Below, in pieces: positions 1-64,000 of a stretch of 64,000 nucleotides of DNA (position 1 is the first letter of the stretch; the number at the start of each line of letters is the position of its first letter). The position numbers were made by a program, and so were the translations under genes. This DNA is from Flavobacteriales bacterium (lineage in GTDB: Bacteria; Bacteroidota; Bacteroidia; CAIKAF01). Under the pieces are notes generated by a model. It did no database searches, was not told where the DNA came from, and saw only the letters and a list, made by a program, of their open reading frames with translations. The stretch spans positions 412,016-476,015 of the forward strand of contig JAGYKD010000001.1 in the NCBI GenBank assembly GCA_018401695.1, written 5' to 3'.

Positions 1-516
1 GGAAAGGTCAAGAAAGCGGAACTTGACATGCGTAAGGCTTATGCCTTTGACAGCACACATGTGGGTATTGTATCCAACATGGTGCAGTTGGAATATCGAT
101 TGGGCAATACTTCCGAAGCCATGCGGCTCTTGCATAAGGCCTATGCCATGGATCCGGAAGAATACGCCACGCTAAACAATATGGGTCTTTTTTTGCAAGA
201 GGAGGGCAACTATGAGGCCTCTGCTAAATGGCTGGAACGTGCCCTGGAATTAAACGCCAAAGAAGCTTATGCATGGAGCAACCAAGCCTTCAATTATTAC
301 AAATTGGGGGATTTGAAGAAAGCAGAAAAGTATATTGAAAAATCGCTCAAATTAGATTCCGGCAACAGTTGGGCTTACAAAAACAAGGGATTGGTTTTGC
401 AGGCCAAAGGGCAGACTCAGGAGGCCTGCCGCCAGTTTGACATGGCCTTGGAACTTGGCTATACCAATCAGTATGGCGATGAAGTACAAAAACTCAAACA
501 GGAATACTGCAATTAA
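1..516 (+). CDS. TPR repeat protein, 5' end outside the window
   Basis: The reading frame is open from base 1, so the start lies upstream and only the C-terminal 171 residues are seen. They form consecutive tetratricopeptide repeats of about 34 residues with the usual small/aromatic pattern (for example NNMGLFLQEEGNYEASAKWL and SNQAFNYYKLGDLKKAEKYI). TPRs are protein-protein interaction scaffolds; nothing here shows the partner. The protein ends EYCN. A 143-bp inverted-end repeat begins 10 bp after the stop, and beyond it lies a decayed copy of this gene's last 60 or so codons, so the 3' end of this gene was duplicated at some point. No signal peptide can be judged because the N-terminus is missing. 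Confidence 0.85.
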   Translation, partial: GKVKKAELDMRKAYAFDSTHVGIVSNMVQLEYRLGNTSEAMRLLHKAYAMDPEEYATLNNMGLFLQEEGNYEASAKWLERALELNAKEAYAWSNQAFNYYKLGDLKKAEKYIEKSLKLDSGNSWAYKNKGLVLQAKGQTQEACRQFDMALELGYTNQYGDEVQKLKQEYCN

Positions 517-525
517 TCACCTATT

Positions 526-668
526 GAGACCGTTGACGCGTTGTGTTTTCAAGGCGAATTAAGGCACGGGCAAATTGAAAGTCCGCAGTTTACTGATTGT
601 AAATGAGGAACTTGAGATTTGGCCGTAACGCAAAGTCGCCGCAAGAATAGCAACGCATCAACGGTCTC
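526..668 (+). repeat. Inverted-end dispersed repeat, copy A (143 bp)
   Basis: Left end GAGACCGTTGACGCG (526-540) is complementary to the right end CGCATCAACGGTCTC (654-668) with one mismatch. The first 28 bp are identical to those of copies at 24642 and 50306. The inside shares GCGAATTAAGGCACGG with the 24642 copy and a right part (GGCCG, then GAATAGC) with the 50306 copy. It has no coding capacity. It looks like a MITE or a structured RNA element; target-site duplications are not obvious. Confidence 0.7.
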
Positions 669-682
669 CTATTGTATGGCCC

Positions 683-874
683 ATGAAAGACATTAAAAAA
701 TCCATGGAATTGCGGCCCGAAAACTCCTTGGCGTAACGGAATCAAGGTCTTATATTTATTCGGATGAAAAAAGGCAACGAAGCTTGTGCTTCTTTTGAGG
801 AAGGTTTGCGCCGTGGATTTACTGAGCGTTATGGACCGGAATTGGAGGAGCTGCACCGGGAGTATTGCCGGTAA
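683..874 (+). pseudogene. Decayed C-terminal fragment of the upstream TPR gene
   Basis: Conceptual translation from 683 gives DIKKSMELRPENSLA, a stop codon, then RNQGLIFIRMKKG, then after a one-base frameshift KACASFEEGLRRGFTERYG and ELEELHREYCR followed by TAA at 872-874. These line up in order with the last 60 residues of the TPR protein at 1-516 (YIEKSLKLDSGNSWA, NKGLVLQAKG, EACRQFDMALELGYTNQYG, QKLKQEYCN). One nonsense codon and one frameshift make it non-functional. The repeat at 526-668 lies between the parent gene and this copy. Confidence 0.6.
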
Positions 875-902
875 TTTTTTTGTAGCTAACAAATGAAAAA
901 GA

Positions 903-1619
903 TTAGGGCATTGACCATACATAGAGGTACCGTTTTCGGCCCTCGAACTCTTGAATCCAAGGTTGTTTTGCCATGTGTGCACGGCCGCTTAGTTCTCTGA
1001 AGCTAAAATTTGGTCTTGGGTCGGCAAAGTGGCCGGGCATGGGCCAATCAACCACCTTTTGCCATGCTCCTGGAGCCAAATGAACTTCCAAATTTCGGCC
1101 GGCACCCTGAATGGACAAATGAAGCGAATCGTCGAGGGTATTTAGCACCCAGAGTTCGGAAATTCTTAGAGGGTCTTCTTGGATGATTTCTTGTACCGGC
1201 GGAGCATTCGGCTTGGGAACTTGGGGTGCAGGAACTACAAGAGTGGTGGTTCTATCGTGGCTGTCTTCCCAAAAACCGGTTTTCTTTCCTGTGGAATCAA
1301 AGGTTGTTTCGCTGCGGTACCATTGAATGCCCCCGTCGGGGTGGCTGGAATAGCGCACTTTAGCTACCGCGCCATTGGGGTGATAACTTACCTGAACGCT
1401 GCTGTATTGATGCATTCTGCTTAAATTCCACTTTCCTATGGAGTTGCCCCGGCTATCGAACGCTTCAAAAAAGCCAAAGCGTTTGTTTGGGTCCCAACAT
1501 TCTTTGGCCGAAACCCCTGCCCCCTCTTTAAACATACGGGGGCTGCAATCCTCTGCCGGAGCTTGGGCGATTGCAGCAAGTTGAATCCCTAAGAATATTA
1601 TGCAAACCAAGTACCTCAT
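903..1619 (-). CDS. Secreted protein of unknown function, MORN-like central repeats
   Basis: 238 residues from ATG at 1619, chosen because it begins a clear signal peptide (MRYLVCIIFLGIQLAAIAQA) followed by a Cys-containing mature start. An upstream in-frame start would add 18 residues ahead of it. The middle part has repeated phrases of the type D-x-x-G-N/K-x-x-G-K/F-W and YHPNGAVAKVRYSSHPDGG, resembling MORN-variant (YwqK-type) repeats. The C-terminal 90 residues (from LRISELWVLNT) look like a beta-sandwich that I do not recognise. It lies 62 bp downstream of dut in the same direction and may be cotranscribed with it. Function unknown. Confidence 0.7.
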   Translation of the reverse strand: MRYLVCIIFLGIQLAAIAQAPAEDCSPRMFKEGAGVSAKECWDPNKRFGFFEAFDSRGNSIGKWNLSRMHQYSSVQVSYHPNGAVAKVRYSSHPDGGIQWYRSETTFDSTGKKTGFWEDSHDRTTTLVVPAPQVPKPNAPPVQEIIQEDPLRISELWVLNTLDDSLHLSIQGAGRNLEVHLAPGAWQKVVDWPMPGHFADPRPNFSFRELSGRAHMAKQPWIQEFEGRKRYLYVWSMP

Positions 1620-1681
1620 AGGGTACCATAAGCAAAGCTTATGCCAAATAGTTGGGTTGCTTTGGACGAGCAATCCCGAAG

Positions 1682-2128
1682 TTAGCCCAAGCCGGTGCTG
1701 CCAAAGCCTCCGCTGCCCCTGTCGCTTTCCTCCAGGTCATTTACTTCTTGCCACTCGGCACGCGCATAAGGGGCAAACACCAACTGAGCCACTCGATCAC
1801 CGGGAGCAATCTGCACCGGTTCCTGGCCCAAATTGATGAGAATAACCCCAACTTCGCCGCGGTAATCGGAGTCGATCGTTCCGGGACTATTGAGTACCGT
1901 AATGCCCTGCTTTAAGGCCAAGCCGCTTCTTGGTCTAACTTGGGCCTCAAATCCGGCAGGGATAGCCAAATAAATACCCGTGGGTACTAAGCTGCGAGCC
2001 CCCGGAGCCAATTCCAATACGTGCGAAATTCGAGCCCGTAAATCAAGTCCGGCAGCACCCAACGTGGCATATTCCGGCAACGTTTCTAAATCGGGATGAC
2101 GCTTGATGTGCACCTTTATTTTTTCCAT
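1682..2128 (-). CDS. dut: dUTP diphosphatase (trimeric dUTPase)
   Basis: Hydrolyses dUTP to dUMP and diphosphate, keeping uracil out of DNA and feeding thymidylate synthesis. All five trimeric dUTPase motifs are present in order: AGLDLRA (about residue 25), RPRSGLAL (about 66), [13 protein letters not shown] (about 83), [11 protein letters not shown] (about 109) and the C-terminal [10 protein letters not shown] that closes over the active site. The length of 148 residues is typical. The start at 2128 gives [11 protein letters not shown] at 2134 would add Met-Asp. The start overlaps the 3' end of the flippase gene by 13 bp, so the two are translationally coupled. dcd (10243), thyA and folA elsewhere in the window complete a dTTP-supply set. 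Confidence 0.95.
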
Positions 2129-3621
2129 ATCCATTGCAAAATTTGTCGGCGTAAACTGGATTCTAATCGCCACACCATAGCCAAAAAGGGCAATAAAAAC
2201 AGGGTGGCAAATATCATGCGGTACAGCATGGCGGTCTGGGGCAATTGCTCAAAAGTCCAAACCAAGAATAAGGCAACAGAAATGTACACTACCAGACGCG
2301 GTACATTATAAGGAATGGGGTAATACTTTTGCCCGAGCACGTAGCTAATAATCATCATGCTTCCGTAAGCAAACAGGGTTGTCCAGGCAGATCCCACATA
2401 ACCAAAATAAGGAATAAGCAAATAGTTGAGTCCTACCGTCACCAAAGCGCCAACGATAGAAATCAAGGCTCCGAAATAGGTTTGCCCGGAGAGTTTATAC
2501 CACATAGATAAATTGATGTAAATGCCCAAAAACATATTGGCCAGCATAATAACAGGCACAATCGACAGCCCAACCCAATAGGCCTCGCTTTGGATAAAAT
2601 GCTTTACCAAATCCATGTATAGATTCACTCCCAAAAACAACAAACAGCAAAAAGCTACAAAGTAATTCATAACCCGTGCATACATGCTGCGGGCATTTCC
2701 CTGGTGCTGGTTTCTAAAAAAGAAGGGCTCAGCGGCATATCTAAAGGCTTGAATAAAAATGGTCATTAAAATGGCCAACTTATAACATGCCCCATAAATT
2801 CCGACCTGCTGACGGGCGGCCTCCTCACTCATGGGCAAAAGCTTACTAAGCATAATTACGTCCAATCGTTCGTTCACAATAAAGCCCAAACCGGCAATAA
2901 GCAAAGGAAGGGCATAGCGCATCATGGATTTCCATAAAGCCCAATCAAAATAGACCGGAATGCCTCTTAGAAGGGGAAGACACAACAAGGCTTTAATGCC
3001 TGAGGCCGCCAAATTGGCAATGAAAATATAGCCCACCCCAATATCATGATTGTAGGTTAAATCTACCAACGCATTGGGATTGCCCTCGGTAGCCAAATAG
3101 TGGGAGCGACAGTACCACAGCCAGTACAAATTGAGCCCAATGTTCACCCCAATATTGGCCAGCGTAATGCCGGTGAAACGAAAAGGACGGTTTTGTTGCC
3201 GCAAAAAAGCCATCGGAAGGGCGGTAAGGGCATCCAGACCTATTATTAAGCCGAGCCAACCTACGTATTCCGGGTGGTCCGGATGGTTCATGAAATGCGC
3301 CACGCTTTCCTTGTTGCTAAACAACAAAGCCCAAAACACGGAGGTAGAGGCAATAAGTGAAATCAAAGCCGTTGAAAAAACCCGCAAGGGCTTGAACTGC
3401 CGCTCCGCAAAATGAAATAAGGCTGTTTCTAAGCCATAGGTCAAAACAACCAACAAAATGGCTATGTAGGCGTAGGCTTCAGTATAAGTGCCAAAAACTT
3501 CGGTATTAAAAATGCTGGTATAAAGCGGTGTGAGCAGGTAATTCAATACCCTGCCTAGAATACTTCCCAGACCATATACCGCCGTTTGTCCGGCCAGATT
3601 CCGTAAGGAGCTCAGGGCCAT
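2116..3621 (-). CDS. Oligosaccharide flippase / polysaccharide biosynthesis protein (MATE-like)
   Basis: 501 residues, almost entirely hydrophobic, with 12-14 predicted membrane spans. The N-terminus [20 protein letters not shown] followed by [14 protein letters not shown] is typical of the polysaccharide-transport (PST, Wzx-like) branch of the MOP superfamily, which moves lipid-linked glycans across the inner membrane. The substrate cannot be inferred, and no glycosyltransferases are adjacent. It is the first gene of a probable operon with dut, overlapping it by 13 bp. Upstream on its strand is TACTTTTA six bases before the ATG, close to the TAnnTTTG promoter form seen at other genes here. 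Confidence 0.88.
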
Positions 3622-3664
3622 AGTCGGTAAAAGTACAGCTTTTCCTTATCGAACGGGTACAACC

Positions 3665-4459
3665 CTACTGACAGGTAACGGTCGGTATTACGTGTCGGTT
3701 GGCAGAGCCGCTGCACCAGGTGGCATAATACTGGCAACCCGCCGCAAAGCCATAGCAATTTGTTGTGCTTAAATTACCCACAGTATAACTGGCCGCGCTG
3801 CTAAAGCCGGCCATTTGACAAAAACAATCCGCCGTTTGTTGGTCCGACAGCTGATTGTATTGGCTCCCTCTCAAAAGGTACTGCTGTCCGGAGGTAAAAT
3901 AGTCGAAGGTATTGAGGGTAGTGCCTTGATTGCTCACCGTTACCTGAATGGAATCCGTATCGGAACATCCTTGGGCGTCGCTTACTTGCAGAACTACCCA
4001 ATAGGTTCCCGCCTGGCTCCAAGACACCGACGGATTGGAAGCCACCGAAGAAGCCGGAGTACCCCCTGAAAAGGCCCATTGGTAACTGCTTATATTGCCG
4101 GGTTGCGTAGCTGTAAACATGCTGCTTTGATTCAAGCCCAAGTTACTGCCCTGGCTGGAGCTTATCGCGGCAGATGGAGGATTCACACAATCACAAATGG
4201 CTTGATTCCACCCACTTTGGGGCAAATACACCTCCAAACACTGGCTGCTGGTATTGTAAATCACTAAGCCGGGAGCCGGATTTGAAATTCCATTGCGTTG
4301 GGCCGTAGTCAACCTGGGGGGCAACATGCCACGGTCGGTAAAATCTACATCCAAGCCTGCACTGGGATGGGGCGGATTGTTGCCGCTGCCAATACGTACG
4401 CCTTGTGCCTGAATACGTAATCCAAGCCATAATAAGCCAATAATAAAGATCCATTTCAT
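3665..4459 (-). CDS. Secreted PKD-domain protein of the RLTTAQRN family (short member)
   Basis: 264 residues from ATG 4459, which begins a signal peptide ending near RIQAQG. Residues 20-100 form an N-terminal module shared with three other proteins in this window: IGSGN, then LDV, PRLTTAQRN, GLVIYNTSSQCLEVY and a C-D-C pair. A PKD-like domain follows (YQWAFSGGTPAS to SIQVTVS). Unlike its paralogues it lacks a glycine-rich tail and ends in a Cys-rich segment (DCFCQM, CYGFAAGCQYYATWC). No T9SS sorting signal is evident. Probably cell-surface or secreted; function unknown. Other family members are at 7687, 32130 and 38266. Confidence 0.75.
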   Translation of the reverse strand: MKWIFIIGLLWLGLRIQAQGVRIGSGNNPPHPSAGLDVDFTDRGMLPPRLTTAQRNGISNPAPGLVIYNTSSQCLEVYLPQSGWNQAICDCVNPPSAAISSSQGSNLGLNQSSMFTATQPGNISSYQWAFSGGTPASSVASNPSVSWSQAGTYWVVLQVSDAQGCSDTDSIQVTVSNQGTTLNTFDYFTSGQQYLLRGSQYNQLSDQQTADCFCQMAGFSSAASYTVGNLSTTNCYGFAAGCQYYATWCSGSANRHVIPTVTCQ

Positions 4460-4565
4460 CTTTAAGTGTATGCATTTAAGACAAAATAAAACAAGCAAAG
4501 CCCTCTAGTCTGCCAAGACCTCCATAAGTGCAGGCTGCCCAAAGATGCAACTGCTCCACTTTCCC

Positions 4566-4573
4566 TACCTTTG
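4566..4573 (+). promoter_or_regulatory. TACCTTTG promoter element abutting dusB start
   Basis: Perfect Bacteroidota -7 element (TAnnTTTG). It is followed by four bases (CCCC) and the ATG at 4578, so the predicted transcript starts at or next to the start codon. The same spacing recurs at many genes in the window. Confidence 0.65.
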
Positions 4574-4577
4574 CCCC

Positions 4578-5573
4578 ATGGTACGCATTGGTTCTATGGA
4601 ACTGGGAGAGTTTCCGCTGTTGCTTGCGCCTATGGAAGACGTGAGCGACCCGCCCTTTCGCGCTTTGTGCAAACAACAGGGTGCAGATTTAATGTATACC
4701 GAATTTATTTCCTCGGAAGGACTGATTCGGAATGCCTCCAAAAGTCTCCAAAAACTCGATATTTTTGAATACGAACGGCCCATTGGCATTCAAATCTTTG
4801 GAGGCGAAGCTGAACCTATGATGGAAGCTGCCCGCATCTGTGAAGAAGCCAATCCAGACATCATTGACATCAATTTTGGTTGCCCGGTAAAAAAAGTAGT
4901 CTGCAAAGATGCCGGGGCGGGAATTCTCAAAAACATCCCAAAAATGGTGCGCCTTACCGAGGCTGTTGTAAAGGCAGTTAACAAACCCGTTACCGTAAAA
5001 ACACGGTTGGGTTGGGACGAAGATTCTAAATTCATAGTTGAAGTTGCCGAACGTTTACAAGACGTTGGAATACAAGCAATTTCTATCCATGGTAGAACCA
5101 GAAAGCAAATGTATAAGGGTCAGGCCGATTGGAGCCTCATCGCCGAAGTAAAAAACAATCCGCGCATGCGCATCCCCGTGTTTGGCAACGGAGACATCAA
5201 TTCGCCCCAAAAAGCCGTGGACATGCGCAATCGATACGGCGTAGACGGAGTTATGATTGGTAGGGCCAGCATAGGTAATCCTTGGATTTTCCGCGAAATA
5301 AAAGCCTACATGAACCAAGGCTTGGTGCTCCCCCCACCCGGATTGGCCGAAAAAGCACGCGCTGCAAAATGGCACCTCCAAAAATCTGTGGAATGGAAAG
5401 GAGAACGCCTGGGCATTCTCGAAATGCGCATGCATTACAGCAATTACTTTAAAGGGATCCCGAATTTTAAGGAAACCCGCATGGAACTGGTTACCAGCGA
5501 TAATCTGGGCCATTTGTACGAGCTGCTCGACACCATTCCAAACCGCCAAGAAGAGGCGCTTATTCAAGTATGA
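4578..5573 (+). CDS. dusB: tRNA-dihydrouridine synthase (DusB type)
   Basis: FMN enzyme that reduces specific uridines in the tRNA D-loop. Family hallmarks: PLLLAPMEDVSDPPFRALC near the N-terminus, YTEFISSEGLIR, DINFGCPVKKVV with the catalytic Cys in the CP dipeptide, GAGILKN, the TVKTRLGWD strand, SIHGRTRKQMYKG and the FMN-phosphate-binding GNGDI and GVDGVMIGRASIGNPW. 331 residues. ATG 4578 (MVRIGSMELGEFPLLL) was chosen over an earlier start because the TACCTTTG promoter lies four bases upstream and homologues begin this way. The stop overlaps the next gene's start by four bases (ATGA), indicating translational coupling with the lipase-like gene. Confidence 0.93.
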   Translation: MVRIGSMELGEFPLLLAPMEDVSDPPFRALCKQQGADLMYTEFISSEGLIRNASKSLQKLDIFEYERPIGIQIFGGEAEPMMEAARICEEANPDIIDINFGCPVKKVVCKDAGAGILKNIPKMVRLTEAVVKAVNKPVTVKTRLGWDEDSKFIVEVAERLQDVGIQAISIHGRTRKQMYKGQADWSLIAEVKNNPRMRIPVFGNGDINSPQKAVDMRNRYGVDGVMIGRASIGNPWIFREIKAYMNQGLVLPPPGLAEKARAAKWHLQKSVEWKGERLGILEMRMHYSNYFKGIPNFKETRMELVTSDNLGHLYELLDTIPNRQEEALIQV

Positions 5574-6670
5574 AGGGTCGCCTACTGGTCTTGGCGCTCC
5601 TGTTGGCTTGCCATTTCCCCCTGCAGGCCATCCTGCAACCCGGTTTTCAAGTGCATGAAGCACGACAAATGCTCCTGCTCTCTGCCCACAGCTCCCGCAT
5701 GGGAAGTTACTACCGAACCTTACCCATTCCCCCCGGCTTCAAAATAGCTTACCGAAGCACAACCACCGGCCTCGACAATACCTGGGACTTATGGTTAGGG
5801 CCTGATTCCCTCTGCGTGGTGGCCATTCGTGGCTCTACACAACGCATGGCCAGCTGGGTGGCCAATTTTTACGCCGCCATGGTGCCCGCTCAAGGCTGTA
5901 TGGTTATGCAAGAAAGTCGATGCACCCCCTACCGACTTTCCGACCATCCACAAGCCGCAGTACATGTAGGCTGGCTCTACTGCATGCTGAGTATGTGGCC
6001 CGAAATGCAAACGGTAATCGACAGCCTTTATGCCGCTGGCTTCCGCAACCTTATCCTTACCGGCCATAGCCAGGGAGGAGCTATTGCCAATTTACTTACG
6101 GCACACCTCAAAATAGGTCAGGAAGATGGACAACTACCTAAAGACTGGCGCATAAAAACTTATGCCACGGCACCCCCCAAGCCCGGGAATTTGCATTTTG
6201 CCCATAGCTACGCCAAACTCACGCTTGGCGGCTGGGCCTGGAACCTCATCCTCACCGCCGATTGGGTGCCCGAAACACCGGTAACCCTACAAACCCTAAG
6301 CGATTTTAATCAGGTAAACCCTTTTAAGCACAAACAATTTGTAGAGGATCGGGCACCCTTTCCCGGGGGCCTAATATACCGGGGACTGGTTGGCCTGCTC
6401 GACGCTCCGGGCAAACGCGCCATGCGGCGTTATCGGTTCTTTTTAGGAAGCCTTCCCGAACGCTTTGTTTCGAAAAAATACCCGGGATTTGAGCCACCGA
6501 AATATGTCGAAGGCCTCAATTATGTGCGTGCCGGAGAAACCCGTTACCTTTTTGCCGACGAGGCGTATTTTCAGGCCTTCCCTCAGGATCCCGACCGACC
6601 CTTCATTCATCATTTGCACGGGCCCTACCTTTACCTGCTTCACCGCCAAGAAAGACAGGCCCCACATTAA
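5570..6670 (+). CDS. Secreted class 3 lipase-like alpha/beta hydrolase
   Basis: 366 residues with an N-terminal signal peptide (MKGRLLVLALLLACHFPLQA). The core shows VVAIRGSTQR (oxyanion-region strand typical of class 3 lipases) and the nucleophile elbow GHSQGGAIANLL (G-x-S-x-G). A later strand, ILTADWVPETP, supplies a candidate catalytic Asp. Class 3 lipases cleave acylglycerols; the true substrate is unknown. It is coupled to dusB by a 4-bp overlap, although the functions are unrelated. A GC-rich structured element starts about 30 bp after its stop. Confidence 0.8.
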   Translation: MKGRLLVLALLLACHFPLQAILQPGFQVHEARQMLLLSAHSSRMGSYYRTLPIPPGFKIAYRSTTTGLDNTWDLWLGPDSLCVVAIRGSTQRMASWVANFYAAMVPAQGCMVMQESRCTPYRLSDHPQAAVHVGWLYCMLSMWPEMQTVIDSLYAAGFRNLILTGHSQGGAIANLLTAHLKIGQEDGQLPKDWRIKTYATAPPKPGNLHFAHSYAKLTLGGWAWNLILTADWVPETPVTLQTLSDFNQVNPFKHKQFVEDRAPFPGGLIYRGLVGLLDAPGKRAMRRYRFFLGSLPERFVSKKYPGFEPPKYVEGLNYVRAGETRYLFADEAYFQAFPQDPDRPFIHHLHGPYLYLLHRQERQAPH

Positions 6671-6700
6671 ATCAACCATTCCCTGGGAAAACCTTTGGCT

Positions 6701-6880
6701 TTGGGCCCTTGCTCCGTAGCATAAGTATGCTCCGTTTCCGGCCCTTTTTCCGGCCGGCCTCACACCCGGCAGCTATGGGCGGGCTGCGGTGGCTTTCCCA
6801 AAGTATAGGGACCGCCTCCTCGCCTTGCCCATAGCATGCCGGCCGTTTCGGCAGGTCCTCCCTTGAGGCCGGGGGGCCAA
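6701..6880 (+). repeat. GC-rich structured intergenic element, copy 1
   Basis: Begins TTGGGCCCTTGCTCCG and ends GAGGCCGGGGGGCCAA; the termini form an imperfect inverted repeat (GGGCCC against GGGGGGCC). Inner arms AGCTATGGGC and GCCCATAGC pair around a core containing GGTGGCT and CCGCCTCCTCGCC. The same architecture is seen at 21772, 30063, 37926, 26751, 58729 and 52957. It sits between convergent genes. Confidence 0.7.
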
Positions 6881-6906
6881 ACTTTTTAAATGCATCGCAT
6901 CAATCC

Positions 6907-6928
6907 GAGACGCAATGCGCTGCGTCTC
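6907..6928. repeat. Single REP palindrome (GCAATGCGCTGC core)
   Basis: GAGACGCA and TGCGTCTC form a perfect 8-bp stem around ATGCGC, followed by TCTAC. This belongs to the constant-arm family found at 13908 and 20130 but with a different core. The rest of 6929-6973 shows nothing except GCATCAACAGACT at about 6944, which resembles the right end of the 526-668 repeat. Confidence 0.6.
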
Positions 6929-6973
6929 TCTACCTGAAAATACAAGGCATCAACAGACTGTGGCATCGGCCGT

Positions 6974-7297
6974 TTAGTCTACAAAAGTTTCTTTGATTAC
7001 CTGCTTGCATGCGATGATTTCCTTATCGTTGAGCGTGGTAAAGGTTTTTACAATACGGATTTTGCCGATAGTTCTTATTTGATCGAGGACGACCCAGCCT
7101 ACTTTGTTGTTGTGTTTTACTTTTATTCGGGTTGGATAATTTGTGGATGTGGTTGTCATGGGTGCGACAACCACGGTTCTTAGGTGGTCGTTTAATTCAT
7201 TAGGGGAAACCACCACGCAAGGCCTTGTTTTTCGAATCTTGCTACCCACGGTTGGGTCAAGGTTTACCAACACAATTTGGTATTGCTTTACTCCCAT
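6974..7297 (-). CDS. mazF: MazF/PemK-type endoribonuclease toxin
   Basis: 107 residues. The N-terminal MGVKQYQIVLVNLDPTVGSK, then KTRPCVVVSPNELND, then VVVAPMTT, is the CcdB/MazF fold signature, with the conserved Arg (KTRP) and Thr (MTT) of the mRNA-cleaving active site. A later VVLDQIRTI strand is also conserved. MazF toxins cut single-stranded mRNA at short motifs and are held inactive by the cognate antitoxin. The start overlaps the antitoxin gene by 10 bp, the usual toxin-antitoxin arrangement with the antitoxin first. Confidence 0.9.
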   Translation of the reverse strand: MGVKQYQIVLVNLDPTVGSKIRKTRPCVVVSPNELNDHLRTVVVAPMTTTSTNYPTRIKVKHNNKVGWVVLDQIRTIGKIRIVKTFTTLNDKEIIACKQVIKETFVD

Positions 7298-7533
7298 TCC
7301 TCAAAGTTTTCCTCTTCAAACACATCGTTTATTAGGAGTTGGTCGTCTCCATTTTCGTGCATTCGTTGGAATGCTGTATCCCAGCCTTTGCGGGGTTCGG
7401 CAATGGGTCGCAAAATGATGTGTCCTTTTTCAAGGATCAATTCCACTTTATCAGTAATCTTGTATCGATCCAAGATGGTTTTGGGTAACCGTAGGCCTTT
7501 TGAATTTCCTATTTTAATGATGGAAACTTCCAT
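7288..7533 (-). CDS. mazE: MazE-type antitoxin (AbrB/SpoVT DNA-binding domain)
   Basis: 81 residues. The N-terminus MEVSIIKIGNSKGLRLPKTI followed by LDRYKITDKVELILEKGHIIL is a swapped-hairpin AbrB-type DNA-binding domain. The acidic C-terminus (NDVFEEENFEEWE) is the likely toxin-binding tail. It precedes mazF and overlaps it by 10 bp. A palindromic sequence just upstream (7543-7567) is a good candidate for autorepression by the MazEF complex. Confidence 0.88.
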   Translation of the reverse strand: MEVSIIKIGNSKGLRLPKTILDRYKITDKVELILEKGHIILRPIAEPRKGWDTAFQRMHENGDDQLLINDVFEEENFEEWE

Positions 7534-7542
7534 GGATTTGCG

Positions 7543-7567
7543 TTTGTAATTACAAGGTTATTACAAA
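7543..7567. promoter_or_regulatory. Candidate mazEF operator palindrome
   Basis: TTTGTAAT at 7543-7550 and ATTACAAA at 7560-7567 are perfect inverted arms. A second nested palindrome TTGTAATTACAA spans 7544-7555. It lies 10 bp upstream of the antitoxin ATG, where AbrB-type antitoxins usually bind. Confidence 0.5.
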
Positions 7568-7686
7568 TTGCTGCGTTTGTCAAGCTGAACTACCTGTGGG
7601 CTTGTTTCAGGTATCTAATTTAGTTTTTTGCTTAGAGACCTTTCCTCTCTTTTAGCTATCTTTCCATCCTAATTACATCCACCATT

Positions 7687-9216
7687 ATGCGCCTTATTTT
7701 TTGCTGCCTCTTTTCACTCACATCAACTTACAGTATATTTTCTCAGGTGAAAATCGGCAACAACGTAAGCAACCTATCCCCATACACGGTGTTGGAACTA
7801 GAAAGTCAAAACGCAGGTTTTTTGCAACCCAGACTCAGCAATGCGCAACGCGACGCGCTCCAAAACCCACCCGAAGGATTACGGATTTACAATACCGACA
7901 CCAAATGCGAAAATTACTACAACGGTTCGGCTTGGCATGAGCTATGTGGTGTATGTGTGCCCGGTATTCCGCCCCTACCCAATCAAATCTTAGGCAATGT
8001 GCAGCCTTGCGCCGGCGATACCCAAAGCCTCTATTGGGTAAGCGCAAGTACTCCTCAAACCCAATACCAATGGAGCTTTCCTAACGGCTGGTCCATCCTT
8101 AGCGGTCAGGGCAACGATACCGTTAGAGTGCAGGCAGGTCAAGTGGCGGACAGCGGTATGGTAGCTGTAATTGCCCAAAACGGTTGCGGCAGTTCTCCTG
8201 CTCAACAGGTGAACCTATTCCCAACAAGCTCCAATTTGACTCAGATTCAGCCTGCCAATGCACAGGCCTCCGCTACCCAAATCGTTTGGTTTTGGCATCC
8301 GGAGCAGGGTGCCGGCGGATATTTGGTTTCCGGCCAAAATAATGCATCTCAGGCCCAGTTGGTTTCTGACACCTCTTTTTTGGAAATCAATTTAACGCCC
8401 TGCCAAGCCGACAGCCTGTATGTATGGCCGATAAATGCCTGCGATACCGGACAAGTCCAACTCTTGTTGGCCCAAACCATTTGCCAGCAAAGCTTTCAGT
8501 TTACGGGCAGCATGCAAAGCTTTGTCGTTCCCGCCGGAGTTTCTCAAATCACCATCGACTGCTATGGAGCCCAAGGTTTCGACAGCCAATTTGGCGGCCT
8601 AGGCGGCCATGCCCGAGCCCAGCGAAGCGTGAATCCCGGCGAAACCTATTATGTGTTTGTGGGAGGAGAAGGCACCGGCAACAACGGCGGATGGAATGGA
8701 GGCGAAAGTACGGCTGCCGGTTCAGGATGTTTAAGCACCACCGGAGGAACGGGCTTTGGCGGTGGAGCTTCGGATCTGCGCTTTGGAGGTACTGCTTTAA
8801 GCAACCGAATTATTGTAGCTGGGGGCGGTGGAGCTAAAGGCCTTTCCGGACCCTGTGGAAGCAGTAGCGCACTCCCCGGCGGGGCCGGAGGTGGCTTTAC
8901 AGGCGCTCCGGGCGCACCTGCACCTAATGCCACGGGTGGGGGTGGTGGTAGTCAAAGCAGCGGAGGCTCTGCCGGCACAGGTAATTTCGGTTCAGCTACG
9001 GCCGGCAGTTTAGGGCAAGGTGGTGACCGTTGCCCCGGGGATATGAACGGAGGCGATGGTGGGGGCGGCTATTACGGCGGCGGCGGCGGCGGGGGCAACA
9101 ATGGATGCAATCGTGGCGCAGGCGGCGGAGGCTCCAACTATTTTGGCGGTCTAAGTCCTTTAATCAATGCCCAAGGGGTCAGATCGGGCAATGGATTGGT
9201 GGTAATTACCTATTGA
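7687..9216 (+). CDS. Secreted glycine-rich protein of the RLTTAQRN family
   Basis: 509 residues with a signal peptide (MRLIFCCLFSLTSTYSIFSQ). The N-terminal module is a divergent form of the family (KIGNNV, LELESQ, PRLSNAQRDAL, GLRIYNT, then a C-x2-C pair). Immunoglobulin/PKD-like beta domains cover about residues 95-260. From about 265 a glycine-rich domain starts with FQFTGSMQSFVVPAGV then QITIDCYGAQG and ends GNGLVVITY; the repeated GGGG stretches match the Gly_rich domain type seen in large Bacteroidota surface proteins. No T9SS tail. Probable surface or extracellular protein, function unknown. TATCTTTC about 25 bp upstream may be its promoter. Confidence 0.75.
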   Translation: MRLIFCCLFSLTSTYSIFSQVKIGNNVSNLSPYTVLELESQNAGFLQPRLSNAQRDALQNPPEGLRIYNTDTKCENYYNGSAWHELCGVCVPGIPPLPNQILGNVQPCAGDTQSLYWVSASTPQTQYQWSFPNGWSILSGQGNDTVRVQAGQVADSGMVAVIAQNGCGSSPAQQVNLFPTSSNLTQIQPANAQASATQIVWFWHPEQGAGGYLVSGQNNASQAQLVSDTSFLEINLTPCQADSLYVWPINACDTGQVQLLLAQTICQQSFQFTGSMQSFVVPAGVSQITIDCYGAQGFDSQFGGLGGHARAQRSVNPGETYYVFVGGEGTGNNGGWNGGESTAAGSGCLSTTGGTGFGGGASDLRFGGTALSNRIIVAGGGGAKGLSGPCGSSSALPGGAGGGFTGAPGAPAPNATGGGGGSQSSGGSAGTGNFGSATAGSLGQGGDRCPGDMNGGDGGGGYYGGGGGGGNNGCNRGAGGGGSNYFGGLSPLINAQGVRSGNGLVVITY

Positions 9217-9272
9217 GCGGCCAAGGCCAGGGTTTTAACTCCGTCTACATGCATCGCAGATAAGGGAACCCA

Positions 9273-9409
9273 AAGTCGCAAGGGCGAAAGGGGGCCTTTG
9301 ACTGCCTTAGTGGTTGCACGCATAGTCGCAAAGCCGCAAAGTGGCGTTTACCGACCTTAACAGGTTCAAATCATGCCGAGCCAAAGCCTTTGCGCCCTTG
9401 CGTCTTCGC
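9273..9409. repeat. Inverted-repeat-bounded intergenic element (CGCAAAG type)
   Basis: AAGTCGCAAGGGCGAAAG at 9273-9290 is nearly the reverse complement of CTTTGCGCCCTTGCGTCTT at 9388-9406. An inner AGTCGCAAAGCCGCAAAG lies near 9320, and CTCTTTGCGTCTCTGC recurs near 9455. A further arm CTCCGTCTCTAC at about 9520 matches the REP arm found elsewhere. The whole 9217-9525 gap is made of such repeats, and I see no gene in it. Confidence 0.5.
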
Positions 9410-9525
9410 ATGCCTAATTTTCCGCGGTAAAAACAGGGTTAAAACCCTAATATTTGCCTCTTTGCGTCTCTGCATGAACCCCATTGCGGGGTCCATCATC
9501 CAACATTCGGAGGGGGGCTCCGTCT

Positions 9526-9915
9526 CTACTTTACAAACCGGATACGCTCTTCGTCCCCTACTTCGCGCAATTCAAATTCTGTTGGGGTAGAGCCCATAAT
9601 TTCCCAGGTTTCCCGCAATTCTTCTAAGCCTTCGGTGCCGTTTACATCGAACCGGAGACGGGTGTTCTCTTCGGTGAAATCATAAAATCCTTGAAACTGC
9701 AAGCTATCGGAAACGGTGACCAGCAAAGTCCCATTCTCTTGAAAATCGAACACATGTTCTATAAACAAGGAGGTATACAAGTCATCGTCGTCGGTATAAC
9801 TGGCCACAGTCCATCCCCCACCACTAATATGAGCTACATCGAATGCACCCGGTGACTCGCTGCATGAGCTTAAGGCTAAACCTACAAGTGCCGCTGAAAA
9901 AATGAGTGAACGCAT
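9526..9915 (-). CDS. Small lipoprotein, lipocalin-like
   Basis: 129 residues. The N-terminus MRSLIFSAALVGLALSSC has a lipobox with Cys18 as the likely lipidated residue. The mature part is acidic and beta-rich: ISGGGWTVASYTDDDD, FDFQENGTLLVTVSDS, FQGFYDFTEENTRLRFDV and TEFELREV follow the W-x-V ... F-x-F-x-x-x-G-T pattern of lipocalin-like DUF proteins common in Bacteroidota. Function unknown; probably periplasmic or outer-membrane anchored. Confidence 0.7.
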   Translation of the reverse strand: MRSLIFSAALVGLALSSCSESPGAFDVAHISGGGWTVASYTDDDDLYTSLFIEHVFDFQENGTLLVTVSDSLQFQGFYDFTEENTRLRFDVNGTEGLEELRETWEIMGSTPTEFELREVGDEERIRFVK

Positions 9916-10077
9916 AAGTATTTTTAGATATTATGGACAAAAACAGGCAAAACGCCATGCTGTTGAACGCCTCAAAGCGTTTTAACTATTTTTTAAAGCT
10001 CAGGTGCAGCAAAGCCTGAACAGGTTTTGGATTACAAAAAGCCCCGCTCTTTTTTTGGAAGATTAAGGACTCCGTAC

Positions 10078-10085
10078 TATATTTG
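10078..10085 (+). promoter_or_regulatory. TATATTTG promoter of tRNA-Gln
   Basis: Perfect TAnnTTTG element 10 bp before the mature tRNA, with a TTTG at about 10055 roughly 20 bp further upstream. That matches the Bacteroidota -33/-7 arrangement. Confidence 0.6.
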
Positions 10086-10095
10086 CACCCGCAAT

Positions 10096-10166
10096 TGCCC
10101 GATCGTCTAATGGTAGGACTACAGTTTTTGGTTCTGTCTGTGGTGGTTCGAATCCATCTCGGGCAA
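10096..10166 (+). tRNA. tRNA-Gln (anticodon TTG)
   Basis: Acceptor arms TGCCCGA and TCGGGCA pair over 7 bp. The D arm is GTC-TAATGGTAG-GAC, the anticodon loop TTTTGGT reads TTG, and the T loop is GGTTCGAATCC. CCA is not encoded. Confidence 0.95.
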
Positions 10167-10172
10167 CGCAGA

Positions 10173-10200
10173 AAGGCGCTTAACAAGGCGCCTTTTTTTG
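10173..10200 (+). terminator. Rho-independent terminator of tRNA-Gln
   Basis: AGGCGC, loop TTAACAA, GGCGCCT, followed by a run of seven T starting a few bases after the tRNA. Confidence 0.75.
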
Positions 10201-10230
10201 TTTTTAAGCGGCCCTATCGCTGCGCTTGCC

Positions 10231-10238
10231 TACCTTTA
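10231..10238 (+). promoter_or_regulatory. TACCTTTA promoter element abutting dcd start
   Basis: TAnnTTTR element followed by AGCT and the ATG at 10243; this is the four-base spacing that recurs across the window. Confidence 0.55.
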
Positions 10239-10242
10239 AGCT

Positions 10243-10764
10243 ATGATATTATCCGGTAAAGAAATTGCCCGCCGCATGGGTGGCGACATCCGAATCGATC
10301 CCTACAAGCCGGAGCGCTTGAATCCCAATTCCTACAATCTTTCCCTGCACGAAAAATTGCTGGTCTACGATCATCCTACCCTGGATATGCGGCGCGAAAA
10401 CACCGCAAGCCCCTTAATCATTCCCAAAGATGGCCTTCTGTTGGAAACAGGAAAACTCTATTTGGGCCGCACCCAGGAATATACCGAAACCCAAAATTTA
10501 GTGCCCATGCTGGAGGGCCGCTCTTCCATAGGTCGCCTGGGTCTGTTTGTGCACATTACCGCCGGATTTGGTGATGTAGGATTTAAGGGGTTTTGGACGC
10601 TTGAGATGTTTTGTGTGCAGCCCATTCGCATCTATGCCGGCGTAGAAATTTGTCAGATTTTTTACCACAGCCTGCAAGGCGATTTTGACACCTATAAAAG
10701 CGGGAAATACCAAGGGAATACCGATGTGCAGCCCAGTTTGCTGTTCAAGGATTTCGATGAATAG
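10243..10764 (+). CDS. dcd: dCTP deaminase
   Basis: Deaminates dCTP to dUTP, which dUTPase (dut at 1682) then converts to the dTMP precursor dUMP. 173 residues. Hallmarks: MILSGKEIARRM at the N-terminus, LNPNSYNLSLHEKLLVY, the active-site segment LEGRSSIGRLGLFVHITAGF and FGDVGFKGFWTLE ending in the catalytic Glu at about residue 121, then GVEICQIFYH and the C-terminal YQGNTDVQPS. It is related in fold to dUTPase but has the deaminase Glu. Whether it also has dUTPase activity cannot be told from sequence alone. Confidence 0.93.
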   Translation: MILSGKEIARRMGGDIRIDPYKPERLNPNSYNLSLHEKLLVYDHPTLDMRRENTASPLIIPKDGLLLETGKLYLGRTQEYTETQNLVPMLEGRSSIGRLGLFVHITAGFGDVGFKGFWTLEMFCVQPIRIYAGVEICQIFYHSLQGDFDTYKSGKYQGNTDVQPSLLFKDFDE

Positions 10765-10791
10765 GATGGGAACTACGGACATAAAACCTAT

Positions 10792-11502
10792 TTAGGCCTG
10801 GGCGCCAAACCAATAGCCTACCAAAGCCGTTAGCCCCATAGCCACCATTCCCCAAAGGCTCACCCTTAGCATCGCCTTTAGCGGTGGCGCTCCTCCGGCC
10901 TTGGCGGCAATACCTCCCAGGGCCATTAAAAATACCAGCGTACTGCCAAACAAGACATACTCCAACCAAGGTTCGGGCGAAAAAAGCACCATCATTAGAG
11001 GTAAAAAAGCGCCGGCCGTAAAGGCCGCTCCGGAAGAAAAAGCCGCTTGCATGGGCTTGGCCTTATTCATTTCGGTGATGCCTAACTCATCGCGCACATG
11101 GGCGGTTAGGGCATCTGCCTCTGTCAACTCCTCGGCCACTTTAGCGGCGGTGGCTGCACTCAAGCCGCGTTCTCGATAGATCTTAGCCAGGACTGCTTGC
11201 TCCTCTTGGGGTGCTTCTTTTAATTCTCGGGCCTCACGTGCAATATCGGCACGTTCCAAATCCGTTTGGGAACTTACGGACACGTATTCTCCCGCCGCCA
11301 TGGACAAGGCTCCGGCCACCAAACCGGCCAAACCTGCCAGAATCACCTCGGAGCGCTCGGCACCGGCACTGGCCACTCCCACTGCTAAACTGGCGCAGGA
11401 AATGATGCCGTCATTGGCGCCCAAAACCGCCGCACGCAACCAATTGCTGCGGTGGATGTAGTGCTTGGCCAAGTACTGTTCTATATCGGGTTCCTGTTCC
11501 AT
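10792..11502 (-). CDS. VIT1/CCC1-family metal transporter
   Basis: 236 residues. Members of the VIT1/CCC1 family transport iron or manganese. The segments NWLRAAVLGANDGIISCASL and GVASAG, then AGLAGLVAGALSMAAGEYVS, form the first membrane helices with the conserved Asp, Gly and Met-Glu positions. The cytosolic region ERADIAREARELKEAPQEE onward carries the Glu-rich metal-binding segment, and three more helices follow. ATG 11502 (MEQEPDIEQYLAKHYIHRSN) was chosen; an earlier frame extension runs into non-homologous sequence. TACCTTGT about 24 bp upstream may be a weak promoter. Confidence 0.88.
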   Translation of the reverse strand: MEQEPDIEQYLAKHYIHRSNWLRAAVLGANDGIISCASLAVGVASAGAERSEVILAGLAGLVAGALSMAAGEYVSVSSQTDLERADIAREARELKEAPQEEQAVLAKIYRERGLSAATAAKVAEELTEADALTAHVRDELGITEMNKAKPMQAAFSSGAAFTAGAFLPLMMVLFSPEPWLEYVLFGSTLVFLMALGGIAAKAGGAPPLKAMLRVSLWGMVAMGLTALVGYWFGAQA

Positions 11503-11599
11503 AATTGAATTTGTTGGTACAAGGTACACATCCGTTGGGCTGCATCGATACGGGATTATTTCTCCACCCATAATTGAATAGGAATTTCCCTACGGAGCA

Positions 11600-11747
11600 C
11601 CGCCCCGGACCGCAGGGATAGCCCGGAGCCCCTTGCCTTTGGCTTGGCGGGCAGGCAAAAGCGGAGCGCATGCGAGCTCTTTGGCGGCCCATGCCAAGCC
11701 AAGGCAGGGGGCGAGGACTAGGACTAAGGGCCGGAAAAGGCGGCCAA
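11600..11747. repeat. GC-rich structured intergenic element, copy 2 (variant)
   Basis: A long hairpin: CCCCTTGCCTTTGGCTTGGC pairs with GCCAAGCCAAGGCAGGGGG. One flank is CCGCAGGGATAGCCCGGAG, shared with the element at 17865 (GCAGGGAT and TAGCCCGGAG); CGAGGACTA near the other end is also shared. The outer termini differ from the main family. Confidence 0.55.
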
Positions 11748-11749
11748 AT

Positions 11750-12088
11750 TCAATACATCAAATGCTTCTTATTGCTGTTGCGCCAACCGGCTTGGCTTTC
11801 GTAATTGACAAAGAAAATCTTGAGGTCGGCTTGACTTTCGTAATCCACAAAAAAGATGGTTTTATCGGCTTGGCTGGCGTATGCTACAAAAAACCAACGT
11901 CCCTCGTTGCCGCGGGCCTGGCTCTCGTAATCCACTTTATACACCTTAAGGTCGGCTTGGCTTTCGTAATCGACCACAAAGACCTTTACATCGGCCTGGC
12001 TGGCATAATCCTCGGTAAAAATGCTTTGAGCCTTGGTGGTAGCGGTCAGGCTAAGAATACAACTTAAAGTAAAAATTATGCGCTTCAT
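11750..12088 (-). CDS. DUF6150-type secreted protein with YxSQA repeats
   Basis: 112 residues from ATG 12088, which begins a signal peptide (MKRIIFTLSCILSLTATTKA). The mature protein is a string of about six short repeats built on D/V-Y-A/E-S-Q-A-D followed by a hydrophobic strand (TEDYASQADVKVFVVDYESQ, then ADLKVYKVDYESQA, and so on). This recalls the DUF6150 family; the regular spacing of about 11 residues suggests a small beta-solenoid or beta-roll. Function unknown. It is divergent from rlmN, with 76 bp between the starts. Confidence 0.75.
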   Translation of the reverse strand: MKRIIFTLSCILSLTATTKAQSIFTEDYASQADVKVFVVDYESQADLKVYKVDYESQARGNEGRWFFVAYASQADKTIFFVDYESQADLKIFFVNYESQAGWRNSNKKHLMY

Positions 12089-12152
12089 TTTTTCTTTTAA
12101 TATACACAAAATGCGTGCCAAAGCCCAAATGGGAACATAAGATGCTCGTTTG

Positions 12153-12160
12153 TACCTTTG
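12153..12160 (+). promoter_or_regulatory. TACCTTTG promoter element abutting rlmN start
   Basis: Perfect TAnnTTTG followed by CCTC and the ATG at 12165. It predicts a leaderless rlmN mRNA. Confidence 0.65.
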
Positions 12161-12164
12161 CCTC

Positions 12165-13202
12165 ATGTCATTGCCCAACATACGCAGCCTGTCGCAGCAA
12201 GAAATGATTGATTTTTTTGCCGAGCTGGGCGAACCGGCCTACCGGGCCAGGCAAACGCATCAGTGGCTGTGGCAAAAGCATGTGCGGCGTTTCGAAGATA
12301 TGACCAATTTGGGGAAAGATCTGCGTTCGACGCTTCAGGCGCATTTTTCGCTGGAGCATTTGGAGCCGGCCACCGTGCAACAATCCAAGGACGGAACCGT
12401 AAAATCGGCCATGCGGCTTCCGGACGGCAAAATTGTGGAATCGGTGCTGATTCCTGCCGGAAAACGCATGACCGCCTGCGTGTCGAGTCAGGTGGGTTGC
12501 AGCCTCGACTGCGCTTTCTGCGCTACGGCTGCCCTCAAACGCATGCGCAATTTGGAACCCGACGAGATTTACGATCAGGTAGTGACCCTAAATCGACAAG
12601 CGGAGGAGTTTTTCAACCAAAAGTTGAGCAATATTGTATTCATGGGTATGGGTGAGCCGCTGCTCAATTATACCAAGGTGATGGAATCCATTGCGAAAAT
12701 CACCAGTCCCGAAGGTTTGGGCATGTCGCCCAAGCGCATTACGCTGAGCACCAGTGGCGTGGCGAAAATGATGCATCGTATGGCAGAAGAGCAGGTGCCC
12801 TTTCATTTGGCGCTGTCGCTGCATGCGGCCAACGACGACAAACGGACCCAATTGATGAGCATCAACGCCACCAATCCCTTGTCGATGCTTGCCGAGGCCC
12901 TAAGGCATTGGCATCAAGCTACCGGCCGCCGCGTCACCTACGAATTCATTGTGTTTAAGGACTTTAACGACAGTCCCCAAGACGCCCGAGAGTTGGTAGA
13001 ATTTAGCCGCATTGTTCCCTGCAAAATCAACCTCATCGAATACAATCCCATCGAAGGTGGGAGCTTTGAACAAACCACCCCGGAGCGCTTTGAGCGCTTT
13101 GTTGGCATTTTGGAAGCGGCGGGATGCATTGTAAACGTGCGCCGGTCCAGGGGCAAGGATATTGATGCGGCCTGTGGGCAACTAGCCAACAAAACCCATT
13201 AA
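12165..13202 (+). CDS. rlmN: 23S rRNA (A2503-C2)/tRNA (A37-C2) methyltransferase RlmN
   Basis: Radical-SAM enzyme that methylates C2 of A2503 in 23S rRNA and A37 of some tRNAs. 345 residues. The 4Fe-4S motif C-x3-C-x2-C is seen as GCSLDCAFC (Cys112, 116 and 119). VFMGMGEPLLNY is the SAM-binding GEP segment, ITLSTSGV and LALSLHAAND are conserved, and the C-terminal DIDAACGQLA carries the methyl-accepting Cys. ATG 12165 was preferred over an upstream TTG because of its position after the promoter element. Its stop overlaps the stop of the convergent gene at 13199 in the four bases TTAA. Confidence 0.95.
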   Translation: MSLPNIRSLSQQEMIDFFAELGEPAYRARQTHQWLWQKHVRRFEDMTNLGKDLRSTLQAHFSLEHLEPATVQQSKDGTVKSAMRLPDGKIVESVLIPAGKRMTACVSSQVGCSLDCAFCATAALKRMRNLEPDEIYDQVVTLNRQAEEFFNQKLSNIVFMGMGEPLLNYTKVMESIAKITSPEGLGMSPKRITLSTSGVAKMMHRMAEEQVPFHLALSLHAANDDKRTQLMSINATNPLSMLAEALRHWHQATGRRVTYEFIVFKDFNDSPQDARELVEFSRIVPCKINLIEYNPIEGGSFEQTTPERFERFVGILEAAGCIVNVRRSRGKDIDAACGQLANKTH

Positions 13203-13882
13203 GGTGGGGGATAATGGTAAAAAACCCCCTTGTCGAAAGGTGTCCACCACGCGGCTTTTTGACCTGCCGCTTTAAGGGCATTGTTGGTCCAGGTATTGCA
13301 GGTGTGGAACAAATGGTAACGTCCCTTGGCCTCATAAAACACATCGCGCGGGCCGTAGCTGCTTCCGGTAGAAATAGGAATGGGTTGTCCCGATTCATTG
13401 AAATCGAACCAGCCTAAAACCCATTGATTCAATTTTTTATATAGTTCCGGCGACATATAAATGGCCCTTTTACGCTCCGAAGGCAAAACCTGGGAATAAA
13501 ACACCACATGCATGGCGGTTTCATGGAAACCAAAGGTGGAACCTACAGCCGTAGATAAGGTTAAGTCGCTCCATTCCGGAGTTTCGATGTAGAATTTTTT
13601 GTCGCCCCATCCAATAGAGCACCATTGGGCATTGGAAGCATCTCGGGCATGTTTGGGATGTATGGTTTGGGTCCAGTCCACGTAGTCATTTTTTAGCGGC
13701 ACTACCAAATCGGTATGCACCCCGTTGGTTTTGAGGTATATCATTACTGAATCGGAGGCCAATAAGGAAGAGGCTTCGCCAGAAACAGGAATGATTGAGC
13801 CAAGGACTGCCGCCAGCAGGTAAAGAAGCACCAATGCAGGAAAAATGGCCAACATGCGGAGGATTCGACCCAGCCGTTTCAT
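13199..13882 (-). CDS. TIGR02117 (DUF2459) family membrane-anchored protein
   Basis: 227 residues from ATG 13882; the frame continues upstream only through the REP array. An N-terminal membrane anchor (LRMLAIFPALVLLYLLAAVL) is followed by a domain with YLKTNGVHTDLVVPL, WCSIGWGDKKFYIETPEW, AMHVVFYSQV and HLFHTCNTWTNNALKAAGQ. The conserved His and Cys suggest a hydrolase-like fold of the NlpC/P60 or peptidase type, but no activity has been established from sequence. TACCTTTG lies four bases upstream of the ATG (13887-13894, minus strand). Confidence 0.82.
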   Translation of the reverse strand: MKRLGRILRMLAIFPALVLLYLLAAVLGSIIPVSGEASSLLASDSVMIYLKTNGVHTDLVVPLKNDYVDWTQTIHPKHARDASNAQWCSIGWGDKKFYIETPEWSDLTLSTAVGSTFGFHETAMHVVFYSQVLPSERKRAIYMSPELYKKLNQWVLGWFDFNESGQPIPISTGSSYGPRDVFYEAKGRYHLFHTCNTWTNNALKAAGQKAAWWTPFDKGVFYHYPPP

Positions 13883-13886
13883 AGTA

Positions 13887-13894
13887 CAAAGGTA
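13887..13894 (-). promoter_or_regulatory. TACCTTTG promoter element, minus strand
   Basis: Four bases (TACT) separate it from the ATG at 13882. A REP array begins 14 bp further upstream. Confidence 0.65.
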
Positions 13895-13907
13895 GCGTGC
13901 ACGATCG

Positions 13908-14096
13908 TAGAGACGCAATATTTTTCGTCGTGGATTGATGACCAATATTTTGCGTCGTGGATTGATGCCCAATATTTTGCGTTTTGGATTGATGCCCAAT
14001 ATTTTGCGTTGATGGTAGAGACGCAATATTTTGCGTCGTGGATTGATGACCAATATTTTGCGTTGATGGTAGAGACGCAATATTTTGCGTCTCTAC
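13908..14096. repeat. REP palindrome array (core GCAATATTTTGC)
   Basis: Repeated units with outer arms GTAGAGAC and GTCTCTAC and an AT-rich core; spacers such as GTGGATTGATGACCAATA or CGTTGATG alternate between head and tail forms. The last complete palindrome ends at 14096 and contains the stop codon of the adjacent RAYT gene. Confidence 0.8.
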
Positions 14097-14785
14097 GGGG
14101 TCCAACGGGCAGTATTGGTTTTAATGTATTGGGTTATTCGTTCATAGGATCCGTCATCACCGATAATGTGGTCATGAAATCGGGGTTGCCAGGCAAATGC
14201 AGGATGGATTTGGCGTGCGTTTTTGGTTACCCCAATTTTGAAACCGCGAATTATGGATGCCAAATTTTGGGATTGAGGGGCGAATTGGTTTTTTCGTTTA
14301 CCCATTTCCGACGGTTGGGATGGTTGGGATGGTTGCGGTGAATCCGGTGATTTTGGTGGTTGCGGCGCCCCCAACACCCCCGGTAATATCGATGGTAGAG
14401 ACGCAATATTTTGCGTCGTGGATGGATGACCAATATTTTGCGTTGATGGCAGAGACGCAATATTTTGCGTCTCTACATTCCGCCCATCAGGCCACCCATC
14501 GCGGCCATCGTTCTGTTTTTTGATAATCAAAATGCCATGCACATGATTGGGCATAATGACATGCGCGCCCAATTCAACAAACGGAAAATGATGCGGGATT
14601 TCATGCCAACAGGAATTGGCGATATGTCCCATTGCCGATAAATCCATTAGGCCATCCACAACATCCCCAAACCAACATTGCCTGTTTTTGGTGCAGATGG
14701 TTACAAAATACGCGGCATTCCAACTGTAATCCCAAAAAGGGGCACGGGCCGATGCTATGCGGTATTTGTTTTTGAATTTTTCCAT
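14093..14785 (-). CDS. REP-associated tyrosine transposase (RAYT, Y1/IS200-like)
   Basis: 230 residues from ATG 14785 (MEKFKNKYRIASARAPFWDY, the usual RAYT beginning); an ATG at 14812 would add nine residues. The HUH motif is MPNHVHGIL, preceded by YFVTICTKNR. The C-terminal RITQYIKTN segment contains the likely catalytic Tyr. RAYTs are single-copy housekeeping-like relatives of IS200 transposases that act on REP palindromes. Between the HUH motif and the C-terminal domain the frame carries an insertion of REP-derived sequence (about 14394-14475; residues QNIASLPSTQNIGHPSTTQ) plus a Pro/Ser/Gln-rich linker. The stop codon TAG lies within the terminal REP arm. The protein appears intact otherwise. 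Confidence 0.88.
   Translation of the reverse strand: MEKFKNKYRIASARAPFWDYSWNAAYFVTICTKNRQCWFGDVVDGLMDLSAMGHIANSCWHEIPHHFPFVELGAHVIMPNHVHGILIIKKQNDGRDGWPDGRNVETQNIASLPSTQNIGHPSTTQNIASLPSILPGVLGAPQPPKSPDSPQPSQPSQPSEMGKRKNQFAPQSQNLASIIRGFKIGVTKNARQIHPAFAWQPRFHDHIIGDDGSYERITQYIKTNTARWTP
14394..14475. repeat. REP units inside the RAYT reading frame
   Basis: Same sequence as the 13908-14096 array (GGTAGAGACGCAATATTTTG, then GATGACCAATATTTTGCG, then a second palindrome). It is carried in frame within the transposase gene. Confidence 0.8.
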
Positions 14786-14866
14786 AGGGATGATTGGAAT
14801 ATTTTGGATCATTTAAACGCATGCATCACCATCCTATTGTTTGGTTGAAGCAACATGTTGCATTGA

Positions 14867-14951
14867 TGGTAGAAACGCAACACATTGCGTCGCTGTCCGG
14901 ATTTGACCAACCACCGCAACATCCAAGCGTCGGGGCCTTCGGGACCGACGC
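14867..14951. repeat. Degenerate REP unit and GC-rich hairpin
   Basis: GGTAGAAACGCAACACATTG with a following GCGTCGCTG is a decayed REP unit. GCGTCGG (14927-14933) and CCGACGC (14945-14951) form a 7-bp stem. The rest of the 14813-15117 gap holds no recognisable gene or site. Confidence 0.45.
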
Positions 14952-15117
14952 AAAGGCACGGGTACGGAGCTTGTTTTTCCTATGGAAGGAAGGCCCAAAA
15001 ACCCTAAAAAAACGCTTTGGCCTCCAAAATCTTGGTATTGAAGCGGGTCTTAACCCCGGCTTTGCAGCTTCTCCCTTCGATGCCCAACCATTTCCTTGCC
15101 CAACCGTTTCTTTGTAC

Positions 15118-16116
15118 ATGGCCTTGCTGGAACTTAGGGACAAAGGACTTTATTGCGCTGCGGGAGACTTTTACATCGACCCTTGGAGGCCGGTGAACCG
15201 AGCGGTGATTACTCATGCGCATGCCGATCATGCCCGTTACGGATCGAGGCAATACCTGGCTCACCGAGCTTCGGCTTCGGTGCTCAGGCTTAGACTGGGC
15301 AAGGACATTGCTTTGCAAACGCTGGATTATAACCAATCGGTCTATATGCAAGGGGTGCGGATCAGCTTACATCCTGCGGGACATATTCCCGGCTCGGCGC
15401 AAGTTCGGGTAGAACATAATGGCGAAATTTGGGTGGCTTCGGGCGATTATAAAGTCCGCGACGATGGCCTCAGCCCGGCCTTTGAACCGGTGCGCTGCCA
15501 TCACTTCATTACCGAAAGTACCTTTGGCTTGCCTTTGTTTCGATTTCCTCCGCAAGAACAGGTGTTTCAAGATATCCATCAATGGTGGGGACAAAACAGG
15601 AGCGAGGGTTTTTCCACGGTACTTTTTGCCTACAGCCTGGGTAAGGCCCAGCGCTTAATTAAGCATCTAAACCCTGCCACCGGGCCAATATTTGTGCACT
15701 CTGCCATTCGCCAAACCAACAGTGCGCTGCAAGCCGATGGCTGGGACATTCCGGAGCTTCCCTTGCCTTCCGAAGGAAAAAAAGAAGCGTTAAAAGGAGC
15801 TCTGGTTATTGCACCACCCGCAGCGGCAAGAGGCACTTGGCTTAAGGCCTTTGGCCCGGCTCGGCTGGCGACGGCTTCGGGCTGGATGGCGCTGCGAGGT
15901 GCCCGCCGCCGGCAGGCTCTAGACCGCGGCTTCTTGCTCTCCGACCATGCCGATTGGGATGAGCTGCATCAGGCCATTGAAGCCAGCGAGGCAGCACATA
16001 TTTGGGTGACCCACGGATACCGCGCATTGTTTGTGCGGCACCTGCAAGATTTGGGCTATGAAGCCTCGGTATTGGAAACGCCTTTTGCCGGTGAGGAGGC
16101 CGAAGCGGAGGCATGA
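15118..16116 (+). CDS. Ligase-associated DNA exonuclease (metallo-beta-lactamase fold)
   Basis: 332 residues. ATG 15118 (MALLELRDKGLYCAAGDFYI) matches the usual start of this family; in-frame sequence upstream is not homologous. The metal-binding motif is VITHAHADHARYGS, with further conserved LHPAGHIPGSAQV, VASGDYKV and, near the end, FLLSDHADWDEL and HIWVTHGY. The family (beta-CASP/MBL nucleases linked to ATP-dependent ligase) processes DNA ends for repair. Its stop overlaps the ligase start by four bases, so the two are made together. The helicase and phosphoesterase that often follow in this cluster are not present here. Confidence 0.88.
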   Translation: MALLELRDKGLYCAAGDFYIDPWRPVNRAVITHAHADHARYGSRQYLAHRASASVLRLRLGKDIALQTLDYNQSVYMQGVRISLHPAGHIPGSAQVRVEHNGEIWVASGDYKVRDDGLSPAFEPVRCHHFITESTFGLPLFRFPPQEQVFQDIHQWWGQNRSEGFSTVLFAYSLGKAQRLIKHLNPATGPIFVHSAIRQTNSALQADGWDIPELPLPSEGKKEALKGALVIAPPAAARGTWLKAFGPARLATASGWMALRGARRRQALDRGFLLSDHADWDELHQAIEASEAAHIWVTHGYRALFVRHLQDLGYEASVLETPFAGEEAEAEA

Positions 16117-17693
16117 AACGCTTTGCAGCCCTATACGAGCAATTGGATCAAACCCAACGCAGCAAAGAAAAAATTCAAGCTTTGGTCGATTTTTTCAGAG
16201 AGAGCCCACCCGAAGACGCCCTTTGGTTGGTGGCTTTGCTCATGGGCAAACGGCGTCGGCGACCGGTGAAATCGTCGCTTTTGAGGCAATGGGCGGCAGA
16301 GGAGGCGCAATTGCCGCCCTGGTTGTTCGAGGCTTCTTATCAGGTGGCCGGAGATTTGGCCGAAACCATGGCCTTGGTTTTACCGCCGGCAAAGGGACAT
16401 AAAGATCAGGGCTTGGCGCAATGGATGAAGGACTTGGCTGAGCTACAAACCATGCCAGAGGAGCAAAAAGAAGCCTGGATTAAAGCGACGTGGAGACAAC
16501 TGGAAGCTATGGAGCGCTTTGCCTTCAACAAATTATTGACGGGAGGTTTTAGGGTGGGCGTTTCGGCCAAATCGGCCATCAAAGCCATTGCATTGCATTT
16601 GAACAAGCCTGAGGATGAAATAAGTTTGCGCTTGGCCGGCAATTGGACTCCGGAGGCCCATAGCTGGGGGTTGTTGTTGGAGTCTGACCCCGACCAAAGC
16701 CTTAAGGGACGGCCCTACCCTTTTTGCCTGGCCTATGGGTTGGAAGAAAGCCCGGAGGCCTTGGGCCCTGCCCAAGATTGGCAGGTAGAATGGAAATGGG
16801 ACGGCATTCGGGGTCAAATCATTGTACGAGACCGAGAGGTGTATGTTTGGAGCAGGGGTGAAGAACTGGTGACCCATCAATTTCCTGAATTTGCCATATG
16901 GAAGGACAAATTGCCGGAGGGAACGGTGTTGGACGGCGAAATTGTAGCCTGGGAAGCGGGAGAAGTGGGGCCCTTTCATAAATTGCAGCACCGATTGGGA
17001 CGTAAAAAGCCAAGTCAAAAGCTATTGAAGGAATATCCGGTGCGTTTTATAGCCTACGATGTGTTGGAATGGGAAGGCAAAGACCTCCGGGCAGAAGCTT
17101 TGGCGGAACGGAGAAAGTTGTTAGAAGCTTTGGTGCAGGAGGGCCCTCCGGGTCTGCTTGCTTCGGAGGTTTTAAGGATTAGCGACTGGAGTGAGGCCAA
17201 GGCATGGAGAGCCGGGGCAAGAGATTGCAAGGCAGAGGGTTTGATGCTTAAATCCAAGCAAAGTCCGTATCGCGTGGGGCGCAAAAAAGGCGATTGGTGG
17301 AAATGGAAATTGGATCCGCGCAGCATAGATGCAGTGTTAATTTACGCGCAGCGCGGCCATGGACGGAGGGCGAATTTGTATACGGACTTCACCTTTGCGG
17401 TTTGGCGGGGAGAAGAATTGGTGCCCTTTGCGAAGGCATACAGCGGCCTCACCGATGAGGAAATGAAACAAGTAGATGCCTTTGTAAAGAAACAAAGTTT
17501 GGAATCGTTTGGACCGGTGCGCAAGGTTGAGCCTTTGTTGGTGTTCGAAATTGGTTTTGAGGGCATACAGCCCAGCAGCCGACACAAATCGGGAGTTTCG
17601 GTGCGGTTTCCCCGCATGTTGCGCTGGCGGCAAGACAAAAAAGCGGAGGATGCGAATTGCCTGGAAGATTTGATGGCATTTTTGGACAAATAG
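16113..17693 (+). CDS. ATP-dependent DNA ligase
   Basis: 526 residues. An N-terminal all-helical DNA-binding domain (about residues 1-195) precedes the adenylation domain with the nucleophile in VEWKWDGIRG (Lys228, motif I). Motif III is VLDGEIVAW, motif IV RFIAYDVLE, then AEGLMLKSKQSPY and DWWKWKLDP (motif V). An OB-fold follows, ending FEIGFEGIQPSSRHKSG. It seals nicks using ATP, unlike the NAD-dependent replicative LigA. It is coupled to the exonuclease gene by a 4-bp overlap, a pairing known from bacterial DNA-repair ligase clusters. Confidence 0.93.
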   Translation: MKRFAALYEQLDQTQRSKEKIQALVDFFRESPPEDALWLVALLMGKRRRRPVKSSLLRQWAAEEAQLPPWLFEASYQVAGDLAETMALVLPPAKGHKDQGLAQWMKDLAELQTMPEEQKEAWIKATWRQLEAMERFAFNKLLTGGFRVGVSAKSAIKAIALHLNKPEDEISLRLAGNWTPEAHSWGLLLESDPDQSLKGRPYPFCLAYGLEESPEALGPAQDWQVEWKWDGIRGQIIVRDREVYVWSRGEELVTHQFPEFAIWKDKLPEGTVLDGEIVAWEAGEVGPFHKLQHRLGRKKPSQKLLKEYPVRFIAYDVLEWEGKDLRAEALAERRKLLEALVQEGPPGLLASEVLRISDWSEAKAWRAGARDCKAEGLMLKSKQSPYRVGRKKGDWWKWKLDPRSIDAVLIYAQRGHGRRANLYTDFTFAVWRGEELVPFAKAYSGLTDEEMKQVDAFVKKQSLESFGPVRKVEPLLVFEIGFEGIQPSSRHKSGVSVRFPRMLRWRQDKKAEDANCLEDLMAFLDK

Positions 17694-17864
17694 CGCTCTA
17701 AGGCAAAGCACAAACCCGGGGATTCCGACTATTTATTTCATCAAGTTTTCTTTGCAGATTCGTTACTACGAGGGAATTTCACCTCGTCGAACGTCTCCAT
17801 AACCTCAGATTTGGATATAACTTAGCCAATCCTTTAGTATAGCCTTAAAAAAAGGATTTAACCA

Positions 17865-18011
17865 AGCGGCAGGGATGGAAGCGGTAGCCCGGAGGTACCA
17901 ACCTTAGGCGCGCTTGGCGGGCGGAGGCCCCCGATGTTTCGGGGGACCCCGTACCGCTTAGCGCGCCTTGGTTGGGACCGAGGACTAAAGCTGACAGCCC
18001 GTAAGCCGCCC
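17865..18011. repeat. GC-rich structured intergenic element, copy 3 (variant)
   Basis: Outer arms TAGGCGCGCT and AGCGCGCC pair around an inner hairpin GAGGCCCCCGATGTTTCGGG then GGACCCCGTACCGCTT. That inner hairpin is the same core as at 26751 and 58729. The flanks GCAGGGATGGAAGCGGTAGC and GACAGCCCG match the 11600 variant. The remaining parts of the 17694-18146 gap show nothing I can identify. Confidence 0.55.
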
Positions 18012-18146
18012 AAAAAAATATTTATTTTATACAAACCAGGGAACCACAGCCACCGGAGGCGAAAGTTTAAACAAGGGTAGCAACCCAAGCAACAGCCCCG
18101 GGCTGCGGCAAGGAAATAAACAGGTCGTTAATCTCGGGGTAAATTT

Positions 18147-19136
18147 TTAAAACAAGCATCTGAACCGCATGCGACCTTGCCCGCTCACTACATCTACCAA
18201 ATACAAGCCCTGCGATAGCGAGTGCCCCGGAATTTCCCAAAGGCCCTGGGGCTCGGGCAGCTCAAAAACTTCCAGCTCCCTGCCCTGAATATCCATAAGC
18301 CGGATTTGCAAAGCTCCTCCTTGCCAATGGTTCAAGTCCAAACTTGGCTTAGGATTATGCACCATGCGTATGCCTTCCATATCCGGCAACTGGTCTTGCC
18401 CCGCAAAATCAGCGTCTAAATATTGTACGGTTTGCACGTCAATAGGCAATAAATCTGAAGTAAGACTGGTTATTATCAGCACCGGATAGGGGCGATTTTC
18501 CGCAAAAAAGCGATAGGTAATGTTTTCGTTGGTATTTACGATGGGGAAACCACCCAAATTGCCTTGGTCTAAGCTGTTTTCTTCGGTCCGCACCCGCAAT
18601 ACCCGGTCAAAACTTTGTCCTCCCGGCAGCTGCAAACTTCCGGTGCCATCTACCCTAAAATTGACTGTGCCGGAACGACTAAAACTGTTGCCCTGGAAGT
18701 CGAAGCCGCAAGAAAACAGGTCAAAGCCTTGGTCATTGTAGTCCATGGGAAACTCCAACTCTGTCATGGGTGCCACGCAATCCAAAAAGAAAAGCGCTTG
18801 ACCGAAAGCATGGAGGGTCCAACCGTCTTGATTCATTTCGTAAACGCTCAAGGTAAGTCCATTATCTACCACATGGGTAGCTTGAGGATAGGCAGAAGCC
18901 TCATTTGCTGTGGCAGGATCCAAGGCTTGAACTTCCTGAGCCATGCCGCTAGCTAAGGCAGAAAAATCCCAGGCCTGTGCCAGACCTCCGGGACCCGGAT
19001 CCTCGGTTTGGTTAAGTGTCCGATACTTGTAGGACCAGCCCAGGTTGGGGTTGGCCCAAGTATCCAAAGTAAGGTTCTGCTGAGCCGTCAAAGATCCGAA
19101 GAAGGTGCATGCAAACAAGTAGATACGTAGTCTCAT
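18147..19136 (-). CDS. Secreted protein of unknown function with T9SS-type C-terminus
   Basis: 329 residues with a signal peptide (MRLRIYLFACTFFGSLTAQ). The body is beta-rich (WDFSALASGMAQEVQALDPA, then GSLQLPGGQSFDRVLRVRTE) and has no motif I recognise. The last 70 residues (MVHNPKPSLDL, then LMDIQGRELEVFELPEPQG and SLSQGLYLVDVVSGQGRMRF) resemble the type A sorting domain that sends proteins through the type IX system, although the opening N-P signature is atypical. TAAATTTA lies four bases before the ATG (19141-19148, minus strand), the same layout as the leaderless genes. Confidence 0.72.
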   Translation of the reverse strand: MRLRIYLFACTFFGSLTAQQNLTLDTWANPNLGWSYKYRTLNQTEDPGPGGLAQAWDFSALASGMAQEVQALDPATANEASAYPQATHVVDNGLTLSVYEMNQDGWTLHAFGQALFFLDCVAPMTELEFPMDYNDQGFDLFSCGFDFQGNSFSRSGTVNFRVDGTGSLQLPGGQSFDRVLRVRTEENSLDQGNLGGFPIVNTNENITYRFFAENRPYPVLIITSLTSDLLPIDVQTVQYLDADFAGQDQLPDMEGIRMVHNPKPSLDLNHWQGGALQIRLMDIQGRELEVFELPEPQGLWEIPGHSLSQGLYLVDVVSGQGRMRFRCLF

Positions 19137-19140
19137 GCAC

Positions 19141-19148
19141 TAAATTTA
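19141..19148 (-). promoter_or_regulatory. TAAATTTA promoter element, minus strand
   Basis: TAnnTTTR element followed by GTGC and the ATG at 19136. Confidence 0.55.
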
Positions 19149-19286
19149 GACAATTTATGTTTATGCCTTAAGGTGAAAACTAATAGGAATCGATGTGTTC
19201 CAAACCAAAGTTGTGGTTTACAAGCTAGGGTGGAGATGGCATGTGAACCCAAGGCGCATCCGTTTGTTCTAAGCTAAAGTTGCCTT

Positions 19287-20066
19287 ATGAAAACGTGGCT
19301 TGTTTCCCTAATCCTTGCATCGCTTGTATTGCAAAGTTCCTGTGTAACCGTTCGACAGGGCACCGTTGGGGTAAAACGCAAAGTGGGAAAAATAAATGAC
19401 AAACCGCTTCCCCCCGGAGCCCGCTGGTTCAATCCATTCATCACTACCGTTATTGTAGTCCCTGTACGGACTGTAAACCTGGAAGTTGACTTGGCGCTAC
19501 CCAGCAAAGAAGGACTCAACGTAAACGCAAAAATCTCTATTCTTTACCACGTAGAAGAATCCAAAGCTACCGACGTCATTGGAACCATTGGTCCGGACTA
19601 CGAAGAAATCATGATTCTTCCGGTGTTTAGAGCCGCTGCCGCCGATATCACTGCCAAATTTATGGCCAAAGACATGCATACCGGCAACCGCTTAGGTATT
19701 GAAAATGCCATTCGAGACCGAATGATGGAGATTTTGGGCGAACGAGGTTTTGTGATTGAATCGGTGCTGATGAAAAGCATTCAATTGCCGCCCGGCTTGT
19801 ATAGGGCCATAGAAAACAAGCTGGAAGCCGAACAAGAAGCCCAACGTATGGAATTTGTGCTGCAAAAAGAGCGGCAAGAAGCCCAGCGCAGAACCATTGA
19901 AGCCGAGGGCATCCGCGATGCAAACCGCATTATCTCCGAGGGACTTACCCCTCAAATTTTGCAGTATAAGGCCATAGAAGCGTACCGGGAATTATCCACC
20001 TCCCCCAACACCAAAATCCTTATTGGCGCCACCGACCAACCGGTCATCTTAAACCCAACGCCCTAA
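19287..20066 (+). CDS. Prohibitin/SPFH-domain lipoprotein
   Basis: 259 residues. SPFH (Band 7) proteins form membrane-bound oligomeric cages that organise membrane microdomains or proteases. The N-terminus MKTWLVSLILASLVLQSSC has a lipobox (Cys19), so this member is lipid-anchored rather than held by a transmembrane helix. The SPFH domain runs from VRQGTVGVKRKVGKI through PPGARWFNPFI, VRTVNLEVDLALPSKEGLNV and KISILYHVEES to the coiled-coil region ENKLEAEQEAQRMEFVLQKE. The C-terminal ILQYKAIEAYRELSTSPNTK is typical of prohibitins. TAAAGTTG four bases before the ATG is a one-mismatch promoter element. The REP array starts about 64 bp after the stop. Confidence 0.85.
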   Translation: MKTWLVSLILASLVLQSSCVTVRQGTVGVKRKVGKINDKPLPPGARWFNPFITTVIVVPVRTVNLEVDLALPSKEGLNVNAKISILYHVEESKATDVIGTIGPDYEEIMILPVFRAAAADITAKFMAKDMHTGNRLGIENAIRDRMMEILGERGFVIESVLMKSIQLPPGLYRAIENKLEAEQEAQRMEFVLQKERQEAQRRTIEAEGIRDANRIISEGLTPQILQYKAIEAYRELSTSPNTKILIGATDQPVILNPTP

Positions 20067-20129
20067 TGCTTGGCATGGCGATGCACCGGACAAATTGTCC
20101 GTTGCATTACCATGCATCACTTGTCACTC

Positions 20130-20440
20130 AGAGACGGGGGGCACTGGGTGAGACGCAGGGCACTGCGTCTTTACGGCGTCTTTACGGCATCGTTGGGAGA
20201 CGCAGGGCACTGCGTCATTGAGAGACGCAGGGCACTGCGGCTTTACGGCATCGTTGGGAGACGCAGGGCACTGCGTTATTGAGAGACGCAGGGCACTGCG
20301 GCTTTACTGCATCGTTGGGAGACGCAGGGCACTGCGTCATCGAGAGACGGGGGGCACTGCGTCTTTACGGCATCGTTGGGAGACGCAGGGCACTGCGTCA
20401 TCGAGAGACGCAGGGCACTGCGTCTTTACTGCGCCTTTAC
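20130..20440. repeat. REP palindrome array with 61-bp period (core GCAGGGCACTGC)
   Basis: CATCGTTGGGAGACGCAGGG recurs at 20188, 20249, 20310 and 20371, exactly 61 bp apart. Each unit holds two palindromes GAGACGCAG-GGCA-CTGCGTC in different states of decay, joined by CTTTACGG or ATTGAGA. Arms match the 13908 array; the core does not. No gene is visible in the 20067-20451 gap. Confidence 0.85.
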
Positions 20441-20451
20441 CTCATCACTCA

Positions 20452-20949
20452 TCAATCCCTCTCCCAATGCTCAAAGGCAAAGGCATAGGCATGCCGCGCA
20501 TCGGGCTCGTGCTGCTCGCGATGCAGCAAACGCCACCCTTCCTGTAAATCTATTGGAAAAAAAACCGCTGCCTTTGGCGAAGCATGCACCCGCGTCATGC
20601 GCACATCCGTTAAAAAAGGCAGGGCTGCCGCATAAATGCCTGCACCACCGGCAATAATTACCTCCTCAGCCTCCGGAAACAAAGCCAGGGCCGAATCCAC
20701 ATCGCGCGCTACAAGCCAGGACCCGTCGGCAGGCGCCTCCAAGGAGCCCGAAACCACCACGTTCACCCGCTTAGGCAGCGGCTTAGCACCAATACTTTCA
20801 AAGGTTTTGCGCCCCATAATCATAGGTTTATGCAGCGTATAACGCATAAAAAACCGCAAATCATCGGGCAATCGCCAGGGCAAATCGCCGTCCACTCCAA
20901 TAGCATCGTTCAAACCCGCGGCCACCACCGCCGTTACTCGCCTGCTCAT
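20452..20949 (-). CDS. folA: Dihydrofolate reductase
   Basis: Reduces dihydrofolate, made by thymidylate synthase, back to tetrahydrofolate with NADPH. 165 residues. The N-terminal [20 protein letters not shown] then LPDDLRFFM carries the active-site Asp (LPDD). [14 protein letters not shown] is the NADPH pyrophosphate segment, and [16 protein letters not shown] is the cofactor G-G strand. The start overlaps the stop of thyA by four bases (ATGA), so both enzymes of the dTMP cycle are translationally coupled. Confidence 0.94.
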
Positions 20950-21740
20950 ACCGCTACCGGGGCTTTTATGGCCGGATGGTGCAGGTAATTCCGCACCTCA
21001 ATATCTTTAAATGCAAAACCGTCGATGGACCTCACCTCCGGATTCAAATGGAGCTGCGGTAAAGGAAAAGGACTACGGCTCAACTGCAGCTGCACCTGTT
21101 CCATATGGTTGGAATAAATGTGGGCATCGCCCAGCGTATGCACAAAATCGCCGACCTGAAGGCCACAAACCTGCGCCATCATATGCGTCAACAGCGCATA
21201 CGAAGCAATGTTGAAGGGCACGCCCAAAAACACATCGGCGCTGCGTTGATAGAGTTGGCAACTCAGCTTGCCCTGCGCTACATAAAACTGAAACAAGGCA
21301 TGGCAGGGGGCCAAATGCATGGCCGGCAAGTCTGAAACGTTCCAGGCGCTCACCACCATGCGCCGCGAATCGGGCTGATGCTTAAGCAAATGCACCATTT
21401 CGGCGATTTGGTCGTATACTTTGCCGTCGGCCCCTTTCCAAGAGCGCCATTGGGCGCCGTATACAGGACCCAGTTCGCCATCCTCGTCGGCCCATTCGTC
21501 CCAAATCGACACCCCATGCTCCTGCAAATAACGCACGTTGGTGCCGCCCTTTAAAAACCACAAAAGCTCGTAAATCACTGACTTTAAGTGCACTTTTTTT
21601 GTAGTAACCAAAGGAAAGCCTTGGCCCAAATCGTAGCGCATTTGGTATCCAAACACACTGCGCGTCCCCGTCCCCGTGCGGTCGCCCTTATCGACGCCAT
21701 GATCCAAAATATGTTGCAGCAAATGGTGGTAAACAAACAT
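20946..21740 (-). CDS. thyA: Thymidylate synthase
   Basis: Converts dUMP and methylene-tetrahydrofolate to dTMP and dihydrofolate. 264 residues, the length of short-form ThyA. Motifs: [14 protein letters not shown] near the N-terminus, [20 protein letters not shown], the active site [17 protein letters not shown] with nucleophile Cys146, then [20 protein letters not shown] and the C-terminal [13 protein letters not shown] 21740 fits the family start; TACCTTCA lies four bases upstream. It forms an operon with folA. A GC-rich structured element lies 32 bp upstream of the start, the only such element in a divergent gap. Confidence 0.96.
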
Positions 21741-21744
21741 GCAA

Positions 21745-21752
21745 TGAAGGTA
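21745..21752 (-). promoter_or_regulatory. TACCTTCA promoter element abutting thyA start
   Basis: TAnnTTYR variant (T to C at the seventh base), followed by TTGC and the ATG at 21740. Confidence 0.5.
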
Positions 21753-21771
21753 AGGAAAAGAGAGAAAAGGG

Positions 21772-21945
21772 TGGGCCCCGGTTGCCAAAAAGCGGGCATA
21801 TATTCTAACCGGCCCTTAGGCTCGGTCACCCTTTGGGTCGGCTAAGGGAGGTACGCGCTCCGGTGGCTCCACAAGTTCCGCCTCCTCGCTGCGGCCTCCC
21901 TAAGCAGCCCCAAAGGGGGGCCCTCGCTTGGGGCCGGGGGGCCAA
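21772..21945 (+). repeat. GC-rich structured intergenic element, copy 4
   Basis: 5' end TGGGCCCCGGTTGCC and 3' end TTGGGGCCGGGGGGCCAAA are inverted. GGTCGGCTAAGGGAGG pairs with CCTCCCTAAGCAGCC around GGTGGCT and CCGCCTCCTCGC. The terminal 19 bases are nearly identical to copy 1 at 6880. I see nothing else in the 21946-22089 stretch apart from TAACTTAG at 22074, a possible weak promoter. Confidence 0.7.
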
Positions 21946-22089
21946 ACTTTGAAAATCCCTCGTCCAATGAAAAAATGAATTCCTCAGCCCTAAAAAGCAC
22001 AATACTTTGTTGAGAAAAGCGTTTCTTTATTCTCAGTATACAAAGAAGGCCGCGACCTAAAGCAATAAAAACGTAACTTAGCTACATCT

Positions 22090-23175
22090 ATGCGCATCCT
22101 AAGCTCCATTTTCACTTCCCTTTTCCTGCTCCTATTCACCCTAGGCCAAACAAGCGCTCAAAGCCCCGGCTACTTGTACCATCGACATATAGACTCTGCC
22201 CAAGAAGCCTTGAATTCCGGAAATATGAATGCCTTTTTGAAGCACCAAAAGGCGGCCTTTTCCACCGGCATTTTTGATGCGGCCGATGGACTAAGTCTTG
22301 TGGTGGGTGCTATAGGCTTAGGGGAAAAACAAACCGCCGAAACCTTGTTTTTGGAGCTTGCATCTAAGGGATTGCATATGAAAGTCCTCAAGCAAAGACT
22401 GCAACTTATTCACCAAGCAGAAGGCATAGAACCTTCCTTCCAAAAGCATTGCGGAGACTTTCAACAAAACCTTGCCCATGTCCAAAACGCCTGGAAAAAA
22501 GCGTACCGGGCCCCTTCCAAAGAAAAAGCCGCCGCCTGGGCAAAACGTAGCGTAAAAAAAATCGACCGATTGGAGCGTGCCTATGTAAATCATTCAAAAG
22601 TGGGCCGTTGGAGTGACCGGGAAGACTCCTTAAAGCGGTCGGAATTGGGCAACCAAATGCATGTTCAAATAAAAAATTTAATCGATGGTCTGGGTTTTTT
22701 TCCAGGGGAGTGCTATTTAGGAGAAAACCTGAGTTTTGCCCTAACCAAGGCTTTAGATTATTTAAGCCCCGAACAACTGCTCGAGTTTATGCCGGCCATA
22801 GAAGCCTCCATTCAATCGGGCCAACTTTTAGACATCAAAACCACCGCCGAAAGTCTGGAATATGTTGCCCTAACCACAGGCAAGTACATTATACCTACCG
22901 AAAAAGGCTATGCCTTACGTGATTTGAGGACCGAAGCGCATCCTTCAGGGAGATATCCGCACTATTTGGGCTTATATTTTGACTGTGCCAAAGGGGACAA
23001 CCAAGCTTATGTTTGGTTTTTACCTCCAAGAGCCGCCGGCCTCAGTATAGAAGAAATTGAAACCATGCGCCAAAGACTTTGCCTTTCAAGCTATACCGAC
23101 TATTTGGCTAAGTCTTCCGTACAGGTGCTTTCTTGGAGCGCCTACCTCGAGAAATCGGCGAGTTTGTGGCCGTGA
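22090..23175 (+). CDS. Secreted protein of unknown function
   Basis: 361 residues with a signal peptide (MRILSSIFTSLFLLLFTLGQ, cleavage near TSAQ). The mature protein is mainly helical and rich in Lys, Ala and Leu (for example AWKKAYRAPSKEKAAAWAKR). Its N-terminal third (SAQEALNSGNMNAFLKHQKA, then LGEKQTAETLFLELASKG) has a TPR-like helix pattern. The C-terminal third (SGRYPHYLGLYFDCAKGDNQ, then AYVWFLPPR) is more strand-like. I do not recognise the family, and there is no sorting domain. It is a single-gene unit followed by two REP-like palindromes at 23193. Confidence 0.7.
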   Translation: MRILSSIFTSLFLLLFTLGQTSAQSPGYLYHRHIDSAQEALNSGNMNAFLKHQKAAFSTGIFDAADGLSLVVGAIGLGEKQTAETLFLELASKGLHMKVLKQRLQLIHQAEGIEPSFQKHCGDFQQNLAHVQNAWKKAYRAPSKEKAAAWAKRSVKKIDRLERAYVNHSKVGRWSDREDSLKRSELGNQMHVQIKNLIDGLGFFPGECYLGENLSFALTKALDYLSPEQLLEFMPAIEASIQSGQLLDIKTTAESLEYVALTTGKYIIPTEKGYALRDLRTEAHPSGRYPHYLGLYFDCAKGDNQAYVWFLPPRAAGLSIEEIETMRQRLCLSSYTDYLAKSSVQVLSWSAYLEKSASLWP

Positions 23176-23192
23176 ATGGTGAATGATAAAGG

Positions 23193-23254
23193 GTGAAGTA
23201 AAGACGGAGGACTCTCAGTCTCCCCGTAAAGACGGAGGATTCTCGGTCTCCCAA
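23193..23254. repeat. Two REP-type palindromes (GGAGGAcTCTCA core)
   Basis: On the minus strand each copy reads GGGAGAC, a 12-base core (CGAGAATCCTCC or TGAGAGTCCTCC), then GTCTTTAC. The arms match the 20130 array while the core differs. Confidence 0.6.
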
Positions 23255-23331
23255 TGATGTTACGTACCCCTTTTCCGCACTAAACCCCCAATCCGTTGAA
23301 GGTAAACAGGGTTGAAACCTTCCCCCATCCC

Positions 23332-24474
23332 CTACACCAAAAACCCATCGTAATTCCCCGAATGAATAAAGGCCGTTGCGCAATTCGGATAGGCCCGGGT
23401 AAAGGTTTTGGTAATTCGATGCTTGGGTTTTTCCTTCCACTTGAATTCGTAAGCGCATAATCCTCCATCCACTTCCTCTATGTAGTCGATTTCTTGCTGT
23501 TCTTTGGTTCTCCAGAAATAGGTATTGCCATAGAACCTTCGATAATCATTCGATTTTCTGCGCTCAGCAACCAAATAGTTTTCCCATAAGGCACCCCTGT
23601 CTTGCCGCCCTTCCAGCAGTTGAAAAGAGGAAATCAATGCGTTGCGGATTCCATTGTCGTAGAAATATATTTTTTTGGAGGCCTTCAGCTCGTTTCTTAG
23701 ATTCCGACTAAAAGAAGGTAAACGAAACACAACAAAGGATTTTTCCAAGAGTTGAACATAGGCCTCTACGGTTTTGCTGTCCAAACCAATTAAGTTGCCA
23801 AGCTCGTTGTACGATACCTCTTGTCCAATCTGATAGGCCAGCGCTTGCAACAACTTTACCAGCTTTTCCGGTTTCTTGATGCTTTCCAGCATGAGCAAAT
23901 CACGATACAAAAAACTATCCGACAACAGCTTAAGTACTTCCACTTCATTCCCTTGGTTGGTCACTACTTCCGGATAAGAACCAAATACAAGACGGTGATT
24001 TAATAGCCTTTGCTCGATCATAACTTGGTTATGATTCGCCAATTCCCGATAGGAAAGGGGAAACAACCGGAATTCAAATTTTCGACCGGTAAGGGGCTCA
24101 TTGGTATTGTTTTGCAATTCAAAGGCGGACGAACCGCTAGCAATCACCTGTACTTCGGGATAGGTGTCTATCAATAACTTTAGCGCTAAGCCTATTTCGG
24201 AAATTTGTTGCGCCTCATCAAGTATGACCACCTTCTTGTTGCCAATGAGCGCCTTTAAAGAGGTGGAGGTTGGATGCTTAAACCGCTCTTTGATATCATA
24301 CTCATCGGCATTCAGCCAAAGTGCATCTTCTCCGTAATCGTGAAAGATTTTTTTTAACAAGGTGGTTTTGCCCGTCTGCCGGGCACCCAAAAGAAGAATG
24401 ACTTTTCCTTTAAACAGCCGAGCCCGTATTGAATCCTCTATAATTCGTTGTATCAAATCCCTGATTTTAATCAA
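23332..24474 (-). CDS. AAA+ ATPase with DUF4143 domain
   Basis: 380 residues. Walker A is LLGARQTGKTTLLKK, Walker B KKVVILDEAQQ and sensor VIASGSSAFEL; the C-terminal half (FLYRDLL, then GNLIGLDSKTVEAYVQLLEK and FFYDNG-like YFYDNGIRNAL, then YEFKWK) is a DUF4143 nuclease-like domain. These proteins are common accessory ATPases in Bacteroidota whose biological role is unsettled. No in-frame ATG lies near the N-terminus: the start must be TTG at 24474 or TTG at 24456. A TATTTTTG promoter-like element overlaps the first of these, favouring the later one. Two palindromes lie directly upstream. Confidence 0.85.
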   Translation of the reverse strand: MIKIRDLIQRIIEDSIRARLFKGKVILLLGARQTGKTTLLKKIFHDYGEDALWLNADEYDIKERFKHPTSTSLKALIGNKKVVILDEAQQISEIGLALKLLIDTYPEVQVIASGSSAFELQNNTNEPLTGRKFEFRLFPLSYRELANHNQVMIEQRLLNHRLVFGSYPEVVTNQGNEVEVLKLLSDSFLYRDLLMLESIKKPEKLVKLLQALAYQIGQEVSYNELGNLIGLDSKTVEAYVQLLEKSFVVFRLPSFSRNLRNELKASKKIYFYDNGIRNALISSFQLLEGRQDRGALWENYLVAERRKSNDYRRFYGNTYFWRTKEQQEIDYIEEVDGGLCAYEFKWKEKPKHRITKTFTRAYPNCATAFIHSGNYDGFLV

Positions 24475-24484
24475 AAATACAACC

Positions 24485-24543
24485 TTTTCGGAATAGAATC
24501 CGAAAATATCATTACTTTTTTGGAATACATTCCGAAAATATCA
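24485..24543. promoter_or_regulatory. Twin palindromes upstream of the DUF4143 ATPase gene
   Basis: TTTTCGGA (24485-24492) and TCCGAAAA (24499-24506) form the first palindrome. TTTTTGGAAT (24517-24526) and ATTCCGAAAA (24529-24538) form the second. Both are followed by TATCA. They lie 11-70 bp upstream of the start and look like tandem operator sites. Confidence 0.5.
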
Positions 24544-24641
24544 GTTTTTTACCGCCCCCTTTACCTCTTTTTCAACCGCAAAGCAAAACCGGAATGCGCA
24601 AGGGTCAAAGGGTTTTGCGCTTTGGCAAATACCCTCTTTCT

Positions 24642-24760
24642 GAGACCGTTGACGCGTTGTGTTTTCAAGTTTATAACCCTGACCAAGGCGTCAGTGGTCT
24701 TTGATACCGACCGCAGTGTCGGTGCGAATTAAGGCACGGCCAAAATGAAAGTCCCCTGAC
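24642..24760 (+). repeat. Inverted-end dispersed repeat, copy B (right end replaced)
   Basis: Shares the first 28 bp with copies A and C and an inner GCGAATTAAGGCACGG with copy A. CCGAC and GTCGG form an internal hairpin. Instead of the CGCATCAAC right end it runs into sequence of another element (GGCCGTATGCTCTGCTGC at 24789), also found at 26768. Confidence 0.6.
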
Positions 24761-24784
24761 GCTGCGGTAGGGACCTAAGGCGCG

Positions 24785-24835
24785 GCCAGGCCGTATGCTC
24801 TGCTGCTGGGCCTTAAGGGCGAGCGCCAGAATCCA
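24785..24835. repeat. Fragment of the GC-rich structured element
   Basis: GGCCGTATGCTCTGCTGC followed by TGGGCC matches the end of the element at 26751-26934 almost exactly, but the rest of the element is missing. Beyond it, 24840-25110 is AT-rich with no gene that I can see. Confidence 0.5.
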
Positions 24836-25114
24836 AAAAAAAATAAAAACCAAAACTTGCATGTGTCAAAGTGTTTTGACAAATGAAGCTAATGAGCAGA
24901 TGGGCAAATAGTCAAATTTGCACCTTTGTTTGTTCATTTTGCATAACTCGAATTTTTTGCACCTAAGAATTCCATTCGTGACCATTTCAAGCCGATAAGA
25001 GGTCGGCTTTTGCCCTAGATTTCAGGCGTCTATTTAGAAAATTGCCAAAAAAAGTAAAATAAAAAATACGATGCTTTGCGTATCCATTGGTGAACAAAAA
25101 TAAAAACACTCAAA

Positions 25115-25122
25115 GTAAATTT
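25115..25122 (+). promoter_or_regulatory. TAAATTTG promoter of the delta-60 repeat gene
   Basis: Perfect TAnnTTTG 21 bp before the ATG at 25144, so a short leader of about 15 bases is predicted. Confidence 0.5.
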
Positions 25123-25143
25123 GATGCAACTAATTTAATTGTT

Positions 25144-26604
25144 ATGAAAAGAACGGTACATGCATGGTTGACAGCAGGCCTCCTGGTTTCGGTTTGTCAT
25201 GCCCAAAACATTGCACTAGACACCTCTTTTGACCCCGGACAAGGACCGGATTCAGAAGTACGCACCATTGCCATCCAAGCAGATGGCAAAATTCTGGTGG
25301 GCGGTATTTTTGATGAATTCAACGGTGGGCTTACAAGTCTAAGCGCAGTACGCTTGAACACGGACGGTAGTTTGGACAATACTTTTGCCCCCCCAAATTT
25401 GTTGGACCCCGTGGGAGTGGGTGGCACCGTGCGCAAAATTGTCATTCAAAACGATGGCAAAATCCTTTTGGCCGGCGGCGTTCGTAGAACGGTTTTTCCG
25501 ATAACCAATATGGGAATAATTCGCCTGAACTCGGATGGTTCTTTGGACAATTCCTTTGACCTGCAAGGAGAAGGTTTTGATGGCGAGGTTTTGGACGCCG
25601 TTATTCAGCCCGATGGAAAAATTATAGTTTGCGGAGGCTTTGATGCATTCAATGGAAGTACCGCTCCCGGCATGGCTTCCGGAATTGCCCGTTTGAATTC
25701 CGATGGAAGTCTTGATCCGGCATTTAACCCCGGAAACGGCTTCGATTTAACCGCCGAAGTATTGGCCTTACAAGCCGATGGAAAAATCTTGGTAGGGGGG
25801 AGGTTTGAGGTGTTCAATGGTTCGCCGCGCGTCTCCATTGTAAGGCTCAACGCCGATGGCTCCCTCGACACCGGTTTCGACCCCGGCAATCAATTTACCG
25901 ACGACATCCGAAGCATAGGCATTCAAGCAGATGGAAAAATCTTGGTGGGAGGAAACCTCAAAGAAAACTTCCCTTTTGGTGTGATTCGGCCAAGAATTGC
26001 ACGGCTGAATGCCGACGGAAGCACGGACAACAGTTTTGACCCGGGCGACGGATTTAGTTCCTATCCCCAGGCCTTCCATGTTCAAGCCGATGGAAAAATC
26101 ATTGTCGCCGGTGAATTTGGCCAATACCAAGGAACCACCGCCGGAGGAATAATACGGCTACATTCCAACGGCGATATAGACACCAGCTTTAACCCAGGCG
26201 CGGGCTTTGGCTCTCCAAACCTAGGTTTGTCCATGGTTAAGGACATGAAATTGCAAGCCGATGGAAAAATATATGTGGTTGGAAACTTTAATGCTTACGA
26301 TGGCACCAATCGAAATAGGATTGCTCGATTGTTGGGCGATGGAGGAACTACCTACGCTCCTAGCCTGTCAAACCTTGCGCCACTCAAGATTTACCCAAAC
26401 CCGAGCCAAGGAATATTTACCGTAGATTGCCTTGCAGACAACTCTACCTTAAACATACTTGCTGTTTCCGGTAAAGTGCTGTGGTCTACCAAGATTCATG
26501 CCGGGCAAAACCAATTGAACACCGGCCATTTACCAAAAGGGGTTTACCTTTTACAAATCTCGGGTGAAACAGAAATAGGCTACCAACGCTTGGTGCTGGA
26601 ATAA
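25144..26604 (+). CDS. Delta-60 repeat protein exported by the type IX system
   Basis: 486 residues from ATG 25144, which starts a signal peptide (MKRTVHAWLTAGLLVSVCHA). Seven or so repeats of about 55-60 residues follow, each with a strand D-G-S-L/T-D-x-S/T-F-D/N-P-G and the phrase QADGKILVGG-F (for example IQADGKILVGGIFDEFNG), which defines the delta-60 (beta-propeller-like) repeat. The C-terminal LKIYPNPSQGIFTVDCL, LNILAVSGKVLWSTKI, LNTGHLPKGVYLLQI is a clear T9SS type A sorting domain. Extracellular; the ligand is unknown. A strong terminator follows. Confidence 0.87.
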   Translation: MKRTVHAWLTAGLLVSVCHAQNIALDTSFDPGQGPDSEVRTIAIQADGKILVGGIFDEFNGGLTSLSAVRLNTDGSLDNTFAPPNLLDPVGVGGTVRKIVIQNDGKILLAGGVRRTVFPITNMGIIRLNSDGSLDNSFDLQGEGFDGEVLDAVIQPDGKIIVCGGFDAFNGSTAPGMASGIARLNSDGSLDPAFNPGNGFDLTAEVLALQADGKILVGGRFEVFNGSPRVSIVRLNADGSLDTGFDPGNQFTDDIRSIGIQADGKILVGGNLKENFPFGVIRPRIARLNADGSTDNSFDPGDGFSSYPQAFHVQADGKIIVAGEFGQYQGTTAGGIIRLHSNGDIDTSFNPGAGFGSPNLGLSMVKDMKLQADGKIYVVGNFNAYDGTNRNRIARLLGDGGTTYAPSLSNLAPLKIYPNPSQGIFTVDCLADNSTLNILAVSGKVLWSTKIHAGQNQLNTGHLPKGVYLLQISGETEIGYQRLVLE

Positions 26605-26633
26605 GCTTTAAACGCCTTGCCCCAATAGACCTA

Positions 26634-26665
26634 GGGATGTTTCCAAAAGAAACATCCCTTTTTGG
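26634..26665 (+). terminator. Rho-independent terminator after the delta-60 gene
   Basis: GGGATGTTTC, loop CAAAAG, GAAACATCCC, then TTTTT. It is a 10-bp perfect stem 30 bp after the stop. A run of ten C follows near 26688. Confidence 0.85.
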
Positions 26666-26750
26666 TTCTACACGCCTTGATTAAGGCCCCCCCCCCCTTT
26701 TAGGCAAGCGATTTAAGTTTTCTGCACGGACTGGAAGACCCAATGTCAAA

Positions 26751-26934
26751 AAATGGCCTTCCAGCCGGGCCGTATGCTCTGCTGCAGGGCCGCCCTAGGC
26801 AGGGCCGGCTGAGGAGGCCCCCGTTGTTTCGGGGGGACCCCGCAAGCCTTGGCCTGCCTTGGGCGGCCCAAAGCAAGCAGCAGGCAAAGGGCTGGGTAGC
26901 TTAGAAAAACACCCTTTGGAACCGAGGCCCAAAC
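26751..26934 (-). repeat. GC-rich structured intergenic element, copy 5
   Basis: Read on the minus strand it starts TTTGGGCCTCGGTTCCAAAG and ends near GGCCATTT. The central part GGCAAGGCTTGCGGGG-like stem with TCCCCCCGAAAC and GGGGGCCTCCTCAGCC is closely similar to copy 58729. It lies between convergent genes. The rest of 26605-27068 apart from the terminator is featureless. Confidence 0.75.
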
Positions 26935-27068
26935 CCAAAAAATGAATTCGGGAATTATAATCTCTAAACGTTATGCTAATCGGAGACTACAGGTTCTCTA
27001 ACTCCAGACCAATTAAGCATGGCCTAGCACGCCCTCGGAACCATTGGCCAAGGCAAAAGACGCCCCAC

Positions 27069-28256
27069 TCAAGCAAACAAACCCAAAGGCGCAAAGCCCT
27101 TTATGCCCACGGCCTCGGCACTGCTCCCCAAACAGTGGTTCAGCAAATCGGCGTAGACCGATCTAAAATCGATGCGGTATTTTAGGTCGCCTTCGTCCAG
27201 GCTGCTCAGGTCGGGAGCTTCGTTGGCAATGCCCGGGTGCGCCAGCTTTCCGCCCATCACAAACAGGTTGTTGGCCGTTCCGTGGTCGGTACCACCGGAG
27301 GCGTTTTGCGCCACCCGGCGTCCAAACTCACTAAAGGTGACCACCACCACCCGATCCAGCAAATTGGCGGCCCGCATTTCTTCCATAAAAGGCAGCATGG
27401 CATCGCTGTACTGCTTGAGCAGGCGGCCTTGCTTGTTCTTTTGCTGAATGTGGGTATCAAAGCCGCCCAACTCAGCATAATAAACGCGGGTGTGCGCCTT
27501 GCCCAAAATGAGTTGGGCAATGGTTTGCATATGTTTGCCAAAGGCGTGGTTGGGATACTCTCTTTGGGTTTTGCCCAAACGGTAGGCTTCTTGTAAATAG
27601 CCCACTCCGGACTGGGTTTCGGCCAGGGTTTTGTAGAGGTAATTCAAATTGTCGCTAGGCGCCTCCGGGGCTTGGGGCAAACGCTCCACCAGGGCATTGA
27701 TTTGCCGAGCTACGGCATTGGGATTTTGAATGGCCAGTCCTTTGCTTTCCTCTCCGCGCATGGCCAAGCTTAAGGTGCTGTTTACTTCAATAGCTGCACT
27801 AGGTGTGCCGCCGCCTTGGCAGTGGGCATCCAACCAACGGCCCAACCATCCGCTGGTCCAACTTTCGTCCGAAGGGCTGCCGCTGTGCCATATGTCCATG
27901 GACCTAAAATGGCTGCGGTTGGGGTTGGGATAGCCTACATGGTTGAGAATGCTGAGCCAACCTTGCTGATAAATCTCATGCAAGCCCTCCATGTTGGAAT
28001 GCAAGCCCATGCCCTTTTCCAGGACCAAAACTTCGTCCTTGCCCAGCGCCAGACCCGGACGTGCTTGGTAATACAAATCGTTGGCGTAAGGCACAACGGT
28101 GTTGAGGCCGTCGTTGCCGCCGCTCAGCTGCACCATCACCAAAATAGGGCCGTCGGGATTATCGGGGCGCAGCAAAGAGCTTGCCTGCAAAAACCGGGGT
28201 ACCAAAAGGGCCGTACTGGCCAATCCGCTGCGCTTTATAAAATCTCTTCGGTTCAT
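27069..28256 (-). CDS. DUF1501 family protein, Tat-exported
   Basis: 395 residues. The N-terminus MNRRDFIKRSGLASTALLVP is a twin-arginine signal. The body has PILVMVQLSGGNDGLNTVVP, LGRWLDAHC, VYYAELGGFDTHIQQ, VVTFSEFGRR and GGTDHGTANNLFVMGG, which are the conserved blocks of DUF1501 (sulfatase/phosphatase-like fold with a metal-binding Asp/His pattern). It is always found next to a DUF1800 gene, as here (4 bp apart). The pair is thought to act in the periplasm or on the surface, but the substrate is unknown. Confidence 0.9.
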   Translation of the reverse strand: MNRRDFIKRSGLASTALLVPRFLQASSLLRPDNPDGPILVMVQLSGGNDGLNTVVPYANDLYYQARPGLALGKDEVLVLEKGMGLHSNMEGLHEIYQQGWLSILNHVGYPNPNRSHFRSMDIWHSGSPSDESWTSGWLGRWLDAHCQGGGTPSAAIEVNSTLSLAMRGEESKGLAIQNPNAVARQINALVERLPQAPEAPSDNLNYLYKTLAETQSGVGYLQEAYRLGKTQREYPNHAFGKHMQTIAQLILGKAHTRVYYAELGGFDTHIQQKNKQGRLLKQYSDAMLPFMEEMRAANLLDRVVVVTFSEFGRRVAQNASGGTDHGTANNLFVMGGKLAHPGIANEAPDLSSLDEGDLKYRIDFRSVYADLLNHCLGSSAEAVGIKGFAPLGLFA

Positions 28257-28259
28257 GGC

Positions 28260-29639
28260 TTAACACAATTGATATTCAGGACTCCGAACGGTTTCGAGCA
28301 ACACATGTTGCACCTTTTTCTCCAAGGGCCAAGCCGCTTGTACCGGTCGAATTCGGGAATGCAGCTTGTTTTGAGGCACAGCGGTAACCCCGCAAATAAA
28401 CTCGGTAAGTTCGGCATCGCTCAAACCGGCACAGAGTTCGTAAAAGTGCTGCAAACTCAATTCGGTTTGCAGTTTATCTAGTTTTCCGTAGGCGGGCTGT
28501 TCCGGCAAATCCCGGCTCTCCATCTGTAAGTCGCTATTGCTCAACAAGGCCTCTCCCAAACGCATGCGAAACACCAGGGTAGATGCGTCGATCCAGGCCC
28601 TACCGTCTTTCCAGCCGGCCACATTGGGCGGATGGCCGACGGTTTGCCCCAAAATGCGCTGCAAAGCAAAAAGCACCTGTTCGTCTTTAAAGGTAAGGCC
28701 TACTTGCCGGCGGAATCCGGTAAGCAAATCGGCAGGAGACTTTATCCGGTTGCCCATAACCTTGGGGTCGTAAAACCAGTCGCTCATAAAAATATGACGC
28801 ATGGTTTGGTCAATGGCATAACCGCTGCCGTACAAAACCTCCGCAATTTCCTTTTCACGTTTGGGATTGGGCTTGTCGGAAACAAACCAAGCATAGAGTT
28901 TTTTCGCCAAAAAAGCGGCAGTAGCCGGGTCATCCAGCACCCTATTTAAAATGTCTTCGCCCCCAAAAGCCCCGGTTTTGCCTCTAAAGGTCTTGGTACC
29001 GGTGTCGTGCCAGCGCTCTACCAACCAGAAGGCACCGGCGTCGTCGTAGTTCCAACCGGTAAAGGCACGAGCGGCTTCCTTAATGTCTTGCTCGGTGTAT
29101 TGGCCAATACCCAGGGTGTACAATTCCAGCACTTCACGTGCAAAATTCTCGTTGGGCTTGCGGGCTCTATTCTGGGTATTGTTTAGAAACTCCAACATGG
29201 CCGCATCTTTGGCCACGGTATGCAGCATGGTGCGGTAATTGCCTAGGGCTTCGACCTTAAGCTTATTGATGTGGAGTTGAAGCATGTAAGCAAAAGGCAC
29301 AAAACAGGCAAAATGGTCGTGCCAAAAAAGGAACATTTTTTCGCGCAATTGCGCCCGACTAAAGGCAAATTCGTTGAGCGCCTGAATGTTCATATCGCCC
29401 AGCTGTTCCAAATTAAACTTACGCACGGCCTTTTTGTCCTCGGGATTGTTGCGCATTTGCTTGCGCCAACGCATGGAGGCAGGCATTTCCGCCCGGTCCA
29501 TGGGACTGTAGTGTTGTGCATCTTGGAACAACAAATCCACGGCCTCTGCCCGAGTCAATTGCACCAGCCGAGGCACTTGCGTGGGGTCGGGGCCAAAACC
29601 TGCCCGCCAAAAGAGGTGAAGTGTTTCTTGCAGCGTCAT
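28260..29639 (-). CDS. DUF1800 family protein
   Basis: 459 residues. Conserved DUF1800 blocks: HLFWRAGFGPDPTQV at the N-terminus, KMFLFWHDHFACFV, FLNNTQNRARKPNENFAREV, LELYTLGIGQYTEQDIKEAA with ARAFTGW, and VAGWKDGRAWIDASTL. It is upstream of the DUF1501 gene and separated by only three bases, so they form one transcription unit. A TATATTTG element lies 13 bp before the ATG. There is no obvious signal peptide, although export with the Tat partner is possible. Function unknown. Confidence 0.9.
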   Translation of the reverse strand: MTLQETLHLFWRAGFGPDPTQVPRLVQLTRAEAVDLLFQDAQHYSPMDRAEMPASMRWRKQMRNNPEDKKAVRKFNLEQLGDMNIQALNEFAFSRAQLREKMFLFWHDHFACFVPFAYMLQLHINKLKVEALGNYRTMLHTVAKDAAMLEFLNNTQNRARKPNENFAREVLELYTLGIGQYTEQDIKEAARAFTGWNYDDAGAFWLVERWHDTGTKTFRGKTGAFGGEDILNRVLDDPATAAFLAKKLYAWFVSDKPNPKREKEIAEVLYGSGYAIDQTMRHIFMSDWFYDPKVMGNRIKSPADLLTGFRRQVGLTFKDEQVLFALQRILGQTVGHPPNVAGWKDGRAWIDASTLVFRMRLGEALLSNSDLQMESRDLPEQPAYGKLDKLQTELSLQHFYELCAGLSDAELTEFICGVTAVPQNKLHSRIRPVQAAWPLEKKVQHVLLETVRSPEYQLC

Positions 29640-29722
29640 ATATGGTTTAGACCAAATATAATGCCAGAGGGTTTAATCGAGCCGACGTATATTGGACTTC
29701 GAAAATCAAAACCCTTTGCGGC

Positions 29723-30052
29723 ATGCACGACTGGAAAGCACTTTGCCAAACCCTGCGGGCCTTCCGCGACGAACGCGATTGGGCGCAGTTCCACAACGCC
29801 AAAGACTTAGCCCTGGCCTTGTCCATAGAAAGCAGCGAGCTGCTGGAAGCCTTTTTGTGGAAGAACCCCGACCAAGTGGACCCCGAAAAAGTAAAAGAAG
29901 AACTGGCCGACGTATTCGCCTACGCCCTGCTCTTGGCCGACAAGTATAGCTTTGACGTACAGGAAATTGTCCTCGAAAAAATCAAACGCAACGCAGAAAA
30001 ATATCCGATCGACAAGGCCAAAGGCACGGCAAAAAAATACAAGGAGTTATAG
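29723..30052 (+). CDS. MazG-like nucleotide pyrophosphohydrolase
   Basis: 109 residues. The all-alpha NTP-PPase motif is complete: ESSELLEAFLW (E-x2-E) and, one helix later, KEELADVFAYALLLAD (E-x2-D). KDLALALSIE precedes and KNAEKYP-like RNAEKYPIDKAKG closes the fold. Enzymes of this compact class hydrolyse non-canonical or excess NTPs to NMP and diphosphate; the specificity is unclear. A TTTG lies four bases before the ATG. The next feature downstream is a GC-rich structured element beginning 10 bp after the stop. Confidence 0.9.
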   Translation: MHDWKALCQTLRAFRDERDWAQFHNAKDLALALSIESSELLEAFLWKNPDQVDPEKVKEELADVFAYALLLADKYSFDVQEIVLEKIKRNAEKYPIDKAKGTAKKYKEL

Positions 30053-30062
30053 CAGAGGGAAT

Positions 30063-30234
30063 TTTGGGCCCCGGCTCCGAATAAAGCCTTACTATTTTAA
30101 CCGCTCCTGCGGCGGTCCTGCTTGCCGGGTGGCGCCTCCAAGGTGCTGTGGGGGTTCCGCAAAGCTACACCTCCTCGCCCGCTTGGCGGCATGCCACCCG
30201 TCGGCGCAGGGCCCTCTGCCGAGCGGGGGGCCGT
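30063..30234 (+). repeat. GC-rich structured intergenic element, copy 6
   Basis: Starts TTTTGGGCCCCGGCTCCG and ends GAGCGGGGGGCC. GGGTGGC and GCCACCC pair around a core with GGGGGTTCCGCAAAGCT and ACACCTCCTCGCCC, shared with copy 37926. It lies between convergent genes. Confidence 0.7.
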
Positions 30235-30258
30235 ATTTACACAATCCTTAAATTTCTG

Positions 30259-30744
30259 CTATCCCTTTCGATTAGACTTCTCTTCCAACAATTTACGCAC
30301 CAAACGCAATTGCCCAAGGTGGTAATAAGCATGTTCAATGAACCCTTCTATATTTTTTTCAAGCGTTCCATAAGTTCCATCGGCAAAATCCAGATCCCAG
30401 CTTTCTTCAGGCATTTGGGACACCAATTGAATCAATGCTTTGGAGCTTTGCTCCAATCGATCCTTAAACGCCTGCCAATCTTCTTCGGAGTTTATGGGGG
30501 GCGCATGGAAACTGTAGGCATCTTTAATGGAAAGCGGTCCACCGTTCAACACCTCGGCAATCCCTTCGGCATAGTAAAGCACGTGATAAATCAATTCAAG
30601 GGCGCTATTTAATCCATACACCTTTTCGCTTGCCGCTTTCATAGACAAAAGGCCGGCTTCGTTTTTAAGGTTGGTTTGGGCAATCCATTGACCGTTCAAG
30701 AGCACGGCTTCCAAACGTTTGGCAAGTTTTTGACTACGATTCAT
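30259..30744 (-). CDS. DinB-like / DUF1572 helical-bundle protein
   Basis: 161 residues. The helices carry the three-His pattern of DinB-like proteins: LELIYHVLYYAEGIAEVL contains the first His and GFIEHAYYHLGQLRLVRKLL the second and third. The rest (LSMKAASEKVYGLNSA, then INSEEDWQAFKDRLEQSS) fits a four-helix bundle. DinB-fold proteins are often metal- and thiol-dependent transferases. The substrate here is unknown. It is not clearly in an operon; the 33-bp gap to the upstream membrane-protein gene on the same strand is compatible with cotranscription. Confidence 0.75.
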   Translation of the reverse strand: MNRSQKLAKRLEAVLLNGQWIAQTNLKNEAGLLSMKAASEKVYGLNSALELIYHVLYYAEGIAEVLNGGPLSIKDAYSFHAPPINSEEDWQAFKDRLEQSSKALIQLVSQMPEESWDLDFADGTYGTLEKNIEGFIEHAYYHLGQLRLVRKLLEEKSNRKG

Positions 30745-30777
30745 GTTTATAGTTTAAGGTAAGGAGTCAAACGCCTT

Positions 30778-31578
30778 TTAAGTGTGAGTTTTTCCCCGAT
30801 CCATCCAAGCCAAGGGCACATAAGCTAGAGCCACTACTAGCACATCGCTAAAGGTGGTATCCAGCAGCAGCAGGTTGCCTATGTGGAACACAAACAAGCC
30901 TACAAAAAACACCAGATCCAGTTTCCGGGTAAAAAAACCCAACAGGTGCATGCCCTGCCAAATCAAGGCGCTGTACCAGCCAATCCACCAGACCCATGGG
31001 TTTTCGAGAAAAAAATGTACCCAATGCCCGGCATCATGCAGGGCTTCGGCTTGTTGGTGTGTTAATACGTCCAAGGCATGTTGAGGACTCCAAGCCGTTC
31101 CACGCGCCAGCTTCCAGCCCAATGCGGAGGCATGCATCCACAACACATAATAACGCAATCCCGACAAGCCCAGGCTAAAAGGCTTAATGCTTAAAGCCAG
31201 TTGCAGCGCGAATCCACCGATAAGCCCATGGTTGTGCATGGTAAATGCGGCATAGTAACTCACAAAGTACAGCAACCAACTTAGGACGTTGAGCCGGACC
31301 ACCCATGCCTTAAGCGGAAAAAAACATTGCATAACCAAACCCAAACCTAGGGCAATATCCAATACCCAACTTCCCCATGAGCCTAAAAAAAACTGAGGAA
31401 TGCCCAAGGCTTGCAACAGCCAATACAACCAGTCGGCTTCCGGATTAGCGAAGGGTGGCGAACCCAACTGACTAAGCCAAACGCCTCCCCAGCCCTGTCG
31501 AAACCAAAGCAAAAGCAATAAAAAGCCCGCCAATCGACGCCAAAAAAGCTCCGGTCGTTTCCTTAGCCCATGCTTCAT
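30778..31578 (-). CDS. Integral membrane protein of unknown function (HTTM-like?)
   Basis: 266 residues with about seven hydrophobic spans (for example LAGFLLLLLWF, WVLDIALGLGLVMQCFF, VLSWLLYFVSYYAAF and LVFFVGLFVFHIGNLLLL). Histidines lie near membrane boundaries (TMHNHGLIGG, EALHDAGHWVHFFLE, FHIGNLL). The pattern is reminiscent of HTTM / vitamin-K-dependent carboxylase-like proteins, but no defining motif is certain. Its ATG overlaps the stop of the upstream gene (TAATG), so the two are coupled and probably work together. Confidence 0.7.
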   Translation of the reverse strand: MKHGLRKRPELFWRRLAGFLLLLLWFRQGWGGVWLSQLGSPPFANPEADWLYWLLQALGIPQFFLGSWGSWVLDIALGLGLVMQCFFPLKAWVVRLNVLSWLLYFVSYYAAFTMHNHGLIGGFALQLALSIKPFSLGLSGLRYYVLWMHASALGWKLARGTAWSPQHALDVLTHQQAEALHDAGHWVHFFLENPWVWWIGWYSALIWQGMHLLGFFTRKLDLVFFVGLFVFHIGNLLLLDTTFSDVLVVALAYVPLAWMDRGKTHT

Positions 31579-32099
31579 TATGGATTGGGCTTAGGTAAGG
31601 TATAATACTCGGTAATTCTGTTCTCTCCAACGCCTCTAAGCCGGATGAGCAACAGGTCCGGCCCTTGTGAGTTCACGCCTTCCAAGCTATAAAACCAAGC
31701 TGCCGATTCGGCGGAACTTACATGGTTTTGGTTAAGATTTTTATGCAATAATGCGTGTACTTGTGGAAACTTTGCCGAAGGAAAACGCTGCTCTATGGCT
31801 TCTGCTACAGGGCTTTGCGCTGTTTCGTTTTGGTGGCGCTGCAACCAAAATTTGGCGTTTTGCACCACAAACTCGCGTTTTTTTGCCGGCAGCTCCTTCA
31901 AAACCGAATGTAGGCCTTGTTCCAAGTCCAGGTATTCAGGAGGGCTTTGGTAAGGGGCTGAGAACATGCCAAAATGCAGCCAAGGAAAAGTCTCTACCCC
32001 TTTAAAACTAAAGTAGGCTTGGCCTAAAACAAAAGCCAATACAGCAAGGGCTAAGCCTTTGCGTTTTTGCCATAGGTTCCACCAATCCTTAACACACAT
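31578..32099 (-). CDS. Membrane-anchored protein of unknown function, partner of the 30778 gene
   Basis: 173 residues. One N-terminal membrane helix (GLALAVLAFVLGQAYFSF) is followed by a soluble domain with WLHFGMFSAPYQSPPEYLDL, VQNAKFWLQRHQNETAQSP and LLLIRLRGVGENRITEYYTL. The family is unrecognised. It is the first gene of a two-gene operon; its stop is TAATG-coupled to the membrane-protein gene. TACCTTTG lies four bases before the ATG (32104-32111, minus strand), so the operon mRNA is probably leaderless. Confidence 0.7.
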   Translation of the reverse strand: MCVKDWWNLWQKRKGLALAVLAFVLGQAYFSFKGVETFPWLHFGMFSAPYQSPPEYLDLEQGLHSVLKELPAKKREFVVQNAKFWLQRHQNETAQSPVAEAIEQRFPSAKFPQVHALLHKNLNQNHVSSAESAAWFYSLEGVNSQGPDLLLIRLRGVGENRITEYYTLPKPNP

Positions 32100-32103
32100 A
32101 AGG

Positions 32104-32111
32104 CAAAGGTA
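32104..32111 (-). promoter_or_regulatory. TACCTTTG promoter element, minus strand
   Basis: Perfect element followed by CCTT and the ATG at 32099. Confidence 0.65.
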
Positions 32112-32129
32112 GGCCTATGCCGGCATAAT

Positions 32130-33296
32130 TTACCAGCTAATGATTACCGAACCGTCGTTGGTTTGGAAACCGGTGGTGGTACTGATGTTGGTGCCTTGAG
32201 AAGCAAAGCCTTGGCCTCCTTGGCCGGGGCCGCCACCACCACCGCTGCATTGGGTACAACTGGCCACGGTTCCGGCAGCGCAACCGCCGTTTCCGCCATA
32301 GTTGGGATGCCCCCCTTTTCCACCGGCAGTGCTTTGGTTGCCATGGTTGTTGGCTCCTCCGCCGCCTCCACCGCCCGCAATGAGCACGTTATTGCCGCCT
32401 AAAACCACATAAGAAGCTCCACCGCCTCCACCGCCTGAAGCCCTGAGAGACCCGCCGGTATTTGCAGCACTAAGGCCATCAAAGGAACCTCCATAGCCCC
32501 CTACACCACCATTACAAGAAGCACTACAAAACGACTGCCCGTTGCCTCCTTTTTGGCCTACAATAACACTGAGCACCTGACCGGGACTTACCGCTAAAGT
32601 AGCTTGTACGCGTCCACCATTGCCGCCGAGTACGGTATTGCTGCAATACTGGCCATTTCCTCCGTTTCCACCCTGGGCTCCGCGGACATCCACTTGAATG
32701 GAAGTTACACAGGCAGGAACTGTAAAACTTTGGGGGCTGCCGGTGTAGCTAAACGTTTGTGAACCGGGAGGAGGGCAATTGGTAACGGTAACCGATTGCG
32801 TGGAGCTGTCAGCGCAGCCTTGGTTGTCGGTAACCACCAATTTTACTGTATAGGTTCCTGTATTGGCCCAAGTAATTTGAGGATTTTGAAGGGTGGAACT
32901 CGCCGGAGTGCCGGAGGGAAATGTCCAGGCATACGTAGCTCCCCCTGTGGTTGCCGAAAAGCTTGCGGCTTGGTTCACAGGAACAAAACCCGGAATGGTA
33001 AAGCTAGGATCCGGGAAACTGTTGCAAGCGCAGGCGGTGGCCTTCCAGCCGTTCGCAAAGTAAGCTTCAAAACATTGGGAGGTGGTATTAAATATGGTGA
33101 GGCCTGGAGCCGGGGTATTGATGGCATTGCGCTGAGCCGTGGTCAATCGAGGGTACAACAAACCTCCGGTAGTATCTTGAATATCTAACATTGCGGAGGG
33201 ATGGGGAGGAGCACCGGTGCCTATTCCCACCCCATTGGACTGGGCTTGCAGCATTAGGAACAAAGCCCACAACAAACAACCGGTAAAAAATTTCAT
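32130..33296 (-). CDS. Secreted PKD and glycine-rich protein of the RLTTAQRN family
   Basis: 388 residues with a signal peptide (MKFFTGCLLWALFLMLQAQ). The N-terminal module (GVGIGTG, MLDIQDT, YPRLTTAQRNAI, GLTIFNTTSQCFEAYF, CACNSF) is followed by one PKD domain (FSATTGGATYAWTFPSGTPA through VTDNQGCADSSTQSVTVTN). The glycine-rich domain begins FSYTGSPQSFTVPACVTS and ends NDGSVIISW, with at least eight Cys likely forming disulfides. It is very similar in layout to the protein at 38266. Surface or extracellular; function unknown. Confidence 0.78.
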   Translation of the reverse strand: MKFFTGCLLWALFLMLQAQSNGVGIGTGAPPHPSAMLDIQDTTGGLLYPRLTTAQRNAINTPAPGLTIFNTTSQCFEAYFANGWKATACACNSFPDPSFTIPGFVPVNQAASFSATTGGATYAWTFPSGTPASSTLQNPQITWANTGTYTVKLVVTDNQGCADSSTQSVTVTNCPPPGSQTFSYTGSPQSFTVPACVTSIQVDVRGAQGGNGGNGQYCSNTVLGGNGGRVQATLAVSPGQVLSVIVGQKGGNGQSFCSASCNGGVGGYGGSFDGLSAANTGGSLRASGGGGGGASYVVLGGNNVLIAGGGGGGGANNHGNQSTAGGKGGHPNYGGNGGCAAGTVASCTQCSGGGGGPGQGGQGFASQGTNISTTTGFQTNDGSVIISW

Positions 33297-33392
33297 AAGG
33301 CAAACTTTGATTGCTAAAGGTATTTATAATGCGGAAATAAAATCAGCCGCAAAGAAATTTCATGCATTGGTAATAAACACAAACGAGAGGGC

Positions 33393-33417
33393 AAAAAAAA
33401 GCCGCAAAATGCGGCTT
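33393..33417 (-). terminator. Rho-independent terminator of tRNA-Phe
   Basis: On the minus strand AAGCCGCATTTTGCGGCTT is followed by a run of T. It starts immediately after the encoded CCA. Confidence 0.85.
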
Positions 33418-33493
33418 TGGTGGTACCAGTTGGAATCGAACCAACGACACAAGGATTTTCAGTCCTTTGCTCTACCAACTGAGCTATGGTACC
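33418..33493 (-). tRNA. tRNA-Phe (anticodon GAA)
   Basis: Acceptor GGTACCA pairs with TGGTACC. The D arm is GCTC-AGTTGGTA-GAGC, the anticodon stem-loop AGGAC-TGAAAAT-CCTTG reads GAA, and the T loop is GGTTCGATTCC. CCA is encoded, unlike in the tRNA-Gln gene of this window. TACATTTG about 19 bp upstream is the promoter. Confidence 0.96.
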
Positions 33494-33615
33494 AATCCTT
33501 TGGGAGGGCAAATGTACATAAAAAACAAAACCGCACAAGCGCGGTTTCGATAAATGCCGAAATTTGTTTGCGATGGTATATACCAAAGCGCCTGTTTTGT
33601 TGTTTATTCACCGAG

Positions 33616-34356
33616 ATGAATCCTTACTACGCCGTAATTGACGAAGGCAACAGCCGCATCAAGGCCGCCCTATTTAGTTCCAAATCACGGGAGTGGCAAT
33701 GGAAGGGAGTGAGTAGCGCCTTTGATTGCATGGAGGTCTACAAACGACTCAGCCTTGCCAAGCCCTTGGCTGTAATGCGCGCTTCGGTCCGCAAGGACAA
33801 GGAGCCTTTAGACCAATGGTTTGGTTCAGCGCGTTGTTTTGAGTTATCGTCCAAAATAACCCTTCCATTTAGAATAAATTATGATAGTCCGCAAAGTTTG
33901 GGGGCAGACCGCTTGGCCGGAGCCGCAGGAGCTTGGACTAGGCATCCTGATCGTGCCTCTTTGGTCATAGATCTGGGCACCTGCATCAATTTCGAATACT
34001 TGAGTCCTGACCAAGGCTATTTGGGCGGAAAAATTTCGCCGGGTTTTGCTATGCGGTTTATGGCCATGCACCAGGGCACGGAAAAACTGCCATTGGGAGA
34101 AAATGAAGAGGAGCCAGGTCGGGTCTTTCCGGCGCAAAACACAGCAGATGCTCTATGGTTTGGGGTGAATCAAGGAATTGAGGCTGAAATTGGAGCTGCT
34201 ACGGCACGATTCATCAGAAGCTATCCCTCGGGAAGGGTTTTTTTGACCGGAGGAGATGCCCCTAAGTTTGCCCACTTAACGAAAAATCACATCTTTGCAG
34301 CGCCTGATTTGACATTAGAAGGCTTAGCGGCACTGCTGCGATTACAAATGGTATGA
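33616..34356 (+). CDS. coaX: Type III pantothenate kinase
   Basis: Phosphorylates pantothenate with ATP, the first step of coenzyme A synthesis. 246 residues from ATG 33616. Family motifs: YYAVIDEGNSRIKAALF (phosphate-1 loop), then SLGADRLAGAAGAW, VIDLGTCINFEYL and GGKISPGFAMRFMAMH, and FLTGGDAPKF for the adenosine motif. DEGNSR replaces the common D-x-GNT/S form. It is first in a probable operon with an outer-membrane protein (4-bp overlap), a TPR protein and lptC, an order I associate with other Bacteroidota genomes. Confidence 0.92.
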   Translation: MNPYYAVIDEGNSRIKAALFSSKSREWQWKGVSSAFDCMEVYKRLSLAKPLAVMRASVRKDKEPLDQWFGSARCFELSSKITLPFRINYDSPQSLGADRLAGAAGAWTRHPDRASLVIDLGTCINFEYLSPDQGYLGGKISPGFAMRFMAMHQGTEKLPLGENEEEPGRVFPAQNTADALWFGVNQGIEAEIGAATARFIRSYPSGRVFLTGGDAPKFAHLTKNHIFAAPDLTLEGLAALLRLQMV

Positions 34357-35750
34357 GAATAGTCCAACGTATTTTTGCCCTATGCTTACTGTGTTGGGGG
34401 CTTTGGTGGCCTTTACTGCAAGCCCAAACCGATGATTTTTCGCCCTATTCCATTTATGGTCCCGGCGACATCCAAGGCTTCACAGCACCCAATGCCATAG
34501 GTATGGGGAGTGTGGGAGTAGGTTTACGGGACTCTATGAGTATTAATTTAATGAACCCCGCCTCGGTGAGCAGTATAGAGCTTGCCACCTTTCAACTTGG
34601 TGCGGAAATGAATTTGGGCCGGCGCACCATCAACGGTCAGGATTTTCGCGCCGGAAACTTTTACCCCAATGAATTTGCCTTGGCCTTGCCCATCATCAGA
34701 AAAAGTCCGCGGTTTCAATGGACTTCGGTAGTTGCTTTTAGGCCCTTTTCGCAGGCGGGCTATGACTTTAACGATTCCTTGCCTCAAGTGTTTGGCGAAG
34801 ACACTTTAGGTATAGAGCGTTCTTTTACCGGTTCGGGCGGTTGGAACCGGCTTACGCTTTCCAACGGCTTTACTCTTTTTGGGCATTTGGCTGTTGGGGT
34901 GAATTTGCACTATAATTTTGGAAGCCTTACCCGCAACCGAAGTCTTCTTTTTCCGGCCAATTCCGGATTTTTATCCACACGGGTAACCGAGCGGGTAACC
35001 GCCGGCAACTTTGATGCGGATTTTGGGATTCAATACACCGGGCGCATGCCTTACCAACGTTTGGTGATTAACGCCGAAGGAAAAACCGACACCATACGCA
35101 GCAAAATGGAATGGACCGCAGGATTGACCTTCCGGCCTGCCCTGGATTGGACCGTAAATCGAAGCAACATTGCCTATCAATTTTTAAATCAAGTCCCGGG
35201 CCCAACAGTAGATACACTAGAGCAAAGTCCATTAAGCTCAGGAACGGTCGGTATGCCCATGAGTATTGGTGCAGGTTTTCAATTGCGGAAACCGGCACAA
35301 TACAGCTTTAATGTAGATGCCCAATATACCGCATGGAGTGATTTTAGGTATTTTAACGAAAATCTGCCCTTTTACAGCAACAGTTATCAAATAGCCTTAG
35401 GCACCCAAATACACCCTGGGAATCTGGGACTTAAACAAGGTAGAAAGCTCTTTGCGCGCATGTTGGTGGTTAGGGCGGGCCTTAGGTATTTGAACCGAAA
35501 GTTCCAACCTGAGTTGCTTCCGGTAGATGAGTTTGGCATGGCCTTTGGACTAGGTTTGCCGTTTAACCACGGCATCAAATCCGGCAGAAATATGGGCACC
35601 TCAAAATATGTTGGCTCCTATCTAAACTTAGGTTTTGATGTAAGCTGGGGAAACACCCGATCTCCCGGAAGCTATTCCGATATGTTCTTTAGAATTACTC
35701 TTGGCTTGAGTCTAAGAGACTGGTGGTTTGATAAACCACGCATCAATTAA
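34353..35750 (+). CDS. Outer-membrane beta-barrel protein (FadL/OmpP1-like)
   Basis: 465 residues with a signal peptide (MRIVQRIFALCLLCWGLWWP, cleavage near LLQAQ). The start of the mature protein (SPYSIYGPGDIQGFTAPNAI with GMGSVGVGLRDSMSINLMNP) is the N-terminal plug/first-strand signature of FadL/OmpP1-type barrels and the related PorV-like group. Alternating-hydrophobic strands fill the rest, ending RITLGLSLRDWWFDKPRIN. It overlaps coaX by four bases. Its role may be small-molecule uptake or outer-membrane assembly; the sequence does not decide. Confidence 0.8.
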   Translation: MRIVQRIFALCLLCWGLWWPLLQAQTDDFSPYSIYGPGDIQGFTAPNAIGMGSVGVGLRDSMSINLMNPASVSSIELATFQLGAEMNLGRRTINGQDFRAGNFYPNEFALALPIIRKSPRFQWTSVVAFRPFSQAGYDFNDSLPQVFGEDTLGIERSFTGSGGWNRLTLSNGFTLFGHLAVGVNLHYNFGSLTRNRSLLFPANSGFLSTRVTERVTAGNFDADFGIQYTGRMPYQRLVINAEGKTDTIRSKMEWTAGLTFRPALDWTVNRSNIAYQFLNQVPGPTVDTLEQSPLSSGTVGMPMSIGAGFQLRKPAQYSFNVDAQYTAWSDFRYFNENLPFYSNSYQIALGTQIHPGNLGLKQGRKLFARMLVVRAGLRYLNRKFQPELLPVDEFGMAFGLGLPFNHGIKSGRNMGTSKYVGSYLNLGFDVSWGNTRSPGSYSDMFFRITLGLSLRDWWFDKPRIN

Positions 35751-35776
35751 AGGGAATGATTATTAAATATAAAGCT

Positions 35777-37165
35777 ATGGAAGCGCGTAAATTTTGGATA
35801 ATAGCATCTTTACTTTTAGCAGTAACTGCCACTAGCCCCAAGCTTATGGCACAAACCGACGAGGGCCAAGAAGAGGCTGCGGACGATTCCGGAACCGGCT
35901 CTGAAGAGTGCCTAAAACAAATGGCCATTTTTACGGATAATGCCAAACTAAAAGACTACCAATACGCTTTACCGGCTTTTAGGTATCTTTTGGAACATTG
36001 CCCTACTCCCGGTACCGGATTATACATCCGTGGAGAAAACATGCTTCATGACCTCATTAAAAAAGAAAGCAACGACTCCCTGAAGCAGTTGTATGTAGAT
36101 ACTTTATTCCAGTTGCTCAATCGGCGCGTGGAAGCGGCCGAACAAGAAGAAAAATACGGTAGTAAGGGGTTTATTATTGGTCGTAAGGTTATTGCTATGG
36201 CCGCCTACCGCAAAAACGAGGTAGATACCATCTACGCCCTTTCTAAGCAAGCCGTTGAACTGGAACGCGAGCAAACTGCCGGACAGGTAATGTATATACA
36301 CATGATCTATACCGCCTTTTTACGCAAAGCCAACAAATTAGACTGTGGTGACGTAATTGACGCCTACAATACTTTGAATGAATTCATAGAAAAGGGCATG
36401 GAAATGACCGAGGGTCAAGACAGCGTTCGCTACAAAAACTACAGCCTGGCACAAAAAAAGGTTGACGAACTGGCCGGTCCCTGCCTAACCTGCGACAATC
36501 TTATGGAAATTTTGGAACGCGACTATGAAGCCAAAAGTGCTGATTCGGGTTGGGTCCGCAAAACCTCTGCTGCTCTTGACCGCCGAGCTTGTGCCAAAAA
36601 CGAGGCCTATCAATCGAATGCATTGCTCGTTAAAATCATGGAGCAAAATGCCAATATGTTCCCTAACGCTACCGCATTCCTCCGATTAGGTCGGCAATAC
36701 AGCATCCTTAAAAATACCGAAAAAGCCATCGAGGCATTCGAAAAAGCCATTGATTTGGAAAGTGATTCGGAGAAAAAGGCACGTTATTATATGGTGTTGG
36801 CCTCTGCACAAAGCGAAGCAGGTCAGTACAGCGGAGCACGCAGCTCGGCGCGCTCTGCGGCTGAACTTAAACCCAACTGGGGAAATCCTTACATTTTTAT
36901 AGGAGATTTATATGTAAGCTCCTTTAACCGGTGCAAAACCGACGACCCCTGTACCAGCTATGGCGCCTATTGGGCTGCGGTGGACATGTACCAAAAGGCA
37001 CGTAGCGTAGATCCATCCGCAGGTGGAAAAGCACAAAGTCGAATCAACTCCGTAGCAGGAAGTTATCCGCTCAAGTCGGATTGTTTCTTTGTGGAAAAGC
37101 GCGATGGAGATGCCGTTAGCGTTGGCTGCTGGATTCAAACCTCCACCACCGTTCGCACTCGATAA
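35777..37165 (+). CDS. Periplasmic TPR-repeat protein
   Basis: 462 residues from ATG 35777 (MEARKFWIIASLLLAVTATS, a signal peptide ending near LMAQ). An acidic linker (DEGQEEAADDSGTGSEE) is followed by helical repeats. The most regular TPRs are near the C-terminus (NATAFLRLGRQYSILKNTEK, AIEAFEKAIDLESDSEKKAR, YYMVLASAQSEAGQYSGARS, NPYIFIGDLYVSS). Four or more Cys are present (CLTCDN among them). It sits between the barrel protein and lptC in the same operon, so an envelope-assembly role is likely but not proven. Confidence 0.82.
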   Translation: MEARKFWIIASLLLAVTATSPKLMAQTDEGQEEAADDSGTGSEECLKQMAIFTDNAKLKDYQYALPAFRYLLEHCPTPGTGLYIRGENMLHDLIKKESNDSLKQLYVDTLFQLLNRRVEAAEQEEKYGSKGFIIGRKVIAMAAYRKNEVDTIYALSKQAVELEREQTAGQVMYIHMIYTAFLRKANKLDCGDVIDAYNTLNEFIEKGMEMTEGQDSVRYKNYSLAQKKVDELAGPCLTCDNLMEILERDYEAKSADSGWVRKTSAALDRRACAKNEAYQSNALLVKIMEQNANMFPNATAFLRLGRQYSILKNTEKAIEAFEKAIDLESDSEKKARYYMVLASAQSEAGQYSGARSSARSAAELKPNWGNPYIFIGDLYVSSFNRCKTDDPCTSYGAYWAAVDMYQKARSVDPSAGGKAQSRINSVAGSYPLKSDCFFVEKRDGDAVSVGCWIQTSTTVRTR

Positions 37166-37167
37166 AG

Positions 37168-37719
37168 GTGAAAGGGGCATGGCTTTGGGGTTTGGCCCTT
37201 GGTTTCCTGGGCATGTGGTCATGTACCAACGATTTGGACCAAGTAATGGCAAGCATGGATGAGCAAGATCGACCGGTTTTGGTGACCCATGAACTAAAGC
37301 TCATGTATAGCGATTCCGGAAAAATTCGCTTTGTTATGGAAGCGCCGCTTAGAGAGGTTTTCCAAGGCAAAGACCCCAGAAGCGAAATGCCTAAAGGGCT
37401 TACCACAAGATTCCTGGATGAGAGCGGCAAGGAAGCCTCCACCCTAAGGGCTGACTCTGCCGTGATGTACGAAAAAGACAACCTGGTAGTAGCCATGGGA
37501 AACGTTCGGGTAACCAACAGTTTTGGGGAAGAACTGCGTACCAGCATTTTGTATTGGCGCGATAATCCGGACGGTGAGGGCTTAATTTATACCGACCAAT
37601 TGGTGGAAATTAAAACCAAGGACAAATTACTCACCGGACTTGGGATGACGGCAGACCGGGATTTTTCGCCCTACCGCTTTTTGGTACCCACAGGCACCAT
37701 TTATTTGCATGAAGAGTGA
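37168..37719 (+). CDS. lptC: LPS export periplasmic protein LptC
   Basis: 183 residues starting with GTG 37168, two bases after the previous stop. The N-terminus MKGAWLWGLALGFLGMWSC is a lipobox signal, so it is lipid-anchored rather than helix-anchored as in E. coli. The LptC/OstA-like beta-jellyroll appears in LMYSDSGKIRFVMEAPLREV, PKGLTTRFLDESGKEASTLR, ADSAVMYEKDNLVVAMGNVR and LLTGLGMTADRDFSPYRF. It bridges the ABC transporter and the Lpt periplasmic path for lipopolysaccharide. kdtA at 48960 supplies the Kdo residues of the same molecule. Confidence 0.85.
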   Translation: MKGAWLWGLALGFLGMWSCTNDLDQVMASMDEQDRPVLVTHELKLMYSDSGKIRFVMEAPLREVFQGKDPRSEMPKGLTTRFLDESGKEASTLRADSAVMYEKDNLVVAMGNVRVTNSFGEELRTSILYWRDNPDGEGLIYTDQLVEIKTKDKLLTGLGMTADRDFSPYRFLVPTGTIYLHEE

Positions 37720-37891
37720 GCGTTTGCATAGGCTTCAATGGGTGTTGAGTCTAATGACTTTGGCCGCCTTTATTACTCGGTGGGTGCTGGATCGTCCTTT
37801 GGCAGCCGTGTTGGTTTTGCTTGTCTTGCAGGCTTGGTTTTCAGTTGGGTTATATCGAAAGATAAAAAGAGCTCAAAAGGCGAAGGCCTAG
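37709..37891 (+). CDS. Small membrane protein
   Basis: 60 residues, overlapping lptC by 11 bp. Two hydrophobic helices (LQWVLSLMTLAAFITRWVL and LAAVLVLLVLQAWFSVGLY) are followed by a basic tail (RKIKRAQKAKA). The overlap, same direction and charge distribution make it a plausible last gene of the coaX-lptC operon. No function can be assigned. Confidence 0.5.
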   Translation: MKSERLHRLQWVLSLMTLAAFITRWVLDRPLAAVLVLLVLQAWFSVGLYRKIKRAQKAKA

Positions 37892-37925
37892 GCCCGGGAA
37901 CTTCCCTAAAATACTAAACTCTAAA

Positions 37926-38065
37926 GATGGAGGCCCCCGGCCGGTGGAGGGCCGCACGAAACCGGGCCGGTTGGGCAAAGGCCGGCGAGGAGGTGGAGCT
38001 TTAGCGAACCCCCGCAGCGGCCTGCGCCCCCGGGCCGGCGAGAGCGACCGGAGCCAGGGCCGGAG
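37926..38065 (-). repeat. GC-rich structured intergenic element, copy 7
   Basis: Minus-strand reading: CTCCGGCCCTGGCTCCGG at one end, core GCGGGGGTTCGCTAAAGC and CCACCTCCTCGCCGGC, and GGCCGGGGGCC at the other end. The core is shared with copy 30063. It is followed by an AT-rich stretch with an ATATTCTGAT/ATCAGATAT palindrome near 38210 and TGTAGAGATTT repeated twice. No gene is visible in 37892-38265. Confidence 0.65.
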
Positions 38066-38265
38066 AGGATAAAAAAATGACCTATAGAAAAGGCCCCAAA
38101 AACCTTTTTCTTCAAAAAAATAGCCGCTTTACACTGCAAGTTCTACCCTTTGGCCTTGACCAAGCTCTTTTGGTACAGGGAAGTGGGATGTAGAGATTTC
38201 AAAAATAAAAATATTCTGATTATCAGATATTTAACCTAAAACATGTAGAGATTTTTGGACCTAGC

Positions 38266-39657
38266 TTAGGGGCAAATTCGGGTGATAATGATGGTGCCCT
38301 GGCCGTTGTTGCTAACGCTGGAGGAGGGGTTGGTGCCGCCGTTGAAGCTGGCACCGCCGCCACCTCCCTGTCCAAAGTTGCCGCTGCCGCTGTTGGCACC
38401 GCCGCCGCCGCCACTATAGCCGCCACCGCCACCACCGTGGTAACCGGAGCCATTTAAGCCGGAGGCGCCACCGCCGCCAAATCCGCCATCGCCCGAACCA
38501 TTGTTGCTGTTGCCGCCCAAGGCGCCATTGAGAAAGGCATCGCCGCCGGTAACTCCTTGTCCGTCGCCGGTGAAGCCTCCGCCTCCGGCTCCATCGACGG
38601 TGGAATTGCCTTGTCCGCTTTGCCCACCGTTTCCGCCGGATCCGCCTGAGGCAGTGGATACAAAGGGTTCGTTGGGGTGAGGAATAGCGCTCCCTCCGGT
38701 AGTGCCGGTTTGGGCGTTACCGCCGGCAGGACCTTGGGTTCGCCCGCTGGCACCGCCGCCGCCTCCGGCTGCGAGGAGTAGATTGGCGGTAGATTGATTG
38801 TATACAAAGGAGCCTCCTCCTCCTCCCCCACCGGCATAAACTTGGTGGGGCGACTGCAATCCCTGCTGTCCGACGACCAAGTGCAGAACTTGTCCGGCAT
38901 TGAGGTTAAAAGTACCTTGAATGATGGCGCCACTTCCGCCCTGAAAGCCGTATTGGGAAGGTCCTCCGCGCGCACCTCGTGCTTCGATGGTATAGTTGCC
39001 TGAAGCGGGCACGGTCCATGCCTGAATTCCGTTAGAAACGGTCACTACACCGGGGCCGTAACTGCTGTTGCATTGGCTTTGGTTTGGGCCGGCAGACCCT
39101 GTGCTGCTGCAGGTAGTGAAGGTATATTGTTGTGGACTGCAGCTTTGAACGGTTAAGGAGTCGGTGTGGTTGGAGCTGCATCCGGCGCTGTCGGTTACGG
39201 TTAAGCTCACGGCATAAGTGCCGGCATTTGACCAGCTGACGTTGGGGTTGGCTAAGTTGCTGGAAGCCGGGCTACCGTTTTGGAACAACCAAGCATAGGT
39301 GGCATTGGGTTGGGGTGCTGCAAAAGACACAGCACTATTAACGGAAGCACTAGGCAGAGCAAACACCGCATTGGGGAAGGCATTGCAGCCGCACGAGAGA
39401 GGTTTCCACCCCCCGTTGGCAAAAAACAACTCCACGCAGTCGTTGTCGATGTTGTACACCTGCAATCCGGGGGGAGGGCTGGGTAATGCGTTGCGTTGGG
39501 CCGTGGTGAGTCTTGGGAGCAGTAATCCACCTTGGGTTCCTTGCAAATCGAGGACTGCGGCGGAGTCCGGAGCATTATTGCTTCCGATGGTTACGCCTTG
39601 CGCCAAGCCTAAGGAAGCATAGCACAAAAAGAGACAAAACAAGGAGATAAAGCGCAT
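38266..39657 (-). CDS. Secreted PKD and glycine-rich protein of the RLTTAQRN family (large member)
   Basis: 463 residues with a signal peptide (MRFISLFCLFLCYASLGLAQ). The N-terminal module has GVTIGSNN, AVLDLQGT, LPRLTTAQRNAL, GLQVYNIDNDCVELFF and CGCNAF. A PKD domain follows (FAAPQPNATYAWLFQNGSPA to DSAGCSSNHTDSLTVQSC). The glycine-rich domain, with runs such as GGGGGGSF and GGGGGGYSGGGGG, starts around YTFTTCSSTGSAG and ends QGTIIITRICP. It lies three bases downstream of the SDR gene on the same strand and is probably cotranscribed, though the functions are unrelated. Confidence 0.78.
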   Translation of the reverse strand: MRFISLFCLFLCYASLGLAQGVTIGSNNAPDSAAVLDLQGTQGGLLLPRLTTAQRNALPSPPPGLQVYNIDNDCVELFFANGGWKPLSCGCNAFPNAVFALPSASVNSAVSFAAPQPNATYAWLFQNGSPASSNLANPNVSWSNAGTYAVSLTVTDSAGCSSNHTDSLTVQSCSPQQYTFTTCSSTGSAGPNQSQCNSSYGPGVVTVSNGIQAWTVPASGNYTIEARGARGGPSQYGFQGGSGAIIQGTFNLNAGQVLHLVVGQQGLQSPHQVYAGGGGGGGSFVYNQSTANLLLAAGGGGGASGRTQGPAGGNAQTGTTGGSAIPHPNEPFVSTASGGSGGNGGQSGQGNSTVDGAGGGGFTGDGQGVTGGDAFLNGALGGNSNNGSGDGGFGGGGASGLNGSGYHGGGGGGYSGGGGGANSGSGNFGQGGGGGASFNGGTNPSSSVSNNGQGTIIITRICP

Positions 39658-39660
39658 GAT

Positions 39661-40449
39661 TTATAAGTTTTTGAGTCTACCCCCGTCTACCGGCAAGTTT
39701 ACTCCTGTGATATATGCTGCATGAGGGGAAGCAAGGAACGTAATGGCTGCGGCAATTTCTTCGGGTTCGGCAAAGCGGTTGAGCGGAATTTCTTGCTGCA
39801 TGGCTTTGGCAATTTCCTCTTCGGTTTTGCCGGTTTTACGGGCCTTATTGGCAATAAGGCCGGTCAACCGGCCGGTAGAAGTAGCTCCTGGGAGCACATT
39901 ATTTACGGTAATTCCCCAACGGCCAACTTCTGAGGCAAGGGTTTTGCTCCAATTGGCTACTGCGCCGCGAATGGTATTGGAAACGCCTAAATTTTCTAAA
40001 GGGGCTTTAACGCTGGTGGAAATGACATTAATGATTCGTCCGTAACCGGCGGCAATCATTCCATCGAGTACGCATTGTGAAAGGATGTGTGCAGAAATCA
40101 GATGCTGGCGAAAGACCTCTTCGAACTTTTCGGGGGCCTCGTGAACTAGGGGGCCTGCGGCGGGTCCTCCGCTGTTATTTACCAGAATGTGTATTTCGTT
40201 GCCTTTTCCCAGGTGGTCGTTGAGTCGATCCCTAAGGTCTGAGGTGTCGAGTAAATCTACGGGTAGCAGGTGGTGTTTTTGCCCTTGAAGCGCAGGGAGC
40301 GCATCCCTAAGCTCGCTTAGGGCTTCTTTGTTGCGCGCTAAAAGAGTAATTGCTGCGCCACTCATAGCCAAGCTCCATGCGGTTGCCTTTCCAATGCCCT
40401 GGGTTGCGCCACAAACCAGCGCCCTTTTGCCGGATAAATCGATATTCAT
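39661..40449 (-). CDS. SDR family oxidoreductase
   Basis: 262 residues from ATG 40449 ([20 protein letters not shown]). The Rossmann motif is GATQGIGKA, then ILVNNSGG (N-N-x-G) and the catalytic region with VISTSVK. After it the usual Y-x3-K is replaced: the segment reads [20 protein letters not shown], so the catalytic Tyr appears to be absent and Lys is at a different spacing. This atypical catalytic region is also seen in some 3-oxoacyl-ACP-reductase-like SDRs. It is divergent from nbaC, which suggests a shared pathway; the substrate is unknown. TAACTTTG lies 15 bp upstream of the ATG. Confidence 0.82.
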
Positions 40450-40534
40450 GCCCATAGATTTTCTCAAAGTTAGGCTTTTAGGCCTAAAGCTTGGGGGAAA
40501 AGTATGTCATTTTGTACCTTTCCCAAAAAGTAGC

Positions 40535-41047
40535 ATGGCAATACAACGTCCTTTTAGCCTGCAAGCTTGGCTCGACGAGCACCGGCATTTATTAAAACCG
40601 CCGGTAGGCAATAAAATGATATGGCAAGATGCCGAATTCATTGTTATGGCGGTAGGAGGCCCCAACGCCAGAAAGGATTTTCATTACAACGAAGGTGAAG
40701 AGTTCTTTTACCAATTGGAGGGCGAAATACAGGTAGATATTCAAGAGGATGGTCGGCGGGTTTCGGTGCCGATCAAGGCCGGTGAGGTATTTTTACTTCC
40801 CGGGCGGGTGCCGCACTCCCCTATGCGTCCGGAGGGTAGCTTAGGCTTGGTGATAGAGCGTAAACGCCGACCCGAAGAAAAAGATGGGCTGCTTTGGTTT
40901 TGCGACAATTGCAACTACAAGCTATACGAGGAGTATTTTCCCCTCACCAATATAGAGAAGGATTTTCAAGGCGTTTTTCAGCGCTTTTATTCCAACGAAT
41001 CGTTGCGGACATGTTCCAACTGCGGCACTGTTATGGAAGCGAAGTGA
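40535..41047 (+). CDS. nbaC: 3-hydroxyanthranilate 3,4-dioxygenase
   Basis: Opens the ring of 3-hydroxyanthranilate in tryptophan (kynurenine) breakdown or quinolinate synthesis. 170 residues. Catalytic iron ligands are His50 and Glu56 ([13 protein letters not shown]) and His94 (RVPHSP). The bacterial-type second iron site is visible as two C-x2-C pairs near the C-terminus: FCDNCN and CSNCG. ATG 40535 ([16 protein letters not shown]) fits the family start; TACCTTTC lies 12 bp upstream. The kynurenine-pathway genes that would feed it are not in the window. Its last 61 bp overlap a convergent lipoprotein gene. Confidence 0.93.
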
Positions 41048-41469
41048 TGCAGCACTTTGGGGGTTTCACTTTCTAAATGTTGCACAGCCGCTTTTACCTG
41101 CGCTTCTTGGTCGGCCGACAGCTCCTTGGCAAACAAAAAGCGTAACGACGGAAGCATTTTTTGCTGCAGGTTTTGCAGCTCTGCATGCAATGCTTTAACG
41201 GAAGGAGCTAAGTTTTTTTGGCTAGCACACTTTTGCTCAGGCAGTGCACAAGAATCCAAGGTCGCTTTCAGATGCAAAATGCTTTTCTCCAAAGCCAGGG
41301 AGTCCCTTTGTTCCAAGGCCTCTGCACTGAGCACCAAACTTTCGCCCAGAGAAGAATACAAGGCTTCTCCTTGAGTTTTCCATTGGTTGCAGGGATCCAT
41401 CCGTTCCGATGAAGTTCCACAAGCCCAAAAGAAAAGCAACAGGGCAATAAGGGCAAGCGGCTTAGTCAT
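40987..41469 (-). CDS. Putative lipoprotein, overlapping nbaC convergently
   Basis: 160 residues from ATG 41469. The N-terminus [18 protein letters not shown] has a lipobox (Cys17). The mature part is helical and Lys/Glu/Leu-rich ([38 protein letters not shown]), with three more Cys. The start overlaps the end of rfbB by eight bases, so it may be the last gene of the sugar operon. Its last 20 codons are antisense to the nbaC coding region, an unusually long overlap; the exact 3' end is therefore less certain. Function unknown. Confidence 0.6.
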
Positions 41470-42529
41470 GTTGCGCATATTGTTGCGCGTAGTAAGCTTG
41501 GTAAGCGCCGGAGGTTACCCGATCTAGCCATTCTTGGTTGTTGAGGTACCAATCTACCGTTGCATCCAGGCCTTGTTCAAAGTTCACGGAGGGTTCCCAG
41601 CCTAATTCTTTGTGAATTTTATGGGCATCAATGGCATACCTGCGGTCATGCCCGGGTCTATCCGTTACATAGCTAATCAGCGATTCAGAATGACCTTGAG
41701 GATTCCCAAGTTTTTGGTCCATAAGACGTATAAGCAAGCGAATCAAATCGATGTTTTTCCACTCGTTAAAGCCGCCAATATTGTAGGTTTCCCCATTAAC
41801 CCCTTGGTGGTAAATCAAATCAATCGCCATGGCATGATCAATAACATACAACCAATCGCGGGTATATTGTCCATCGCCATATACGGGCAAAGGCTTTCCG
41901 GTTCGGATGTTGTGGATAAACAGGGGAATAAGTTTTTCGGGGAACTGGTTGGGTCCGTAATTGTTGCTGCAATTGCTAATGACCATGGGCAACCCGTAGG
42001 TATGGTGCCAGGCCCTGACCAAATGATCTGAAGAGGCTTTTGAAGAGGAATAGGGGCTTCGCGGGTCGTATGGAGTGGTTTCGGTAAACAAACCGGTTTC
42101 GCCAAGGGAGCCATAAACTTCGTCGGTAGAGATATGGTAAAAGCGCTTGCCTTCCCGGTTTTCTTGCCAGGCGTCCTTGGCGGCGTTTAGCAGGGTTACG
42201 GTTCCCATGATGTTGGTTTCCAGAAACTCTTTGGGATTGCTAATGCTTCGGTCTACATGGCTTTCTGCGGCCAGGTGAATCACGCCGTCAAAAGCATATG
42301 CATTAAAAAGTTTGGCCAGCAGGTTTTGGTCCAAAATATCGCCTTTAATAAAGCGGTAGTTTGGTTGGGACTCAACATCCAGGAGGTTCTCCAAATTTCC
42401 GGCGTAGGTGAGTTTATCCAGATTACAAATTAGGTAATCGGGGTACTTTTGAACCAAAAGCCGCACGACATGAGAGCCAATGAAGCCAGCCCCCCCGGTA
42501 ACTAAAATATGTTGCTTAAAATCGGCCAT
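41462..42529 (-). CDS. rfbB: dTDP-glucose 4,6-dehydratase
   Basis: Forms dTDP-4-keto-6-deoxyglucose, the branch point to rhamnose and other deoxysugars. 355 residues. The Rossmann motif is VTGGAGFIGSHVV, then NLDKLTYAGN, HLAAESHVDRSI, the catalytic region HISTDEVYGS with the Y-x3-K in SPYSSSKASSDH, and later GDGQYTRDWLYV and TDRPGHDRRYAID. No rfbA, rfbC or rfbD is adjacent, so the final sugar is unknown. It is cotranscribed with the nucleotide-sugar dehydrogenase upstream (12-bp gap). Confidence 0.94.
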   Translation of the reverse strand: MADFKQHILVTGGAGFIGSHVVRLLVQKYPDYLICNLDKLTYAGNLENLLDVESQPNYRFIKGDILDQNLLAKLFNAYAFDGVIHLAAESHVDRSISNPKEFLETNIMGTVTLLNAAKDAWQENREGKRFYHISTDEVYGSLGETGLFTETTPYDPRSPYSSSKASSDHLVRAWHHTYGLPMVISNCSNNYGPNQFPEKLIPLFIHNIRTGKPLPVYGDGQYTRDWLYVIDHAMAIDLIYHQGVNGETYNIGGFNEWKNIDLIRLLIRLMDQKLGNPQGHSESLISYVTDRPGHDRRYAIDAHKIHKELGWEPSVNFEQGLDATVDWYLNNQEWLDRVTSGAYQAYYAQQYAQHD

Positions 42530-42541
42530 GCATGGAAGTAT

Positions 42542-43837
42542 TTATAGGCTCCAGTATTCGAAACCATTGATTTTGCCTCGATACAATCCTTTTAAATCGG
42601 CCAGAATCCCATCCGGCTTTAAGAAGGCTTTAAAATCATTTTCGCTAAGGGCCAAATAGGGTTGGTGGGAAACGGCCACTACTGCCACATCGTACATACC
42701 GGAGGGTGCTCCGGCCAATTGGTATCCGTACTCATGGGCCACCTGGTCCTTATCGGCATAGGGGTCCACCACATCGACTTGTACTCCATAGCTTTTGAAC
42801 TCCTCTACGACGTCTACCACTTTGGAGTTTCGGATATCGGTTACATTTTCTTTAAAGGTGGTACCCATAATTAAAACACGGGAAGCACGCAGTGTATTTT
42901 CCTTGGCAATTAGGCGCTTTACCAACTGTCGGGCGGCATGTGCGCCCATATAGTCGTTGATTTCACGGCCGGCATTTATCATTTTGGCATGGTAGCCAAG
43001 CTGAGCCGACTTGTGGGTTAAATAATAGGGGTCTACGCCAATGCAATGCCCTCCAACCAAACCAGGGAAGAACTTTAAAAAGTTCCATTTGGTACCGGCA
43101 GCCTCCAGCACCTCGTAGGTATTGATGCCCATTCTACTAAAGATAATGGACAGTTCGTTCATAAGCGCAATATTTACATCGCGCTGGGTATTTTCGATAA
43201 TTTTAGCGGCCTCGGCAACTTTTATGGAAGAAGCCCTGTGCACTCCGGCTTTCACTACCAACTCATAGGTTTTGGCAATGATTTCGGCAGACGCTTTGTC
43301 GGAACCGGAAACTACCTTTACAATGGATGCGAGGGTGTGTTCTTTATCGCCGGGGTTTATACGCTCCGGGCTATAGCCCACCTTAAAATCTTTGCCGAAA
43401 GTTAATCCGGAAACCTCTTCGAGGACGGGAATACAATCGTCTTCTGTGCAGCCGGGGTACACGGTAGATTCAAATACTACATAGTCGCCCGGTTTTAGAA
43501 CTTGGCCCACGGTTTTGGAGGCCGAAATCAGCGGTTTTAGGTCAGGCTGCTTGTAGTTGTCGATGGGTGTAGGCACCGCCACAATAAAGAACTTTGCTTC
43601 GCTAAGTTCGGTTAAGTCAGCGGTAAAGTAAATATCCGCCCCCTCAAAATCTTCTTTTCCGAGTTCACCGGAGGGGTCAATTCCCTGCCTCATCAATTCC
43701 ACACGTTGTGGATTTATGTCAAATCCAATAACCTTTGCTTTGTGGGCAAATTCTAGGGCAATGGGCAGGCCAACATACCCAAGCCCAACCACTGCAATGG
43801 GTGCTTTTTTTTGAATAATGTCTTCGTAGAGGTTCAT
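42542..43837 (-). CDS. UDP-N-acetylhexosamine 6-dehydrogenase (nucleotide-sugar dehydrogenase, WbpA/TviB class)
   Basis: 431 residues. It oxidises C6 of a UDP-sugar to the uronic acid with two NAD. The N-terminal Rossmann motif is VVGLGYVGLPIALEF, with substrate-binding VAVPTPID, ESTVYPGCTED, AEAAKIIENTQRDVNIALMN and the catalytic Cys in LVGGHCIGVDPYYL. The GHCIGVDPYYL form is the one found in UDP-GlcNAc or UDP-GalNAc dehydrogenases rather than UDP-glucose dehydrogenase. With the WbpD- and WbpE-like genes beside it, UDP-GlcNAc to UDP-GlcNAcA is the most likely reaction (inference). Confidence 0.88.
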   Translation of the reverse strand: MNLYEDIIQKKAPIAVVGLGYVGLPIALEFAHKAKVIGFDINPQRVELMRQGIDPSGELGKEDFEGADIYFTADLTELSEAKFFIVAVPTPIDNYKQPDLKPLISASKTVGQVLKPGDYVVFESTVYPGCTEDDCIPVLEEVSGLTFGKDFKVGYSPERINPGDKEHTLASIVKVVSGSDKASAEIIAKTYELVVKAGVHRASSIKVAEAAKIIENTQRDVNIALMNELSIIFSRMGINTYEVLEAAGTKWNFLKFFPGLVGGHCIGVDPYYLTHKSAQLGYHAKMINAGREINDYMGAHAARQLVKRLIAKENTLRASRVLIMGTTFKENVTDIRNSKVVDVVEEFKSYGVQVDVVDPYADKDQVAHEYGYQLAGAPSGMYDVAVVAVSHQPYLALSENDFKAFLKPDGILADLKGLYRGKINGFEYWSL

Positions 43838-43901
43838 TGTAGCATCGTTTTCACGGCAGGTTCAGTTGCCAAAGATATTTGAATAATTCTTTTTTTTGGA
43901 T

Positions 43902-44483
43902 TTATATCGCTTCTTCCTGGACCTTTCCGTCGGGCAATTTCAGGTACCAGCGTCCTTCTTCCGGGCATTGGGCTTTGCCGTCCTCGCCGAAGTGCAGTCG
44001 CTGACCGCGCATGCTCATCCAACCCACTTGTCGCGCAGGATTTCCGACCATAAGGGCAAAGTCAGGAACGCTTTTTAAAATCACGGCACCGGCGCCAATA
44101 AAGCAATAGCGGCCAAGCTCTACTCCGCAAATAATGGTGGCATTGGCACCAATGGTGGCTCCGTTGCGAACAAGGGTAGTTCTAAACTCCGATTTTCGGT
44201 TCACTCCGCTGCGCGGGTTCATGACATTGGTAAACACCATAGATGGCCCCAAAAAGACCTCATCTTCGCAGGTTACCCCCTCGTAAACAGACACGTTGTT
44301 TTGAACTTTGCAGTTTTTACCGAGCCTCACTTTAGGGCCAATCATTACATTTTGCCCTAAACTGGTACCATCGTCGAGCTCAGCGCCTTGCATTACATGG
44401 CAAAACTGCCACACTTTCACCCCATTACCCAGCTTTGCGGAAGGGTGTACAATGGAACTTTCGTGTACAAATGGCTCAATCAT
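43902..44483 (-). CDS. WbpD-like N-acetyltransferase (left-handed beta-helix)
   Basis: 193 residues of hexapeptide repeats (L/I/V-G-x4), for example SLGQNVMIGPKVRLGKNCKV and ATIGANATIICGVELGRYCF, forming a left-handed beta-helix trimer. The C-terminal GWMSMRGQRLHF and AQCPEEGRWYLK resemble the ending of WbpD, the 3-N-acetyltransferase of UDP-2-acetamido-3-amino-glucuronate. ATG 44483 (MIEPFVHESSIVHPSAKLG) was chosen as the family start; the longer frame reaches into a repeat. Acetyl-CoA is the expected donor. It is 64 bp upstream of the dehydrogenase gene in the same operon. Confidence 0.88.
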   Translation of the reverse strand: MIEPFVHESSIVHPSAKLGNGVKVWQFCHVMQGAELDDGTSLGQNVMIGPKVRLGKNCKVQNNVSVYEGVTCEDEVFLGPSMVFTNVMNPRSGVNRKSEFRTTLVRNGATIGANATIICGVELGRYCFIGAGAVILKSVPDFALMVGNPARQVGWMSMRGQRLHFGEDGKAQCPEEGRWYLKLPDGKVQEEAI

Positions 44484-44538
44484 AAAAGGAAGTATAAAAA
44501 GGTGGGGCGCATTTCCGGCTGCTTGCTGCAAGTCCTCC

Positions 44539-44629
44539 TTTGGGTGCCACGTTCGGCTAGGCGGTACGTGGGCTTCCCCGAAGCATCGGGGTCAGCCTCC
44601 GTTCGCCAAGCCGAAACGGGCACCCAAAT
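44539..44629. repeat. Long GC-rich hairpin within the sugar operon
   Basis: TTTGGGTGCC then TTCGGCT and GGCG pair with CGCC, AGCCGAA and GGGCACCCAAA over about 23 bp. The loop holds GGCTTCCCCGAAGCATCGGG then GTCAGCCTCC, the same inner core as the structured elements at 17865 and 58729. It lies between the uxs-like gene and the wbpD-like gene. Confidence 0.6.
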
Positions 44630-44661
44630 TGCGGGCTTTTCGCTGCATCCGGGCGCCGGAT

Positions 44662-45624
44662 TCATTGACGTTCTCTTAATTCCTGGGGGCCTAAGGCTTT
44701 AAAGTAGGCGTAGGTATTGGCCAAACCCTGGCTCCGATCTACCTTAGGCTCCCAATCCAATATCTTTTTGGCAAGACTAATGTCAGGCTTCCTTTGTTTT
44801 GGGTCGTCTACAGGTAAGCTTTTATATTCTATAGGACTGTCGGAACCGGTGAGCCTCAGAATTTCTTCGGCAAACTCTTTTATGGTTATTTCGGAAGGGT
44901 TTCCAAGGTTTACGGGCTGGTCGAAATCACTAAGCAAAAGCCGATAAATACCTTCTACCAAATCGGACACATAACAAAAGGAACGGGTTTGACTTCCGTC
45001 TCCAAAGACGGTTAAGGGTTCTCCCCGCAAGGCTTGGCCAATAAAAGCAGGAAGTGCCCTACCGTCGTTAAGTCGCATGCGCGGTCCATAGGTATTAAAA
45101 ATGCGCACAATGCGTGTTTCCAACTTATGGTACCGGTTGTAGGCCATGGTCATGGCTTCTTGAAAGCGTTTGGCCTCGTCATACACCCCACGCGGCCCAA
45201 TAGGGTTAACATTTCCCCAATAGGATTCGCTTTGTGGATGGACCAATGGGTCTCCATATATTTCGGAAGTAGAAGCCACCAAGATTCTGGCGCGCTTGGC
45301 CAAAGCCAGCCCAAGCAGGTTATGGGTTCCCAAAGAGCCCACCTTAAGGGTTTGTATAGGGATTTTTAGATAATCGATGGGAGAAGCCGGGCTTGCAAAA
45401 TGTAAAATATAGTCCAAAGGACCCGCCACGTGCACAAATTTGGACACATCGTGGTGGTAAAATTCAAAATCCGGATTCGGAAACAAGTGTTCTATGTTTC
45501 GGATATCGCCGGTAATGAGATTATCCATAGCCACCACACGATAGCCTTTGAACAAAAAGTGCTCGCACAAATGCGAGCCTAAAAACCCGGCGCCTCCGGT
45601 AATGAGTATGCGTTTTTTGCTCAT
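44662..45624 (-). CDS. UDP-glucuronate decarboxylase (UDP-xylose synthase)
   Basis: Converts UDP-glucuronate to UDP-xylose with enzyme-bound NAD. 320 residues from ATG 45624 ([20 protein letters not shown]); an earlier ATG at 45645 would overlap ugd. Motifs: [39 protein letters not shown] with the Y-x3-K in [12 protein letters not shown], then [10 protein letters not shown] and [18 protein letters not shown]. It is adjacent to ugd, which makes its substrate, with a gap of only seven bases, so the two form a UDP-Glc to UDP-Xyl unit. Confidence 0.92.
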
Positions 45625-45631
45625 AGTGCGG

Positions 45632-46933
45632 TTATGATCTGCCAATGCTGTGGTAGGAAAAGCCTAAGGCTTCCATTTTTTTATGATCGTAAATATTTCG
45701 TCCGTCAAAAATTAAGGCTTGGCCCATTACAGACTTAAGGCGACCAAAATCCGGGCTGCGGAATACAGACCATTCGGTAGCCACGATTAAGGCGTCTGCT
45801 CCTTCGGCCGCCTCATAGCTGCTGTCGGCAAAGTGCAATCTTTCGCCATACAAGGCCTTTACATGCTCCATAGCTTCGGGGTCATAGACCTTAAGCCTTG
45901 CGCCGGCTTGCAAAAAGCAATCTACCAAATAAAGAGCCGGGGCCTCTCGGATATCGTCCGTATCGGGCTTAAAGGATAATCCCCAAACGCCTAAGGTTTT
46001 TCCTTGCAAATTGCCGTTGAAATGAGCCAGCACTTTATCGGCAAAAAACTGTCGCTGGTTTTGATTTACCTTCAACACTGCTTTGAGAATCTCGAAAGAA
46101 TAATTTGTTTGAGCTGCAATATGGACCAAAGCCAGCACATCTTTTGGGAAACAACTTCCACCAAAACCCAGCCCGGGGAACAAAAAGCGTTTGCCTATGC
46201 GGTCATCGGCGCCAATGCCAAGCCTCACTTGATCTACATTGGCCCCCACCCTTTCACAAAGCTGCGCCACCTCGTTCATAAAGGATATTTTGGTAGCCAA
46301 AAAGGCATTTGCGGCATACTTAGTCATTTCTGCGGACCTTTCATCCATAAAAAATATGGGGTTTCCTTGCCTAAGGTAGGGCGCATAGAGTTCGGAAAGC
46401 AGTTGCTTTGCACGCTCGGAGCTTGTGCCAATCACAATCCGGTCAGGCTTCATAAAATCATCTACTGCAAAACCTTCTCTAAGAAACTCGGGATTTGACA
46501 CCACATCGAAGGGAACCTTGGCCGTTTGCCCGATGGTTTTATGGACCAAATCTGCGGTTCCCACCGGAACGGTGCTTTTGTCGATAATAATGGTATAATT
46601 TTCGAGCAAGGGGCCCAAATCTTCGGCCACGGCAAGCACATAACTTAAATCTGCGGATCCGTCTTCTCCTGGAGGAGTCGGCAAGGCCAAAAACAGAACT
46701 TCGGCTTCCTTTATGCCTTGGCTAAGGTCCGTGGTAAAGGTCAATCGCCCTTGTCGGATATTTCGCTCAAACAATACGTCCAAGCCGGGTTCATAAATGG
46801 GAATCTCTCCCGCCTTCATGCGCGCCACCTTTTCGGCATCAATATCTACACAAGTCACTTGGTTTCCGGTTTCGGCCAAACAAGTACCTGTTACCAAACC
46901 CACATAACCTGTTCCAATCACACAAACTTTCAT
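45632..46933 (-). CDS. ugd: UDP-glucose 6-dehydrogenase
   Basis: Oxidises UDP-glucose to UDP-glucuronate. 433 residues. Motifs: [19 protein letters not shown] at the N-terminus, [57 protein letters not shown] and the catalytic Cys in [14 protein letters not shown]. The product feeds the decarboxylase gene immediately downstream, and possibly other uronate-using steps. The 10-bp gap to the aminotransferase gene upstream makes cotranscription likely. Confidence 0.95.
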
Positions 46934-46943
46934 GCTTTAATCT

Positions 46944-48077
46944 TTAATGGCGTTTGCACCACCCAATTAAGGTATCGCAAATATAATGGAGTTGTTCTTG
47001 GTCGAGTTCGGTATGCATAGGAAGGCTAAACACCTGGTTAACTAAAGATGCCGTACCGGGCAGTTCTTTGGGAACAAATCTACCGTTTCCATAGGCTTTT
47101 TGTTTGTATAAAGGAATGGGGTAGTAGACCTTGGCAGGAATTCCCTTTTCGGCCAAATGGTTTAGCAATTCCTCTTTGTTCCCACGTTCCCACTTGAGGG
47201 TATACTGATGGTACACGTGGCTGCTGTAGGGGCGTTTTATGGGAACGTGCAGGCCGTCGATTTGCCCTAACCTCTCGTCGTAAAAACCTGCCGCTTCCTG
47301 TCGACGGGCAATGTATTTATCGAGTTGTTTTAGCTTTACGGAAAGAAAAGCGGCTTGTAAGCCATCCAATCGGCTATTGACACCAACTTCTTCGTGTTCA
47401 TATAGTTTTCCCTGCCCGTGATTAGCAATGGTTTTTGCAAGAGCAGCCCGCTGTTTATCCGAACTAACAATAGCCCCACCGTCGCCCATGCATCCCAAAT
47501 TTTTGGATGGGAAAAAAGACGTTGCGCTAATATGCCCCAAGGTGCCGGCCATACCCTCCAAGCCCTTTTGGGAGTAATGCGCCCCAATGGCCTGAGCCAT
47601 GTCTTCTACCACATATGCCCCGTGGGCTTTGGCCAGTTTCAAAATAGGCTCCATGGGCGCCATTTGGCCAAATAAATGTACAGGCACCACCACCTGAATG
47701 TCGGGGTGCTGTTCAAATGCCTTGGCTACTTCTTGTGGACTCAGGTTAAAATCTTCCGGATCTACGTCGGCAAATATTAGTTCGTAGCCCAATAAAGCAG
47801 CCACTTCGGCGGTAGCCACGTAGGTAAAGGCAGGAACCAAGACCTTAGCCCCCGGCTTTAGATTTAGGCTCATAAGGCAAATTTGCAACGCATCTGTTCC
47901 ATTAGCGCATGGAACCACATGGGCACCTAGGTATTGCTCCAGCTCCGTTACAAACGTATTGACCGAGGGACCATTAATAAAACCTGCCGAGTCCATAACC
48001 TCCTCGTAGGCGGCGTTCAATTCTTTACGTATAGCATGGTGCTGCCGTTTAAGGTCAACCATTTCGATAGGGTGCAT
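46944..48077 (-). CDS. WbpE-like sugar aminotransferase (DegT/DnrJ/EryC1 family)
   Basis: 377 residues from ATG 48077 (MHPIEMVDLKRQHHAIRKEL). PLP enzyme; the cofactor Lys lies in TSFFPSKNLGCMGDGGAI. Further family blocks are CANGTDALQICL, VLVPAFTYVATAEVAAL, PVHLFGQMAPME, VVEDMAQAIGAHY, GVNSRLDGLQAAFLSVKL and YYPIPLYKQKAY. The overall sequence resembles WbpE, which transaminates UDP-2-acetamido-3-keto-glucuronate. It is the first gene of the sugar operon. No WbpB-type oxidoreductase, needed to make its substrate, is visible in the window. Confidence 0.9.
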   Translation of the reverse strand: MHPIEMVDLKRQHHAIRKELNAAYEEVMDSAGFINGPSVNTFVTELEQYLGAHVVPCANGTDALQICLMSLNLKPGAKVLVPAFTYVATAEVAALLGYELIFADVDPEDFNLSPQEVAKAFEQHPDIQVVVPVHLFGQMAPMEPILKLAKAHGAYVVEDMAQAIGAHYSQKGLEGMAGTLGHISATSFFPSKNLGCMGDGGAIVSSDKQRAALAKTIANHGQGKLYEHEEVGVNSRLDGLQAAFLSVKLKQLDKYIARRQEAAGFYDERLGQIDGLHVPIKRPYSSHVYHQYTLKWERGNKEELLNHLAEKGIPAKVYYPIPLYKQKAYGNGRFVPKELPGTASLVNQVFSLPMHTELDQEQLHYICDTLIGWCKRH

Positions 48078-48196
48078 AACAATGGGCAATTATGGGAGCT
48101 AAAATAAGGGAAGTATTGCACAGTGAGTAGACCAAAAAGGAAAGGCTATGTAATTTTTTGGGACAAAAAGCCAAATGAGCTGTGGGACGAAATCCC

Positions 48197-48204
48197 TAAC
48201 TTTG
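48197..48204 (+). promoter_or_regulatory. TAACTTTG promoter element abutting the 48209 gene
   Basis: Perfect TAnnTTTG followed by GCCA and the ATG at 48209. It serves the outer-membrane protein and kdtA operon. Confidence 0.65.
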
Positions 48205-48208
48205 GCCA

Positions 48209-48973
48209 ATGGCAAAGTCACCGGTCTTTTTAAAGCCACTTATTGGCTTGTTACTAGGCTTAAGCCTTGGGGGAAAAAGTGTGGCACAGGTCAACGTCCG
48301 CGACAGCTTGGTTTCTGTATTTATGTTTGGAGCCAGCGGTGGGTTTAGTTTTCCTGTGGGTGCATTTTCGGATAGAGTAAGCCTGGTTTACCCCGTGGGA
48401 GGTGAAGTTTGGTATAAATTCAAACAATACATCCAAATTGGAGCCTCTGGACATTTTATGTTTGGGGAGCGGATAAAGGATACTACTTTTGCTACCAATT
48501 TGCTGCCTATTGTTGGAGGCGATGGAAGTTTTCCGGCCATTAGTGCCACCTTTCAAGGAGCCATGTTTAGAGGCATGGTAAGCGGTTTGCTTCCCCTAGG
48601 AAAACCCAATAGAAACTCAGGACTTATGCTTATGCTGAGCGGAGGGTATACAGCTACCTGGTACAGCTTACGCACTGCAGGGAGCTTAACTCCCCAATTG
48701 GAGTCACCCTACCACAAAGGCTACGACCGCATGAGCACAGGTACCGTTTGGAGCCAAATGCTAGGTTATCAGTATTTATCCAACAACCGGAAAATCAACT
48801 TTTACTTTGGTTTAGAATTTCACCAAGCCGTTTTGTACCATCAACGTGGGTTTCAATACGACGTAGGCGAGTTGCCCCAGGACAGCCGTACCGAATTGTA
48901 CATGGGTTTGCGGGCTGCTTGGCTGTTTCCTGTGTATAAGCGTACCAATCAGAGCTACATTGATTTTCGCTAA
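48209..48973 (+). CDS. Outer-membrane beta-barrel-like protein upstream of kdtA
   Basis: 254 residues with a signal peptide (MAKSPVFLKPLIGLLLGLSL, cleavage near SVAQV). The mature protein has alternating polar and aromatic strands (FMFGASGGFSFPVGAFSDRV, EVWYKFKQYIQIGASGHFMF, FYFGLEFHQAVLYHQ, LYMGLRAAWLFPVYKR) typical of an eight-stranded outer-membrane barrel. The last 14 bp overlap the start of kdtA, so the pair is coupled; an LPS- or envelope-related role is an inference. I do not recognise the family. Confidence 0.75.
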   Translation: MAKSPVFLKPLIGLLLGLSLGGKSVAQVNVRDSLVSVFMFGASGGFSFPVGAFSDRVSLVYPVGGEVWYKFKQYIQIGASGHFMFGERIKDTTFATNLLPIVGGDGSFPAISATFQGAMFRGMVSGLLPLGKPNRNSGLMLMLSGGYTATWYSLRTAGSLTPQLESPYHKGYDRMSTGTVWSQMLGYQYLSNNRKINFYFGLEFHQAVLYHQRGFQYDVGELPQDSRTELYMGLRAAWLFPVYKRTNQSYIDFR

Positions 48974-50207
48974 AATATTGGAATGGCTCTACCCTTTTGC
49001 CATAGCCGGCTTTGAATCCGCCTTGCCCTTGGTGGGCCATTTTCATAAAAAAGCAGCACTAAGGGCCACCTACCGCTCCCAAGCCTGGCCAAAGAAAAGC
49101 ACAGGGCAATGGATTTGGATCCACGCTGCCTCCGTTGGGGAATATGAGCAGGTTCGACCCATAATAGAGGCTTGGAGGTTACAAGAAAAGGGCAAGGTTT
49201 TGTTGAGCTTTTACTCTCCCTCAGGATTTGAACAAGTAGCCCCAAGTGCTGCAGATGCTATAATCATGTTTCCGGGGGACCGAAAAAAGTGCATAAAGGA
49301 TTTGTTGGAGCAATTCGACCCGCAATTTGCCTTGTTTGTTAAAGCGGAGCTTTGGCCGGTTAGTTTAGAAGTCTTAGAGAAGGCCGGGGTTCCTTCGGCT
49401 TTGGTAGCCTTTGCTCCCGGAAGATCGAAAGCTTGGGCCGGCTTAGGTTCGGCATTTTGGAAAAAACAGTTGGACCGATTTTGCTGGATTTCTTGCCAGG
49501 ATTCGAGTGCTGCCCACTTTTTGTTGCAGTTGGGCATGGAAGAACACCGTGTGCATATAGATGGAAATCCAAGAGTAGATAGGCTCCAAAGCCTGCCCAA
49601 AGAGTTTCCAAAAGAAGTAAATGATCCTGGCGGGGTTCTTTGGCTGATTGCCGGTAGTACTTGGCCTGCCGATGAAAAACTATTGTTTGAGGCCTTAAAG
49701 AAAGCCCCAAAATGGAACTTACTTTGTGCCCCACATCATCCCGAAAAATCCCAGGTAGAACGGTTGCTTGCCTGGGGTAAAGCCTTAGGCGGAGCTGCAC
49801 CTTGGAGTAGGCTGTCGCAAAATCCAAGAAACCAATGGCCGAGAGTAATCGTAGTCGACGGTTTGGGGGAACTTAAGCGTTTGTATCGTTTTGGATCGGC
49901 TGCTTATGTGGGCGGGGGATTTGGGCGGAGCATACACAGCTGTTTGGAACCAGCAGCCTACGGTTTGCCTATGGCATTTGGTCCAAACCTTGGGGGAAGC
50001 ATAGAAGCTCAAGCCTTTTTGGCAATGGGAACAGCTACCAAGGTTAAAGATGCCGATAGCCTATTGAAGTGGTTGCAAAGTATGGCGGAAATAGAGCAGC
50101 AAAAAAAGGACGAGCAATTGCTGTGGAACTGGTTTGACAGGCAATCCGGGGCCGACCGCCGGGTTATGGAACGTCTAAAGGCTACTTTAAAGCAGCCAGG
50201 CTGTTGA
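48960..50207 (+). CDS. kdtA: 3-deoxy-D-manno-octulosonic acid transferase
   Basis: Adds Kdo to lipid A at the inner membrane. 415 residues if translation starts at TTG 48960; another TTG at 48978 is possible, and no in-frame ATG lies near. One N-terminal membrane anchor (ILEWLYPFAIAGFESALPLV) is followed by IWIHAASVGEYEQVRPIIEA with the conserved Glu, LLSFYSPSGFEQV, LFVKAELWPVSLE, then the C-terminal GT-B domain with LWLIAGSTWPADEKLL and AYVGGGFGRSIHSCLEPAAYGL. It overlaps the barrel gene by 14 bp. The absence of an ATG suggests translation depends on coupling to the upstream gene. Confidence 0.92.
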   Translation: MIFAKILEWLYPFAIAGFESALPLVGHFHKKAALRATYRSQAWPKKSTGQWIWIHAASVGEYEQVRPIIEAWRLQEKGKVLLSFYSPSGFEQVAPSAADAIIMFPGDRKKCIKDLLEQFDPQFALFVKAELWPVSLEVLEKAGVPSALVAFAPGRSKAWAGLGSAFWKKQLDRFCWISCQDSSAAHFLLQLGMEEHRVHIDGNPRVDRLQSLPKEFPKEVNDPGGVLWLIAGSTWPADEKLLFEALKKAPKWNLLCAPHHPEKSQVERLLAWGKALGGAAPWSRLSQNPRNQWPRVIVVDGLGELKRLYRFGSAAYVGGGFGRSIHSCLEPAAYGLPMAFGPNLGGSIEAQAFLAMGTATKVKDADSLLKWLQSMAEIEQQKKDEQLLWNWFDRQSGADRRVMERLKATLKQPGC

Positions 50208-50305
50208 GGGGCTCACCCAAAACTTTTAGCGAGGAAAAAGGCAGGCCCTGCGCCTTTGTGCCAAATAGAGCATGAGATTGCTGATGCCTAGCCTCTTCAA
50301 GGTTC

Positions 50306-50426
50306 GAGACCGTTGACGCGTTGTGTTTTCAAGAGGGAGTTCCTGACCCTGCGGTCAGGATTCAAAAAACCTAAGGCTGCGTTCAGATCAGAATGGCCGC
50401 CGGAATAGCGTCGCATCAACAGACTC
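50306..50426 (+). repeat. Inverted-end dispersed repeat, copy C (121 bp)
   Basis: Same 28-bp start as copies at 526 and 24642. The right end is CGCATCAACAGACTC (three mismatches to the left-end complement). CCTGACC and GGTCAGG form a perfect 7-bp inner hairpin at about 50353. It fills much of the 50208-50606 gap; no gene is visible there. TACCTTTG at about 50579 is the likely hmgA promoter. Confidence 0.65.
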
Positions 50427-50606
50427 CCCATGCTAAGACATAAGTAATCAAAGCTTTTAGCGAAAAAATAGCCATCAAGTCCCCTTTCTCCTCCACCAGG
50501 CAACATTCCCCAATGCCCATGAAAACCAACACCATATGCGTTCATGATTTTTCTCATAGATGCTCTTTGTCAATATCCCTACCTTTGTGGTGTAACTTTG
50601 CAACAT

Positions 50607-51764
50607 ATGCCGATTTACCATAGTTTAGGAGAATTCCCGCAAAAAAGACATACCCAGTTCAAGAAGCCGGACGGAAGTTTGTATTACGAGCAGCTTTTTG
50701 GCACCATCGGCTTTGCCGGAATGTCGAGCTTGCTCTACCACCACCACAGACCCACCCGTATTGCCTCTATGGGTGAGCCAAAACCCTTTGGCGCTCAAGT
50801 AGCTGTTAAGAACAACATGACCCCGCGTCGGTTGATGGGTTATAGAACCAAGCCTGCCAACGATTATTTACAGGCACGGAACTATGTTTTGGTAAACGAG
50901 GATGTGGCCATTGCCTTGGCAGCTCCAACGGACTCCATGACCGATTATTTTTTTAAAAATGCGGATGCCGATGAGCTGATTTTTGTGCACGAGGGAGCCG
51001 GAACGCTGCGTACCCAAATGGGCAATATTGACTTTGAATCGGGCGATTATTTGCTTGTTCCTCGCGGAATCATTCATGCCTTTACCTTTCAAAACAGCAA
51101 CAACCGGCTGTTAATAACCGAAAGCAGGCAGCCCTTGTATACCCCGAAGCGCTACCGCAATCATTTTGGACAACTTTTGGAGCATTCGCCCTTTTGTGAG
51201 CGCGATTATAAGCTGCCACAAGACTTAGAGACCTACGATCAGTTGGGCAATTTTTTGGTACAGGTTAAAAAGCAAGATCTATTGCACCCCATCCATTACC
51301 AAAGTCATCCCTTTGATGTGGTGGGCTGGGACGGATATAATTTTCCTTATGGATTTAGCATCCACAATTTTGAGCCCATCACCGGCAGGGTGCACCAACC
51401 CCCACCTGTACACCAAACCTTTGAGTGCAACGCCTTTGTGGTCTGTTCGTTTTGCCCCAGGCTTTACGATTACCATCCGGAATCGATTCCGGCGCCCTAC
51501 AACCACAGCAACATCGATAGCGATGAGGTGCTGTATTATGTGGACGGAGATTTTATGAGCCGCAACGATGTAGAAAAAGGAATGATAACCTTGCACCCGG
51601 CGGGCATTCCCCATGGACCGCAACCGGGCGCTACGGAGCGGAGCATTGGCAAAAAGGAAACCAATGAGTTGGCCGTAATGATTGATACCTTCAGGCCTCT
51701 TTATTTAACCCAGCAGGCCATCGACATCGAAGATGCTGAATATTGGAAATCTTGGCAAGAGTAA
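50607..51764 (+). CDS. hmgA: Homogentisate 1,2-dioxygenase
   Basis: Ring-opening step of tyrosine and phenylalanine breakdown. 385 residues from ATG 50607 (MPIYHSLGEFPQKRHTQF); upstream in-frame sequence is not homologous. Motifs: YEQLFGTIGFAGMSSLLYHH near the N-terminus, DADELIFVHEGAGTLRTQMG (cupin), YLLVPRGIIHAFTF, VVGWDGYNFPYGFSIHNFEP, VCSFCPRLYDYHPES and the iron-site region YNHSNIDSDEVLYYVDGDF with HPAGIPHGPQPG. It lies 20 bp upstream of hppD, which makes its substrate. Confidence 0.93.
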   Translation: MPIYHSLGEFPQKRHTQFKKPDGSLYYEQLFGTIGFAGMSSLLYHHHRPTRIASMGEPKPFGAQVAVKNNMTPRRLMGYRTKPANDYLQARNYVLVNEDVAIALAAPTDSMTDYFFKNADADELIFVHEGAGTLRTQMGNIDFESGDYLLVPRGIIHAFTFQNSNNRLLITESRQPLYTPKRYRNHFGQLLEHSPFCERDYKLPQDLETYDQLGNFLVQVKKQDLLHPIHYQSHPFDVVGWDGYNFPYGFSIHNFEPITGRVHQPPPVHQTFECNAFVVCSFCPRLYDYHPESIPAPYNHSNIDSDEVLYYVDGDFMSRNDVEKGMITLHPAGIPHGPQPGATERSIGKKETNELAVMIDTFRPLYLTQQAIDIEDAEYWKSWQE

Positions 51765-51784
51765 TTGCCTAAAATCTTTAGATT

Positions 51785-52921
51785 ATGGAAAGCACACTCA
51801 ATAAAACCTACAAGAAAGTAATTGAAGAAGCTGCGGATTTTTTACCCATCCTCGGCACCGATTATGTGGAAATGTATGTAGGGAATGCCAAGCAGGCAGC
51901 GCATTACTACAAAACGGCCTTTGGATTTAAGGATTTAGCCTTTAGCGGTTTGGAAACAGGCCAAAAAGACCGAGTCTCCTATGTTTTGCAACAAGGTAAA
52001 ATCAGGTTGGTGCTTACTGCTCCGCTATCCCCCGAAAGTGAAATTTGGCCGCACATACAAACGCATGGAGACGGCGTAAAGGTTATTGCCCTATGGGTAG
52101 AAGATGCGGTGAAGTCATTTAACGAAACCGTAGAAAGAGGCGCTGCGCCTTATTTTGAACCCAGGGTTGAAAAAGACGCGCATGGAGAAGTGGTTCGGGC
52201 CGGCATTCGCACCTATGGCGATACCGTACACGTATTTGTGGAAAGAAAAAATTACCAAGGTGTCTTTTTGCCCGGCTATAAACCCCACAATTCCGGCTTT
52301 GTTCCCGAAGATACCGGCTTGCTTTACATCGATCATATGGTGGGTAATGTAGACTGGGGACAAATGAATACCTGGTGTAAATTTTATGCCGAAGTAATGG
52401 GCTTTGCTCAGCTTATATCGTTCGATGATAAGGACATCAGTACCGACTATACCGCCTTAATGTCTAAGGTTATGAGCAATGGGTCAGGGTACATAAAATT
52501 TCCCATCAACGAACCCGCCAAAGGCAAGAAAAAGTCACAAATAGAAGAGTATATTGACTATTACCGGGGCGCCGGGGTGCAGCATATTGCTGTGGCAACC
52601 AACGACATCATACACACCGTATCGCAACTTAGGGCGAGAGGCGTAGAATTTTTAGAGGTGCCGGACGCCTACTACAACGATTTGATCGAACGGGTGGGCA
52701 ACATCGACGAAGAAATAGAAACGCTCAGAAAACTAAGGATTTTAGTAGATAGGGACGATCAGGGCTATTTGCTTCAATTGTTTACCAAGCCGGTGGTGGA
52801 TAGACCTACCGTATTTATAGAAATTATTCAGCGCAAAGGCGCTACCAGCTTTGGGAAAGGAAATTTTAAAGCACTATTTGAAGCCATAGAAAGAGAGCAA
52901 GAGCTTCGCGGGACTTTGTGA
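51785..52921 (+). CDS. hppD: 4-hydroxyphenylpyruvate dioxygenase
   Basis: Converts 4-hydroxyphenylpyruvate to homogentisate. 378 residues. Two vicinal-oxygen-chelate halves; iron ligands are visible as His in YIDHMVGNV, His in GVQHIAVATND and Glu in TVFIEIIQRKG. Other conserved blocks are FLPILGTDYVEMYVGNAKQA at the N-terminus and GYLLQLFTKPVVDRPT near the end. AATCTTTA lies four bases before the ATG, so a separate leaderless start is possible in addition to cotranscription with hmgA. A hairpin follows the stop. Confidence 0.95.
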   Translation: MESTLNKTYKKVIEEAADFLPILGTDYVEMYVGNAKQAAHYYKTAFGFKDLAFSGLETGQKDRVSYVLQQGKIRLVLTAPLSPESEIWPHIQTHGDGVKVIALWVEDAVKSFNETVERGAAPYFEPRVEKDAHGEVVRAGIRTYGDTVHVFVERKNYQGVFLPGYKPHNSGFVPEDTGLLYIDHMVGNVDWGQMNTWCKFYAEVMGFAQLISFDDKDISTDYTALMSKVMSNGSGYIKFPINEPAKGKKKSQIEEYIDYYRGAGVQHIAVATNDIIHTVSQLRARGVEFLEVPDAYYNDLIERVGNIDEEIETLRKLRILVDRDDQGYLLQLFTKPVVDRPTVFIEIIQRKGATSFGKGNFKALFEAIEREQELRGTL

Positions 52922-52928
52922 CCGGAAT

Positions 52929-52948
52929 CACCGGATTGAAATCCGGTG
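52929..52948 (+). terminator. Hairpin after hppD
   Basis: CACCGGAT, loop TGAA, ATCCGGTG forms an 8-bp perfect stem with a tetraloop just after the stop. There is no clear T run, so termination is uncertain; the structured element follows directly. Confidence 0.4.
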
Positions 52949-52956
52949 TTACAGGA

Positions 52957-53134
52957 GAATGGCCCCCGGGACCGAGGAGCCTGCCCCGGATTGGGCAGCC
53001 CTTGATTTGGCCCCTGAGGCACGTGGAGCGCCAGCAAACGCTGACGAAGGGCTTGCCAAAACATGGGCTGCCCAAACGGAGCAGGCCGGAGGGCCCAGAG
53101 AATACTAAAGCTCCCCACGAGCGAGGGCCCAAAT
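52957..53134 (-). repeat. GC-rich structured intergenic element, copy 8
   Basis: On the minus strand it begins TTTGGGCCCTCGCTCGTGG, has GGGCAGCCC and GGGCTGCCC arms, and ends TCCCGGGGGCCATTCT. The right terminus matches copy 58729. It lies between two genes transcribed in the same direction. Confidence 0.65.
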
Positions 53135-53185
53135 GACTATCACATCATTTAACGAAATCGGTTTTGTTTCGGCCAATCGGCCCCG

Positions 53186-53193
53186 TACTTTTA
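53186..53193 (+). promoter_or_regulatory. TACTTTTA promoter element with upstream TTTG
   Basis: TTTG at 53163-53166 is 19 bases before TACTTTTA, a complete -33/-7 arrangement. Four bases (GCCT) then separate it from the ATG at 53198. Confidence 0.65.
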
Positions 53194-53197
53194 GCCT

Positions 53198-53926
53198 ATG
53201 AAGGATGTGAAACGAATTTTAGTGACCGGAGCCAATCGGGGCTTGGGTTTGGCTCTTACCGAGCAATTGTTGAGTGAGGGGCACGTGGTTTTTGCCGCGG
53301 CGCGTAAGCCGGAGAGTTTTGTGGCTTTGCAGGCCAAATATCCGGAAACGCTTCTTCCGGTGGAGTTGGATATGGAACGGCCGGATAGCTTTGAGACCTG
53401 TTTTCAAAAAGTTCAGGCTTCGGGCGCTCCTTTAGATGTTTTGGTGAACAATGCCGGTGTGCATTTGGACGGAGGAAACTGGCAAAAAAATACCACGCTT
53501 GAGGTGTCGATGGCCACGCTGCGTCAAACCTTTGAGGTAAACTTTTTTGGTTTGGTCGATTTTACCCGGCATATGCTGCCTTTGCTGAACGGGTCCTCCG
53601 ATCCGCGCATTGTGCTGGTTTCGAGTATTATGGGTTCCTTAACCATGCATGCAAGTGCGCAAGGTTTGGGCGATATCAAGCCTTTTGCCTACGATGCTTC
53701 CAAAACGGCAGTAAATGCGTTTTTAGTGCATTTGGCGCATGCCTTAAAGGAGGGGCCTACACGCGTGTTTGCAGCGCATCCGGGTTGGGTAGCTACCGAT
53801 ATGGGTACCGATCGGGCGCCGCTTTCGCCGCAAGAAGGCATAGCCACCTTGCATAAGTTGGCCGTGGGGGAGGAGCTTCCACCGAACGGAGCATTTGTAC
53901 ATTTGGATAAGGAGATTCCTTGGTAA
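53198..53926 (+). CDS. SDR family oxidoreductase (C-factor-like)
   Basis: 242 residues. The Rossmann motif is LVTGANRGLGLALTEQL, then LDVLVNNAGVHLDGG, the catalytic Ser in VLVSSIMGSL and the Tyr/Lys pair in FAYDASKTAVNAF (Y-x3-K). The C-terminal AHPGWVATDMGTDRAPLSP is typical of classical SDRs resembling the CsgA/C-factor group. It uses NAD(P)H; the substrate is unknown. It stands alone, with its own full promoter. Confidence 0.88.
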   Translation: MKDVKRILVTGANRGLGLALTEQLLSEGHVVFAAARKPESFVALQAKYPETLLPVELDMERPDSFETCFQKVQASGAPLDVLVNNAGVHLDGGNWQKNTTLEVSMATLRQTFEVNFFGLVDFTRHMLPLLNGSSDPRIVLVSSIMGSLTMHASAQGLGDIKPFAYDASKTAVNAFLVHLAHALKEGPTRVFAAHPGWVATDMGTDRAPLSPQEGIATLHKLAVGEELPPNGAFVHLDKEIPW

Positions 53927-53982
53927 GTTTATAATTATCAATTCCATAATCGAAGGCTAAACCCTAAGAAACAAGGACTGCT

Positions 53983-53990
53983 TAATTTTG
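53983..53990 (+). promoter_or_regulatory. TAATTTTG promoter element abutting the 53995 gene
   Basis: Perfect TAnnTTTG followed by AAAC and the ATG at 53995. Confidence 0.65.
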
Positions 53991-53994
53991 AAAC

Positions 53995-55866
53995 ATGCGG
54001 TGTTTGTTCATAATCTGGGTTTCTTTGATGGGTGGGTTAACTGCCCAAACCAATATTTATTTGGAGGATTTTAGCGGGTATCCGAATCCTACTTTGCAAA
54101 ATTTGCCGGATTGGTCTACCCAAGCCACCGATATGGATGATCCCGGCCTAAACCAAGGCAATTATTGGGGCACCTTTAATGGGGAGTTTCGGTGCAACGA
54201 TGTGGAAGGGCCGGGGCACAACAACCTAAACTACCTAACTACCCGGTATTTTACTATTTCAGGAGCGGGAAAGGTTAGTCTTTCGGTAGATTTTAGGCAT
54301 TCGGGCAGTATGGAATGCGGCTGTGGACCCAATTGCGAAGACTTAATGACCTTTGCCTACAGTTTGGATGGAGCCCCTTATGTAACTTTTGCGCAAAATG
54401 GGGTGATTTGTGGTTCCAACGGTTCTCCGGGTCAGGCCCGGCAAAATTGCCTGGAGGGCGATTCCATTTCGGTTCGGGTTTCTATGGGAAATCAAGCCAA
54501 TGCCGAAGACTACTTTATTGACAATATTCGTATTGATGCGCAGCAGGTAACGCCCATTTCCGCAGGTCAGGATACCTTAATTTGCTCCGGAACTCAAGGG
54601 CAACTCACAGGAAGCGGGGGCAGCAATTACCAATGGTCAGGTCCCGGACTTTCCTGCACTTCTTGCGCTACCCCATTTGCCCAACCTTCCCAAAGCACTT
54701 GGTATACCTTGAATGCGGTGGACGTTTTAGGCTGTCCTCAGGACGACTCGGTATGGGTGGAGGTGATTTCTTCGCCGATGCTTAGCCTGGGCCCCGATAC
54801 CGTAGTTTGTGCCGGAAATACATTAATGATTGGGGCCTCGGCAGACACCCTTTCGCAATACCTTTGGAATACGGGAGATACCCTTCCTCAATTGACGGTA
54901 AGTCAGTCCGGTCTTTATGTGCTTAACCAAAGCAATAGTTGCGGAATTGCAGTAGACAGCATAACGGTATCCGTGCAGCCGGGGCCTATGCCTTCTTTGC
55001 CGGAGGATACCCTGCTTTGCGCATTGTCTTTTCCGTTAGGTTTGTGGGCAGGACAGGCCGACAGCTATGCTTGGAGCACCGGAGAAACCTCCGACAGCAT
55101 ACAGGTGTCTCAAGCAGGTTGGTATTATGTAGACCTTAATTCGGCCTGCGGAACGGTTTCAGATTCGGTGGAAGTCTTAAGCGACAGTCTACCATGGGTT
55201 GATGCTGGTGGAGATACTGCGTTGTGCAATTCCACCAACATTCAACTTTTAGCAACTGCCAATGCCGCTGATTTTCTGTGGAGTAATGGTGCTTCCCTTC
55301 CTCAACTCACCGTTGACACCCCGGGGACTTATTGGGTGCGCGTTTCTAACCTGTGTGGAACGGCTGCCGACACGGTGGTAGTGGAGGCAGGCTTGGAACC
55401 CATGCCTATTTTTTCCGATACCATCCTTTCTTGTTTGGGCGATAGCCTTCAAATGGAACTTGTGGACAGCAATTACAGTGTAGTTTGGCCGGATCAAAGT
55501 ACCGAACAGGAGTTTTGGGTGGCCGATACCGGACTGTATGTGGCGCTGCTCCAACGTTGTAACCAAAGCTTAGCAGATTCTTTTAAGGTCTCTTTGGCAC
55601 CTTCCTCGTCATCCCTTGCTTTGCCCAATGTTTTTAGTCCTAACGGCGATGGCCTAAACGATACGTATCAAATCCCAATTCTTGCCTCCGATTTGGAATT
55701 TTGGGTGTATAACCGTTGGGGAAAATCTTTATTTCATGGCAATCAAAGTACCCCTTGGGACGGGTCAGGAGCCCCGGAAGGGGTGTACCAAGTTACGGCA
55801 CGGTGGATCGATCCATGCCGGGGAGAGCCTGTAGAGGGAAGAACCTCTCTACATCTATTCCGATAA
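53995..55866 (+). CDS. Large secreted protein with gliding-motility-type (T9SS type B) C-terminus
   Basis: 623 residues with a signal peptide (MRCLFIIWVSLMGGLTAQ). About residues 20-190 form a jelly-roll-like domain (IYLEDFSGYPNPTLQNLPDW, then GAGKVSLSVDFRHSGSMECG). It is followed by four repeats of an Ig-like module, each opening with L-G/A-G-x-D-T-x-x-C and containing Y-x-W-S/N-T/N-G (for example AGQDTLICSGTQGQ, QYLWNTGDTLPQLTVSQSG). The C-terminal ALPNVFSPNGDGLNDTYQIP and LEFWVYNRWGKSLFHG then WDGSG is the CHU_C gliding-motility-associated domain that targets type IX export. Extracellular or surface; ligand unknown. Confidence 0.85.
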   Translation: MRCLFIIWVSLMGGLTAQTNIYLEDFSGYPNPTLQNLPDWSTQATDMDDPGLNQGNYWGTFNGEFRCNDVEGPGHNNLNYLTTRYFTISGAGKVSLSVDFRHSGSMECGCGPNCEDLMTFAYSLDGAPYVTFAQNGVICGSNGSPGQARQNCLEGDSISVRVSMGNQANAEDYFIDNIRIDAQQVTPISAGQDTLICSGTQGQLTGSGGSNYQWSGPGLSCTSCATPFAQPSQSTWYTLNAVDVLGCPQDDSVWVEVISSPMLSLGPDTVVCAGNTLMIGASADTLSQYLWNTGDTLPQLTVSQSGLYVLNQSNSCGIAVDSITVSVQPGPMPSLPEDTLLCALSFPLGLWAGQADSYAWSTGETSDSIQVSQAGWYYVDLNSACGTVSDSVEVLSDSLPWVDAGGDTALCNSTNIQLLATANAADFLWSNGASLPQLTVDTPGTYWVRVSNLCGTAADTVVVEAGLEPMPIFSDTILSCLGDSLQMELVDSNYSVVWPDQSTEQEFWVADTGLYVALLQRCNQSLADSFKVSLAPSSSSLALPNVFSPNGDGLNDTYQIPILASDLEFWVYNRWGKSLFHGNQSTPWDGSGAPEGVYQVTARWIDPCRGEPVEGRTSLHLFR

Positions 55867-55884
55867 ATGGCCTAAGGGCAAGAA

Positions 55885-58059
55885 TTAGGGAATCAGAAGT
55901 CTTTCCCTATGGCTTCCGTTCGGCCCGTGACCTACCAAAAGAAACACGCCCTTAGGCGCACCCACTATTTGGAGCCGCAGGTCTTGCGAAACGGTAAAAG
56001 GAACTTCCCTGCCGGTAACATCATATACCTGCCATGTCCAATCGGTGAAATCTCCGGTTTGGGGAAGTTGAAAAACACCATCTGCGGAGGGATTGGGATA
56101 AGCCGCAGCAGCAATTGAGTTGCTCCAAGAGGCAGTGCTTAGGATATTGTTTATGGTGAAATCGGCATTGGAAATGTCGTAAAAAATATTGCCCATGCTT
56201 TCTACCATAACTCTAGCCTGAGTAATTAATGCAGGCTCTCCCGGCAATAGGTTTAATACAAAACTCTCGCTCCCATCGTTTGGGGTGGAGCTTACTAAGG
56301 TGTGTGGGTAGGTAAAGCCTCCGTCGGTGGACAAGCGGATACGAACCTCCGTACAATTTACCGGACTATTTTGAGTATTTGCGACATCCCAATCCACGGT
56401 TATGGTAGTACCCACGTTCCAAATGTCAAGTATGGTGTTGGGGTTGCTGACCCTAAAAGGCCCGGCTTGGTCGGTACTGTTGTAGGTGATTTGGTCGTAA
56501 CTTACCCCTCCCAAATTATCCCGAACAGTTACTCGGAAGGTCATGTTTCTACTGTAGGTTGGCAGTTTTTCTAAATTGGAATTTGCGTTATTCACCACAA
56601 AATTCAACCTTGGAAACCAGCGAATTTGTTCCGAAACGGGGGGCAAGGAAACAAATAGCGGAGGAGTACCCGAAGTAGGGGTTTGGTTTATGGCCACTGA
56701 AGGGCCGCGGTTGTATTGTTCCCAACAATAGCTGATGGAATCGCCGTTGGGGTCGCTTCCTGCGGCTTCCAGTTTAAAAGGAGTTTCAATAGGAAAAGTA
56801 GTGGAGGGGGTACTTGCAGCCACCACGCTTGGAGGCACATTGTTTGTGGGCGTGTTTACCGCACAACTTCCACCGGTACCTTGCAAAAAATTTAGCATGG
56901 TTTGGTAATTCCGAACATGAAAATAATCGTCGGAATTGTTGGCAATATTGTCCGATGAGCAGAGTCCTGCATAAGCCATAATGGTGCTTCCGCTGCCCGG
57001 TTCGTAGGCGTTGTTTCCGGACCGATTGCCGTTGCAACCTCCCAGGCTCGAATTAAAGGTATGGCTTCCGTTGAATTGGTGACCAATTTCGTGGGCTACA
57101 TAGTCTACATAGAAGGGGTCCCCAATGGGGTTCCCCAAGCCGGTTACGCCTTCGGCTTTATCGTTGGTGCATACCGAGGCCAAATTGGCAATACCTCCTC
57201 CGCCGGTGCTAAACACATGCCCTATGTCGTAGTTGTTGGAGCCAATGATTTGGTCTACGGTGCTTTGGTTTTCCCCCAACATGCTAAAACCGTCGTTGTT
57301 GCTGTAGGGGTCGTTGTTTGCATCAAAGAATATCAGCAGGTCGTTGTTGGGAATCAAAATCATTTCTACGGCCAATTCGCGGGCATAAATACCATTTACT
57401 CGATTCATGGCCGTGTTCATGGCCGACAAAACGCTTGTGGTGGTGCCGCCATGATAATTGGCATACTCGCCGGTGCAGGCTAAGGCCAGTCGGTAGGTCC
57501 GTAAAGTAGTCCCGTTTGGATTTAGGTTTTCCTGCATAGCATCTTCTTCTCCGGCTTCCTCTGCATCTTCGTTTAAGCAAGTAAAACTGTGGGGATTGCT
57601 GCTGCTTGCCTTGGTATAGCAAAGGTACCTATGGCTGTCGCCATGCACCACCGGGTCTATATACCAGCTGCCATTGGGGCCTAACACTTGCACATGCAGG
57701 CCTTGGCTGCCCAAATCCAAACGGACGCTAGCTTTGCCTGCGCGCCCTTTCCAGGCGCCAATGCTAGGGTACTTTTTCGCCAGTTCAGGTGCCATAACAT
57801 CGTGCCGCTGCAGCAGCATAGCCGTCGGCTGACCTTCCGGGTTTGGTAATTCTAAAACCTTACCCTGGGCCAAAATTGCTCTAAGCTCATGCACATCTAA
57901 GAAAAACCCCACGGCTTGTTGGGGTTGCAAGGGATGCAAAGATTTCCACGCGGTTAAACTATCTTGCCCCACCACGCGCAGGCTTAGTGGGTTGCGGGCA
58001 GAGATTTGGGCGCAGATTGCCCATAAAGCAATAAGAACGGAAAGGCGAATATTCCTCAT
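55885..58059 (-). CDS. Reprolysin-like zinc metallopeptidase with T9SS sorting domain
   Basis: 724 residues. A signal peptide (MRNIRLSVLIALWAICAQIS) is followed by a propeptide-like region to about 180, then the catalytic domain beginning near LRTYRLALACTGEYANYHGG. The zinc motif is VAHEIGHQFNGSHTF (His323, Glu324, His327, His333), the extended H-E-x2-H-x5-H form. Downstream are beta-domains (WDVANTQNSPVNCTEVRIRL) and a C-terminal AAYPNPSADGVFQLPQ type A sorting domain. Secreted protease; the target is unknown. It starts two bases after the ribE stop, so the two are cotranscribed although the functions are unrelated. Confidence 0.9.
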   Translation of the reverse strand: MRNIRLSVLIALWAICAQISARNPLSLRVVGQDSLTAWKSLHPLQPQQAVGFFLDVHELRAILAQGKVLELPNPEGQPTAMLLQRHDVMAPELAKKYPSIGAWKGRAGKASVRLDLGSQGLHVQVLGPNGSWYIDPVVHGDSHRYLCYTKASSSNPHSFTCLNEDAEEAGEEDAMQENLNPNGTTLRTYRLALACTGEYANYHGGTTTSVLSAMNTAMNRVNGIYARELAVEMILIPNNDLLIFFDANNDPYSNNDGFSMLGENQSTVDQIIGSNNYDIGHVFSTGGGGIANLASVCTNDKAEGVTGLGNPIGDPFYVDYVAHEIGHQFNGSHTFNSSLGGCNGNRSGNNAYEPGSGSTIMAYAGLCSSDNIANNSDDYFHVRNYQTMLNFLQGTGGSCAVNTPTNNVPPSVVAASTPSTTFPIETPFKLEAAGSDPNGDSISYCWEQYNRGPSVAINQTPTSGTPPLFVSLPPVSEQIRWFPRLNFVVNNANSNLEKLPTYSRNMTFRVTVRDNLGGVSYDQITYNSTDQAGPFRVSNPNTILDIWNVGTTITVDWDVANTQNSPVNCTEVRIRLSTDGGFTYPHTLVSSTPNDGSESFVLNLLPGEPALITQARVMVESMGNIFYDISNADFTINNILSTASWSNSIAAAAYPNPSADGVFQLPQTGDFTDWTWQVYDVTGREVPFTVSQDLRLQIVGAPKGVFLLVGHGPNGSHRERLLIP

Positions 58060-58060
58060 G

Positions 58061-58660
58061 TCAGCGGTTTTGTTGTGTTCGGTTTAGGTATTGTTGAATG
58101 TATTTTCCTAAAATATCGAATTCAAGATTTACGGTTTCGCCCGGTTTTAATCGGTGGAAACCGGTATGTTCCCAAGTGTATGGAATCACCACCACCGAAA
58201 ATCGGTCTTTTTCGCTGTCTACAACGGTTAAGCTCACCCCATCCACGCAGACAGATCCTTTCTCCACCGTCATTCCGGCTTCGGGAGCATGACGCACCCA
58301 CACTTTATGGCTGCCGTCCAAGGCTTCGATTTCCTCAATATTTCCTTTGCCGTCTACGTGTCCTTGCACTATATGCCCGTCCAATCGACCACCTGCCGGC
58401 ATGCAGCGCTCCAAATTCACCAAATCACCCACCGAAAGTAGCCCCAAATTGCTGCGGTCAAGGGTTTCCTGAACCGCAGTAACCCGGTAAACATCGCCAC
58501 CGAGCAGTTCGTCTACCGTTAGACACACGCCCCGGTGTGCAAGACTTTGGTCCAAATGCAGCTCGCCGGCTTTTTCCCAGGAGAAATAAAAATGCACATT
58601 GGTGCCTGATTCGGTCCGCCGCTCCAGACACGCTTGCCCCTCCACAATACCTGTAAACAT
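58061..58660 (-). CDS. ribE: Riboflavin synthase alpha chain
   Basis: Dismutates two lumazines to riboflavin. 199 residues. The N-terminal MFTGIVEGQACLERR, then HRGVCLTV and the second-half repeat GSVCVDGVSLTVVD show the internal duplication of the two lumazine-binding barrels; GDLVNLERCMPAGGRLDGHI with HIVQGHVDG is conserved. The C-terminal EFDILGKYIQQYLN is typical. TAATTTCA lies four bases before the ATG (58665-58672, minus strand). The metallopeptidase gene follows after one base. Confidence 0.93.
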   Translation of the reverse strand: MFTGIVEGQACLERRTESGTNVHFYFSWEKAGELHLDQSLAHRGVCLTVDELLGGDVYRVTAVQETLDRSNLGLLSVGDLVNLERCMPAGGRLDGHIVQGHVDGKGNIEEIEALDGSHKVWVRHAPEAGMTVEKGSVCVDGVSLTVVDSEKDRFSVVVIPYTWEHTGFHRLKPGETVNLEFDILGKYIQQYLNRTQQNR

Positions 58661-58664
58661 GGCT

Positions 58665-58672
58665 TGAAATTA
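58665..58672 (-). promoter_or_regulatory. TAATTTCA promoter element abutting ribE start
   Basis: TAnnTTYR variant (as at thyA), followed by AGCC and the ATG at 58660. Confidence 0.5.
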
Positions 58673-58728
58673 CTACAATTGAAACAGCCTAAGCCGACTT
58701 GGGTTTATTTTCTTTAGCTCTTTTTGTT

Positions 58729-58910
58729 TTTGGGCCCCGGTTTCAATGGAGTTCCGGAATTTTCTCCGGCCAAAAGCCTGCTGCTTCCTTTGGGCCGCCT
58801 AGGGCAGGGCAAGGCTTGCGGGGTCCCCCCGAAACTTCGTGGGGCCTCCTCAGCCTGCCCTCCCCAAGGCGCCCCTGCAGGAGAGCATTCGGCCGGGCCG
58901 GGGGGCCATT
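58729..58910 (+). repeat. GC-rich structured intergenic element, copy 9
   Basis: Starts TTGGGCCCCGGTTTCAATGG and ends GGGCCGGGGGGCCATTCT. Inner arms GGGCAGGGC and GCCTGCCC surround TTGCGGGGTCCCCCCGAAAC and GGGGCCTCCTCAGC. It is closely similar to the reverse complement of copy 26751. Confidence 0.75.
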
Positions 58911-58926
58911 CTGTGGGAATTACACA

Positions 58927-58956
58927 CAAAAAAAGCCGCTCCCTAGGGAGCGGCTT
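58927..58956 (-). terminator. Rho-independent terminator of the Omp28-like gene
   Basis: AAGCCGCTCC and GGAGCGGCTT form a 10-bp stem around CTAG, followed on the minus strand by a run of T. It is 18 bp downstream of the stop. Confidence 0.85.
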
Positions 58957-58974
58957 CCTTTGGTATTTGATGTT

Positions 58975-60894
58975 TTAGTGCTGAACCATCAGACGGGTGC
59001 CGATTTGCATTTCTCCGGCAATCAAGCGAACCTGATACATGCCATTGGCCAGATCCTGAACAGGAATTTGTACGTCTTGTACACCTGCAAAGGTTTGACT
59101 TGCTTGGCTGTAAACCACTGCGCCTAGCATGTTCACCACTTCCAAACGCGCTTCGAAAGGTGCATCGGCACTTACACGAAGGGTGGTCTGATTTGTGGCC
59201 GGATTCGGGAAAATTTGCAATCCTTGCTCTAAGCCGTAAATATCTTCGAAGCTAGAGGTGTTTTTCTCGCCCAAAAAGATATTGTCTACATACAACATAT
59301 CGCCAAAATCGGAAGTGCCTTTAAAGCGAAGCAATACATCGCCCAATCCGCCAACGCCGGGAATGTCTACCCTTTCGTTCCTCCATTGGGTGGCTGTTGG
59401 TACAAACGACTGGGTGCCACTTCCTAATGGTGGCGCCGTAGATAAAGCTGTTCCGGCTTTGTTGAACACAGAATTCCAAGTAGATCCGCAGTCGGTGGAG
59501 TAGTGTACTTCCAATCGATCCTGCTCAGGGCTACCTGCGGTGTAATAGGTATAGGCAACATCAAAGGAGAGTTCTCCATTGGTTATTCCCGAAAGATCAA
59601 AACGCTTAGAATACATAAACGCTTGAGTTCCGGAGCTCATGTTCCAAAAGCGGCAACGAACACTCCGGTTGGAATTATTGGCTCCTGCACCATTAACCCA
59701 GCCCCATCCAATGGGAGCACCCAAATTATCAATGATATAATTTGCAGGGAAAGAGCTGGCCTCGAACCCTTCAGGCTGAGCTGCAACAGCAGGTGCTCCT
59801 GAAATACTGAAATTGGTACTTGAGGTTCCAACGGCTGAGGTGCTGCCTGAGTTGTTGATGTTGGACAACCAAACATTTAAGCTATGGTTTCCACCACTTA
59901 TACCGGAAATGGCAGGGATGTTTACGTTGTCGGTAGCTCCTGTAGCTAAGTTTCCGGTCCATGGGAAACTCATAGGAGTGCCATTATCGATTTGATAATA
60001 AATATCGGCAGATGTCATGGCGTTATTGCCCACATTTTCGATGGTGGCGGTAGCGTTGTTCAAATCGCCTTGGCAATCGATGCCTGTAAGGCCTGAACTT
60101 ACCGTGTTCACTTTTCCGTAGTTGCTAACAGGCAAGGGCTGTGAAATACCGGCTTGGTACACCTCTTTGGTATTGTTGTTTTGAACAAATACCAAAATAG
60201 CCACTTCGGTTAAGTCATATACGTACGAAGGAATGGCCACATCAAAATTCCAGCTCTGGTTTTGGGTGTTGGTCCAAGCAGAGGCTATGGTGGTGCCGTT
60301 TCCATCGGGGTACATTTTGCGCATTACGCTTTCAAAAGAAGTTTCACCGTTTGAACCCGGAGGCGCAGTGAAATTGATTTCTTTCTCTACCAACAACACA
60401 TGCAATTTCATGGTTTCGTTACCAATATCTAAGGCTTGAGAGGCCGTTAAATCAATAGTAATGTATGCGCTGTCTAAACCGGCAGTCAAACTGTGGCTCA
60501 CCTGTAAGTCAAAAGGAGAATCTACCGCATAACGGTTGTCTATGGTGGTTTGGTTTAAGTTGGCAAGTGCACCGGTGTAGGAACCGCCGGTAAATGGAGT
60601 GCCGTCCAAACACCCCCAGGGCACACCAGTCAGTTGGTAGTAACTTACGCGAGAAGCTACATCGGTTGGGTTTTGAGCATTCATTGGATCTGTACCGGGC
60701 CAGTTGGTCTGATACTTAACCTTTACCACCTTAGTTGTATTGTTCCCCAGCAAGGTGTTGTAACCGGGATTTTGTGAAGCGCAAGGGGCGCAACTCGCAT
60801 TGGAAAAAGCTTCCGAAAGAACGAGCCTTTGGCTTTGCCCATGCACCATTCCGGCGAAGGCTAGAGCAATTGCTGTAATGTAAACAGATTTCAT
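58975..60894 (-). CDS. Omp28-related secreted protein with T9SS sorting domain
   Basis: 639 residues from ATG 60894 (MKSVYITAIALAFAGMVHGQ, a signal peptide). The first domain is thioredoxin-like with a C-x2-C-type pair (FSNASCAPCASQNPGYNTLL), typical of Omp28-related proteins. It is followed by beta-domains (for example LSGITNGELSFDVAYTYYTA). The C-terminal LQIFPNPATNQTTLRVSADA and LEVVNMLGAVVYSQ then LANGMYQVRLIAGEMQIGTR is a type A sorting domain. Surface or secreted; the role is unknown. TCCTTTG ends three bases before the ATG. Confidence 0.85.
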   Translation of the reverse strand: MKSVYITAIALAFAGMVHGQSQRLVLSEAFSNASCAPCASQNPGYNTLLGNNTTKVVKVKYQTNWPGTDPMNAQNPTDVASRVSYYQLTGVPWGCLDGTPFTGGSYTGALANLNQTTIDNRYAVDSPFDLQVSHSLTAGLDSAYITIDLTASQALDIGNETMKLHVLLVEKEINFTAPPGSNGETSFESVMRKMYPDGNGTTIASAWTNTQNQSWNFDVAIPSYVYDLTEVAILVFVQNNNTKEVYQAGISQPLPVSNYGKVNTVSSGLTGIDCQGDLNNATATIENVGNNAMTSADIYYQIDNGTPMSFPWTGNLATGATDNVNIPAISGISGGNHSLNVWLSNINNSGSTSAVGTSSTNFSISGAPAVAAQPEGFEASSFPANYIIDNLGAPIGWGWVNGAGANNSNRSVRCRFWNMSSGTQAFMYSKRFDLSGITNGELSFDVAYTYYTAGSPEQDRLEVHYSTDCGSTWNSVFNKAGTALSTAPPLGSGTQSFVPTATQWRNERVDIPGVGGLGDVLLRFKGTSDFGDMLYVDNIFLGEKNTSSFEDIYGLEQGLQIFPNPATNQTTLRVSADAPFEARLEVVNMLGAVVYSQASQTFAGVQDVQIPVQDLANGMYQVRLIAGEMQIGTRLMVQH

Positions 60895-61083
60895 GTACAA
60901 AGGATTTATCTTTTTGTTAAGTCAATTTTACAACAATTCGTTTAGAATCCCACAAAATCTTACACGGAATTTAGCGTTGATTTGATTTTTTGTCCTTTCT
61001 GCGGGATTCTTAGAGCCTCTTTGCGCTGCTTTAAGATTGTCTTATCTTTGGTATCCTTAATTTTCAACGGACACACTGCACCG

Positions 61084-63189
61084 ATGACAGAAAACAAAGA
61101 GCAAACCCCAAGCACCTCTCCTCAAGCTGCTCCTGAGGCAGCCTCCCACAACCATGCATTGGCCACGGAAGACAACACAGAACAAGCTTCTGAACAAGTC
61201 GGTGATGCCGAGCAAAACAAAGCTCCACAAGCCGCCGAAGCCAATTTGCAAAACGAGACCAATGCTGTCGCTGAAACTGCTTCGGAAACGGAAGACAACA
61301 CAGAACAGGATTCTGAACAAGTCGGTGATGCCGAGCAAAACAAAGCTCCACAAGCCGCCGAAGCCAATTTGAAAAACGAGACCAATGCTGCCGCTGAAAC
61401 TGCTTCGGAAGAGGAGGTAGAGGCCGACGAGGAGGTTGTAGATGAGGACGAAGAAGTAGATTTTCAAGATGCCCCCGGTGAAATTCTTTTTAGTTGGCTC
61501 CGAGAATCCACAGAAGAAGATAAGGTTTGGGAAAGGCGTCGGTCCATTCAACAAGTCCGTAATCGGGTGAATGAATTGTTCGACGAAGCACGAAGCAATC
61601 AACTTCAAGAGTTCCTAAAGCAAGATGAGGTAACCGAAGAAGATTTTCAGTTTCAGCCCTCCGATTTGCTTAAAAAGCTGAGGGAGCTCACTAAAAAGTT
61701 TCTGGATAAACGCCAAGAACTGCGCAAAAACTTGGAAAAATCGCTTAATGCCAATTTGTTGGCTAAAAGGGATATCCTTGATGAGATGCGCAGAATCATG
61801 ACCGACGAAACCGATATTCCAAAAGCTGCTCAAGCTTTTCGGGAAGCCATAAAGCGGTGGAGAGAAGTTGGCCCCATTCCCAAACAAGCTGCCGACGAAA
61901 TCTACAGCAGCTACCGCCACTTCAATCAGCAGTTCCACGAAATGCTTAAGGTCAATCGGGAATTGCACGAAATGGACATCAAGAAGTCCCTTGAAACCCG
62001 AGAAGGCCTCATTAAACAAGCCGAGGACCTGCTCCAGGTAGAATCCATTCGCCGCAGCTTGGAACTTTTAATCCCTATTCGAAAGGAATGGAGAGAAGCC
62101 GGTTATTTACCCGATGATGTGGACCAACAGCTGTTTGAACGGTTTAAGGCCGCCTGCGATGCACTATATGCCCGCCGCGATGCCCACCGCAAAGAACAGG
62201 ACCTAAAGCGTCAAGCCAATTTGGAAATCAAAACCCAACTTTGTGCCGAAGTAGAAGCCTTGGCCGAAGGTAGTTACGATTCCATGAAGGATTGGAAAGC
62301 CGAAGAGCCTCGTATGCTCGACATTGAGAACCGCTGGAGAAGCACCGGACCTGTGCCCAAGGCTCAATCCGATGAAGTCTGGGACCGCTTCCGAAAAGCC
62401 AAAAGACAATTCCATAAGCACCGCTACGAGCTTATGAAGGAGAAATCCAGCGAGCTTAGCGAGAATCTCAAGCAAAAAATGGCTTTAATTGAACAAGCCG
62501 AGGCCCTAAAAGAAAGCATCGATTGGAAAGAAACTACCATCAAGCTCATTAAACTTCAAAAGGAGTGGAAAGCCATTGGCCCCGTGCAACGCAAAAAATC
62601 CGAAGCGGTTTGGGAGCGGTTCCGGGCAGCTTGTGACCATTTCTTCCAAGCAAAAGATGCTTGGTTTGGTGGTAAAGACAACCGCGAAAAGGAAAACCTA
62701 GAAGCCAAGCAAGCGCTTATTGAGCAACTGAAATCTCAAGAAAAACCCGAATCCGAAGAGGCAGGAAAGCAAGTTTTGCAAGATTTGCAAAAGGCCTGGG
62801 ACGAAATCGGATTTGTGCCGGCAAAAAGGAAACGCGAAATAGAACAGGAGTGGGATGCCGCCCGAAAAGAATTTTTAGCCGCCATGGGACTTGATCCCGC
62901 CCAACTTCGAAAGGCAGAATATTCCGATAAACTGGAACGGCTAGCTTCCGGAGATAATCCCGAAGGAGCCCTTACAGACGAAAGATCTTTCCTCGGAAAC
63001 CGGGTACGCAAACTTGAAGAAGAGTTGGCACAAGTAGAAAACAACTTGGGCTTCTTCAATATTTCCAAAGGAAACGAAGGACTTCAAAAGCAATTCGACA
63101 AGAAAATCGAGCGCCTGAAACGCGAAATTTCTATCTGGCAGGACCGCCGCTTGCAACTGAAACACTTTATGAAGCAAAAGGGCTTGTAA
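61084..63189 (+). CDS. DUF349 domain protein with duplicated acidic N-terminus
   Basis: 701 residues from ATG 61084. The first 110 residues are acidic and low-complexity (Glu, Gln, Ala, Asn), made of two 41-residue copies starting EDNTEQASEQVGDAEQNKAP and EDNTEQDSEQVGDAEQNKAP. Then come tandem DUF349 units of about 75 residues, each with a helix pair and the marker W-R/K-x-x-G-P/Y-x-P/L (REVGPIPKQAADEIYSSYRH, WREAGYLPDDVDQQLFERF, RSTGPVPKAQSDEVWDRFRK, WKAIGPVQRKKSEAVWERFR, WDEIGFVPAKRKREIEQEWD). A coiled coil ends the protein (RKLEEELAQVENNLGFFN). TATCTTTG lies about 35 bp upstream. Cytoplasmic; function unknown. Confidence 0.88.
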   Translation: MTENKEQTPSTSPQAAPEAASHNHALATEDNTEQASEQVGDAEQNKAPQAAEANLQNETNAVAETASETEDNTEQDSEQVGDAEQNKAPQAAEANLKNETNAAAETASEEEVEADEEVVDEDEEVDFQDAPGEILFSWLRESTEEDKVWERRRSIQQVRNRVNELFDEARSNQLQEFLKQDEVTEEDFQFQPSDLLKKLRELTKKFLDKRQELRKNLEKSLNANLLAKRDILDEMRRIMTDETDIPKAAQAFREAIKRWREVGPIPKQAADEIYSSYRHFNQQFHEMLKVNRELHEMDIKKSLETREGLIKQAEDLLQVESIRRSLELLIPIRKEWREAGYLPDDVDQQLFERFKAACDALYARRDAHRKEQDLKRQANLEIKTQLCAEVEALAEGSYDSMKDWKAEEPRMLDIENRWRSTGPVPKAQSDEVWDRFRKAKRQFHKHRYELMKEKSSELSENLKQKMALIEQAEALKESIDWKETTIKLIKLQKEWKAIGPVQRKKSEAVWERFRAACDHFFQAKDAWFGGKDNREKENLEAKQALIEQLKSQEKPESEEAGKQVLQDLQKAWDEIGFVPAKRKREIEQEWDAARKEFLAAMGLDPAQLRKAEYSDKLERLASGDNPEGALTDERSFLGNRVRKLEEELAQVENNLGFFNISKGNEGLQKQFDKKIERLKREISIWQDRRLQLKHFMKQKGL
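61168..61413 (+). repeat. 123-bp tandem duplication inside the DUF349 gene
   Basis: 61168-61290 and 61291-61413 are nearly identical (a handful of substitutions), each 41 codons beginning GAAGACAACACAGAACA. The frame is kept. Confidence 0.9.
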
Positions 63190-63199
63190 CTTACGGGGC

Positions 63200-63310
63200 T
63201 TTGCTTTTGGGGTTTGGGTGTTGGGGTTTGGGGTTTGGCTTTTGGGTATTGGGTATTGGCTTTTGGCTTTTGGCTATTAGGTGTTGGGGTTTGGGGTTTG
63301 GGATTTAGCT
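63200..63310. repeat. GT-rich minisatellite-like tract
   Basis: Irregular repeats of TTTGGG, TTTTGGC, TATTGGG and TGTTGGGG. The G-rich strand could form G-quadruplexes. No gene is visible between 63190 and 63402. Confidence 0.7.
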
Positions 63311-63402
63311 TTTGCGTGCCGCAGTTTCCATGTTAAAGCACTGTTGCGCTCAAGGTATATGGGAGGCAAGGCAAAAATGGACGAAAACCTGTCCTGTGCT
63401 TT

Positions 63403-64000
63403 TTACTCCCTTTTTTGAGCAATCTTTTTTTTCCGTTCGATGCACCCGCTTGGGCTTAATCTTCGAAAGGCAAATTGATAGCCTTCGTAAACAGCAATTC
63501 CATAGAAAAGAATATCCATGAATGAAAAGGTTTCGACCAGCAATTCTATAATTATTGCGGGGCTAAAAATGCCCAAAGTTTCCCATAAACCTATGTCCAA
63601 CTCATTGCTTAAAAAACCTAACGCGCTTAAATAATTGCCAAATGCCACGCTTAAAAGGGAGATTCCTCCGCCCAGTAGGCCAAATGTTTGTTCGACTCCC
63701 TTACCCCAAAACCGCACCGTAATGCCCACGGCCGCGCCTATTCCAATAGCCATGAAGCCAATCTAAAAACCGGTAATTACAGGGATTATTCCCCAGAGAA
63801 TTGCCGCCAAAAGACCGACAAATAGACCTGCCAAAGCTGCCTTGGGTAGATGCTGTTCCTGCCGGAGCCTTTCCCACGCCTCTGCACTTAGGCGGTGCTT
63901 TAAATCTATGGCTTTGCCGGCGGTTTCTTCATCCTCATCGTCCCTTAAGGTGGTTTCATCCAAATAAAAATCCGGACATTCTTTTACTAAAGCAGGTTTT
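63403..64000 (-). pseudogene. Membrane-protein gene interrupted by an in-frame TAG; 5' end outside the window
   Basis: The minus-strand frame is open from the window end to 63763, encoding an acidic N-terminal part (LRDDEDEETAGKAIDLKHRL, then AEAWERLRQEQ) and a first membrane helix (AALAGLFVGLLAAILWGIIP). At 63763-63765 a TAG occurs exactly between VITGF and IGFMAIGIGAAVGI; the same frame then continues to 63403 with two more helices and FMDILFYGIAVYEGYQFAFR. As I recall, related Bacteroidota proteins read through here with Gln, so a single CAG to TAG change is likely. The ATG at 63753 could give a short separate product. Whether it is a pseudogene, a read-through site or a sequencing error cannot be told. 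Confidence 0.65.

Follow-up and report, generated by a model that had tools for sequence, protein, structure and literature searches.

The locus described here raises the question of why a transposase gene should carry, in its own reading frame, hairpins of the kind that its product would recognize. The gene encodes a RAYT (REP-associated tyrosine transposase) and lies in a 64,000-nucleotide stretch of a Flavobacteriales genome, the whole of which is termed the window. GTAG-tagged palindromes flank the gene, and the same palindromes recur elsewhere in the genome. In-gene REPs were rejected as a novelty, as they have already been described: subclass 2.4, which was defined from Bacteroidetes, Cyanobacteria and further phyla and is equated with Bertels's group 4 in Table 1 of that study, has REPs predominantly inside genes, in frame and between the HUH motif and the catalytic tyrosine (Quentin et al., 2018; PMC6006769). 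The first-pass annotation of the window had taken the arrangement to be unusual, and it is in fact the rule in this subclass. The window gene is a further member of this known RAYT group. What can be added to the published account is evidence on why the hairpin is present, consisting of its prevalence, its preservation, its match to a recognition helix and cases where it is the single copy in a genome. The best explanation of the whole, which we regard as an even call, is that of an intact RAYT of the subclass 2.4 type whose cognate REP hairpin, carried in frame, would serve as a self-target that limits the transposase.

The reading frame is intact, as had been stated at first pass, with both the HUH codons and the catalytic tyrosine codon present (Table 1). 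An alternative in-frame ATG is found at 14812, and the frame 14093-14812 (minus strand) is open for 239 codons; the ATG at 14785, with which the first-pass annotation also began the gene, is the likelier start because homologues begin at MEKFKNKYR. The NF047646 profile matches the protein in two stretches with 46.9 bits, or 52.7 bits with the linker removed, which misses the curated cut-off of 80 bits; this cut-off is a naming threshold and no biological feature. Paralogues score 55-66 bits, and the model appears to be tuned to other subclasses. The subclass 2.4 motifs NH[IFV]H and WQ are present (MPNHVHG, AWQ). The YIxNNP consensus of the subclass differs in the window protein, where Tyr, Ile and one Asn are retained; its Pro position is T or V in other homologues too. 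A second difference from subclass 2.4 is seen at the C-terminus, where a REP stands in for the end of the protein and provides the stop. The gene is found in one copy in its genome, together with three further RAYT-like genes that are 33-62% identical over the matched stretches. Its neighbours (13202-13888, minus strand; 14794-17693, plus strand) comprise a DUF2459 protein, a weak metallo-beta-lactamase match that is possibly a ligase-associated exonuclease, and an ATP-dependent DNA ligase.

Table 1. Positions of the RAYT gene, its motifs and the associated REP sequences in the window
Feature	Position	Strand	Basis or remark
RAYT coding sequence	14093..14785	-	Open reading frame, NF047646 profile, structure match
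HUH motif, H90-V-H92	14537..14545	-	Invariant in alignments A1 and A3
Catalytic tyrosine Y229, in YIKTNT (subclass consensus YIxNNP)	14126..14128	-	Invariant column in alignments
Variable linker from HUH strand to helix alpha-C, residues 100-178	14279..14515	-	pLDDT 41-64; length varies in homologues
Residues 179-194 (PQSQNLASIIRGFKIG), start of helix alpha-C, covarying with hairpin	14231..14278	-	Column scans
In-frame REP block GTAG...CTAC, 82 nt, residues 113-140	14395..14476		Two hairpins around a degenerate 27-nt unit
3' flanking REP array, 27/54-nt period	13903..14097		Last GTAG foot gives the TAG stop
Degenerate REP upstream of RAYT start	14869..14895		Family D2, 82% identical

The REP block had been reported as about 80 bp of in-frame sequence at 14394-14475. 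The reading in frame holds, and the span needs the small correction given in Table 1. The REP-encoded peptide is likewise real but somewhat longer than first quoted, consisting of VETQNIASLPSTQNIGHPSTTQNIASLP plus neighbouring residues, and its location between the HUH motif and the C-terminal part agrees with the coordinates. The GTAG...CTAC orientation is that of the plus strand, and the coding strand folds into two strong hairpins that flank the degenerate unit (RNA z = -6.5). The stop codon (TAG, 14095-14093) does lie in an arm of the flanking array, where it forms part of the GTAGAGAC foot, and a single-stranded DNA hairpin is predicted at this point (z = -6.65). Chance is excluded for the REPs of the window, since seven matches are found as compared with none in 100 shuffles and the hairpin z is -6.5; a search of 13500-15200 gave no Rfam match. 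The block (14391-14476) and the array (14011-14096) are identical at 84 of 86 positions (98%), and this difference of two positions points to recent copying between them. As the period of the array corresponds to whole codons, length changes in such arrays preserve the frame. Ribosome stalling by a REP near a stop codon is attributed to Liang (2015) in PMC6006769, and an effect on translation at the stop of the window RAYT is a lead only. A 26-nt-period array of the window REP also starts at the end of another open reading frame of the same genome (L061:380-560; C13:201.4 kb), whose TAG stop appears to be a GTAG foot as well.

An AlphaFold2 model, for which the window protein was aligned with fetched loci (34 rows), places most of residues 23-99 and 179-239 above a pLDDT of 90, has a helix at 184-199 and predicts the linker to be disordered. 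As the two core halves are confident, the REP-encoded stretch in the linker leaves the fold undisturbed. The closest structural neighbour is 4er8, E. coli TnpAREP with its REP hairpin (Z 13.1, rmsd 2.5 over 123 residues, 24% identity), followed by the IS608 and ISDra2 transposases, and the window protein thus has an HUH and single catalytic Tyr fold related to that of TnpAREP. The two RAYTs share fold, HUH/Tyr chemistry and, putatively, GTAG hairpin targets (PMC8266576), and the DNA-binding helix alpha-3 of the E. coli enzyme corresponds to alpha-C; the E. coli protein differs in having about 11 residues from HUH to helix and no in-gene REP. Transposases of the IS200/IS605 type (IS608, ISDra2) are alike in the HUH Y1 fold and, by analogy, in single-stranded hairpin recognition. 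They are multicopy, with left and right ends around tnpA, whereas the window RAYT displays no IS ends and has REPs that both flank and interrupt the gene. Palindromic repeats read in frame are also known as REPs/RPEs in unrelated genes (PMC3733652); those repeats are scattered, whereas here the site is fixed within the gene of the cognate enzyme.

The prevalence of the linker hairpin was determined with a profile limited to the N-terminal half, which kept the linker from biasing the sample. This search covered 247 Bacteroidota genomes; about 110 loci were fetched, and 93 genes with both halves were counted, with an arm score of 9 or more as the hairpin threshold. It replaces an earlier homologue set that was biased by a query containing the linker peptide and that included MAG-derived loci whose phylum assignment may be wrong. 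A linker hairpin is found in 70 of the 93 genes (75%), as compared with 1% in dinucleotide shuffles, 3% in the N-half and 1% in the C-half. Relaxed detection gives a count of 76/93, and coding sequence of matched length gives 1/93. No in-gene hairpin is detected in roughly one-fifth to one-quarter of RAYTs, and it is therefore not essential. In homologues without the REP (for example L182, L229, L244) the linker is short and different, so it is not the same sequence. Genes that end in a hairpin, as in the window, form a recurrent minority of about half a dozen of the 93. In same-family RAYTs that lack the linker REP (L040-L043, L049), an in-frame palindrome resembling a REP (AETHNRASLHA, VETEYIPSL) lies in a different loop, ahead of the LSxxG motif.

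The alternative that survives best is that the REP is a tolerated mobile insertion: REPs would land in or near RAYT genes by cis action, and only in-frame copies in the loop would survive, without a function. We consider this unlikely, though it is the rival to be taken most seriously. It is essentially the published reading, in which little effect of in-gene REPs on activity was suggested (Quentin et al., 2018; PMC6006769). It is consistent with a linker that lies outside the core as a disordered loop and that, in homologues such as L100 and L225, contains tandem repeats that are not palindromic, with the nearly exact copying of the window block from or to the flank array, and with an enrichment of REPs in flanks too, the hairpin rate being 39% and 41% in the 300-bp flanks and 8% in a 700-bp stretch further away. 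Against it, hairpin density in the linker is about four times that of the more tolerant flanks.

Retention without other copies also argues against mere tolerance. In Flavobacterium RAYTs of the IGKNTIS type, the hairpin is retained in 8/8 distinct genes, and by pattern searches, on which all genome copy numbers given here rest, its 16-nt core (up to two mismatches) has one occurrence, in the RAYT linker, in 8/8 genomes. The Flavobacterium probe, which served for searching only, joined a consensus-like N-half to the L157 linker. As the genomes hold no second copy, re-insertion or homogenisation is not the cause of retention. In a star-tree simulation of neutral decay, 8/8 retention has a probability of about 1e-8 when 0.2 substitutions per site are assumed, and of 1e-3 with 0.1. 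This check, unlike the sister comparisons below, is not conditional on a detected hairpin. In the genome of the window, the second RAYT (L034) has the exact hairpin core only inside its own gene and the third (L035) only in and just beside its own gene; the window REP has 13 exact core copies. Other hairpin types also have dispersed copies. L035 (C12:591200-594200), whose in-gene and downstream hairpin is GTTGCATGCAAC, lies between open reading frames similar to those of a type I restriction-modification system, hsdR-like upstream and hsdM-like downstream. The fourth RAYT-like gene (L036:1206-2069, and L053) is common to another species of the genus and has in-frame GC-rich repeats (ERPDERPDESRP) in the C-terminal tail and not in the linker.

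Sister comparisons likewise weigh against a functionless insertion. The 59 disjoint pairs, whose median core distance is 0.30, agree at 234/260 fourfold-degenerate positions of the hairpin (90%) and at 862/1861 of the core (46%; Wilcoxon p = 3e-11), effect sizes that are upper estimates since only genes with a detected hairpin entered. Identity is higher in the hairpin than in the core in 56 of these pairs and lower in two. Paired positions, under the same restriction to genes with a detected hairpin, show 162 compensatory changes, 84 one-sided breaks and 32 that are otherwise broken. Where in-gene REPs have been described as insertions with little effect (PMC6006769), they behave here as conserved cognate targets would, and the in-gene hairpin is best read as a selected self-target rather than as a tolerated insertion.

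It is also conceivable, if rather improbable, that the in-gene hairpin is a transposition end, which together with a flanking REP would bound a single-stranded mobile unit as do the left and right ends of IS200/IS605 elements. The 82-bp block starts with GTAG, ends with CTAC and occurs twice at the locus, and GTAG feet are usually intact (left 122/167, right 112/167). However, a flanking hairpin within 300 bp is absent for 30 of the 70 RAYTs that have an in-gene hairpin, the feet decay between sisters while the stems stay, and a unit terminating inside the gene would take only half of the gene with it. Flank hairpins do not make up for a missing in-gene hairpin in this sample, whether a hairpin in any flank (Fisher p = 0.63) or in both flanks (p = 0.55) is counted.

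A role of the encoded peptide (VETQNIASL and the like) at the protein level is very improbable. Similar peptides do recur among many homologues, but the hairpin reads vary widely (VETQNFASL, VETLHATSL, VGAIHELPL, RDAMHCVST, RGTACRAPT), and the GTAG foot is read as GTA in 49 cases, as xGT in nine and as TAG in none. One hairpin DNA is thus read in two frames to give unrelated peptides (VET..ASL, RDA..VST), and the peptide cannot be what is kept. Furthermore, the segment is predicted to be disordered, its fourfold sites are conserved, and compensatory changes alter residues in both arms, as in the Flavobacterium gene L258 (VEAGHALPL), where an A.T pair has become G.C through changes in the two arms. 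Judged by how the sequences vary, the conserved object in the linker is the hairpin and not the peptide.

The hairpin also appears to be matched to its own enzyme. In-gene hairpins have a median similarity of 0.82 to their own flank hairpins (45% at 0.9 or better) and of 0.45 to the flanks of other RAYTs (1.5% at 0.9 or better), and hairpin distance follows the distances of the two protein halves (Mantel r 0.40 and 0.45, 0/999 permutations). In column scans with overall divergence regressed out, the loop-proximal half-stem is best tracked by columns from the beginning of helix alpha-C, namely G190, Q180, N183, R189, G194, Q182 and I193 (best r 0.346; largest permutation maximum 0.121). When the stem is scanned in parts, positions 8-10 track R189, Q180 and N183, the centre tracks G190, G194, I193, I72 and H75, and the lower stem tracks R18, I19 and R211. 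Residues 189, 190, 193 and 194 are on the same side of helix alpha-C. The REP stem is contacted in E. coli TnpAREP by K82, a residue of helix alpha-3 (PMC8266576); from the motifs REIKKQFT and RGFKIGVT, we infer that K82 corresponds to I193.

Control for ancestry consisted of the regression and of close pairs. In pairs that are near-identical outside the alpha-C segment, hairpin distance correlates with segment distance (Spearman 0.77; 0.34 and 0.46 for the rest of the protein). A natural swap is seen between L035 (listed as L003) and L095, which are 91-93% identical elsewhere: the hairpins are GTTGCATGCAAC and AGGGCATGCCCT, and the alpha-C segments, which differ in residues 179-190, read PKSNTISSIIR and QGKNSVSSIIG, respectively. 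The covariation may in part represent shared ancestry or a cassette-like inheritance of the linker with the adjacent helix. A bias of mutation alone, whereby template switching at quasi-palindromes mends imperfect arms without selection, would produce frequent compensatory changes but is hardly credible, as symmetry repair should not reduce the substitution rate at fourfold sites, which change far less than in the core, and would not link the hairpin sequence to alpha-C residues.

By comparison of sequences, then, the hairpin in relatives is shown to be the rule, to be constrained as nucleic acid, to track residues of the DNA-reading helix and to persist where the genome has no other copy. The idea behind the first-pass annotation, that of an enzyme encountering its target within the gene that encodes it, gains from the helix covariation, the fourfold preservation and the sole-copy cases, which are consistent with a self-target. 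The annotation's choice of the mRNA as the level of action does not: no excess of G.U in the mRNA sense was found among non-Watson-Crick pairs (32 G.T, 36 A.C), and DNA and RNA are thus indistinguishable as the level at which the hairpin acts; double-foot hairpins also present GTAG on both strands. In the self-target reading, the disordered loop would accommodate any open-frame sequence and hence the REP hairpin. The enzyme would bind the hairpin in its own gene, when single-stranded in replication or transcription, and/or in its own mRNA, and the bound hairpin would limit production or activity of the transposase. Autoregulation via gene or mRNA is the likeliest role that we infer. A compatible addition is that the in-gene hairpin could be a resident master copy that renews dispersed and flanking REPs. 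That the hairpin is integral to the gene and under selection, as both feedback site and permanent master copy outlasting dispersed copies, is plausible but somewhat short of probable. In the window the system is expanded, with the block copied between the gene and a 3' flank that now provides the stop codon. Here the REP copy is possibly kept by homogenisation, since 13 exact core copies exist and near-identity to the flank is a sign of copying; homogenisation with flank and dispersed copies is visible in this gene and is inseparable from selection.

In-gene hairpins bear on the host role of RAYTs and on their choice of REPs. If the hairpin is a conserved self-target, each RAYT gene would name its own substrate, and hundreds of enzyme-target pairs could be read from sequence. 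The recognition code would be testable, the loop-proximal stem being paired with alpha-C residues 189/190/193/194 and the lower stem with residues 18/19 and 211, and the coding sequence of the transposase would have a second role as a site of regulation by the encoded enzyme. The Flavobacterium single-copy cases represent a clean genetic system, with one enzyme and one target in its own gene.

Two further REP occurrences were observed. An extreme expansion is found in L267 (Flavobacterium, G289), where the RAYT linker has about twelve tandem in-frame hairpins (ETRLIASNN repeats) and the hairpin has 23 near-matches in its genome. In the genome of the window, one REP copy (L059; C1:646622) adjoins a sequence like a tmRNA 3' end.
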